39,947 bases of DNA from Dehalococcoidia bacterium (lineage in GTDB: Bacteria; Chloroflexota; Dehalococcoidia; CAUJGQ01). The notes beneath the pieces were generated by a model. It had not been told where the DNA came from, made no database searches, and worked only from the letters and a program-made list of their open reading frames with translations. Made by a program: the position numbers and the translations under genes. The stretch is taken from contig DATGEL010000119.1 in NCBI GenBank assembly GCA_035310145.1, positions 1 to 39,947 of the forward strand, in the 5' to 3' direction. Positions 1 to 39,947 of this stretch are shown here, in pieces (within the stretch, counting starts at the first letter, position 1; each line of letters starts with the position of its first letter).

Positions 1-213
1 GTTCGTAGTCTGGATCGCGGCGTTGAGCAGATCCTGGGCGCTGAGCGTTGGCGTCGGCGTGGCGAGGCGGCCGTTCTGGGGTGTTGGGGGTTTGTGATTG
101 TTCTTACCAGAGCCGCAGGCCGCGACCAGCAGCAGCACCGCCAGCGCCTGCAGCAGCAGCCGCCAGCGGCCGGCAAGAAGCGCCCACGCGGCCCGCCGCG
201 CCGTGCTGCTCAC
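1..213 (-). CDS. Lipoprotein, N-terminal part (gene runs off the left edge)
   Basis: Reading the minus strand from a GTG at 213 gives 71 codons that stay open to the window edge. The N-terminus is arginine-rich, followed by a hydrophobic stretch rich in Leu and Ala and a lipobox (LLVAACGSG), so the product should be exported and lipid-anchored at the Cys near residue 33. After it comes a Pro/Thr linker and the start of a folded part (LSAQDLLNAAIQ). That pattern recalls LppX/LprG-like lipoproteins, which bind lipids, but too little is visible to assign the family. The GTG overlaps the selD stop codon as GTGA, so the two genes are probably translationally coupled in one operon. A functional link with selenium is not evident. 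The signal peptide is clear; the family is a guess. Confidence 0.72.
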   Translation of the reverse strand, partial: MSSTARRAAWALLAGRWRLLLQALAVLLLVAACGSGKNNHKPPTPQNGRLATPTPTLSAQDLLNAAIQTTN

Positions 214-1259
214 CGTACGACCTGCAGGCCGGCGCCGCTGAGCGCCTCGCCGATCTGCCAGCAGCGGACGCCCTGCTCCCTGCACGCCGCCTCGAAGTCG
301 CCGGCGCGATCTGCCGGCAGCGTGGCCAGCAGGCCGCCGGAGGTTTGCGGGTCGTAGAGCAGCTCGACCAGCTCGCGCGGCAGATCGGAGGCAAGATCGA
401 CCCTGGCGGCAACGTACGCCTCGTTGCGGTTGCTGCCGCCCGTGCGCACGCCGGCGCGGATCGCTTCGAGAGCGCCGGGCAGCGCCGGCACGGCCTCGGC
501 AAGGATACGCAGGCGCACACCGCTGGCGCAGGCGACCTCGTCCGCGTGGCCGAGTAACCCGAAGCCGGTCACGTCGGTGAGCGCCGTCGCGTCCGCCGCC
601 CGCGCGGCGAGCGAGGCGCCGCGGTTGAGCTGCAGCATCGAGGCCACGGCCGCATCGAGATCGGCGGCCGCCAGTTTGCCATCCTTGAGGCTGGAGCAGA
701 GCACGCCGGTGCCCAGCGCCTTGGTCAGGTAGAGGCGGTCGCCCGCCCGCGCGCCGCCCTTGGTCAGGATGCGCTGCGGGTGCACGCTGCCGGTCACGGC
801 GAGGCCGTACTTCGGCTCCGGGTCGTAGATCGAGTGCCCGCCCGCGACCACACCGCCGGCCTCGCGCACCTTCTCGGCGCCGCCGCGGAAGATCTCCGCG
901 ACCACCTCTTCCGGCATCGTCTCGGGGAAGGCGGCGATGTTGAGCGCGAACAGCACCTCGCCGCCCATCGCGTAGATGTCGCTCATCGCGTTGGCGGCGG
1001 CCACGGCGCCGAACTGATAGGGGTCGTCCAGCACCGGGGCAAAGAAATCCAGCGTCTGCACGATCGCCTGCGCGTCGTTCAAACGGTAGACGGCGGCGTC
1101 GTCCGCGACCTGCAGGCCGACCAGCAGATCGGGGGCGTTCACGCCGGCGAAGGCAGCGGTCAAGGGGCGCAGCACCTGCGCCAGGGCTCCGGGCCCAACC
1201 TTGGAGGCTCAACCGCCGCAGGAGACGAGCGAAGTCAGCCGAACTGGCGCGCTGGTCAC
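210..1259 (-). CDS. selD: Selenide, water dikinase; itself a selenoprotein (in-frame TGA = Sec17)
   Basis: SelD makes selenophosphate from selenide and ATP, the selenium donor for selenocysteine and selenouridine. A plain ORF starts only at a GTG at 1175 and lacks the catalytic N-terminus. Reading upstream in the same frame gives MTSAPVRLTSLVSCGG, then TGA (1211-1209), then ASKVGPGALAQVLRPL. This is the SelD active-site segment: the TGA sits at residue 17, the position of catalytic Cys17 in E. coli SelD, and Lys20 follows. The start is the GTG at 1259, preceded by AAAGGGGG (1276-1269) nine bases upstream. The product is 349 residues, the usual family length. Downstream are the GGHS segment, the DVTGFGLLGH motif and the DPQTSGGLL motif near the C-terminus. 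The gene overlaps the following lipoprotein gene by GTGA. Sec in SelD is known in other bacteria; decoding here is inferred from position and the hairpin after the TGA. Confidence 0.95.
1166..1182 (-). promoter_or_regulatory. Bacterial SECIS hairpin candidate in selD
   Basis: On the mRNA strand the bases GGCGCAG-GUG-CUGCGCC form a perfect 7-bp stem with a GUG loop. The apex reads GCAGGUGCUGC, close to the GCAGGUCUGC apex of the E. coli fdhF SECIS bound by SelB. The loop lies 34-36 bases after the UGA, inside the usual 16-37 base range. A bulged U is not obvious. A structure probing or SelB-binding test would settle it. Confidence 0.65.
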
Positions 1260-1408
1260 GGACGATCACCCCCTTTCCGGCGAACTCTGCGCCACGCGGG
1301 CGCCTGCAGCGATCGTACGGGGACGGCTGCCGCGCGGCAAGCTGCTGCCGGGCGGTCAACTGCTCGCGCTGAGCGCAACTGTCGCGTGGCGAAAGCGCGA
1401 GACGGCGG

Positions 1409-1438
1409 TTGACTTCTCGGTGGATGTCTCCATATACT
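1409..1438 (+). promoter_or_regulatory. Sigma-70-like promoter for the DHFR-fold reductase gene
   Basis: TTGACT (1409-1414) and TATACT (1433-1438) are separated by 18 bases in an AT-rich island unlike its surroundings. It points toward the reductase gene at 1565, giving a leader of about 120 bases that includes a GGCGGA/TCCGCC hairpin. Confidence 0.6.
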
Positions 1439-1445
1439 TAAGTAT
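1434..1445. promoter_or_regulatory. 12-bp palindromic operator candidate overlapping the -10 box
   Basis: ATACTTAAGTAT is a perfect inverted repeat that covers the -10 box and the expected transcription start. Its place suggests a repressor site. No regulator gene lies next to it, so the protein is unknown; palindromes of this AT-rich type are often bound by small winged-helix regulators (inference). It sits between selD and the reductase and could affect both. Confidence 0.45.
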
Positions 1446-1564
1446 GTAATTAACTATCAGGACGGCGCGTGGGCGAGTTCGAACCGCGGCGGCGGAGCGC
1501 CATTCCGCCGTGGAACGGCCCCCTGTGCGGGTTGCCGCCAGCGCCGCGATGAAAGGAACCAGCG

Positions 1565-2227
1565 ATGCCAAAGCTGCGCGTACACAACTTCTCGATCTCT
1601 CTGGACGGCTACGGAGCCGGCCCCAGGCAGGATCTCGACAACCCGCTGGGCGTGGGTGGCCCGCGGCTGCACGAGTGGGCGTTCGCCACTCGCACCTTCC
1701 AGAGGATGTTCGGCACGGGCGGCGGCGCCGCGGGGCTCGACGACGAGTTCGCCGCACGGGGCGACGCCGGCATCGGCGCCACGATCATAGGGCGCAACAT
1801 GTTCGGTCCAATCCGCGGACCGTGGAGCGACGACCAGTGGAAGGGCTGGTGGGGAGACAACCCGCCGTACCATCACCCGGTCTTCGTGCTCACCCACTAT
1901 CCGCGCCCCTCGATCACGATGCAGGGCGGCACGACGTTCCATTTCGTACCCGATGGCATCGAGGCCGCGCTGAAGCAGGCATACGCTGCCGCGGACGGCA
2001 GGGACGTGCGGCTCGGCGGCGGCGCGGCCACCATTCAGCAATACCTCCGCGCCGGCCTGATCGACGAAATGCACTTTGTAATCGTGCCGATCCTGCTCGG
2101 CAGCGGCGAGCGGCTCTTCGACCGTCTCGACGGCGGCCCGCATGGCTACGAGTGCGTCGAGCACGTCAGCTCGCCCGCCGTCACGCACGTCCGCCTCGCG
2201 CGGACGGCGACGGGGCCGCGGCCCTGA
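1565..2227 (+). CDS. Dihydrofolate reductase / RibD C-terminal-fold reductase
   Basis: A 220-residue protein with the RibD C-terminal/DHFR-like fold. It begins VHNFSISLDGYGAG, the typical first strand and turn of this family. It continues with IGRNMFG (nucleotide-binding helix start), a middle strand ending in VFVLTHYPRP, and the NADPH-site segment VRLGGGAATIQQYLRAGLIDEMHF, followed by IVPILLGSGERLF. These proteins are cytoplasmic NADPH-dependent oxidoreductases with mostly unknown substrates; they are not the housekeeping folate enzyme. The start ATG has AAAGGA seven bases upstream. It has its own promoter and is not tightly linked to a neighbour. Family assignment is firm; substrate is unknown. 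Confidence 0.9.
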   Translation: MPKLRVHNFSISLDGYGAGPRQDLDNPLGVGGPRLHEWAFATRTFQRMFGTGGGAAGLDDEFAARGDAGIGATIIGRNMFGPIRGPWSDDQWKGWWGDNPPYHHPVFVLTHYPRPSITMQGGTTFHFVPDGIEAALKQAYAAADGRDVRLGGGAATIQQYLRAGLIDEMHFVIVPILLGSGERLFDRLDGGPHGYECVEHVSSPAVTHVRLARTATGPRP

Positions 2228-2325
2228 GCGCCCTCTGCGCGATCACTTGCGGTCCTCCGTGCGGTCTGCCGCCGCATTCCTGCCGCGATCGCTCGTCGCT
2301 ATAGTGGATGCAGGCGGGTGCATCG

Positions 2326-3504
2326 ATGGCGAATGCCCGGGCTGCGGACTTTGAGGTGGCGGTAGTGGGCGCCGGGCCGGCCGGGGCGACGGCGGCGCGC
2401 GGGCTGGCCGCGGCCGGGGCTCGCGTTGCGCTGATCGAGCGGGCACGGCTGCCGCGCTACAAGAGCTGCGCCGGCGGCATCCCCCTGCGCACGGCCGCGC
2501 TGCTGCCGCCAGGGGTGGATAGCGTTGTCGAGGACTCGGTGCGCGGCCTCAACGTCAGTTATCTCGGCCGCGGGCGCTTCACACGCTGGTCCAGGCGGCC
2601 GTTCGCCCTCATGGTGATGCGCGACCGCTTCGACAATTTCTTGGCTGAGAGTGCAGCGGAGGCGGGCGCGGAGGTACTCGCCGGCAGCCCGGTGAGCGCT
2701 GTCGAGCGAGACGGCGCGGGTTTCATGCTCACGGTCGGCGGGCAGCGCTTGAGCTCACGCTTCGTGATCGGCGCCGACGGGGCGAACAGCGGTGTGGCGC
2801 GCGCCGCGGGTCTCGGCGCCGGCCTGGCACAGAGCGTGGCGCTGGAGGCCGAAGTCTGCGGCCGGCCCGGCGATCTCGACCGCTGGCGAGGCACGGTCAA
2901 CATCGATTTCGGCTACCGGCCCTGGGGCTACGGCTGGGTCTTTCCCAAGCAAGCGCGTCTCTCGATCGGGCTGGTGCTGCCGCCGGGCGGCGGGCCGGAC
3001 CTGCGCTCGCACCTGCAGGTCTATCTTGGCCGCCTCGGGCTCGCCGATGCAGAGATCGAGCGCGTGGTCGGTCACAAGCTGCTCTTCCGGCGCGGGCGCG
3101 AGCCGATCGCCGGCGACGGCGTGCTGCTGGCCGGCGACGCTGCCGGGCTGGCCGACGAGTTTACCGAAGAAGGCATCTACTATGCCGTGCGCAGCGGCGG
3201 ACTGGCGGCGCAGGCGGTACTGCGGGCGCTTGGCGCCGGGCAGACCTCGCTCGTCGGCTACGAACGCGCGATTGACCGCTTGATCATGCCTGAGCTGCGC
3301 GCGGCACGGCGCATCGCGATCATGTTCTATCTCTCGCTGCGTCGCGCCACGCGGCCGATGCTCTGGCTCAGCGAGCGTGTGAGCTACTTCTGGAACGCCT
3401 TCTTTCGCATCCAGCAGGGCGCGTCGAGCTACGATCGCGAGCTGCGCCGCGCCTTCTGGCTGCGGCCGTTCCTGTCGCTGGTGGACCGTGCCGCCCTCGG
3501 TTGA
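2326..3504 (+). CDS. Geranylgeranyl reductase family FAD-dependent oxidoreductase
   Basis: A 392-residue flavoprotein. The N-terminus carries the FAD dinucleotide motif VAVVGAGPAGATAARGLAAAG, then the family signature LPRYKSCAGGIP. The second FAD contact GADGANSGVARAAGL lies in the middle, and LLAGDAAGLADEFTEEGIYYAVRSG is the conserved C-terminal flavin segment. Family members saturate isoprenoid chains of quinones, chlorophyll or lipids, or act as related flavin monooxygenases; here saturation of menaquinone or lipid prenyl chains is possible but not proven. An ATG at 2308 is also in frame, but a TATAGT box at 2300-2305 would place the transcript start near 2312, which favours the ATG at 2326. 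The 3' end overlaps endonuclease III by 17 bases. Confidence 0.88.
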   Translation: MANARAADFEVAVVGAGPAGATAARGLAAAGARVALIERARLPRYKSCAGGIPLRTAALLPPGVDSVVEDSVRGLNVSYLGRGRFTRWSRRPFALMVMRDRFDNFLAESAAEAGAEVLAGSPVSAVERDGAGFMLTVGGQRLSSRFVIGADGANSGVARAAGLGAGLAQSVALEAEVCGRPGDLDRWRGTVNIDFGYRPWGYGWVFPKQARLSIGLVLPPGGGPDLRSHLQVYLGRLGLADAEIERVVGHKLLFRRGREPIAGDGVLLAGDAAGLADEFTEEGIYYAVRSGGLAAQAVLRALGAGQTSLVGYERAIDRLIMPELRAARRIAIMFYLSLRRATRPMLWLSERVSYFWNAFFRIQQGASSYDRELRRAFWLRPFLSLVDRAALG

Positions 3505-4174
3505 TGCCGTGATGGCACGGCTGCACGGCAGCTATGGCGAGCTGCGCTGGCGCCCGCACCACGACGCGATCTCCGAGCTGGTGCTGACCATCCTCTCGCA
3601 GCACACGGCCGATCGCGCCTCCGGCCGCGCCTTCTCCGAGCTGCTGGCCACCTTTCCCGGCTGGGACGCGATCCGGGAGGCCGATCCTTCGGCCATCGCC
3701 CGTGCGGTGCGCTGGGCCGGCCTCTCCGAGATGAAGGCGCCGCGCATCAAGGCCGTGCTGCAGCGCGTGCAGGCGGAACGCGGCGGCTACGATCTCAGCT
3801 TCCTCGGCGATCCGAAGCTGCCGCTGGACGAAGCGCGGGCCTGGCTGATGGATCTGCCCGGCGTGGGGCCGAAGACCGCGGCGTGCGTGCTGATGTTCGC
3901 GCTGGGCCGGCCGGCGCTGCCGGTAGACACGCACGTCTACCGCGTGGGCCAGCGGCTCGGCTTCATCCCGCCGAGGATGAGCGCGGACAAGGCGCACGCC
4001 CACCTCGAAGCCCTGGTGCCCGAATCACAGGTCTATGCCTTCCACGTCGGCCTGATCAAGCACGGCCGCCACGTCTGTTACGCCCAGCGCCCGAACTGCG
4101 CCGGCTGCGTCCTGAACGACATCTGCCCCAGCGCCTTCACGTTCGGCAACGCGCCAGCGGCGGTACGCAACTGA
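3488..4174 (+). CDS. nth: Endonuclease III (DNA glycosylase/AP lyase)
   Basis: A 228-residue base-excision repair enzyme that removes oxidised pyrimidines and cleaves at abasic sites. The helix-hairpin-helix LPGVGPKTAAC carries catalytic Lys129, and the VDTHVYR segment carries Asp147. The four cysteines of the 4Fe-4S cluster are intact with the C-X6-C-X2-C-X5-C spacing (Cys197, 204, 207, 213). The GTG at 3488 overlaps the upstream flavoprotein gene; an ATG at 3512 is an alternative start. Overlap implies co-transcription with the reductase, an arrangement without obvious functional meaning. The next gene is convergent, with only 27 bases between the stops. Confidence 0.93.
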   Translation: MPPSVDAVMARLHGSYGELRWRPHHDAISELVLTILSQHTADRASGRAFSELLATFPGWDAIREADPSAIARAVRWAGLSEMKAPRIKAVLQRVQAERGGYDLSFLGDPKLPLDEARAWLMDLPGVGPKTAACVLMFALGRPALPVDTHVYRVGQRLGFIPPRMSADKAHAHLEALVPESQVYAFHVGLIKHGRHVCYAQRPNCAGCVLNDICPSAFTFGNAPAAVRN

Positions 4175-4201
4175 TTCACTGCTGCTCGGCTTCAGCGGCC
4201 G

Positions 4202-5092
4202 TTACGCCCCGCAGCCGAGCTGCCGCGAGGTGAGCCACTGGTTCAGCGTCTGGCCGGATTGCACGAACTGCTGTGCGGCGCCGGTACCGATGTAGCGGTA
4301 GTGCCAGGGTTCGTACTCGTAACCGGTCTGCGCCTCTTTGCCCTCGGGGTAGCTCAGCACAAAGCCGAACTCCGCCGCGTGCTGCGCCAGCCAACGGCCC
4401 TCCGGCGTGGCGGCGAATGACTGGTTCAGGTCGAAGTCGAGGCCGCGCGTGGTGAAATCGATCGCCAGGCCGAGCTGGTGCTCGCTGTGTCCGGGGCGGG
4501 CGCTCTCGCGATCGGCCTGCGCCTGGCCGACACTGTTCACCTCCTGCTGGTAGACCTGGCTCTGGTACTGGTACGAGCGGTAGGCCGACTGTGCGAGGAA
4601 GAAGATGTTCTGCGCCCGCGCCGCCTCCAGCATGCTATGCAGTGCGCCGTCCGCCTCCTTGCGCAGCTGCACCACGGTCGGCGAGCCGGGCGAGGCGTCC
4701 TTCGGCTCAACGTTGACCAGGTCCGGCGGCAGATAGTCGTCGGGCAGGGCGTGGTCCTTGTCCACCAGCCGCAGCAGATCGGACGGGGCACAGGTCGCCT
4801 GCGGCGTGGGCGACACGGGCGCGAAGCCGCCCACGCCTGGCGTTGCGCCGGGGCGCGGCGAGCCGCCGCGGGATCCGGCCGCGGCGCGGCTACTGGGTGC
4901 GGCAGGCGCGGCGCCGGCCGTGGGCTGTGCGTCGTTCCTCGCCTTCGGCTGCTTGCCGCCAGAGCTGCAGATGCTGACCAGCAGAAACGCGGCGGCCAAG
5001 AGCACGATTGCGACGGCGAGCAGCCGAAGTGGGAAGCGACGGCGGGAGCGGCGGTGAGCGGGCGGCAGATTACTGCGGCGGGTCTGCGGCAT
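4202..5092 (-). CDS. VanY-like D-alanyl-D-alanine carboxypeptidase (M15B), membrane-anchored
   Basis: A 296-residue zinc peptidase acting on the peptidoglycan stem peptide outside the membrane. Residues 20-42 form a hydrophobic segment ending in a possible lipobox (LLVSIC, Cys42), followed by an Ala/Pro-rich linker. The catalytic domain shows SAYRSYQYQ, then the zinc motif SEHQLGLAID (His205, Asp212) and EPWHYRY (Glu261, His264), all required residues of the family. A TATAAT box lies only seven bases before the ATG, so the mRNA may be leaderless. It is divergent from the small coiled-coil gene at 5151, and the two promoters overlap. Whether the anchor is a lipid or a transmembrane helix cannot be decided. 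Confidence 0.92.
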   Translation of the reverse strand: MPQTRRSNLPPAHRRSRRRFPLRLLAVAIVLLAAAFLLVSICSSGGKQPKARNDAQPTAGAAPAAPSSRAAAGSRGGSPRPGATPGVGGFAPVSPTPQATCAPSDLLRLVDKDHALPDDYLPPDLVNVEPKDASPGSPTVVQLRKEADGALHSMLEAARAQNIFFLAQSAYRSYQYQSQVYQQEVNSVGQAQADRESARPGHSEHQLGLAIDFTTRGLDFDLNQSFAATPEGRWLAQHAAEFGFVLSYPEGKEAQTGYEYEPWHYRYIGTGAAQQFVQSGQTLNQWLTSRQLGCGA

Positions 5093-5098
5093 GCCGCT

Positions 5099-5106
5099 AT
5101 TATACT
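5099..5106. promoter_or_regulatory. Overlapping divergent -10 boxes
   Basis: TATTATACT is read as TATACT (5101-5106) toward the small gene at 5151 and as TATAAT (5104-5099) toward the carboxypeptidase. The minus-strand box ends seven bases before the ATG at 5092, which predicts a leaderless transcript. The -35 boxes are weak on both sides. Confidence 0.45.
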
Positions 5107-5150
5107 GTTACAGATCGAGCCGGCCCAACGGCGCCGGCATGGAGGACGCG

Positions 5151-5396
5151 ATGCCAACCGTCGAAGAGATGCAGGCCGAGATCGAACGCCTGAAGCAGGA
5201 GAACCAGCAACTGAAGACCGGCGCGAGGCGCGGCGTCTCGCTCAAAGTCTCGGAGAAAGGCGGCCTCAGCGTCTACGGCCTCGGCCGCTTCCCAGTGACG
5301 CTCTACCCGGAGCAGTGGGAGACGCTGCTGGGCATGGCCGACCAGATCAACGCATTTATCAAGGAGAATCGAGCCAAGCTCAAGTGGAAAGAATAG
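5151..5396 (+). CDS. Small conserved coiled-coil protein of unknown function
   Basis: An 81-residue protein. The first third is a heptad-like coiled coil (VEEMQAEIERLKQENQQLK). The rest is a compact, strongly conserved-looking segment containing LKVSEKGGLSVYGLGRFP and TLYPEQWETLL. Similar small proteins with the same order (coiled coil, then SEKGG-SVYGLGRFPVTLY) are widespread in bacteria, including cyanobacteria, as hypothetical proteins; I know no function. The start is the ATG at 5151, with GGAGG five bases upstream; earlier in-frame starts at 5091 and 5139 lack this. No terminator is visible before the convergent efflux gene. Confidence 0.82.
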   Translation: MPTVEEMQAEIERLKQENQQLKTGARRGVSLKVSEKGGLSVYGLGRFPVTLYPEQWETLLGMADQINAFIKENRAKLKWKE

Positions 5397-5471
5397 GGCA
5401 AAGGGCGGACGAACGAGACTCCGCATGCCGGCCCGAGCGCACGCGAGCTGACGCCCCAGCCCTGCCGCAGA

Positions 5472-7094
5472 TCACGCGCGCACATCCGTGATCAGGGCCG
5501 CGGCGTCCGTGCGGTCTGGCTCGGTTGCGCGCGGCGGTTCATGTTCGTCCTCGGCAATCACGGCGCCGAAACGGTCACTCTTCACGAACAGCAGCGCCAC
5601 GAGCGTGCCGATCAGCAGCACGGCCGCGTTCACGTACAGCGTCTCGGAGAAGCCATGGACGAAGGCCGTCGTGGCCGCGGCGCGGGCGCGCTCCGCCACA
5701 TCGGGCGCCAGGCCGATTACGGCCTTGACGCCGCCGCCCGCCACCTGCTGCCCCAGCGGCGTGAGCCGGTCGCCAAGACCGAGGCCCGCGGCCTTCTCCA
5801 CGAACTGGCTGCTGACCAGGTGGCTGAACAGCGCCCCTAACGCCGCCACGCCGAGCAGGCCGCCCACCTGCCGCATCGTGTTGACGACGCCCGAAGCGGC
5901 GCCCGAGCGCTCGCGCGGCACCGAACCCATCACCGCGGCCATCGCCGGCGTCGTCACCAGTCCCTGGCCGATGCCGTTCAACAACAGGGCCGGCAGCAAG
6001 CCCGCGTAGCTCGTCGTCGCGGTCCAGCGCGTGGCCAGCAGCAGCGAAACGGCCAGCAGGAACATGCCGGCGGCCAGCGGGTTGCGCGGCCCGAAGCGAT
6101 CGGTGATGCGGCCGGCGAAGGGCGCCACCAAGGCGACGATCAGCGTCTCCGGCAGCAGCCGCAGTCCCGCTTCCAGGGCGCTGTAGCCCAGCAGATCCTG
6201 CAAGTAGAGGCTCAGCAGGAAGTAGTAGGCGAACATGCTGAAGGTCGAAGCGAAGATCGCCACGTTCGCGCCGGAGAAAGTTGGCAGGCGGAAGAAGCGC
6301 AGATCGAGCAGTGCATGCCGCGTGCGCGCCTCGTTCAGCGCGAACAGCAGCAGCAAGAGCACGCCGCCGCCCATCATGCCGAGGGTGAAGAGGGAGGTCC
6401 AACCCTTGCTGTCGCCCTCGATGAAGGCGATCGAGAGCGCCAGCAGCGCCAGGGTGATCAGGCCGACGCCGGCCACGTCGATGCGTCGCGACGCCGTCTC
6501 GTCCGTGCTCTCCCGCACCGTGTACATACCGATGATCACCGTGCAGACGCCGACCGGCACGTTGACCCAGAAGATCGATTGCCAGGTCGCCTTCTCGACG
6601 AGCACGCCGCCGACCACCGGTCCCAGCGCGATCGCCAGACTGCTGACGCCGGACCAGATGCCGATGGCGGCGCCGCGCTCGGGGCCGTCGAAGCTCTGCG
6701 TGATGATCGAGAGTGTGCCGGGGATCAGCATGGCGCCGCCGACGCCCTGCAAGGCCCGTGCGGCGATCAGGAAGCCGATATCCTGCGCCAGCCCGCCCAT
6801 CGCCGATCCAAGGGTGAAAACCGCCACGCCGGCCAGCACCACGCGCTTGCGGCCGAACAGATCGCCGAAGCGCCCGCCGCTGACCAGCAGCACCGCCAGC
6901 GCCAGCGTGTAGGCGTCGAGCACCCATTGCAGATCGGAGAGGCTGGCAGAGAGCCCGCGCTGGATCGAGGGTAATGCCACGTTGACGATCGTGGCATCCA
7001 AAAAGGTCATCGCCATGGCGAGGCACATGGCGCCGAGCGTCCACCAGCGGCGGGGGTCGACGGCGCCGGCCCGCTCCGCGTGCACCGGTTGCAT
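5472..7094 (-). CDS. DHA2-family MFS drug/proton antiporter (EmrB/QacA type)
   Basis: A 540-residue, 14-helix-type multidrug exporter of the inner membrane. The first helix carries the motif FLDATIVNVALPSIQ, which contains the proton-relay Asp of the family. Then come the motif-A-like GRFGDLFGRKRV loop and the antiporter motif-C-like segment GVSSLAIALGPVVGGVLVEKATWQSIFWVNVPVG. AGGTGA ends immediately before an ATG at 7100 but lies six bases before a second ATG at 7094, so the second is the better start. The gene is divergent from the cyclase gene at 7251 and convergent to the small gene. No TetR or MarR regulator adjoins it. Substrate is unknown. Confidence 0.93.
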   Translation of the reverse strand: MQPVHAERAGAVDPRRWWTLGAMCLAMAMTFLDATIVNVALPSIQRGLSASLSDLQWVLDAYTLALAVLLVSGGRFGDLFGRKRVVLAGVAVFTLGSAMGGLAQDIGFLIAARALQGVGGAMLIPGTLSIITQSFDGPERGAAIGIWSGVSSLAIALGPVVGGVLVEKATWQSIFWVNVPVGVCTVIIGMYTVRESTDETASRRIDVAGVGLITLALLALSIAFIEGDSKGWTSLFTLGMMGGGVLLLLLFALNEARTRHALLDLRFFRLPTFSGANVAIFASTFSMFAYYFLLSLYLQDLLGYSALEAGLRLLPETLIVALVAPFAGRITDRFGPRNPLAAGMFLLAVSLLLATRWTATTSYAGLLPALLLNGIGQGLVTTPAMAAVMGSVPRERSGAASGVVNTMRQVGGLLGVAALGALFSHLVSSQFVEKAAGLGLGDRLTPLGQQVAGGGVKAVIGLAPDVAERARAAATTAFVHGFSETLYVNAAVLLIGTLVALLFVKSDRFGAVIAEDEHEPPRATEPDRTDAAALITDVRA

Positions 7095-7250
7095 ACACAT
7101 TCACCTGGAGTGATACGCGCGCGGTCGCGTTCACTGCAGATTGTGTAGGATCGGTCTGAGCCTCCGCCACGTACCGTAGTCCGGCCGCGCACGATCGCTG
7201 GCCGGTTGCGGCTAACGCGGGGAGGCCGCCGGCACACGGGAGAAGCTGCC

Positions 7251-7874
7251 GTGCCACTGTACGATGCGACGCTGCCGCTCACACCCGAGATGGCGACCTG
7301 GCCGGGCGAGCCGGGGCCGGAGCGCACGCTGATCAAGAGCATCGACAAGGGCGACCCGGCCAACGTCTCCAAGCTCACGCTCGGCGTGCACACCGGCACC
7401 CACGTCGATGCGCCGGTGCACTTCATTCCCGGCGCGGGCGGCATCGAGACCGTGCCGCTGGGCGCCCTCATCGGGCCGGGCCTGGTCTGCGACGTGGGCG
7501 AGGCGCTGGCCGTCACGGCCGCGCTGCTGGAGTCGCTGCACATCCCGGCCGGCACGGAGCGCCTGCTATTCAAGTCGCGCAACAGCGGCTTCCTGCATGA
7601 CCGGCAGTTCCACCAGGACTTCACCTACATCGCCCACGACGCGGCGCACTGGCTGGTGGCGCACGGCATTCGCCTCGCCGGCATCGACTATCTCTCGGTC
7701 GAGCAGTTCGGCGCGGAACCAGAGACGCACCGCACGCTGCTCGGCGCGGGCGTGGCGGTGGTGGAAGGCGCCAACCTGCGCGAGGTGCCCGCCGGATCCT
7801 ACACGATCATGGCGCTGCCGATCCGGCTCGTCGGCAGCGACGGCGGTTCGGCTCGGCTGGTGCTGCAAGGCTGA
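7251..7874 (+). CDS. Cyclase / kynurenine formamidase-like metal hydrolase
   Basis: A 207-residue protein of the cyclase family. It shows YDATLPLTPEMATWPGEP at the start and the metal-binding motif HTGTHVDAPVHF (His47, His51, Asp53), then the conserved GIDYLSVEQFG and a C-terminal VEGANLREVPAGSY segment. Members hydrolyse amide or ester bonds (N-formylkynurenine, isatin) or act on polyketides; the substrate here is open. The GTG at 7251 has GGAG upstream at good distance; the longer in-frame start at 7206 adds only a basic tail unlike the family. It is the first gene of a likely three-gene operon with 26- and 14-base gaps. Confidence 0.9.
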   Translation: MPLYDATLPLTPEMATWPGEPGPERTLIKSIDKGDPANVSKLTLGVHTGTHVDAPVHFIPGAGGIETVPLGALIGPGLVCDVGEALAVTAALLESLHIPAGTERLLFKSRNSGFLHDRQFHQDFTYIAHDAAHWLVAHGIRLAGIDYLSVEQFGAEPETHRTLLGAGVAVVEGANLREVPAGSYTIMALPIRLVGSDGGSARLVLQG

Positions 7875-7900
7875 CGACTGAGCGAGGAGGAGGCCCCGAG

Positions 7901-8272
7901 ATGAGTGATGCACTCCAGACCGTGCAGGAGTTCTGCGCGGCCTGGTCAAAGCTGGACGCGGAGCTGCTGCTCGGCTACTTCGCCGAGGACGCGGTCTACC
8001 ACAACATTCCCATGCAGCCGATGCACGGACGCGAGGCCATTGGCGGCTTCCTGCGCCGGTTCACAGGGCAGGCGAGCGCGGCGCAGTTCGAGATGCTGCA
8101 CATCGCCGCCAGCGGCGATACGGTGCTGACCGAGCGCATCGACCGCTTCACCCTGGGCGAGCGACGGATCGCGCTGCCGGTGATGGGCGTCTTCGAGCTG
8201 CGCGACGGCAAGATCGCCGCCTGGCGCGACTACTTCGACCTGACCGACTGGCAGAAACAGTCGCGCGGTTGA
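7901..8272 (+). CDS. Limonene-1,2-epoxide hydrolase-like NTF2-fold protein
   Basis: A 123-residue NTF2/SnoaL-fold protein. The pocket residues match limonene-1,2-epoxide hydrolase of Rhodococcus: Tyr33 and Asn35 (YHNIP), Arg79 and Asp81 (ERIDRF), and an Asp in WRDYFD (110 or 113). The Tyr-to-Arg spacing of 46 equals that of the known enzyme (Tyr53, Arg99). That enzyme opens an epoxide with water by a single push-pull step; an epoxide-opening role is therefore a reasonable inference here, but SnoaL-fold proteins are versatile. GAGGAGG lies upstream of the ATG. It is the middle gene of the operon with the cyclase-like protein and the unknown 588-residue protein. Confidence 0.85.
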   Translation: MSDALQTVQEFCAAWSKLDAELLLGYFAEDAVYHNIPMQPMHGREAIGGFLRRFTGQASAAQFEMLHIAASGDTVLTERIDRFTLGERRIALPVMGVFELRDGKIAAWRDYFDLTDWQKQSRG

Positions 8273-8286
8273 GTGGGAGGCGCCTC

Positions 8287-10053
8287 GTGACGCAGGCGAC
8301 GTTCGCCTCGCTGCCGGGCGCGGACGGCGCCCGTTCGCCGCTGGATTCCGCCCTGCTCGCCGCGGGTGCCGGCAAGGATCAGGTCGAGCTTTATCTGCGC
8401 ACCTTCGGCACGCTGCTGCGCAGCTCGGGCGAGCTGCGCCTGCGCACGCTCGAGGCCACGCACATCGGCATGCACTCCAGCCTGCATTCAGGCGCGGGGC
8501 TTGCCGAGCCCGACCTCGGCGCCTTTATCTATGCCACGCAGCGACTGCCCTCCGTGATGCCGCGCGTGCGCCATGTGGTTATGGGCCAGACGCCGGAGAG
8601 CTTCGCGCAGGCGCTGGGGGAAGACGTTGGCGCCTGGCAGCAGGTGGCGGCGCCGGGCCGGCGACGGCGCTGCCACTTCGACGGGCGCGACTGCCTGGCC
8701 GTCTTCATCGCCAGCCAGTCGGACGTGGACGACCTGATCCCCACGCTGGTGGCCTGGCAGATCGAGTGGAACAAGCTGCACGCCCTGCTGCGCGGTTTCG
8801 CCACGGGCAATGGCCACGGCAGCGAGCCGGAGGCGGAGCCCTGGCGCCTGTTCGGCGGCGTGGCGGACGACTGGCGTCGCCTGCAGGCGATCTGGGGAAC
8901 AGGGTTTACGGCGCTGCTTGCCGACGTGGCGCGCGGCGACCTCAACCTGACGGTGCGGATGCTGGGCGGCACACACGTCGGCTACGCGCAGGCGACGGCG
9001 CGCTGGTGGCAGCCGATCGCCAACGCGATCGCGCGTGAGGGGCTGGACGGCCGTCCGATCTACTTCGTCTCCAGCAACACGCACAGCCTCGTCAACCTTC
9101 TCTCTGGCGTGGCGCTGCGCCACCAGGAGGCGATCATCGAGCACGTCGAGCAGGCGGGCGAGCGGGAGCTGGCCGAGGAGCTGGCGAAGCTGCGCTCCGG
9201 CGCCAGCCGCGGCAACTGGCACAACTTCCTCTATTACGCGGCCCGCAGCTTCTTCCGCGAGCGGCCCGAACGCCAGCAGTTGCGCCTGCGCGAGGAGCAC
9301 GCCCGTGGCATCGCCTTCGTGCCGCCGCACGCCGCGATCGAAGTGGCGGCGCAGATCATTGCGCTCGACCGCCTGCACCCGAAGGACCTCGACCCGCGAC
9401 TCGGCACCCTCTCCGCCGCGCGGCTGCGGGCAAGCCGGGCGATCGTCGTCAACATCGATTACCCGCTGGGCATGGCGGCCTACAACATCATGCGCGCGGT
9501 GATGGAGCGCACGGGGGAGCTGCGCGGCGTCTACGTGTTGGGCAAGGCGGCCACGCTCAACGCCAGCGTAGGCGACGTGATGATCCCCGACGTCGTGCAC
9601 GACGAGCACTCGATGAACACCTACTGGCTGGACAACTGCTTCAGCTACGAAGACGTCGGCCCGTTCCTGGTCTTCGGTTCGGCGCTGGATCACCAGCGGG
9701 CGGTAACGGTGAAGGGCACGTTTTTGCAGAACAAGGGCTATCTCGACCTCTACCACCGCGAGAGCTACACGGCGGTGGAGATGGAGGCAGGGCCATACTT
9801 GGACGCGCTCTACGAGGGAGCGCGGGCCGACCGCTATCCCGAAGGCCAGAGCATCAACTTCGCCAAGCTGCCCTTCGACCTCGGTGTGATCCACTACGCC
9901 TCCGACACGCCCTATACCCAGGCGCGTACGCTCGGCGCGCGGGCGCTGGACTACCGCGGCATCGACTCGACCTACGCCTCAGCCGTCGCCATCCTGCGGC
10001 GTGTGCTGGTGCGAGAGGGGGTGACCGCCGCGGCAGAACCCGCGAACCCCTGA
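8287..10053 (+). CDS. Unrecognised 588-residue protein with a nucleoside-phosphorylase-like C-terminal part
   Basis: I cannot name this family with confidence. The N-terminal two thirds look helical, with conserved-looking patches such as ATHIGMHSSLHSGAG, LGGTHVGYAQATARWW and YFVSSNTHSLVNLL. The last third resembles the purine nucleoside phosphorylase fold: a strand IVVNIDYPLGMAAYNIM, then GVYVLGKAATLNASVGDVMI (the VGD motif near residue 430), and YTAVEMEAGPYLDAL near 498, which mimics the EMEA substrate-binding motif. No signal peptide or membrane segment is seen. The GTG at 8287 has GGGAGG six bases upstream; a TTG at 8269 is an inferior start. It closes the operon with the cyclase-like and epoxide-hydrolase-like genes. 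A role in nucleoside or nucleotide-like metabolite turnover is only an inference. Confidence 0.75.
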   Translation: MTQATFASLPGADGARSPLDSALLAAGAGKDQVELYLRTFGTLLRSSGELRLRTLEATHIGMHSSLHSGAGLAEPDLGAFIYATQRLPSVMPRVRHVVMGQTPESFAQALGEDVGAWQQVAAPGRRRRCHFDGRDCLAVFIASQSDVDDLIPTLVAWQIEWNKLHALLRGFATGNGHGSEPEAEPWRLFGGVADDWRRLQAIWGTGFTALLADVARGDLNLTVRMLGGTHVGYAQATARWWQPIANAIAREGLDGRPIYFVSSNTHSLVNLLSGVALRHQEAIIEHVEQAGERELAEELAKLRSGASRGNWHNFLYYAARSFFRERPERQQLRLREEHARGIAFVPPHAAIEVAAQIIALDRLHPKDLDPRLGTLSAARLRASRAIVVNIDYPLGMAAYNIMRAVMERTGELRGVYVLGKAATLNASVGDVMIPDVVHDEHSMNTYWLDNCFSYEDVGPFLVFGSALDHQRAVTVKGTFLQNKGYLDLYHRESYTAVEMEAGPYLDALYEGARADRYPEGQSINFAKLPFDLGVIHYASDTPYTQARTLGARALDYRGIDSTYASAVAILRRVLVREGVTAAAEPANP

Positions 10054-10217
10054 CGCCAATCGATCGCACGACCGGGCACGACTGTTACTGTTCCGCCTCT
10101 CTCGCGTCGCTTCCGAACCTTTTCTATCTCTTTACGGTATGGTAGTGTCTCGGCAATCTTGCGCGGCGCCCCGCCTGCCTCCGTGTGCCGGCGTGGCCCG
10201 CTGCTAAGGACGTCGGA

Positions 10218-13200
10218 ATGCCGGCCAGAGCCTCGCACGGCGCATCTACACGCCCTTTGCCCCTCGCTCGCCTGATCGCCACACTCATCGTCGCCTTGGC
10301 AACGCTCGGCGCCACCATAAGGCACGCGAACCCGGTGCACGCGGCCGTCGTCAGCAGTCACGCCCTCGTCCTCACCTCCGCGCTGAACGCCGTGTCTTGT
10401 TTCGATACCAGCCGCTGCTACGCCGCGGGCGCGGGCGGCGTGGTCAGCCACACCAGCGACGGCGGCGCCAACTGGGACGTAAACGGCACGCCCACGTTTT
10501 CGACGCTCTACGGCATCGCCTGTGCCAGCGCCAACGCCTGCGTCGCGGTGGGCGCGGGCGGCGCGATCGCCGGCACGAGCAATGGCGGCGCCACCTGGAC
10601 GGCGCAGAGCAACAGCGCAACCGTGGATTTGAAGGCCGTGTCCTGCCTGAGCACAACGAGCTGCTACGCCGTGGGCGCGGGCGGCACGATCGTGGCGACG
10701 ACGAACGGAGCGAGCTGGTCGGCCCAGGCCAGCGGCACGACGCAGAACCTGTTCGGCATCGCCTGCCCGGGCGGCACGACCTGCGTGGCCGTCGGCGCCG
10801 CGGGCACGATCCTGCTGACGACCGACGGCAGCACCTGGCTGCCGCAGGCCAGCAACACGACGGCGCAGCTCAACGCCGTCGCCTGCGTGCCATTCACCAC
10901 CACCTGCTACGCGGTGGGCGGCGGCAGCGTCTTCACCAAGACGAGCGACGGCACGAGCTGGAGCGCCGGCACCATTCTGCAAAACGGCTTCACCTTCAAC
11001 GCCATCTCCTGCGCCGCGGCCTCGACCTGTGTGGCCGCGGGGCAGTTTGGCTTCCTCTTCATGACCACCGACGGCTCGACCTGGAACAGCCAGGTGAGTC
11101 ACACCACGCTCACGCTATCGGGCATCGCCTGCCCCTCGACCGTCACCTGCTTCGTGACAGAGCCGAACGGCACGATCCTGGCCACAGTTAACGCGGGCAC
11201 GAACTGGAACGCCGAGACCCCCGCCTATGCCGGTCAGGTCGATGCCGTCGCCTGCCCCAGCGCCACGGTCTGCTACGCCGCCGGCGGGGTGATCGGCGGC
11301 ACGACCGACGGCGGCTCGACCTGGTCGCTTTTCACCACGGCGCAGGACAGCGTGCTGCACGACATTGCCTGTCCCTCGACCTCGAACTGCGCCGCTGTGG
11401 GCAGCAGCGGTCGCATCTACTCGACCGCGGACGGCGGCGCGAGCTGGACCCTGCTTGCGCCATTCCCCAACGCGCTCAACGGCGTCGCCTGCCCGACGGT
11501 TTCGGTCTGCTACGCCGTCGGCGCCGGCGGTCTGATCGAGACCAACGCCGGCGGTTCCTGGCGCGGCGACAACAGCCCCACGATCCAGTCGCTTGCCGGT
11601 GTCGCCTGCACGGGAGCGACGGCCTGCGTCGCGGTGGGCGCAGCGGGCACGGTCGTGCGCACACTCGACGGCACGCACTGGAGCGTCGTTGCCGTGGGCG
11701 TCACCGTCGATCTCGTCAGCATCGCCTGCGCGCCCGGCGGCGTCTGCTACGCCCTGCCCGGCCTCGCCAACAGCGCCTTCCTCAAGTCGATCGACGGCGG
11801 CGCAAGCTGGTCCGGCGGCAGCTTCGCGCCGGCGCCAACGCCGTTGCGCATGGCGTGCCCGGCGATGCCGGTCTGCCTCGCGCCCGCGTGGAACGGCGTC
11901 TCAAGCCTGATCCTGAGCTCGGGCGATCAGGGCAACACCTGGTCGCAGCAATCGCTCGGCAGCACCGAACGGCTTCTCTCCGTCGCCTGTCCCACGCTCA
12001 CGCTCTGCGCCTTCGGCACCGACGCCGGTCATATCTTCCTGGCAACCAGCCCGGCGACCACGCTCTCGCTCGGCGTGTCCCCGAATCCGGCCGCCGCGGG
12101 CCAGCCGCTGACGCTCACCGCGACGCTGTCGGCCTGCCCTTCATCACCCGGCGGCAGCGTCGCCTTCTTCGACGGCCTGGCGCTGCTCGGCTCGGCGCCG
12201 ATCTCCGCCGGGCAGGCGCAGCTCTCGACCGGTGGACTTGCGGGCGGCGCGCACCAGCTCTCGGCAAGCTACGGCGGCGACGCGAACTGCGGCGCGGCCG
12301 TCTCGAACACGTTGAACGAGGGTGTGGCGCCGGCCACGCCGACCCCAACCGCGCCGCCGCCGGGCGCCAGCGGCCTGAGCACGACGCCGACGCTGAGCTG
12401 GACCAATCCCGCGGGCGCCGCCTCCTTCAACATCGCGATCAGCGACACCACGGCGAGTCAGACGCTTGCGGGCCTGAGCAGCGCCGCAGCGTCACTCGTC
12501 GTGCCGGTCAGCGAAGGGCTGGTGCTCGCGCATCAGTACTCGTGGTCGGTCCAGGCGTGCAACGCGATCGGCTGCTCGCCGTTCTCGTCGGCGATAAGTT
12601 TCACCACTGCAGCCGCGCCGCCAGGAGCGGTGCAGCTCCTCTCGCCGCTCGAAGGCGCCACGAACGTGAGCTTCACCCCGACCCTGAGCTGGAGCGCGCC
12701 GAGCGGAGCCATCGCCGGCACGACGCAGTACACCGCCTATATCTGGGATCCGCAGCTCGGCGTGATGAAGTTCCAGCAATCCACGAGCGCGCTCAGCATC
12801 GGCGTGCCGGCCGCGTCGGCGCTGCAAGGCGGCGTGTTCTACTACTGGACGGTGCAGGCCTGCAACGGCGGCGCCTGTGGACCACTCGCCCGCTGGCTCG
12901 GCTTCACCACGGCCGCAGCGCTCGGCGCGCCGGGCCTCAGCAGCCCGCTTGAAGGGGCCACCAACGTCAGCACCACGCCCACGGTCCAATGGACGGCTGC
13001 CGGCGGCGCCGCGAACGGCGTCACGCAGTACACCGTCTTCATCTGGGATCCGAATCCCGGCGCGATGGTCTTCCAGCAGACGACGACGGCGCTCAGCCTC
13101 TCCGTGCCGCCCGCGGCGGCGCTGCAAGGGAGCCGTTTCTACTACTACACCGTGCAGGCCTGCGACGGCGCGAGCTGCGGTCCGCTGGCGCGCTGGGAAG

Positions 13201-13820
13201 GCTTCACCACGGCCGCGAGCAGCGGTCCCGGCGTCGTGACGCTCACCCAGCCGCCGGAAGGCGCCACCGGCGTCAGCCTGACGCCGGCGCTGCAATGGGC
13301 CGCTCCCACAGGCGCTGTCTCGGGCACGACGCGCTACACGGCCTCCGTCTGGGACCCGGCGGCCGGCGTGATGCGCTTCCAGCAGACGACCACCGCACTG
13401 GACATAGATGTGCCGGGCAGCGCCGGGCTGGTGTTGGGCCACTTCTATTACTGGACCGTGCAGGCCTGCAACGGCACAGACTGCGGCCCGCTGGCGCGCT
13501 GGGAAGGCTTCACCACGGTGAGCGGCCTCGGCGCGCCGCTGTTGCGTGGACCCGCCGAAGGCGCCACCGGCGTTGGTGTGACGCCGACCATCAACTGGCT
13601 GGCGCCCAGCGGCGCCTCACCCGGGACAACGCAGTACACCGTCTTCGTCTGGGATCCGGCGGTGGGCGTAATGAAGTTCCAGCAGACGACGACGGCGCTG
13701 CTGCTCCCCGTGCCCTTCAGCGCCGGCCTGGTCAGCGGCCACTTTTACTACTACACGGTGCAGGCCTGCAACGGCGGCACCTGCGGGCCACTCGCGCGCT
13801 GGGAGGGCTTCACGAGTTAG
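10218..13820 (+). CDS. Large secreted protein: 14 cysteine-paired propeller repeats, Ig-like domain, five Fn3-like repeats
   Basis: A 1200-residue exported protein. Residues 1-43 form a signal peptide (basic start, LIATLIVALATLG core, cleavage near VHA). Residues about 57-600 hold 14 repeats of about 43 residues, each with VAC or IAC, a second Cys 6-7 residues later, AVGAGGTI and a TTDGSTW-like turn; this is the YCF48/BNR beta-propeller style. Residues about 614-705 are a bacterial Ig-like (Big_3) domain, followed by a Thr/Pro linker and five fibronectin-III-like repeats to the end. There is no sortase motif, C-terminal anchor or catalytic motif. The ATG at 10218 has AAGGA seven bases upstream; the in-frame GTG at 10185 does not. 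An adhesive or glycan-binding surface role is inference. Confidence 0.88.
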   Translation: MPARASHGASTRPLPLARLIATLIVALATLGATIRHANPVHAAVVSSHALVLTSALNAVSCFDTSRCYAAGAGGVVSHTSDGGANWDVNGTPTFSTLYGIACASANACVAVGAGGAIAGTSNGGATWTAQSNSATVDLKAVSCLSTTSCYAVGAGGTIVATTNGASWSAQASGTTQNLFGIACPGGTTCVAVGAAGTILLTTDGSTWLPQASNTTAQLNAVACVPFTTTCYAVGGGSVFTKTSDGTSWSAGTILQNGFTFNAISCAAASTCVAAGQFGFLFMTTDGSTWNSQVSHTTLTLSGIACPSTVTCFVTEPNGTILATVNAGTNWNAETPAYAGQVDAVACPSATVCYAAGGVIGGTTDGGSTWSLFTTAQDSVLHDIACPSTSNCAAVGSSGRIYSTADGGASWTLLAPFPNALNGVACPTVSVCYAVGAGGLIETNAGGSWRGDNSPTIQSLAGVACTGATACVAVGAAGTVVRTLDGTHWSVVAVGVTVDLVSIACAPGGVCYALPGLANSAFLKSIDGGASWSGGSFAPAPTPLRMACPAMPVCLAPAWNGVSSLILSSGDQGNTWSQQSLGSTERLLSVACPTLTLCAFGTDAGHIFLATSPATTLSLGVSPNPAAAGQPLTLTATLSACPSSPGGSVAFFDGLALLGSAPISAGQAQLSTGGLAGGAHQLSASYGGDANCGAAVSNTLNEGVAPATPTPTAPPPGASGLSTTPTLSWTNPAGAASFNIAISDTTASQTLAGLSSAAASLVVPVSEGLVLAHQYSWSVQACNAIGCSPFSSAISFTTAAAPPGAVQLLSPLEGATNVSFTPTLSWSAPSGAIAGTTQYTAYIWDPQLGVMKFQQSTSALSIGVPAASALQGGVFYYWTVQACNGGACGPLARWLGFTTAAALGAPGLSSPLEGATNVSTTPTVQWTAAGGAANGVTQYTVFIWDPNPGAMVFQQTTTALSLSVPPAAALQGSRFYYYTVQACDGASCGPLARWEGFTTAASSGPGVVTLTQPPEGATGVSLTPALQWAAPTGAVSGTTRYTASVWDPAAGVMRFQQTTTALDIDVPGSAGLVLGHFYYWTVQACNGTDCGPLARWEGFTTVSGLGAPLLRGPAEGATGVGVTPTINWLAPSGASPGTTQYTVFVWDPAVGVMKFQQTTTALLLPVPFSAGLVSGHFYYYTVQACNGGTCGPLARWEGFTS
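10380..12030 (+). repeat. 14 in-frame propeller-type repeats with paired cysteines
   Basis: The coding sequence repeats about every 120-135 bases. Each unit has a V/I-A/S-C start, a second Cys after 6-7 residues, a glycine-rich AVGxxG strand and a DGxxW turn. I count 14 units; units 12-14 are more divergent. Fourteen suits two seven-bladed propellers with a likely disulphide in each blade (inference). Confidence 0.75.
12622..13817 (+). repeat. Four near-identical Fn3-like coding repeats of 300-306 bases
   Basis: Four units of about 100 residues each contain EGATNVS or EGATGVS, TTQYTxFIWDP, FQQTTTAL, FYYYTVQAC and CGPLARWEGFTT. The EGAT segments start at 12651, 12951, 13257 and 13557. A fifth, more diverged unit precedes them at about 12330-12610. 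The similarity at DNA level suggests recent unequal duplication. Confidence 0.85.
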
Positions 13821-13858
13821 CCGTCGCGCCGCGATCGCGCCCGGCGCCACGGCGGCGC

Positions 13859-13884
13859 ATGGCGTATGGCATATGGCGTATAAT
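13859..13884 (+). promoter_or_regulatory. Promoter with triple 7-bp tandem motif before TATAAT
   Basis: ATGGCGT (13859), ATGGCAT (13866) and ATGGCGT (13873) lie head to tail and run directly into a perfect TATAAT (13879-13884). No -35 box is present, so the tandem motif may be an activator site. The transcript would start near 13891 and lead into the structured leader before the MFS gene at 14146. Confidence 0.5.
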
Positions 13885-13890
13885 GAAGCC

Positions 13891-14021
13891 GGAGGTACTC
13901 CCCGGGTGGTGAGCACCGGCACCGGCATCCTACAACCCCGGGCGTAGAGGGCGCCCGGCCGGGTTTGCCCGGCCGCCGAGCCTCACGCCTCGCCGCGAGC
14001 AGCAGTTCTTCGCGGCGTTTT
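13891..14021 (+). ncRNA. Candidate structured leader RNA or small RNA
   Basis: Between the TATAAT box and the intrinsic terminator lie about 130 bases with strong folding potential: GGAG-GTA-CTCC at the 5' end, GGTG/CACC, two CCCGGG blocks able to pair with each other, a perfect 8-bp hairpin CGGCCGGG-TTTG-CCCGGCCG (13956-13975) and the terminator stem. I do not recognise it as a known riboswitch class. It could be a regulated leader of the exporter gene, with the terminator as its off switch, or a free-standing small RNA. Confidence 0.4.
13991..14021 (+). terminator. Intrinsic terminator or attenuator upstream of the MFS exporter gene
   Basis: CGCCGCGA (13991-13998) pairs perfectly with TCGCGGCG (14010-14017) across an 11-base loop and is followed by TTTT (14018-14021). 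It lies 124 bases before the next start codon and after the strong promoter, so it could attenuate the downstream gene rather than only end the upstream one. Confidence 0.6.
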
Positions 14022-14145
14022 CGTGTGTCCGAAGTTCCGGCATCTTCCCTCTGCGCTCCTCCTCGATCGGCCGCCAGCGCGGTCGGGACGGCGGTCATTC
14101 CGCGCGTCGCCGGCAGAACCGTACTCGCCCACGAGGAGCGTTTGC

Positions 14146-15450
14146 ATGCATCCCCGTCGAACCGGACTCTGGCGCCACGCCGACTTTTTGCGGTTGTGGG
14201 CCGGACAGACCACTTCGCAGTTCGGCTCGTTGGTCGGCGGCGTCGCCTTGCAATTCACCGCGATTCTCTGGTTGCACGCCGGCGCGGCGCAGGTCAGCCT
14301 GCTCGCGGCCTGCCAGTTCGCGCCCGCGGCTGTCTGCGGCCTCTTCGCGGGGGCCTGGGTGGACCGACTGCGCCGCCGGCCCCTGATGATCGCCGCCGAC
14401 AGCGGCCGCGCCCTGGCCCTGGCCAGCGTGCCGCTGACCGCGCTGCTCGGCTCGCTCTCCTTGCCGCAGCTCTACGCCGTCGCCTGCTTGAACAGCGGCC
14501 TCGGCGTGCTGTTCGAGTCGGCCTACGAAGCCTACCTGCCCACGTTGCTGCCAGCCGAGCAGATCGTCGCCGCAAACAGCACCCTCACCGCCAGCGCCTC
14601 CGTGGCCGAGTTCGGCGCCTTCAGCGCCGGCGGCTGGCTGGTGCAACTGTTCAGCTCCCCAGCCACGGTGCTGATCGACGCGCTCTCCTTCGGCGTGTCG
14701 GCCGCGTCGCTTGCCGCGATTCGTGCGCCCGAGGGACCGCCGCCGGCGCCGGAGCAGCGCGAGCCGTTGCGCCGCGAGATCACGGAGGGCGCCCGCACGA
14801 TTTGGCGGCAGCCGTTGCTGCGCGCCCTCGCCGGCGTGCACATGCTGCTCGAGTGCGGCGGCCGGATCATCGGCGCCGTGATCCTCCTCTATCTCAGCCG
14901 CGAAGCGGGGTTTGGCGCCGGCGCCCAGGGGATGATCTTCGCTATCGGCGGTCTCACGGCGCTGGCGGGCGCGGCCGCGGCCGGGCGCGAGCGCTGGTTT
15001 GGCGGGCTGGGCCGGGCGCTGACGGTTGCCGTCCTGCTGCGCGTGGCCGGCATCATCTGCGTCGCGCTTACGACGAGCGTCTCGCTGCTCGGCGTCCTGC
15101 TGCTCGTGGCCAGCCAGTGCATCAGCGACCCCGGCTACGCCTTCTTCGAGATCAACGCCGTCAGTCTGCGCCAGACGGTCACGCCGGCACACCTGCTGGG
15201 CCGGGTGAGCGCCACGCTGCGGGTGCTCGACTTCGCCGCCATGCTGGCGGGCACCGCGCTTGCCGGCGTGCTGGGCCAGTTGATCGGCCTGCAAGGCACG
15301 CTGTTCGTGGCGACCGGGGTCGTGGCCGGTGCGGCCCTGGCGCTGATGCTCAGCCCGATCGCGAGGCTGCACACCATGCCCGAGCCGCCGGCGCTTGCCC
15401 GCACGCACGGCCGCGGCTTGTCTGAGACGGGGGGCGGTTGGTTAGACTGA
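14146..15450 (+). CDS. MFS exporter (EntS/MFS_3-like)
   Basis: A 434-residue, about 12-helix transporter. The first helix begins DFLRLWAGQTTSQFGSLVGGVALQF, typical of the exporter subgroup that includes enterobactin exporter EntS and macrolide pumps. The loop AGAWVDRLRRRPLMIAADSGRAL matches motif A (G-x-x-x-D-R-x-x-R-R), and ASASVAEFGAFSAGGWL fits the motif C region. The start is the ATG at 14146 with GAGGAG eight bases upstream; the frame is open to 14023 but that extension is not protein-like. The gene follows a possible attenuator leader. It abuts the sedolisin gene with 3 bases between stop and start. Substrate is unknown. Confidence 0.88.
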   Translation: MHPRRTGLWRHADFLRLWAGQTTSQFGSLVGGVALQFTAILWLHAGAAQVSLLAACQFAPAAVCGLFAGAWVDRLRRRPLMIAADSGRALALASVPLTALLGSLSLPQLYAVACLNSGLGVLFESAYEAYLPTLLPAEQIVAANSTLTASASVAEFGAFSAGGWLVQLFSSPATVLIDALSFGVSAASLAAIRAPEGPPPAPEQREPLRREITEGARTIWRQPLLRALAGVHMLLECGGRIIGAVILLYLSREAGFGAGAQGMIFAIGGLTALAGAAAAGRERWFGGLGRALTVAVLLRVAGIICVALTTSVSLLGVLLLVASQCISDPGYAFFEINAVSLRQTVTPAHLLGRVSATLRVLDFAAMLAGTALAGVLGQLIGLQGTLFVATGVVAGAALALMLSPIARLHTMPEPPALARTHGRGLSETGGGWLD

Positions 15451-15453
15451 CAT

Positions 15454-17013
15454 ATGCACCCATTGCACCCATTGCACCCATTCCTTCGTCCCTATCTGCG
15501 CGCCCTGCAGGCACTCCTCCCCGTGACGCTTGTGGTGGTGCTGATCGCCTGCACCGGCTCGCATCGCAAGGCTCCCAGTCCTCCCGCTGAATTGCCGGAC
15601 GTACCGACGGCCGCCGTCGCCGCCGGCGCGCCGGCAGCCACACCCGCCGCCACGAGCGCCGCGGCGCGGGCCACGCCCTCGCCGGCGCTCACCGCCGGCC
15701 TGCGGCCGTCCGGCGCTCCCGCGGCGCGGGCCACGCCGGCGCGCGGCAGCGTCCCTGGCTCCTCGGGCCAGGCCACCGGCACGCCCGGCCCGTCGCTCAG
15801 CCCCGGACAGTTGCTGCGCCGCGACGCCGTGCCCACGATCCAGGAGTGCATCGACGCCGGCATCGGTCCCTGCTACTCGCCGGCGGACATCGGCGCGGCC
15901 TACGACATCGACGCGCTGCACGCCTCCGGCATCGACGGCAGCGGGCAAAGCGTGGTGATCGTCGTCTCCTTCGGCAGCCCGACACTTGCCGACGACGTCG
16001 CCGCCTTCAGCAAGGCGATGGGCCTGCCCGACGCTGACTTGCAGGAACTGTACCCGCTCGGCTCGGACTTCACGGGCCAGCCTCAGAGCGAGATCAGCGG
16101 CTGGCGTGGCGAGACCACGCTCGACGCCGAGTGGGTGCACGCGATCGCGCCCAAAGCGCGGATCGTGGTGCTCGTCAGCCCCGTGGCGGAGACCGAGGGC
16201 ATCGTCGGGCTGCCGGAGATGCTGCAGCTCGAGCAGTACGCCCTGGACAACAAGCTGGGCACGGTGATCTCGCAGAGCTGGGGCACGAGCGAAGACCTGC
16301 TCGACGACGCCGAGGGGCTGCCCGTGCGCCAACAGTGGGACGCCTTCTATCAGCAGGCCACCACCGCCGGCATCACGATCGTCACCGCCGCAGGCGACCA
16401 CGGCGCCCTGGCCGATATGCGCGACGAGCAGCCGGGCACAACGCGCTCCGCCGATTGGCCCTCCGCCGAGCCCTTGGTGACGACCGTGGGCGGCACGACG
16501 CTCGCGCTGAACGCCGACGGCAGCTACGGCTCCGAGCGTGTCTGGGCCGACCGATCCGGCGCCGGCGGCAGCGGTATCAGCCGCTTCTACAGCCAGCCGG
16601 CCAATCAGTCCGTGCTGCCGGACGCGATCAAGCAACGCCTCGGCGGCATGCGCGGCGAGGCCGATGTTGCGGCGCTGGCGAGCGGCCTGCTCCTCTACTT
16701 CGCAAGCGGCCCCGGCGGCACGCCGCATCCCAGCGTCGTGGGCGGCACCAGCGCTTCGACCCCGATCTGGGCAGGCATTGTCGCGCTCGCCGGCCAGCAG
16801 GCGGGGCATGGGCTGGGCAATATCAATCCAACGCTGTACCAGCTCGGCGCGGCCGGGCGCTGCTTCCACGACGTGACCGCCGGCAGCAACGCCTTCCGCG
16901 GCGATCCGGGTGAGCCGGCGATGCCGGGCTGGGACTTCCCGACCGGCTGGGGCTCGCCGGACGCTGCCTGCCTGGTGCCCGCGCTGGCCGCGGCGGGGCA
17001 GAACGGGCAGTAA
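15454..17013 (+). CDS. Sedolisin-type (S53) serine-carboxyl peptidase lipoprotein
   Basis: A 519-residue secreted acid protease precursor. The signal peptide ends in a lipobox (VVLIAC, about Cys33), followed by an Ala/Pro/Thr linker. The classical large S53 propeptide is not obvious. The catalytic domain has Glu220 and Asp224 in WRGETTLDAEWVHAIAP, the oxyanion Asp315 in TAAGDHGA, and nucleophile Ser433 in GGTSASTPIWAG. The C-terminus has the calcium-site pattern HDVTAGSN and GWDFPTGWGSPD. The N-terminus is three tandem HPL-like triplets encoded by a 9-base repeat. A TAGACT box at 15443-15448 would give a leaderless transcript. The ITPase gene follows directly. Extracellular protein degradation at low pH is the expected role. 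Confidence 0.92.
   Translation: MHPLHPLHPFLRPYLRALQALLPVTLVVVLIACTGSHRKAPSPPAELPDVPTAAVAAGAPAATPAATSAAARATPSPALTAGLRPSGAPAARATPARGSVPGSSGQATGTPGPSLSPGQLLRRDAVPTIQECIDAGIGPCYSPADIGAAYDIDALHASGIDGSGQSVVIVVSFGSPTLADDVAAFSKAMGLPDADLQELYPLGSDFTGQPQSEISGWRGETTLDAEWVHAIAPKARIVVLVSPVAETEGIVGLPEMLQLEQYALDNKLGTVISQSWGTSEDLLDDAEGLPVRQQWDAFYQQATTAGITIVTAAGDHGALADMRDEQPGTTRSADWPSAEPLVTTVGGTTLALNADGSYGSERVWADRSGAGGSGISRFYSQPANQSVLPDAIKQRLGGMRGEADVAALASGLLLYFASGPGGTPHPSVVGGTSASTPIWAGIVALAGQQAGHGLGNINPTLYQLGAAGRCFHDVTAGSNAFRGDPGEPAMPGWDFPTGWGSPDAACLVPALAAAGQNGQ
15456..15482 (+). repeat. Three tandem 9-bp units at the start of the S53 gene
   Basis: GCACCCATT is repeated three times exactly (15456, 15465, 15474), encoding HPL-HPL-HPF right after the start codon. 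Copy number could vary by slippage without a frameshift. Confidence 0.85.
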
Positions 17014-17014
17014 C

Positions 17015-17626
17015 GTGCCACGCATCCTGATCGGCACGAACAACTCGGGCAAGCTCGCGGAGCTGCGCGCCCTGCTGCTGCCGCGCGGCTGGACGCCGGT
17101 TCATCCCGCCGGCCTCGGACTCGCGCTCGAGGTAGAGGAAACGGGCAGCACCTACGCCGAGAACGCGACGCTGAAGGCGAACGCCTTCGCCGCCGCCGCC
17201 GGCATGCTGGCGCTAGCCGACGATTCTGGCCTGGAGGTGGATGCGCTCGGCGGCCGGCCCGGCGTGCATTCGGCCCGCTACGGCGGCGCCGGCACGCCGC
17301 CGGCCGAGCAGATTCGCTTGCTGCTGCGCGAACTGGAGGACGTGCCCGAGGAGCGCCGCACGGCGCGCTTCCGCTCGGTGGTCGTGATCGCGGCGCCGGA
17401 CGGGCGCACCTGGCAGTCAGACGGCACGATCGAGGGGCGCGTGGAGCACTCACCGCGCGGCGCCAACGGCTTTGGTTACGATCCGATCTTCCTACTGCCC
17501 GAACGTGGCCTGACCATGGCGCAGCTCGGCGACGCGGCGAAGAACGTGATCAGCCATCGCGCGCTGGCCATGCAGGGTGCCTTGCAGCACCTCGACCGGC
17601 TGTTGCGCTCCGGCGAAGCGTTCTGA
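17015..17626 (+). CDS. rdgB: Non-canonical purine NTP pyrophosphatase (RdgB/HAM1, ITPase)
   Basis: A 203-residue enzyme that hydrolyses dITP, ITP and XTP to monophosphates to keep deaminated purines out of DNA and RNA. It starts ILIGTNNSGKLAELRALL, the phosphate-binding signature. It continues with ETGSTYAENATLKANAFA, ALADDSGLEVDALGGRPGVHSARYGG (metal-binding Asp and substrate site), then FGYDPIFLLPERG, MAQL and NVISHRALAM at the end, all in the family order. The GTG at 17015 begins one base after the protease stop; the ribosome site is weak, suggesting translation coupled to the upstream gene. No functional link between the two is known. Confidence 0.95.
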   Translation: MPRILIGTNNSGKLAELRALLLPRGWTPVHPAGLGLALEVEETGSTYAENATLKANAFAAAAGMLALADDSGLEVDALGGRPGVHSARYGGAGTPPAEQIRLLLRELEDVPEERRTARFRSVVVIAAPDGRTWQSDGTIEGRVEHSPRGANGFGYDPIFLLPERGLTMAQLGDAAKNVISHRALAMQGALQHLDRLLRSGEAF

Positions 17627-17636
17627 GGGCCGCGGC

Positions 17637-17970
17637 TCAGCTTTCGCCGATCAGCGCCTCCTGCGCCAGCGAGGCACAGCGCCTGCCATCGCGCGTCCAG
17701 ATCGCCCCGGTCTGCATCACCCGTCCCGCCGCGGCCAGCGTGCTCTCGCGCAGAACCAGCAGCCACAGCCATCGAGCGGCGGCAGCTCGTGCAGCCAGAG
17801 CGAATGGTTCAGCGTGGCGAGGTCGGGCCGGGAGAAGATGTCTGGCTTCAGCCCCATGAGCTGCGTCGAGATGTCGCTCAACGCCGCCAGCGCCGCCGCG
17901 CGTGCCAGCGGATCGTCGGGCACGGCCGCACCGCATACTGTCGCGGCTCGTAGAACATCGCACCCTCCGG
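17637..17970 (-). pseudogene. Broken acyl-CoA thioesterase (TesB-like) C-terminal remnant
   Basis: On the minus strand, pieces of a thioesterase II hot-dog domain appear in different frames. One frame reads VPDDPLARAAALAALSD through LATLNHSLWLHELPPLD (about 17925-17772); a second frame then continues WLWLLVLREST, AAAGRVMQTGAIWTRDG and CASLAQEALIGES to a stop at 17637. A further upstream piece (EGAMFYEPRQYAVRP) is in the third frame. The joint near 17770 looks like a single-base deletion. The N-terminal hot-dog half is missing. The match to TesB is my recollection of the family pattern. Decay is the simplest reading; sequencing error could explain one shift but hardly the missing start. Confidence 0.6.
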
Positions 17971-18068
17971 CACCGCGGTCCGCATTCCACGCTGAACAAT
18001 TCCGCACGCGCTGCCCCAAACGCCCGGGGCTGCTCACGCTGCGGGACGTGTGGAGCGTACGCGAAGCG

Positions 18069-18109
18069 GGTGTTGCGTGCATCAGGCGGAGTTTGCACGC
18101 AAAAACACC
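18069..18109. repeat. Inverted repeat in the spacer between the thioesterase remnant and the LysM gene
   Basis: GGTGTTGCGTGC (18069-18080) pairs with GCACGCAAAAACACC (18095-18109), leaving three unpaired A bases on the right arm and a 14-base loop. No T-run follows on either strand, so a normal intrinsic terminator is unlikely. The rest of the spacer to 18191 shows nothing I can name. Confidence 0.4.
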
Positions 18110-18191
18110 ACCCGCGGCTCGAAGCTGAAGCCAGAGCCGTGGGCGGTGATCGTTGTTGCGTTGCGCGGCCGCGAGCCGGAACGCCCGCGCG

Positions 18192-18389
18192 CTAGGGCAG
18201 GCGCAGCACCTCGCCGGGATAGATCAGGTTGGGATTGTAGACCTTGTCCGCGTTGGCGGCGTAGAGCAGCGGCCAGAGGCTGCCGTCGCCATAGTAGCGC
18301 TGTGCGATCGCCCAAAGGCAGTCGCCGGGCCGCACCACATAGACATTCGTGGCGGCGAAGCCGGAGAGATAGCTGTAGAACTGGCGCAT
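18192..18389 (-). CDS. Small LysM-domain protein
   Basis: A 65-residue protein made almost wholly of one LysM domain, which binds N-acetylglucosamine in peptidoglycan. The domain reads YVVRPGDCLWAIAQRYYGDGSLWPLLYAAN and ends NPNLIYPGEVLRLP, matching the family from the first strand to the conserved Pro-Gly turn. There is no signal peptide; a short stretch (FYSYLSGFAATN) precedes the domain. The start is the ATG at 18389 with GGTGGAGGTG upstream. Small stand-alone LysM proteins occur as cell-wall or spore-associated proteins, or as phage-tail baseplate parts; the chromosomal context here favours neither. Divergent from the ECF sigma operon. Confidence 0.85.
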   Translation of the reverse strand: MRQFYSYLSGFAATNVYVVRPGDCLWAIAQRYYGDGSLWPLLYAANADKVYNPNLIYPGEVLRLP

Positions 18390-18747
18390 CGTGGACACCT
18401 CCACCGAGTCATTCTCTGCGGCGGTGCCTGGCGCCTCCGCATCTCATGACTCCAGCGTGCCACGCCCCACCGTCCGGGCCGCATGAGCAGCGCCACCGCG
18501 CCACCGTGAAGGTGATGACAGAAGCGCTGCAGGCAGACCCTCGGTCCTCGGTTCGCCGTGTCATGTCTCCAGGCAGATGGAGAGACCCGCCGCCTGCGCA
18601 GAACCAGGCGGCCAGAGTGGCGATCCGGCGATGGAAGTGCGGGAGCGGATCGGTCTACGCGATGCGCCGTGCCATGCCGGCCGCCGCCATACGGGATGGT
18701 TAACCCGACTCGCTCCGGACCTTCCTCCCCACGATCGCCCGTCTCCC

Positions 18748-18803
18748 TCTCCCAAGATTGGGAGAAGGACCAGTGGAAGATCATGGGGGTGAGGATGAGG
18801 GCC
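18748..18803. repeat. Dispersed palindromic repeat, copy A (diverged)
   Basis: TCTCCCAA (18748-18755), a 2-base loop, and TTGGGAGA (18758-18765) form a perfect hairpin. A tail with GGGGGTGAGG and GAGGGCC follows to 18803. The order hairpin-then-GGGGGTGAGGGCC is shared with copies near 37665 and 39376; here extra bases separate stem and tail. The rest of the 18390-18884 spacer shows no gene I can support. Confidence 0.55.
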
Positions 18804-18816
18804 GCCATCTGTGATA

Positions 18817-18841
18817 GAACGATCCGGGCGGCCGGCGCGTC
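18817..18841 (+). promoter_or_regulatory. ECF-type promoter candidate for the sigma/anti-sigma operon
   Basis: GAAC (18817-18820) and CGTC (18838-18841) are separated by 17 bases, close to the GGAAC-N16/17-CGTC pattern recognised by many ECF sigma factors. The transcript would start near 18849, about 35 bases before the sigma start codon. This would make the operon self-activating, as is common for ECF systems (inference). Confidence 0.35.
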
Positions 18842-18884
18842 TGATCGGAGAGATCAGGCTGCAAAGGACCGGACCCGACGTGAC

Positions 18885-19439
18885 ATGGCGGTGATAATGG
18901 CGCGCGTTGCGGCGCGGGCGGCCCTCGATGAGCGCTTTACGCGGCTGGTGCTCGACCACCAGCGGCGCATTCACCGCTTCATCTGCGGCATGGTCGGCGC
19001 CGAGCAGCTCGCCGAGGACCTGACACAGGACGTGTTTCTCTCGGCCTACCGAGCCCTCGGGCGCCTGCCCGACGATGCCAATGAGTCGGCCTGGCTGTTT
19101 ACGATCGCGCGCAACCGCGCCTTGCAGGAGCTACGCCGGCGCAAGATCCTGCGCTGGCTGCCGCTCGCCCGTCCCAACGACGACGAAGACGACATCCATC
19201 CACACGCGGACCAGCCGCTGGCAGACAGCGTCGCCGAGCGTGACCGGCTGCGGCGGGCGATGGATGCGGTGCCGGCGAAGGATCTCGCCTGCCTGCTGCT
19301 CAGCGTGGACGGACATTCGTACAGCGAAGTCGCTCAGATCACCGGCCTGTCGCTGCCGGCGGTGCGGGCGCGCATCTTCCGTGCCCGCGACCGGCTGCGG
19401 GCGCTGCTCGGCGAGGACGAGGCGAAAGGCGAAGCGTAA
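18885..19439 (+). CDS. ECF-type RNA polymerase sigma factor
   Basis: A 184-residue sigma-70 family protein. Region 2 runs from FTRLVLDHQRRIHRFICGMV to AEDLTQDVFLSAYRAL, with the -10 reading helix and the WLFTIARNRALQELRRRK segment after it. Region 4 contains AVPAKDLACLLLSVDGHSYSEVAQITGLSLPAVRARIFRARDRLRALL, the helix-turn-helix that reads the -35 box. Regions 1 and 3 are absent, which defines the ECF group. The ATG at 18885 is chosen because region 2 starts soon after; an ATG at 18897 is also possible. Its stop codon overlaps the anti-sigma start as TAATG, so the two proteins are made in balance. The signal it answers is unknown. Confidence 0.92.
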   Translation: MAVIMARVAARAALDERFTRLVLDHQRRIHRFICGMVGAEQLAEDLTQDVFLSAYRALGRLPDDANESAWLFTIARNRALQELRRRKILRWLPLARPNDDEDDIHPHADQPLADSVAERDRLRRAMDAVPAKDLACLLLSVDGHSYSEVAQITGLSLPAVRARIFRARDRLRALLGEDEAKGEA

Positions 19440-21742
19440 TGTGGCCCTTCGCACGTGGCCGCTCCGCGCACGATCGCGGTTGGGGCGCGCTCGCCTCCGC
19501 ATATGTCGATCGTGAGCTGGCGGGCGCTGAGGCCGACGCCTTCGCCGAGCATCTGCGCGCCTGCGGGCGCTGCGCCGCGCTGGTGGCGGAGTATCGCTCC
19601 CTCGACGCCGACCTGCGGCGCCGCCTGGTGTCCGCGCCCGCCGTGGCGGCGCGGCCGATCTTCGAGCGAGCCGAGCGACTGGGACCGCGGCCCGTGCCCG
19701 TTGCGGCGCCGCGCCGGCTCGCACTCGCCTCGGCGGCGGTGCTGCTGGTGGGCGGCGCGGCGACGCCGCCCGTGCGCGCCGGCGTGGGCGGCGCCGTGCA
19801 GTTCGTGCGCAGCGTCGTGGCGCCGTCCGAAGGCGTGTCCTACGCTGGCGATCGTGCCATCTTCCACGCGGGCAGCGACGACATCCTCGCCAGCGTCGTG
19901 CGCGAGTACACCCTGTATACCGCGCCGGACACGGCTGCCGCCCCAGCGGCGGTAGGGAGCGCGCCGTTTCACGACGGGCCGATCTTCGCGCTGGCCGGCG
20001 GACGTGTCCTCTTCAACGCGGCGCAGGGCGCCGGCCCGGCGCAGTGGACGACGGTGCGCCGCGATGGCAGCGACCCACGGCCGTTCTTTCCGACCTCGGG
20101 CACCGGACATATCCCCGACCCCGGCGGCCTGTCTGCCGTCTCCACCACGCCGGATGGTTCGCGAGTGCTCTTCCGCCGCGGGGGCGCCGGCGGCCGCTTT
20201 CTCACCACGGCGGGCGCAACGCTGGTCACCGATGCCGACGGCTCGCCGATCTGGAGCGATCCGGGCGGCGCCGACGTCTACTCGCTCTCGCCCGATGGCC
20301 GCTTTGCGCTCTCCGGGCAAACGGGCGGCCTGCGCTTGATCCCGCTCGACGGCAGCGCGGCCCCGCCCTCGCCGATCAGCGATTGCGACGTGCAGCGGCC
20401 GCAGATCTCCGCCGATGGCACGCGGCTGATCTTCGTCGCCACGCGCGTGGGACCCGATTGCCCTGCCACCTCTGCCCTCTACTTCTTCCGCCTGACCGGC
20501 GCGGTGGGCAGTCCCTACCTGGAGCCGGTGCCGTTGCAGGACGGTGCGGCCTACAGCCTCTCGCCCGATGGCCAATACGTTGCCGTGCAGTCCTGGCTGA
20601 ACGAGCCCGCCGCGGGCCAGCAGGGCTCGGGCACGACGGCGCTCAAGCTCTGGAACCTGAGCAGCGGCGAGCGGCAGGAGATCCCCGGTTTCCGCGACGT
20701 GCGTGTGCTCCAGCTCTCCTGGTCGGCCGACGGCAGCCGCCTGCTGATCCGCGACGAGCGCGAGGGGCGCAAGGAGGCCTGGGCCGGCGATCCGCGCGGG
20801 CGGCTCGGCCAGGTGCTGGCCGGCACGGCCATCGCCGCGGCCGCGTTCTACCCGGACGGCGCAGGCATGGTGGTTGCCAGCGACGGCGGCGCGCCGGCCG
20901 GCATCGTCGCGCTTGGCCCAGCCGCGACACAAGATAACGCCACCGGCCTGCTGGCCAACGCCGACGGCCTGGCGCCGGCCTTCGCGGCGCACGGGGACGC
21001 GGTGGCGCTGCTGCGCCGCGGCGCGCCTTCCACGCTGCTGGCAAGACACGGCCACGCTCCGGCCGGCATCGGCGACGACCTCTCCGGCTTCTCCTGGGCG
21101 CCGGACGGGCGGCGTGCCGCCGTGGTGGTCGACGGCCGGATCTACCTGTGGACCGCGCACAACGGGCGCGCCGCCGCGCCGCTGCTGTCCGGCAGGGCCG
21201 TCGCCTGGTCCCCGCGCGACGACCAGCTGCTGGTGACTCGCGGCGACGGCTCGATCGTCATCACCGACGTGCGAGGGCAGCTTGTCGCCGCGGCGCCGGC
21301 CGGGATGACGGCGGCGGCATGGTCGCCTGATGGACGGCTCGTCGCCGGCGTCGCGCACGCCGGCGGTGGGGAGACGCTCGTGATCTGGGAGCCAAGCTCG
21401 GGGGCGATCCGGCAACTGGCGAGCGCGGTGCGGATCGGCGCCCCGGTTTGGTCGCCCGACGGGCGGTCGATCGCCTACGCGGCGATTGCCGGGGCTGCCT
21501 CCGGCAACGATCTGCCGGGGCTGAACGTCGTCGCGGCCGCGGGCGGGGAGCCAAGGCAGCTCGCCGCGCTCGCAGCAATCGACGATGCCCCCGTGTGGTC
21601 GGCCGACAGCCACGGTCTGTACTATCTGCAACGCAGCGTTGCGGGTGCGCCGGGCGCCGTGCGCCTGGTGAACGCCGACGGCAACGGCGACCGGCGCGTC
21701 GGCACGCTGTTCGCCACGGCGCTCTTCGCCGGGCCGCGCTGA
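19439..21742 (+). CDS. Membrane anti-sigma factor with zinc-finger head and external beta-propeller
   Basis: A 767-residue protein. Residues 15-60 form a cytoplasmic anti-sigma zinc-binding domain with His38-X3-Cys42-X2-Cys45 (HLRACGRC), which should bind the sigma factor encoded just upstream. Residues about 93-110 are one short hydrophobic, possibly membrane-spanning segment. The remaining 600 residues hold WD40/TolB-like (PD40) repeats marked by LSPDGRFAL, ISADGTRLIF, LSPDGQYVA, WSADGSRLL, WAPDGRR, WSPDGRLVAG, WSPDGRSIAYA and WSADSHGLY. These should form one or two propellers outside the cell. A sensor role, where the propeller detects a ligand or cell-wall state and frees the sigma factor, is inference. 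Start overlaps the sigma stop (TAATG). Confidence 0.88.
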   Translation: MWPFARGRSAHDRGWGALASAYVDRELAGAEADAFAEHLRACGRCAALVAEYRSLDADLRRRLVSAPAVAARPIFERAERLGPRPVPVAAPRRLALASAAVLLVGGAATPPVRAGVGGAVQFVRSVVAPSEGVSYAGDRAIFHAGSDDILASVVREYTLYTAPDTAAAPAAVGSAPFHDGPIFALAGGRVLFNAAQGAGPAQWTTVRRDGSDPRPFFPTSGTGHIPDPGGLSAVSTTPDGSRVLFRRGGAGGRFLTTAGATLVTDADGSPIWSDPGGADVYSLSPDGRFALSGQTGGLRLIPLDGSAAPPSPISDCDVQRPQISADGTRLIFVATRVGPDCPATSALYFFRLTGAVGSPYLEPVPLQDGAAYSLSPDGQYVAVQSWLNEPAAGQQGSGTTALKLWNLSSGERQEIPGFRDVRVLQLSWSADGSRLLIRDEREGRKEAWAGDPRGRLGQVLAGTAIAAAAFYPDGAGMVVASDGGAPAGIVALGPAATQDNATGLLANADGLAPAFAAHGDAVALLRRGAPSTLLARHGHAPAGIGDDLSGFSWAPDGRRAAVVVDGRIYLWTAHNGRAAAPLLSGRAVAWSPRDDQLLVTRGDGSIVITDVRGQLVAAAPAGMTAAAWSPDGRLVAGVAHAGGGETLVIWEPSSGAIRQLASAVRIGAPVWSPDGRSIAYAAIAGAASGNDLPGLNVVAAAGGEPRQLAALAAIDDAPVWSADSHGLYYLQRSVAGAPGAVRLVNADGNGDRRVGTLFATALFAGPR

Positions 21743-21862
21743 CGGCCGTCCGCGGCAGCCACTCGGGTTGTTTCGTCTCCCGCGATCGGCCATCGTTGAT
21801 CGCGGCGCCGCCGGGCGCGCCGGCTGTGCCGGCCCGGGCATGGACGGTGATGGGGAGGGGAG

Positions 21863-23404
21863 ATGGCGCTGCCGGCGCGGGCCGAACGCACGAACACGCG
21901 GCCGGCCGAGCCGGGCTGGATCGAACGGCTGAGCGCTTCTCCCTCCCTGGCGCTACTGCTGATGCTCGGCCTGATCGCGTTCACTTCCGAGGGCGTGCTG
22001 ATCGTCTTCATGCGGCGCCTCTCGCTGAAGCGGTTTCCTAACGTCCTGGTCAGCAACGAGCCCGTGGCCCAGGCGCTCGGCATCGATACGCGCGGGCTGA
22101 CCTGGTTCGTGCTGGTGCTCGGTCTGCTGACGTTGGGCTATCTGGTTGGCTACGCCGTGGCGCTGCGCATCAGGGAGCCACGCTGGGGGCTTGCGGTGCT
22201 GGCGGTCAGCGCCGTCTTCATCGCGACGGTGATCCCGATCTTCCCCGGCGGCGCTCAGGACGTGTATCACAACATCGCCGACGCGCGCACGCTGTGGGTG
22301 CACCACCAGGATCCGATCAGCACGCCGCCGATCGCGCACCCGGACGACCCGATCGTGCAGCAGGTCCCGTTCTGGCAGGATCTGACCTCGAGTTACGGGC
22401 CGGTCTGGTATATCGTCTCCGGGGCGCCGCTGCCGTTCGCCGGCAACGACCTGGTGGAGAACGTCCTCGGTCAGAAGCTCCTGGTCAGCCTGTTTCTGCT
22501 GGGCACGCTTGGCCTGGTCTACCTGATCGTACGTGAGCGCCGGCCGCAGAGCGCGACGGCGGCGATGGTGCTGCTGGGCTGGAGTCCGCTGATTCTCTGG
22601 GAGATTCCCGGCAACGCGCACAACGACATCGTGATGATGTTCTTCGCCGTGGCCGCGATCTACGCCATCCATCGCGGCGCCTGGCAGTGGGCGTTCCCGC
22701 TGCTGGCGCTGGGCGTTGGCGTCAAGTTCATCATGGCGCTGCTCGGACCAATCCTGCTGGTCTGGCTGCTGTGGCGCCGGCCGCGGGTCGATCGGCGGGA
22801 GCTGCTCGTCTCGATCGGCTACGGCGCGGTGATGCTCGGGCTGATCTATCTGCCGTTCTTCCTCGCTTCGCACAGCCTCGCCAACACGGACGCGCTGCGC
22901 AACCGCTACATCAGCTCGCCGGCGTCGCTCACCATCGCCTTTGTGATGCAGTACACCTCGCTGTCACGGGCGATGGACCTGACGCGCGCCCTGGCGCTGA
23001 CGCTGTATGGCGTGCTCTATCTGCTGGTGCTCTGGCGGGCGCGCGGCGGCTTCGAAAACCTCGTGCGGGCGGCGTTCTGGGCGATCCTGCTCACTCTGGC
23101 CATACCGACCTGGTGGTTCTGGCCCTGGTATGTAATCTGGTTGCTGCCCTTCGCCGCGCTCACGGCGGGCCGCAAGCTTGCGACGATCGGCCTGGTCTTC
23201 GCCAGCTCGGCGCTGCTGGTCTACCCGATTTACTACTGGCGCAACGTGTTGCTCAACGGCCCCGACTGGTACGCCAACCAGTTCGTGATCGTCGGCGCCG
23301 TCTTCGGCCCGCTGGCGCTGTACCTGCTCGGCTCCTCCGGACTGCACCTGCTGACCGTTGAGGAAGCAGACGGGCCGCGGGACGAACGGCGAGCGACGGC
23401 TTAG
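21863..23404 (+). CDS. GT-C-like integral membrane glycosyltransferase
   Basis: A 513-residue protein with about 10-12 predicted membrane helices. After the first helices comes an extracellular loop FPGGAQDVYHNIADARTLWVHHQDP, resembling the acidic catalytic loop of GT-C mannosyl- and glycosyltransferases that use polyprenyl-phosphate sugars. Other conserved-looking loops are GNAHNDIVMMFF, LALGVGVKFIMALLGPILLVWLLWRR and IPTWWFWPWYVIWLLPFAAL. It resembles GT87/DUF2029-type proteins. It probably adds sugars to envelope glycans or lipids on the outer face. GGGGAGGGGAG lies before the ATG. It follows the anti-sigma gene in the same direction after 120 bases and may belong to its regulon. Confidence 0.72.
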   Translation: MALPARAERTNTRPAEPGWIERLSASPSLALLLMLGLIAFTSEGVLIVFMRRLSLKRFPNVLVSNEPVAQALGIDTRGLTWFVLVLGLLTLGYLVGYAVALRIREPRWGLAVLAVSAVFIATVIPIFPGGAQDVYHNIADARTLWVHHQDPISTPPIAHPDDPIVQQVPFWQDLTSSYGPVWYIVSGAPLPFAGNDLVENVLGQKLLVSLFLLGTLGLVYLIVRERRPQSATAAMVLLGWSPLILWEIPGNAHNDIVMMFFAVAAIYAIHRGAWQWAFPLLALGVGVKFIMALLGPILLVWLLWRRPRVDRRELLVSIGYGAVMLGLIYLPFFLASHSLANTDALRNRYISSPASLTIAFVMQYTSLSRAMDLTRALALTLYGVLYLLVLWRARGGFENLVRAAFWAILLTLAIPTWWFWPWYVIWLLPFAALTAGRKLATIGLVFASSALLVYPIYYWRNVLLNGPDWYANQFVIVGAVFGPLALYLLGSSGLHLLTVEEADGPRDERRATA

Positions 23405-23459
23405 GGACGATTCGGTCCCCGCGCGCCGGCTGGATCCTGGCTTCGCCCATCTTGGCGGC

Positions 23460-24389
23460 TCAGGTGGCGGCGCTGTTGCCGGCGCCGCGCAGGCGCGGGT
23501 CGAGCACATCCCTCAGCGCATCCCCGAACATGTTCGAGGCAAAGACGACCAGCGTCAGGACGACGGTGGGCGCGATCAGCAGCCACGGCGCCGCGAACAT
23601 GTACGCGCGCCCCTCCGCGCTGAGCATCCCGCCCCAGCTCGCGGTCGGCGGCGGCACACCGTAGCCCAGAAACGAAAGCGACGCCTCGGCCAGGATGTTG
23701 CCACCGAAGTTGATCGAGGCCAGGACGATCACCGGCGCCATGATGTTCGGGACGATGTAGCGGCCGATCAGGCGCTGATGTGAGGCGCCCAGCAGCCGAC
23801 CGGCGTCGATGAACGGCTGCGCCAGCACGGCGAGCGCGGAGCCCCGCACCACGCGCGACGTGACCATCGCCGACCGGATCGAGAGTGCGATGATCACATT
23901 CGTCAGGCTTGGTCCGAGGATCACCAGGATCGTGATCAGCAGGATCAGCGCCGGAATCGCCTGGACGGTATCGACCACGCGCTGCACCGCGTAGTCGAAG
24001 GCGCCGCCGAAGTACGCGCTGGCGGTGCCGATCACTACGGCCAGTCCGATTCCGAGCAGTGTCGCGCCGGTGCCGACATACAGCGAGGTGCGCGCGCCAT
24101 AGATGATCCGGCTGAGCACGTCGCGGCCATACTGATCGGTACCGAACACGTGCTGGCTGCTTGGTCCCTGCAGCTCGTAGGCGTTGTCGTGGACCAGCGG
24201 GTCGAAGGGAGAGAGCAGCGGCGCCAATACGGCGATCAGAACCATAAGGGCGAGCACCACCGCGCTGGCGGTTCCCAGCGGTTTGCCGCGCACGAAGTGG
24301 AGCAGCGGACGATACCAGGCCGGCGAAAACGCGCCCTCCGCCGCCACCGGCAGCGGACCGCCTGCTTCGGCTGTGCGTGGCTGAACCAT
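23460..24389 (-). CDS. Peptide-type ABC transporter permease (DppC/OppC family)
   Basis: A 309-residue inner-membrane permease. It has the long N-terminal arm, a first helix (ASAVVLALMVLIAVLAPLL), the DppC signature HVFGTDQYGRDVLSRIIYGARTSL, and an EAA-type loop EASLSFLGYGVPPPTASWGGML that contacts the ATPase. It ends in DVLDPRLRG, typical of the family. Together with the DppB-like permease and the binding protein it forms the membrane part of a peptide or nickel/oligosaccharide importer. No ATP-binding subunits follow; the next gene is convergent only 55 bases away. The ATPases must be encoded elsewhere or shared with another system. Confidence 0.93.
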   Translation of the reverse strand: MVQPRTAEAGGPLPVAAEGAFSPAWYRPLLHFVRGKPLGTASAVVLALMVLIAVLAPLLSPFDPLVHDNAYELQGPSSQHVFGTDQYGRDVLSRIIYGARTSLYVGTGATLLGIGLAVVIGTASAYFGGAFDYAVQRVVDTVQAIPALILLITILVILGPSLTNVIIALSIRSAMVTSRVVRGSALAVLAQPFIDAGRLLGASHQRLIGRYIVPNIMAPVIVLASINFGGNILAEASLSFLGYGVPPPTASWGGMLSAEGRAYMFAAPWLLIAPTVVLTLVVFASNMFGDALRDVLDPRLRGAGNSAAT

Positions 24390-24458
24390 CGTCTCGATCC
24401 TTGCCGGCAGTTGCGGCGCCGTCGCACGCGCCGCCCTGAGCTCGCCGCGGTACGCCGA

Positions 24459-25409
24459 TCACGCCAGCCGCAACCGTGGATCGAGGTAGACGTACGACAC
24501 GTCGACGACCAGGTTGATGACCAAGACCCACAACGCCACGATGACCGTCACGCCCTGCACCACAGGATAGTCCCGCTGACTGATCGCATCCAGCAGCAGC
24601 CGGCCAACCCCCGGCACCGCGAAGATCTGCTCCATGATCACGGACCCGGAGATTAGGAAGGCGAGTTGAATGCCGAAGAGGGTGACCACCGGTATCAGCG
24701 CGTTGCGGGCGCAGTGCCGCAGCACGATCGTGCGTTCACGCAGGCCCTTGGACCACGCCGTGCGGATGAAGTCCTCGCGCAGGACTTCCAGCATCGTGGC
24801 GCGCAGCAGCCGCACGATCGATGCCGAGAGGCCGACGCCGAGGATGAGCGCTGGAATGATCAATTGCCCCAGGTTCGCCAGCGGATCGGCAGTCAGCGAC
24901 TTGTAGTTCAGCGGCGGCGTCCAGTGGAACCACAACGCGGGAAAGATCAGCACCATCGTCGCCAGCGCGAAATTGGGCACACTCAGGCCGAGGATCGCGG
25001 CGCTGCGCAGTGCGTAGTCGAGCACGCTGTCCTGCCGTACCGCCGATATCGTACCGATGGGCACGGCGAGAATCAGCGAAATCAGTACGGCGAGACCGAC
25101 CATCTCCAGCGTGGGTGGCAGGCGCTGGGCGATCAGACCCGCAACATCTTGCTGGTTCCAGAGCGAGCGGCCCAGGTCGCCATGAAGGACACCCGCCGTG
25201 TAGTGGACGTACTGGCCCGGAAGCGACTGGTCGAGGCCGAGCCGGTGCTCGAGCAGGGTACGGTTGACGTTGTGCGCGCCGGACTGGCCCTCCAACATCA
25301 GATCGACGATGTCGCCGGGAATGAAACGCAACATCGCCACCGCGAGAAAGAGCAGCACCAAAAACGTCGGGATCATGCCGAGCAGTCGCCGCGCGATGTA
25401 CCGCGTCAC
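24459..25409 (-). CDS. Peptide-type ABC transporter permease (DppB/OppB family)
   Basis: A 316-residue permease beginning VTRYIARRLLGMIPTFLVLLFLAV, the classic DppB start. It continues with the periplasmic HRLGLDQSLPGQYVHY segment, a permease core from LPPTLEMVGLAVLISLILAVPIG, and an EAA-type loop near HCARNALIPVVTLFGIQLAFL. It ends VSYVYLDPRLRLA. The GTG at 25409 with GGGAGG seven bases upstream is chosen over an in-frame start at 25433. It is the second gene of the importer operon; 144 bases, including a 72-bp palindromic element, separate it from the binding-protein gene. Confidence 0.93.
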   Translation of the reverse strand: MTRYIARRLLGMIPTFLVLLFLAVAMLRFIPGDIVDLMLEGQSGAHNVNRTLLEHRLGLDQSLPGQYVHYTAGVLHGDLGRSLWNQQDVAGLIAQRLPPTLEMVGLAVLISLILAVPIGTISAVRQDSVLDYALRSAAILGLSVPNFALATMVLIFPALWFHWTPPLNYKSLTADPLANLGQLIIPALILGVGLSASIVRLLRATMLEVLREDFIRTAWSKGLRERTIVLRHCARNALIPVVTLFGIQLAFLISGSVIMEQIFAVPGVGRLLLDAISQRDYPVVQGVTVIVALWVLVINLVVDVSYVYLDPRLRLA

Positions 25410-25440
25410 ACGCCGCCTCCCGTGTCTGCCCAACTAACAG

Positions 25441-25512
25441 ATGGGTTCAAAAATGGCGCGGGTTCCCGCTTGCCGGTGCGCGATGGCACGTGAACGCCGG
25501 TTTCGAAACCAT
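25441..25512. repeat. 72-bp palindromic element, copy 1
   Basis: Ends ATGGGTTCAAAAATGGC and GCCGGTTTCGAAACCAT are imperfect inverted repeats, and an inner hairpin GTGC/GCAC lies near the centre. It matches copy 2 (27820-27891) along all 72 bases with about 10 differences, in the same orientation. It sits between the binding-protein and permease genes of the importer operon, so it is probably transcribed and folded in the mRNA. Confidence 0.75.
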
Positions 25513-25553
25513 GTCTAATGGCCGCATCCGCGGGGACTGCCTGCGGGGCGCGG

Positions 25554-27332
25554 CTACGTCTTGTAGTACACGCCGGCGCGGTCGTTGATGCGGTAGCCGG
25601 TATACCACCAGGGGCCGGTGACCTGATCAAGGCCACCGAAGTGCGGGCTGGTGAAGTAGCGATCCGGCTCCTCGCAGATCTGGATCGCCGGCAGCCACTC
25701 CTCGAAATAGCGTTTCTGGAAGTCCTGCAGCAGGTTCTTGCGCGCCTCATTGTCCAGCGTCTGGAAGGCCTTCTCGATCAGGGCATCCACGTCGGCATTC
25801 TTGAAGTGCCCGTAGTTGCGGCTGCCGTAGAGGCCGCTCGCCGTGTGCCACTGGGAGCTGATCTCCAACACCGGGTCGGGCAGGCTGGTGATCGTGTAGG
25901 AGACGGTAGAAAAGTCGCCCGACGCCTGTTTCTTGGCATAGGTCGCCGAATCGGAGGCCGGCGTCACCTGCACGTTGATCTTCGGCCAGATCTTCTTGAG
26001 CTGATCCTGCACGCGTATGCTGTTCTCGTACCAGGTATTTGTGGGCAAGGTTGAGCCCGGCATGATCTGGAAGGCGATCTCTCCTTCCTGAAAGCCGGCG
26101 GCGGCCATCAGCTGCTTTGCGGACTGGATATCTTTGTCTTTCGTGCTGGGGTTGTAGCCGGGTAGCTGCTTGATCTGGTCGATCGTGTACGCTTCGGGGT
26201 GCTGGGGAACCAGTGGGCCGGTGTAGGTCCATTCATTGCCGTAGGTGCCGTCAGCGAGCTGCTTGTAGTCGATCGCCAGGAACAGCGCTCTGCGCACGCG
26301 GAAGTCAGTGAAGGGCGGCTTTTCCACCTGGAAGCGGATGTGATCCCAGTTGAGATCCGGCCAGGTGAAGTACTTCGCGTCCGGCTTGGAGGACTTGACG
26401 GCCTGGATCTGCTCTTTTGTCGGCGAGAAGTAATCCAGCTTGCCGGAGAGGAAGGCGGAGAGCACGGTGGCCGAGTCCGGGAAGAAATACACCTGCAATT
26501 GGTCCGCGTGCGGCTCACCCTGGACGAAGTAGTCCGGGTGACGCACCGCGGTCATCAACTGACCCTCCTGGTAGTCCTTGGTCATGAACGGGCCGTGCCC
26601 GGCCAGCGAGACGATGTTGTCGAACAGCTTGGCCTCGACCACGTCCTTCGGCATCAGCTCGTTGCGGATCTCGGTCAGGCCGGCGAGCAGCGTGCTCGAA
26701 GGCTGGGTCATCACCACCTTGCAGGTGAACTGGTCCGCCGCCTCCGCGTGGTCGAGGCCGGCCATCGTCGAGGCGCGCTGATAGAGCGCAAGATGGTCCG
26801 GGTCGAGCTTGCCGGCGATCCGGTTGATGTTGAACGCCAGGTCTTCGGCGTTGAACAACCGGCCGTTGGTGGGCGGCTTGTTATGCGTCTTGACGTTCTG
26901 GCGCACGTGCAGGATGAACTGCGTGCCGTCGCCGGGAATCTCCCACGACTCGACCGTTTCCCCTTGCAGTTTCTTGGTTTCGCCCTCAAGCGTGAGCGCC
27001 CGCTTCCCGATCAGGTGCCAGATCGAGGTGTTCAGGGCGACATCCATATCGGATTGCTTGTAGTAGGCCGGGTCGGTGGTGTAGAAGTTCAGCGTGCCTC
27101 CCTGTTTCGGCTGCGCCGCGCTCGACGCCTTCGCTCCGGCGGAGGCGTTGCTGCCGGCGGGCGCGCTCGCGCCGCCGGCAGCTCCCGCTGGAGTGCTGGC
27201 TTTCTTGCCGTTGTTGCTGCTGCTGCACGCGGCGAGCGCCAGCCCCCCACCGAGGGCGCCAGCGGCGCTCAGCAGCCGGCGTCGCGACGTCTGCACTGCC
27301 GGCAGTTTCGACCAGTAATTCGCACTCGCCAT
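25554..27332 (-). CDS. Peptide-type ABC transporter substrate-binding lipoprotein (SBP family 5)
   Basis: A 592-residue extracellular binding protein. The signal peptide SRRRLLSAAGALGGGLALAAC has a twin-arginine-like start and a lipobox, so it is lipid-anchored, perhaps Tat-exported. A Ser/Ala/Gly linker follows. The mature domain shows family-5 hallmarks: ESWEIPGDGTQFILHVRQNVKTHN, the NAEDLAFNINRI segment, HGPFMTKDYQEGQ and FRVRRALFLAIDYKQLADGTYG. Substrates in this family are peptides, opines, nickel or sugars; none can be chosen. It heads the operon followed by two permeases. GAGGGAGAAGGG lies just before the ATG. Confidence 0.93.
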   Translation of the reverse strand: MASANYWSKLPAVQTSRRRLLSAAGALGGGLALAACSSSNNGKKASTPAGAAGGASAPAGSNASAGAKASSAAQPKQGGTLNFYTTDPAYYKQSDMDVALNTSIWHLIGKRALTLEGETKKLQGETVESWEIPGDGTQFILHVRQNVKTHNKPPTNGRLFNAEDLAFNINRIAGKLDPDHLALYQRASTMAGLDHAEAADQFTCKVVMTQPSSTLLAGLTEIRNELMPKDVVEAKLFDNIVSLAGHGPFMTKDYQEGQLMTAVRHPDYFVQGEPHADQLQVYFFPDSATVLSAFLSGKLDYFSPTKEQIQAVKSSKPDAKYFTWPDLNWDHIRFQVEKPPFTDFRVRRALFLAIDYKQLADGTYGNEWTYTGPLVPQHPEAYTIDQIKQLPGYNPSTKDKDIQSAKQLMAAAGFQEGEIAFQIMPGSTLPTNTWYENSIRVQDQLKKIWPKINVQVTPASDSATYAKKQASGDFSTVSYTITSLPDPVLEISSQWHTASGLYGSRNYGHFKNADVDALIEKAFQTLDNEARKNLLQDFQKRYFEEWLPAIQICEEPDRYFTSPHFGGLDQVTGPWWYTGYRINDRAGVYYKT

Positions 27333-27819
27333 TGCCCTTCTCCCTCGTCATTGCGGCCGAAATGCCGGCCTCTGCACCTTCACGAAGCAGAGTCGAGATG
27401 CCATGGAGTGGCTGGCAACGCGTTGGCTGGCGCCTGGCGGCGGGTCGTGTGGGCGGAGTCTGGTTGCGGGCTACGACGCCTACGCGCCCTTGGGAAGCAG
27501 CGCTGCCGGAAGCGCTCGCTCTCCCGGAGATCGCGGAGTGCGCGGTTGATGGCGCGCCGTGATGTGAGGCAAGCATAGTGACGGGAGTCCGGAAGAACCG
27601 CCCTACCGATGCGGCTCTCCGGCGTTGCCGGGTGCGGGCACGGTGCAACGCCGTCTATTCGTACGCGCCCATCGCGTGTGAGCAGTGTTTACCGCTGCGA
27701 CTGAACCCTGTCAAGCCTCGTTCTCCGTCACAATCCTCGTGCCGCCGCTCCCTGGCGAGCGCAGATCGCGGCGGCGAGCGGCGAGCGTGGCAGAGGCTCC
27801 TCTCCCTGCCCTCTAAGAC

Positions 27820-27891
27820 ATGGTTTCAAAACCGGCTCGAGTTCCCGCGTGCAGGTGCGCGATGGCACCTGAACGCCGGTATTGAAACCAT
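27820..27891. repeat. 72-bp palindromic element, copy 2
   Basis: Terminal arms ATGGTTTCAAAACCGGC (27820-27836) and GCCGGTATTGAAACCAT (27875-27891) are inverted repeats with one mismatch. The centre holds CAGGTGC-GCGATG-GCACCTG, a perfect 7-bp hairpin. It is about 86 percent identical to copy 1 by hand count. It lies in the 671-base gene-free region between the importer and hisB; the part at 27333-27819 shows no gene I can support. Confidence 0.75.
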
Positions 27892-27925
27892 CTGTGAGAG
27901 CGAAGCCGTCCTCCCCGACTCCACG

Positions 27926-27966
27926 CGCGCCGGGGCGGGGCGCGCTGGCTGCCCCGCCCCGGCGCG
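27926..27966. repeat. 16-bp perfect GC hairpin upstream of hisB
   Basis: CGCGCCGGGGCGGGGC (27926-27941) pairs perfectly with GCCCCGCCCCGGCGCG (27951-27966) around a 9-base loop, 38 bases before the hisB start. No T-run follows on either strand, so it is not a classical terminator. It could pause polymerase, protect mRNA ends or be extruded in supercoiled DNA. Confidence 0.7.
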
Positions 27967-28004
27967 TGCGACACTGATCCGCGAAACAGGCCGGAGGTTT
28001 GCCC

Positions 28005-28622
28005 GTGTCAACCGCCGCCAATCCCGCCGGCCGCAGCGGCGAAGACGCCCGCGAAACGACCGAAACCCGCATCCATGTACGGCTCACGATCGACGGCAGC
28101 GGCCGCTCACGTATCCGCAGCGGGATCGGCATGTTCGACCATCTGCTCGATCAGCTTGCGCGCCACAGCCTTATGGATCTGGAGGTCGAGGCAAGCGGCG
28201 ATATCGAAGTCGATGCGCATCACACGGTCGAGGACGTGGGCATCTGCCTCGGCCGCGCCTTGAACAAGGCGCTGGGCGAGCGGCGCGGCATCGTGCGCAT
28301 GGCCGACCGCACCGTGCCCATGGACGAGGCGCTGGTGCAGGTCGCGCTCGACCTGAGCGGCCGGCCCTTCGCGGCGGTCGACCTGCGCTTCCACGGCGAA
28401 CGCATCGGCAGCCTGCCCGCAGAGTTGATCGAACACTTCCTGATGAGCTTCGCCTTCGAGGCGCGCATCGCCCTGCACGTGCGCGAGCTGGCGGGCAAGA
28501 ACGACCACCATCGCGCCGAGGCGGCGTTCAAGGCGCTGGCCCGCGCCCTCGGCGATGCCGCCGCGATCGACGCGCGCCGCGAGGGCAGTATCGCCAGCAC
28601 CAAGGGCACGCTCAGCGGCTGA
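28005..28622 (+). CDS. hisB: Imidazoleglycerol-phosphate dehydratase
   Basis: A 205-residue enzyme of histidine biosynthesis that dehydrates imidazole glycerol phosphate to imidazole acetol phosphate, using manganese. Motifs in order: GIGMFDHLLDQLARHS, DAHHTVEDVGICLG (metal-binding His pair), the ELIEHFLMSFA segment and GKNDHHRAEAAFKALARAL (second His pair). Length fits the single-function bacterial enzyme; no phosphatase domain is fused. The GTG at 28005 with GGAGG seven bases upstream is the start; a TTG at 27999 is in frame but too close to that site. No other his genes adjoin it. A DinB-like gene follows after 23 bases. Confidence 0.95.
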   Translation: MSTAANPAGRSGEDARETTETRIHVRLTIDGSGRSRIRSGIGMFDHLLDQLARHSLMDLEVEASGDIEVDAHHTVEDVGICLGRALNKALGERRGIVRMADRTVPMDEALVQVALDLSGRPFAAVDLRFHGERIGSLPAELIEHFLMSFAFEARIALHVRELAGKNDHHRAEAAFKALARALGDAAAIDARREGSIASTKGTLSG

Positions 28623-28645
28623 GGCGCCTGAAGGGAGGGCTGCGC

Positions 28646-29542
28646 GTGTCCGCATCTGCCGACGAGCTGCTCGGCCGCCTCCGTGCCGCCCGCGCCGAGA
28701 CCGCGCGCCGCCTTGGCGCGATGGACCCGGCGCGGCTGGCAGCGCCTGCCTCGTGGCGGGGTGCGGTGCTCCCTCTCGGGTTCCAGGTCGGCTGGCTGGC
28801 CGAGGCTGACGAGGCGCGGCGGGTCTCGATCGAGGCCGGTGCGGCGTGGCGTGCCAGCCCGCCGTGTCTCGCGCAGCGTGTGCTGCTGAGCGGCAGCGGC
28901 GACTTCGGCCGCCTGATCGGCACGCTCGCGGGCGTGACGGAGGCGCAGTTCAATCGACAACCGGCGGCGGACGAGTGGGGCATGCGCGAGGCGCTGGCGC
29001 ACGTGATCGCCGTCGACAAGCGCTACCTGATCGCCACTGAGCACGCGGTTGAACGGCGCAGCCACGGCGATCACGGACCGCTGCGGCCTGCGGCGGACTC
29101 AATGCCGCCGAACACTGGCGAAACCGAGCGGCACGGCACGTTGGACGAGATGCTTGAGCGTCTCGTGGCAACGCACGATGCGATCGTGCGCACCTGCGGC
29201 GCCATCGGCGACAGCTATCTCGATGCGCCGGGCGAGTGGGCCTCCCTGAACGTGGACCTCCGCTTCCGCATCCACCGCTTCGCCGCGCACGACCGCGAGC
29301 ACACGGCGCACCTGCTCAAGATCCGGCAGCAGCTCGGCTTCCCGCCAACTGAACCGCACACCCTGCTCGCCCAGGCGCAGGCCGCACGCGCCGCCTTCGA
29401 AACGGCGATCCGCTTCACGGCAGACCAGCCCTCCCCGGCGTCCGAGCTGAAGGTTGGAAGCGGCGCCCATTCAACGACGATCGGCGACCTGGTGAAGCAG
29501 GCGCTCGAAGACGAGGCGCTGCTGCGGGCCGCCCTGGCCTGA
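28646..29542 (+). CDS. DinB-superfamily protein
   Basis: A 298-residue protein with an internal DinB-like four-helix bundle in the C-terminal half. The key features are NRQPAADEWGMREALAHVIAVDKRY (first metal-binding His in AHVI) and FAAHDREHTAHLLKIRQQLG (His cluster of the last helix), typical of DinB/YfiT proteins, which often act as thiol- or metal-dependent transferases. The N-terminal half may be a second, diverged bundle (SWRGAVLPLGFQVGWLAEADE). The GTG at 28646 has GGGAGGG seven bases upstream. It probably shares an mRNA with hisB. Substrate is unknown. Confidence 0.75.
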   Translation: MSASADELLGRLRAARAETARRLGAMDPARLAAPASWRGAVLPLGFQVGWLAEADEARRVSIEAGAAWRASPPCLAQRVLLSGSGDFGRLIGTLAGVTEAQFNRQPAADEWGMREALAHVIAVDKRYLIATEHAVERRSHGDHGPLRPAADSMPPNTGETERHGTLDEMLERLVATHDAIVRTCGAIGDSYLDAPGEWASLNVDLRFRIHRFAAHDREHTAHLLKIRQQLGFPPTEPHTLLAQAQAARAAFETAIRFTADQPSPASELKVGSGAHSTTIGDLVKQALEDEALLRAALA

Positions 29543-29558
29543 GCCGGCGTGAAGCGGT

Positions 29559-30092
29559 CTACCGCTGCCAGGCGGCGCGGGCGGCGGCCTCGGCGGCCTC
29601 TTCCGGCATGAACTGCAGATGAAAATCCTGCGGGCCGTGACTGAGGCCGAGCTGGGTGAGCGCGGTGCCGGCGTGGGCGCGGTGCTCGCTGCTGTGGAAG
29701 GGGACATGCAGCAACAGTTGCCAGCGGATGTGGCTGAAGCTGCCGCCGCGCTGGCTCTGCCAGGTGACGATCTCATCAAGCTGCTCACCACTGAGCGTCG
29801 CGATGTAGGTTTCCCACTCCGCGTCCACGTCACGCCAGGCTTCAACCAACTCGCCGGTGCTGGCGAAGTCCGCGGCGGAGAGCAGCCGCGTCGGATTCAC
29901 GCCGTCGCGCAGCCGCGCCAGCCAGATCTTCTCTCCCGCGTAGAGGTGCGCAGTCACGGCGAAGGCCGAGTCGAACCAGAGATTGAGCGGCTTGCGCAGA
30001 TACTCGGCGCTGACGCCGTGCATCCCTTCGCGAATGCCTTCGTTGGCCCAGGTGTTGAACGCATACATCGGCGCGAAGGGCGCGGGGTCCAT
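29559..30092 (-). CDS. DinB-family protein
   Basis: A 177-residue DinB-fold protein. It begins MYAFNTWANEGIREGMHGV, the typical first helix (Y-x-x-W-A-N). TAHLYAGEKIWLARL carries the first metal-binding His and HVPFHSSEHRAHAGTALTQLG carries the second and third. Helices are in family order and length is typical. Known relatives include DNA-damage-inducible DinB of Bacillus and mycothiol- or bacillithiol-dependent transferases; the substrate here is unknown. It is convergent with the previous DinB-superfamily gene (16-base gap) and divergent from the marR gene. Confidence 0.88.
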   Translation of the reverse strand: MDPAPFAPMYAFNTWANEGIREGMHGVSAEYLRKPLNLWFDSAFAVTAHLYAGEKIWLARLRDGVNPTRLLSAADFASTGELVEAWRDVDAEWETYIATLSGEQLDEIVTWQSQRGGSFSHIRWQLLLHVPFHSSEHRAHAGTALTQLGLSHGPQDFHLQFMPEEAAEAAARAAWQR

Positions 30093-30202
30093 CGCTCACC
30101 TCTCAGCGGCCGCGGGTGGGGCGATTCGCGCTGGGAAGCATCATCGCACGGAAGGCGACGTCGCGTATCGCGGCGATCGGGCGAATTTTCGCAAATGCAA
30201 GC

Positions 30203-30231
30203 TTGCGGTTAGGGGAAACGCCTGATATGCT
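30203..30231 (+). promoter_or_regulatory. Promoter of the marR-MFS operon
   Basis: TTGCGG (30203-30208) and TATGCT (30226-30231) are spaced by 17 bases. The expected start near 30238 lies inside the first of two MarR-type operators. Confidence 0.65.
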
Positions 30232-30256
30232 TAGCTTGCTAACCTTAGCATGCTAA
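30231..30256. promoter_or_regulatory. Two MarR/SlyA-type operators
   Basis: TTAGCTTGCTAA (30231-30242) and the perfect palindrome TTAGCATGCTAA (30245-30256) lie 14 bases apart centre to centre. Both fit TTAGC-N2-GCTAA, the same core as the SlyA site TTAGCAAGCTAA. They cover the transcription start and ribosome site region, predicting self-repression by the MarR protein encoded eight bases downstream. Confidence 0.8.
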
Positions 30257-30263
30257 TGGAAAG

Positions 30264-30716
30264 ATGATGCCCATCTCCGCCGAGCCGGCGGCTCGCTTTG
30301 AAATGGACCGCGTGCCCTCGGCCGTCATCGGCCGGCTGCACCGCCGCATGCGCCACCGCCTGGACCACCGCCTCGAACGCTTCGGCCTCACGGGCGTGCA
30401 GTGGACCGTGCTCGCCCATCTCGGCAACGAAGACGGCCTTTCGCAGACCGAGCTGCAACGCCTTCTGGCGATCGAAGCGGCGACATTGACACACATCGTG
30501 CAGCGGCTCGAACGCGACGGCTTCATCCGCCGCAGTTGCGACCCCGAAGACCGGCGCCGCCAGCGTGTCTGGCTGAGCGACAAGAGCCGCGAGCTGTTGC
30601 CCGCGCTCGCCGCGGAGGTGGCCGAGCACCGCGCCTTCGTGCAGCGCGGCCTGGACGAACACGAGATCGCCACGCTGAGCGCCCTGCTGCGCCGGCTCGA
30701 GGAGAACCTGCTGTAA
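30264..30716 (+). CDS. MarR-family transcriptional regulator
   Basis: A 150-residue winged-helix repressor. The dimer helix is VIGRLHRRMRHRLDHRLERFGLTGVQWTVLAHLG. The DNA-binding part is GLSQTELQRLLAIEAATLTHIVQRLERDGFIRRS, and the wing is CDPEDRRRQRVWLSDKSRELL, all canonical. Two operators of the SlyA type lie just upstream, so it most likely represses its own operon and is released by a small ligand exported by the downstream pump. A second ATG three bases later is equally possible. Its stop overlaps the MFS start as TAATG. Confidence 0.93.
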   Translation: MMPISAEPAARFEMDRVPSAVIGRLHRRMRHRLDHRLERFGLTGVQWTVLAHLGNEDGLSQTELQRLLAIEAATLTHIVQRLERDGFIRRSCDPEDRRRQRVWLSDKSRELLPALAAEVAEHRAFVQRGLDEHEIATLSALLRRLEENLL

Positions 30717-32029
30717 TGCGTGGTATGAAACTCGGGCGCGGCTTCAGCGCACTGCAGCATTACAACTACCGGCTGTTCTGGATCGGCCAGACGCTCTCGC
30801 TGGTCGGCACCTGGATGCAGACGGTGGCGCAGGCCTGGCTCGTGCTCCAGCTCACCGGCTCCGCCGTCGATCTCGGCATCGTCAGCGCCCTGCAGCAGTT
30901 GCCGGTGTTGTTCATCGGCATCTTCGGCGGCGTCTTCGCCGACCGCGCGCCGAAACGCGAGCTGCTGATCGTCACCCAGACCGTGCAGATGCTGTTGGCG
31001 CTGGTGCTCGGCATCCTCGTCAGCACGGGCCTGGTGCAGATGTGGCACGTCTACCTGCTCGCCACCCTGCTCGGCCTCAGCAACGCCTTCGACATGCCCA
31101 CGCGCCAGGCCTTCGTGATGGAAATGGTGGGCCGCGACGACCTGATGAACGCCGTGGCGCTGAACTCGATGCAGTTCAACACCGCGCGCATCATCGGCCC
31201 GGCGCTGGCCGGCATCACCATCGCCCTGATCGGCGTGACCGGCAGCTTCTACGCCAACGCGGCCAGCTTCCTCTTCGTGATCGCCGGCCTGTTCATGATG
31301 CGCAGCGACAAGTTCTTCGCCGTCGAGCGGGCGCCGAAGGCCCCCGTGCTCAGCAGCCTCCGCGAGGGCTGCGAGTACGTCTGGCGCACGCCCTCGGCCC
31401 TGCTGATCGTGCTGATCGTCGGCCTGTTGGGCATGTTCACCTTCAACACGCAGGTGCTCGTGCCGCTCTTCGCGACCGACATCCTCCACTCCGGCGCCCT
31501 GGGCTACGGCATCCTGCTCACGGGCATGGGCGCGGGCTCGCTGGTCGCCGCCTTCGTCGCCGCCTTTGCACAGCGGGCGCGCTGGCGGCTGGTGATCGGC
31601 GGCGCGATCGGCATCTGCCTGACCGAGCTGGCCTTCTCCTTCTCGCGCAACTACGGCCTCTCACTGGGGCTGATGGTGCTGACCGGCTTCTCTATGATCA
31701 CCATGTTCACGTCGGCCAACACCGGCATTCAGCAGCGGGTGCCGGACTCGCTGCGCGGCCGCGTAATGGGTGTCTACACCTCGGTGAATATGGGCACGAT
31801 GCCGCTCGGCAACCTGGCCGCCGGCGCCCTCGCCGCCAGCCTGGGGGCGCCGTTCGCCATGGGCTTCGGCGCCGTGGCGGCGCTGCTGACCACGGCCGCA
31901 ATCGGCTCGCGGATCTACCTGCGCCGCGCCGAGGATCCAATGCAACTGGAGCCCGAAGGCTTCCTCGAACCGCAGCCCTCGCCGCTGTCCCAGCGACAGC
32001 CGGCCGCGGCCGCGGCGAAACCGGCCTGA
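30716..32029 (+). CDS. MFS exporter controlled by MarR (EntS/MFS_3-like)
   Basis: A 437-residue, about 12-helix transporter. The start FSALQHYNYRLFWIGQTLSLVGTWMQTVAQAWLV is the hallmark of the MFS_3/EntS-like exporter group. The motif-A loop is GGVFADRAPKRELLIVTQ, and LNAVALNSMQFNTARIIGPALAG follows helix 4. A tail of about 30 residues rich in Pro, Gln and Ala ends the protein. The ATG overlaps the marR stop (TAATG), and GAGGAG lies ten bases upstream inside marR. Likely role: efflux of a toxic compound or a self-made product that is also the MarR ligand (inference). A 7-bp hairpin (32048-32066) follows the stop but lacks a T-run. Confidence 0.92.
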   Translation: MRGMKLGRGFSALQHYNYRLFWIGQTLSLVGTWMQTVAQAWLVLQLTGSAVDLGIVSALQQLPVLFIGIFGGVFADRAPKRELLIVTQTVQMLLALVLGILVSTGLVQMWHVYLLATLLGLSNAFDMPTRQAFVMEMVGRDDLMNAVALNSMQFNTARIIGPALAGITIALIGVTGSFYANAASFLFVIAGLFMMRSDKFFAVERAPKAPVLSSLREGCEYVWRTPSALLIVLIVGLLGMFTFNTQVLVPLFATDILHSGALGYGILLTGMGAGSLVAAFVAAFAQRARWRLVIGGAIGICLTELAFSFSRNYGLSLGLMVLTGFSMITMFTSANTGIQQRVPDSLRGRVMGVYTSVNMGTMPLGNLAAGALAASLGAPFAMGFGAVAALLTTAAIGSRIYLRRAEDPMQLEPEGFLEPQPSPLSQRQPAAAAAKPA

Positions 32030-32165
32030 CGCTCAGAGCGTTGGCCGCGGCGCTATGGCAGCGCCGATCCGCGCTATGCGCCAAAACAGGCGCTGGCGCG
32101 AGGATGGCAACGTCCCGAACGAGTTCCACGCCGGATAGCGGTGCGATCCGGGCACGATCGCACGC

Positions 32166-32196
32166 TTGACCGCGTCCCGACCGTGGCTGCTACGCT
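32166..32196 (+). promoter_or_regulatory. Extended -10 promoter candidate before a small ORF
   Basis: TTGACC (32166-32171) and TGC-TACGCT (TACGCT at 32191-32196) are 19 bases apart; the TG dinucleotide before the -10 box may compensate for the long spacer. The remaining part of the 333-base spacer 32030-32362 shows only a short hairpin at 32048-32066. Confidence 0.35.
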
Positions 32197-32362
32197 GTGC
32201 CGGTCACAGGATTTATGTCCGGTTGATCAGGGCGCGGTTCCCGCCGCGCGCCGCGGTTCGGTTCCGCCTCGCACCGTCTTAGCTGCCAGATCCCCGGTTC
32301 GAAAGCGCCGGCCCGCACCGGCAGGGCGGCGCTGTCTCCAAAATCCGGCCGGAGAGCCTGCT

Positions 32363-32590
32363 ATGTGCGACGATCAGCCCGAAGCCTCAGCCAGCCTGGC
32401 CGGGAGTCGCTGCCGCCGGCATCCGATCAGCTCGGCAACCCGCCCGCGGCCGGCGCCGACCCTGAGGCGCCGGCGCGGCGCGGACGGCCAGCCGCTGATC
32501 GTCATCACCCAGCGCGATGACGTGGTGCTCGTGCATCCGCTCGAAGCGCGACGGCTTGCCCAGACGTTACTGCGCCTGGCGCGGCAATGA
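32363..32590 (+). CDS. Hypothetical 75-residue protein
   Basis: A short ORF starting at an ATG with GGAGAG eight bases upstream. The N-terminal half is basic and low in complexity. The C-terminal half (GQPLIVITQRDDVVLVHPLEARRLAQTLLRLA) looks like a genuine beta-alpha unit with an amphipathic last helix. No motif, signal or family is recognised. A possible promoter lies at 32166-32196. It is convergent with the lyase gene. It could be a small regulator or not a gene at all. Confidence 0.4.
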   Translation: MCDDQPEASASLAGSRCRRHPISSATRPRPAPTLRRRRGADGQPLIVITQRDDVVLVHPLEARRLAQTLLRLARQ

Positions 32591-32659
32591 GCCCGGCCGA
32601 TCGGGACGTCCCGCCCGATCAGCGCTTCGGGCCGAACGCTTCCTCCCGATCAGCAGCGC

Positions 32660-34318
32660 TCAGCGCGTATGCCACTGGAACTGCTGCGGCCTGCGCTGGG
32701 CGCGGGTGTCGATCATGATGTTGATCACCGCCGTCTTGCCCGAGGCGAAGGCCTTATCGATCGCCGGGCGAATCTCGTCGGGCCGCTCGACGAAGAAGCC
32801 CAGGCCGCCGAACGCCTCGGCAATTTTCTCGTAACGGGCGTTGGCCGTATAAGCGCCGGCGCGCGCCGTCAGCGGGTTGTGATCGGTCGTGCTCGGTCCG
32901 CCGCCCACGCCGTTGTTATTGACGACGATGTAGGTGATCGGCAGGTTGTAGCGGCAGGCGGTCTCCACCTCCATGCCGCTGAAGCCGAAGGCCGAATCCC
33001 CCTCCAGGTCGACGATGCGCCGCTCCGGGTGGCAGGCCGCGGCCGCCACGGCAAAGCCGCAGCCGATGCCCATCGTGCCGAAACTGCCCGCGTCGAGCCG
33101 CGTGCGCGGCAAATAATTGGGAATCACCTGGCGCGAGATGTCCATCGTGCTGGCGCCTTCGGAGACGAGCATGGCGTCGTGCGGCAGGGCGTCGCGGATC
33201 TCGCGCAGCACGCGGTAGTAGCCCATCGGCACGTCGTCGGAGACCAGCATCGGCTCCGTGTTGTTGGTGTTCGTCGCCACGGCGTTTTGCAGGCCGGAAC
33301 GCCAGCGGTTCTCGGCGCTGAACTGCCAGGGACTCTGTTCCAGCGCCTGATTGAGCTGGCGCACGATCGCCTTGCCGTCGCCCAGGAGGCCGACGCTGGC
33401 CGGCACGTTGGTGCCGATTTCGTTGCCGTCGATGTCGAGCTGGATCACCTTCACGTCGGGCGCCCAGCGCGGCGGCAGGCCGAAGTGCATGATCCAGTTC
33501 AGCCGGGCGCCCATCAGGAAGACGACGTCGGTGTTCTGCAGGGCGTAGGTGCGGCCCGGCGCGACGGAGAGCGGATGATCGTCGGGAATCACGCCCTTGC
33601 CCATGGGCGAGGGCAGGAACGGCAGTTGTGTCTTTTCGATGAACTCTTGCACCTCGGCCTCGGCGCGGCTCCAGGCCATCCCTTTGCCGACGACCACCAG
33701 CGGCCGTTCCGCCGTCTTCAGCAGCGCCAGCGCCTCCTGCACCGTCCCTTCAGGCGCCTGGGTACGGGGCGGGTCGGGCACGCGGCGGATGGGCGAGATC
33801 GCCTCTTCCTCGACCTTGCCGACGATGATGTCGTTGGGCATGTCGATGTACGCGGCGCCGGGCCTGCCATACAGCGCCTTGCGCACCGCCGTCTCGACGT
33901 GGAAGGGAATGCGGCCGACGGTCTCCACGCGCATGCTGTGCTTGGACCAGAGCCGCGCCGCCTCGACCTGAGGCGCCTCCTGGAAGGCGCCCATGCCGTC
34001 CTGGAAGCTATCGCTGGCGCCGCCGATCAGCAGCATCGGCCAGCCGTTGCTCCAGGCATTGGCGAGCCCGGCCAGTGCGTGCACCACGCCCGGCCCGGAG
34101 ACGACCAGGCAGGCCTGCGGCCGGCCGAGCAGATAGCCCGCGGCCTGCGCGGCGTACGAGGCCGATTGCTCGTTGCGCATGCCGTAGAACTTGATGCCCT
34201 CGCGCTGGCAGGCGTTGGCGATCGGATGCACCGGAAAGCCGACGATGCCGAACATGTGCTCGACACCCTGCGCCTTGAGACTCTGCGCCATCAACGTTGC
34301 GCCGTCGATCTCTGCCAT
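32660..34318 (-). CDS. 2-hydroxyacyl-CoA lyase (thiamine-diphosphate enzyme, HACL/oxalyl-CoA decarboxylase group)
   Basis: A 552-residue ThDP enzyme. The catalytic Glu lies in MRNEQSASYAAQAAGYLLGRP. The middle domain has PMGKGVIPDDHPLSVAP and ALQNTDVVFLMGARLNWIMHFGLPPRW. The ThDP motif is EGDSAFGFSGMEVETACRYN followed by VVNNNGV. The segments NYLPRTRLDAGSFGTMGIG and the C-terminal INIMIDTRAQRR with QFQWHTR match peroxisomal 2-hydroxyacyl-CoA lyase more closely than oxalyl-CoA decarboxylase, and clearly not acetolactate synthase. Known reaction: cleavage of 2-hydroxyacyl-CoA into an aldehyde and formyl-CoA; some members also act on oxalyl-CoA. The ATG at 34318 with GGAGTGGAGG upstream is chosen over the GTG at 34333. 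It is divergent from the leucine T-box operon. Confidence 0.88.
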   Translation of the reverse strand: MAEIDGATLMAQSLKAQGVEHMFGIVGFPVHPIANACQREGIKFYGMRNEQSASYAAQAAGYLLGRPQACLVVSGPGVVHALAGLANAWSNGWPMLLIGGASDSFQDGMGAFQEAPQVEAARLWSKHSMRVETVGRIPFHVETAVRKALYGRPGAAYIDMPNDIIVGKVEEEAISPIRRVPDPPRTQAPEGTVQEALALLKTAERPLVVVGKGMAWSRAEAEVQEFIEKTQLPFLPSPMGKGVIPDDHPLSVAPGRTYALQNTDVVFLMGARLNWIMHFGLPPRWAPDVKVIQLDIDGNEIGTNVPASVGLLGDGKAIVRQLNQALEQSPWQFSAENRWRSGLQNAVATNTNNTEPMLVSDDVPMGYYRVLREIRDALPHDAMLVSEGASTMDISRQVIPNYLPRTRLDAGSFGTMGIGCGFAVAAAACHPERRIVDLEGDSAFGFSGMEVETACRYNLPITYIVVNNNGVGGGPSTTDHNPLTARAGAYTANARYEKIAEAFGGLGFFVERPDEIRPAIDKAFASGKTAVINIMIDTRAQRRPQQFQWHTR

Positions 34319-34394
34319 CGTTGCTGCCTCCACTCCTGAAGCGTTCTGCGCCGCGCGATCTGCCCGGCATCTCGGCCGTGGTGATGGTAGCGCA

Positions 34395-34404
34395 TTCGTA
34401 CGAA
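34395..34404. promoter_or_regulatory. 10-bp palindrome upstream of the lyase gene
   Basis: TTCGTACGAA is a perfect inverted repeat 77 bases before the lyase start, between it and the leucine-operon promoter. It could be an operator; no regulator can be named. Confidence 0.25.
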
Positions 34405-34472
34405 GCGCGGAGATTCGGCGTGGGCCGCCGCGGGTGTCACGTTCCGGAGCATGCGCCGGCGCACGAGCCCTG

Positions 34473-34502
34473 TTGACACCTACCCGCGTAGCCGACTATC
34501 GT
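34473..34502 (+). promoter_or_regulatory. Promoter of the ilvBN-leuAB operon
   Basis: A consensus TTGACA (34473-34478) and TATCGT (34497-34502) are 18 bases apart. Transcription should start near 34509, about 35 bases before the T-box stem I. Confidence 0.7.
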
Positions 34503-34508
34503 GAATGG

Positions 34509-34794
34509 GACTTAGCGGTTATCTATCGCTTGCACGGCGTTGACGGAGAGTATCAGGCACGCCACGCGCCCGAAGCGAGCCGGGGATGGTGCAAGCCCGG
34601 CGGGTGGCAGCAGCCGAACTCGCTCCTGAGCCTTCCGGCCGATGGCCCTGCACATCGCGGGCAGTAAGCTGGAACGAGTGGCGTTCGTTATCGCGCCGCC
34701 GAGAGCTTCGTGGTCCGGCGCAGTGCGCCGGCGCCGCGGGGAACGAGGGTGGTACCGCGGGCCGTGCCCGTCCCTTGGCTGGGACGGGTTTTTT
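34509..34794 (+). promoter_or_regulatory. T-box riboswitch, leucine type (CUC specifier)
   Basis: This leader senses uncharged tRNA and controls transcription. Stem I has the GGAGAGTA element (34545-34552), arms GCCAC/GTGGC (34561-34565 with 34604-34608), the distal loop GGGGATGGTGCAAGCCC and a closing TCAGG/CCTGA pair. In the specifier loop the sequence is CGAA-CTC-GC, with CTC at 34619-34621, a leucine codon. The T-box sequence AGGGTGGTACCGCGG is at 34746-34760; its TGGT can pair with an ACCA tRNA end, which fits tRNA-Leu with A73. The intrinsic terminator follows directly. Low charged tRNA-Leu should allow read-through into the branched-chain amino-acid genes. Confidence 0.93.
34767..34794 (+). 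terminator. T-box intrinsic terminator
   Basis: CCCGTCCC (34767-34774) pairs with GGGACGGG (34781-34788) over a 6-base loop, followed by TTTTTT. The antiterminator formed by the T-box sequence competes with it. Confidence 0.92.
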
Positions 34795-35191
34795 CGTACG
34801 CGAACGAGGGTGAGCGTGGGCGGACGGTGTTCCGGCGGGCGGATGGCAGCGACGGTCTCTCACGAGGCCGGCTTTGCGCTGCGCGCCGCTCGCCCCGCCA
34901 TTCTGCTTCCCGTACGCTCGCTCGTACTTCTTCCCCTGCCTCTTATCTGACGTTCGGGAGCGCCGCGCCGGGCAGCGACACGCAGGCGGTGCTCCCCGGA
35001 GCAGGCCGCCGCCGTGCGGTGTGTCTTGCGGCGGTACGGATGGAGAGATCGATGTCCGGCAGACCAGGAAAGGAGCGCTTCGCCGTCCCGCCGTCACGGG
35101 ACGGATGGGTAGCATCGCCGCGCAGAGCACAACAAAGCGACGCGACCCGTATCCATCTGACCCTGGGGGCGAAGGGCGAAAGGACTCCCGC
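34795..35191 (+). other. 397-base untranslated leader between the T-box terminator and ilvB
   Basis: This stretch has no convincing gene, yet the leader is much longer than needed after a T-box. It contains a perfect hairpin CCGTCCCG-CCGTCA-CGGGACGG (35083-35104). A 49-codon ORF (35052-35201) with GGAGAG before its ATG overlaps the ilvB start out of frame; it lacks a run of Leu, Val or Ile codons, so a classic attenuator peptide is unlikely. Confidence 0.5.
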
Positions 35192-36909
<1,718 letters not shown>

Positions 36910-36910
<1 letters not shown>

Positions 36911-37494
36911 TGCCGACCCACAGCATGCATACCCTCGTGGCGCTGGTGGAGGACCATCCGGGCGTGCTGAACCGCGTCGCCAGCCTCTTCCGCCGCCGCG
37001 GCTTCAACATCGAGAGCATCACCGTGGGCAAGACTGAGACCGAGGGCATTTCACGCATGACGCTGGTGATCGACGGCGCCACGACACAGGTGGAGCAGGT
37101 CGAGAAGCAGCTCTACAAGCTGATCGATGTGGTCAAGGTCTCGGACATCACGCACGACGGCATCATCGCCCGCGAACTGGCCCTGATCAAAGTGCGCTGC
37201 AACAACCTCAACCGGCACGAGATCGTGCAGCTCGCGCAGATCTTCCACGCCGAGATCGCGGACGTGACCGACACGACGCTGGTGCTGGAGGCCGTGGGCG
37301 ACGAGGATCGCCTCGAAAGCCTGCTCAAGGTGCTGCGGCCCTACGGCATCCGCGAGATCGTGCGCACGGGCCGCGTGGCGCTGGCCCGCGGCGTTGGCTC
37401 GACCACGGTCGAGGCCGAGCCGGCCGAGATCCGCCAGTTCCACCGCCGCGAGGGCCGCATGCCCGCCAAGCCGCTGCCCTTCGCCTCGGACTGA
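36910..37494 (+). CDS. ilvN: Acetolactate synthase, small regulatory subunit
   Basis: A 194-residue regulatory subunit that binds the large subunit and gives feedback inhibition, usually by valine. The N-terminal ACT domain is HTLVALVEDHPGVLNRVASLFRRRGFNIESITVG, followed by the TEGISRMTLVI strand. The C-terminal domain has ELALIKVRCNN, IFHAEIADVTDTTLVLE and LRPYGIREIVRTGRVALARG, as in the IlvN/IlvH family. The ATG overlaps the ilvB stop by one base (TGATG), so expression is coupled; a GTG three bases earlier is also possible. Called ilvH in some naming schemes. Confidence 0.95.
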
Positions 37495-37558
37495 AGCGCA
37501 GCCGACATATCGGAATACCTCGGAGAACTGATGATGACGCACCGACTCTCCCTTAGCT

Positions 37559-37590
37559 GGCCCTCCGGCTCCCGTTGAGCCGAGAGGGCC
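37559..37590. repeat. Long hairpin after ilvN
   Basis: GGCCCTC-CGGCTC (37559-37571) pairs with GAGCCG-A-GAGGGCC (37577-37590), 13 base pairs with one bulged A and a 5-base loop. No T-run follows, so it is more likely an mRNA-stability or pausing element than a terminator. Confidence 0.55.
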
Positions 37591-37597
37591 GCGCGGA

Positions 37598-37621
37598 GGG
37601 AATAGGGGTTAGGGAACAGGG
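37598..37621 (+). other. G-quadruplex motif in the ilvN-leuA spacer
   Basis: Four G-runs (GGG, GGGG, GGG, GGG) are separated by AATA, TTA and AACA on the coding strand. This fits the G3+N1-7 rule for an intramolecular quadruplex in both DNA and the operon mRNA. More G-runs follow at 37626 and 37634. Confidence 0.6.
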
Positions 37622-37664
37622 AAGTGGGCGGTTGGGAATCGCCACCGAAGCAAGGAAACAAGCT

Positions 37665-37705
37665 CCCCTCGCCCAGGATTGGGCGAGGGGCCGGGGGTGA
37701 GGGCC
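37665..37705. repeat. Dispersed palindromic repeat, copy B
   Basis: CCCCTCGCCCA (37665-37675) pairs perfectly with TGGGCGAGGGG (37680-37690) over a 4-base loop, followed by the tail CCGGGGGTGAGGGCC (37691-37705). The tail and outer stem are identical to copy C at 39376-39425. It lies in the ilvN-leuA spacer and would be transcribed. Confidence 0.75.
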
Positions 37706-37792
37706 GACAGGGCCGGCGAGACCTACCTGTCGCGACCCGTCTCCAAGCGGACTGCTGATTCCCGACTGACGATCCTATGGAGAGAACCCATC

Positions 37793-39346
<1,554 letters not shown>

Positions 39347-39375
39347 GGCGGGCGACGAGCCCGCGGTGTTGATCT

Positions 39376-39425
39376 CCCCTCTCCCATAGCGCAGCGTGAT
39401 GGGAGAGGGGCCGGGGGTGAGGGCC
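39376..39425. repeat. Dispersed palindromic repeat, copy C
   Basis: CCCCTCTCCCAT (39376-39387) pairs perfectly with ATGGGAGAGGGG (39399-39410) over an 11-base loop, followed by the same CCGGGGGTGAGGGCC tail as copy B. Compared with B, the stem has changed while staying paired (CGCCC/GGGCG versus CTCCC/GGGAG), which is a compensatory change. It lies in the leuA-leuB spacer. Confidence 0.78.
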
Positions 39426-39498
39426 AGCGGCGCGCCGCGGGCCGTCGCGGCAAGATCCGAGCCTAAACCCGGCGAGTTCCCGCTCAAAGGGAGGCCCA

Positions 39499-39947
39499 AT
39501 GGCAACGTTCAAGGTCGCGGTCATTCCCGGAGACGGCATCGGGCCGGAGGTCTGCGCCGAGGGCGTGAAAGTGCTGCGCGCCGTCGAGAAGCGCTTCGGC
39601 CACCACTTCGAGCTGGCCGAGGGGCTCTGCGGCGGCGCGGCGATCGACAAGGCCGGCGTGGCGATTCTGCCGGAGACGCTGGCCCTGGCCAAGCAGAGCG
39701 ACGCCGTGCTCTTCGGCGCCGTGGGCGGGCCGAAGTGGGACGACCCGCGTGCCAAAGTGCGTCCGGAGCAGGGCTTGCTGGCGCTGCGCCGCGGCCTCGG
39801 CCTCTTCGCCAACCTGCGGCCTGTGAAGGTACACCCGCTGATGCAGAACGCCAGCACGCTCAAGCCCGACGTGCTCGCCGGGGTGGATATGGTCGTAGTG
39901 CGCGAGCTGACCGGCGGGCTCTACTTTGGCAAGCCGCAGAAGCGCTA
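39499..39947 (+). CDS. leuB: 3-isopropylmalate dehydrogenase, N-terminal part (runs off the right edge)
   Basis: The first 149 codons of an NAD-dependent beta-decarboxylating dehydrogenase that oxidises 3-isopropylmalate in leucine synthesis. It begins FKVAVIPGDGIGPEVCAEGVKVL, then LPETLALAKQSDAVLFGAVGGPKWDD, VRPEQGLLALRRGLGLFANLRPVKV (substrate-binding Arg residues) and VVVRELTGGLYFGKP. The RPEQGLLALRRGL segment separates LeuB from isocitrate dehydrogenase. AAAGGGAGG lies five bases before the ATG. It is the fourth gene of the operon; leuC and leuD are not in the window. Confidence 0.96.
   Translation, partial: MATFKVAVIPGDGIGPEVCAEGVKVLRAVEKRFGHHFELAEGLCGGAAIDKAGVAILPETLALAKQSDAVLFGAVGGPKWDDPRAKVRPEQGLLALRRGLGLFANLRPVKVHPLMQNASTLKPDVLAGVDMVVVRELTGGLYFGKPQKR

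Follow-up and report, generated by a model that had tools for sequence, protein, structure and literature searches.

The selD gene near the edge of this Dehalococcoidia contig raises the question of whether SelD (selenide water dikinase) is itself a selenoprotein in this organism, i.e., whether an in-frame TGA close to the beginning of the gene is read as selenocysteine (Sec), or whether the gene begins downstream of that codon as a plain ORF call would have it. The window referred to below is the whole stretch of DNA analyzed (39,947 nucleotides), and it belongs to a draft genome of 5.32 Mb in 148 contigs that is 99.8% complete. The nearest relatives of its SelD place the organism in the Chloroflexota. 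We consider it almost certain that the window selD is an intact gene whose product is a selenoprotein with UGA read as Sec. The features on which the analysis is built are as follows.

210..1259, minus strand: selD (selenide water dikinase), 349 amino acids including Sec17, with GTG start at 1259 and stop TGA at 212-210
1264..1275, minus strand: ribosome-binding site AAGGGGGTGATC, from the sequence, a near-perfect match
1209..1211, minus strand: in-frame TGA at the position of E. coli SelD Cys17, predicted to encode selenocysteine; TGA or a Cys codon in 108 relatives
1166..1182, minus strand: bacterial SECIS hairpin GGCGCAG-GUG-CUGCGCC, 7 bp, with a loop of 3 nt that begins 33 nt past the UGA, from synonymous-codon conservation
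1184..1196, minus strand: weak nearer hairpin GGGC-CCGGA-GCCC, at the site used for the SECIS in many other Sec-SelDs

A mechanical ORF finder calls selD as 210..1175 with 321 amino acids, and the active site is lost; the first-pass annotation had warned of exactly this naive start and had pointed to a strong ribosome site at an upstream one, and both statements hold. Read on the minus strand from 1259, the gene runs GTG ACC AGC GCG CCA GTT CGG CTG ACT TCG CTC GTC TCC TGC GGC GGT TGA GCC TCC AAG and then enters the hairpin at 1182-1166, and from the start codon (1259-1257) the frame is intact to the TGA at 212-210. GTG 1259 is the sole ATG, GTG, or TTG after the preceding in-frame TGA (1268-1266) and ahead of the Sec TGA, and it is the only standard start because of that preceding TGA and of AAGGGGGTGATC at 1275-1264. 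A start at GTG 1175, giving a shortened SelD-like protein that lacks the active-site loop and leaving the upstream match as chance or a relic, is what the mechanical call offers, but we regard it as very unlikely: the 16 upstream codons match SelD (VRLTSLVSCGG), as they do in close relatives, the strong ribosome site accompanies the sole possible upstream start, and the hairpin is kept at silent sites across relatives, as detailed below. GTG 1175 is itself the loop of the SECIS hairpin. Plain annotation would truncate selD; with the start at GTG 1259, both the beginning and the product of the gene are now fixed.

Translated with Sec at the TGA, the protein scores 371.6 bits against the curated SelD model TIGR00476 (cut-off 125) and 340.7 bits against NF002098 (cut-off 299), and it aligns with E. 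coli SelD (PDB ID: 3u0o) over residues 4-344 (E 2e-74), i.e., the homology is full-length. The TGA had been placed at the catalytic Cys17 position, with SCGG-TGA-ASK aligned to Cys17 and Lys20; the alignment with 3u0o gives the same placement, the window TGA codon lying on Cys17 and the window Lys on Lys20. The N-terminal loop feature that marks SelD, i.e., Sec or Cys at 17 together with Lys at 20, is thus present, and so is the feature of a bacterial selenoprotein, an in-frame UGA where homologues have Cys or Sec. Lys20 is kept in both proteins, whereas E. coli SelD has Cys at 17 and 19 and the window SelD would have Sec17 and Ser19.

The TGA could instead be a sequencing error for TGC or TGT, or the gene could be dead. 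A draft genome in 148 contigs leaves some room for such an error. Against it, 26 of the 27 remaining class genomes that hold a full SelD share this TGA, as do about 58 other relatives, all separate assemblies, and no further interruption occurs in the frame before the stop; an error or a pseudogene seems to us even less likely than the internal start. At position 17, all 108 readable SelD relatives have TGA or a Cys codon (85 TGA, 16 TGC, 7 TGT, no other codon), a set made of the class genomes and a wider contig set with a few genes in both. Full SelD is present in 28 of the 41 class genomes, our own included, and the best SelD carries TGA in 27 of them and TGC in one (G031). A strong tRNA-Sec match, with the line of >60 bits chosen by us from a gap in the scores, is found in 24 of the 27 Sec-SelD genomes versus 1 of the 14 others (Fisher p 4e-7). 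tRNA-Sec was undetected in three Sec-SelD genomes (G006, G010, and G027), two of which are about 80% complete, with scan filters that were stricter; the single Cys-SelD genome G031 has a weak match of 45.7 bits and no convincing one. As a separate observation, two different Sec-SelD genes are apparent in the class relative G008 (contigs C193 and C194, 55% and 48% identical to that of the window), an assembly with 9% contamination.

For the hairpin downstream of the TGA, the parts on the minus strand are GGCGCAG at 1182-1176, the GTG loop at 1175-1173, and CTGCGCC at 1172-1166, and, counted from the final base of the UGA, the loop occupies +34 to +36 (33 nt between), the very spacing given in the first-pass annotation. 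In E. coli formate dehydrogenase fdhF, the SECIS is a small-loop stem topped by a CAGGU motif, with the loop about 18 nt after the UGA; the window SECIS shares both features, but its loop lies 33 nt past the UGA. The hairpin alone has about -11.3 kcal/mol. According to PMC13188914, a bSECIS has a stem of 4-16 bp, a loop of 3-9 nt whose first two positions include G, a distance of 16-37 nt from the UGA, and MFE <= -7.5; in our practice these published limits were applied by script in place of the bSECISearch program, and the window hairpin lies within all of them (7 bp, GUG loop, 33 nt, -11.3). When these rules are applied together with the energy limit, 55 of 81 Sec-SelDs pass versus 5 of 22 Cys-SelDs, and many of the Sec-SelDs that fail miss the energy line alone, some narrowly.

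Please note that the hairpin alone is weak evidence, because an equally strong allowed hairpin follows 35 of the 844 TGAs in this GC-rich window, and the folding energy of the stretch that holds the hairpin is no better than that of shuffled sequences (z -0.62). Folding energy was therefore rejected as proof of a SECIS, being not significant by itself. It is the conservation across relatives that makes the evidence strong. The 35 Sec-SelDs with the peptide [QH]VLR form 236 of 245 stem pairs, against 159 expected when synonymous codons are drawn from the codon usage of each gene (z 12.7), and all 81 Sec-SelDs form 392 against 299 expected (z 11.0), values that overstate independence because the genes share kinship; the window selD by itself gives p 0.078. 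Of 37 genes, 34 use GCG as the Ala codon in the hairpin, while GCG makes up 34% of the Ala codons elsewhere in these genes, and some stem pairs change on both sides among relatives (G-C to T-A or A-T).

Sec-containing SelD is already known in bacteria (PMC1794560, PMC4561486, PMC13188914), in agreement with what had been noted for this gene at the outset, and the window selD is hence a well-supported further example of that type. About 19% of the prokaryotic SelDs in a reference set carry Sec, always at position 17, according to PMC4561486, which also notes the misannotation of selenoprotein genes. The window SelD resembles the bacterial Sec-SelDs of these three papers in family, codon position, a SECIS just downstream, and Cys forms in relatives, with no difference in the protein; the difference lies in the SECIS, whose loop, at a distance of 33 nt from the UGA, comes close to the upper limit of 16-37 nt, whereas many other bacterial Sec-SelDs have their hairpin at 16-20 nt.

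This nearer, alternative SECIS, GGUCC-GGN-GGACC, places its loop about 17 nt downstream of the UGA. Classified by simple rules with exact registers, the 81 Sec-SelDs fall into 21 with the far hairpin only, 29 with the near only, 18 with both, and 13 with neither, the last class including several that carry a shifted near hairpin. The window selD is far-only: its near hairpin at 1184..1196 is down to 4 pairs with a CCGGA loop that does not start with G, and it is probably a relic or an accessory. On the SelD protein tree, a quick one with the hairpin codons left out, a short search, and many open forks, the far hairpin is gained or lost at least 13 times, and for the far-only label at least 5 changes are forced by the starred branches alone. 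We lean slightly toward the view that the SECIS in SelD has been relocated time and again between two fixed sites, about 16 nt from each other, often via genes keeping both, and that the window gene, with its decayed near hairpin, represents the far-only state. If this is true, the repeated relocation would be a natural record of SelB tolerance for the SECIS-UGA distance. The comparative set, with the SECIS of one gene at two UGA distances, is useful for testing SelB reach. No discussion of two SECIS places in SelD was found in the main texts of the papers examined on Sec-SelD and bSECIS.

As for the decoding, the organism had been predicted to carry selA, selB, selC, and further selenoproteins, and the complete machinery is indeed there: tRNA-Sec at 74.4 bits (also called by ARAGORN, as tRNA-SeC with anticodon tca), selB at 325 bits (cut-off 242), and selA at 520 bits (cut-off 268). 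Family searches in our own genome, covering chosen families, yielded ten further genes with in-frame TGA at catalytic positions in selenoprotein-type families.

Own genome, L143-L148, family search: four peroxiredoxin/AhpC-TSA genes with in-frame TGA (SAAW-U-PYC, GG-U-TNEF, SW-U-GCR, HYG-U-PFC), one DsbA-like gene with in-frame TGA (YI-U-PWC), and one SelW-like gene with in-frame TGA (CVT-U-Q)
Own genome, L149, L150, L151, and L152 (contigs C17, C38, C31, and C80): four CMD/AhpD-type genes with TGA at the expected redox Cys, e.g., GCHY-U-VPTH

Most of the ten have a small G-bearing loop 16-25 nt after the UGA; the C41 peroxiredoxin and the C44 SelW-like gene have only weak hairpins by the script rule. 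Sec is unusually concentrated in the CMD/AhpD-type family, where each of the four genes has a nearby G-loop hairpin. SelD as the sole selenoprotein is ruled out by these ten genes, and the total with SelD is up to eleven. PMC5029168 defines a selenoprotein-rich organism by six selenoproteins; with up to eleven versus six, our genome is above that mark, and the data strongly support Sec decoding in a selenoprotein-rich Chloroflexota genome. Formate dehydrogenase was considered as the main selenoprotein and rejected, the six molybdopterin-oxidoreductase matches being without an internal TGA and the FdhA-like one among them (C113) having Cys in its LCHSPSV motif, i.e., the Cys form. SelU as another use of SelD was likewise dropped (selU was not found in the own-genome search), and the thioredoxin family of this genome has no TGA.

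A readthrough of the UGA by near-cognate suppression or a frameshift, inserting a residue other than Sec, has nothing specific in its favor; UGA alternates only with Cys codons in homologues, tRNA-Sec, SelA, and SelB are present, and the SECIS is conserved, and we take this to be the most improbable of the alternatives. UGA is almost certainly decoded as Sec in the cell, judging from codon, hairpin, and machinery. Translation would start at GTG 1259, and SelB, docked on the hairpin 1182-1166, would bring Sec-tRNA-Sec, made by SelA from selenophosphate, to the ribosome at the UGA (codon 17), after which translation would continue to the stop at 210. The catalytic role is assigned by analogy with the known SelD family: the Sec17 selenol and Lys20 would form the mobile N-terminal loop handling selenide, and SelD would make selenophosphate from selenide and ATP, and would therefore supply the synthesis of SelD itself as well as of about ten more redox selenoproteins.

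Elsewhere in the window, a search for genes with in-frame TGA gave no convincing case; this kind of search requires long flanks, and selD too would escape it. Window positions 8269-10053 encode a 594-amino acid protein with a DUF6909 (PF21850) match of 701 bits, of unknown function. On the minus strand at 1-213, a lipoprotein-like gene (VSSTARRAAWALLAGRW...LLVAACGSG, lipobox) is cut by the contig end. Its GTG start at 213 shares bases with the stop codon of selD, and the two genes look translationally coupled.
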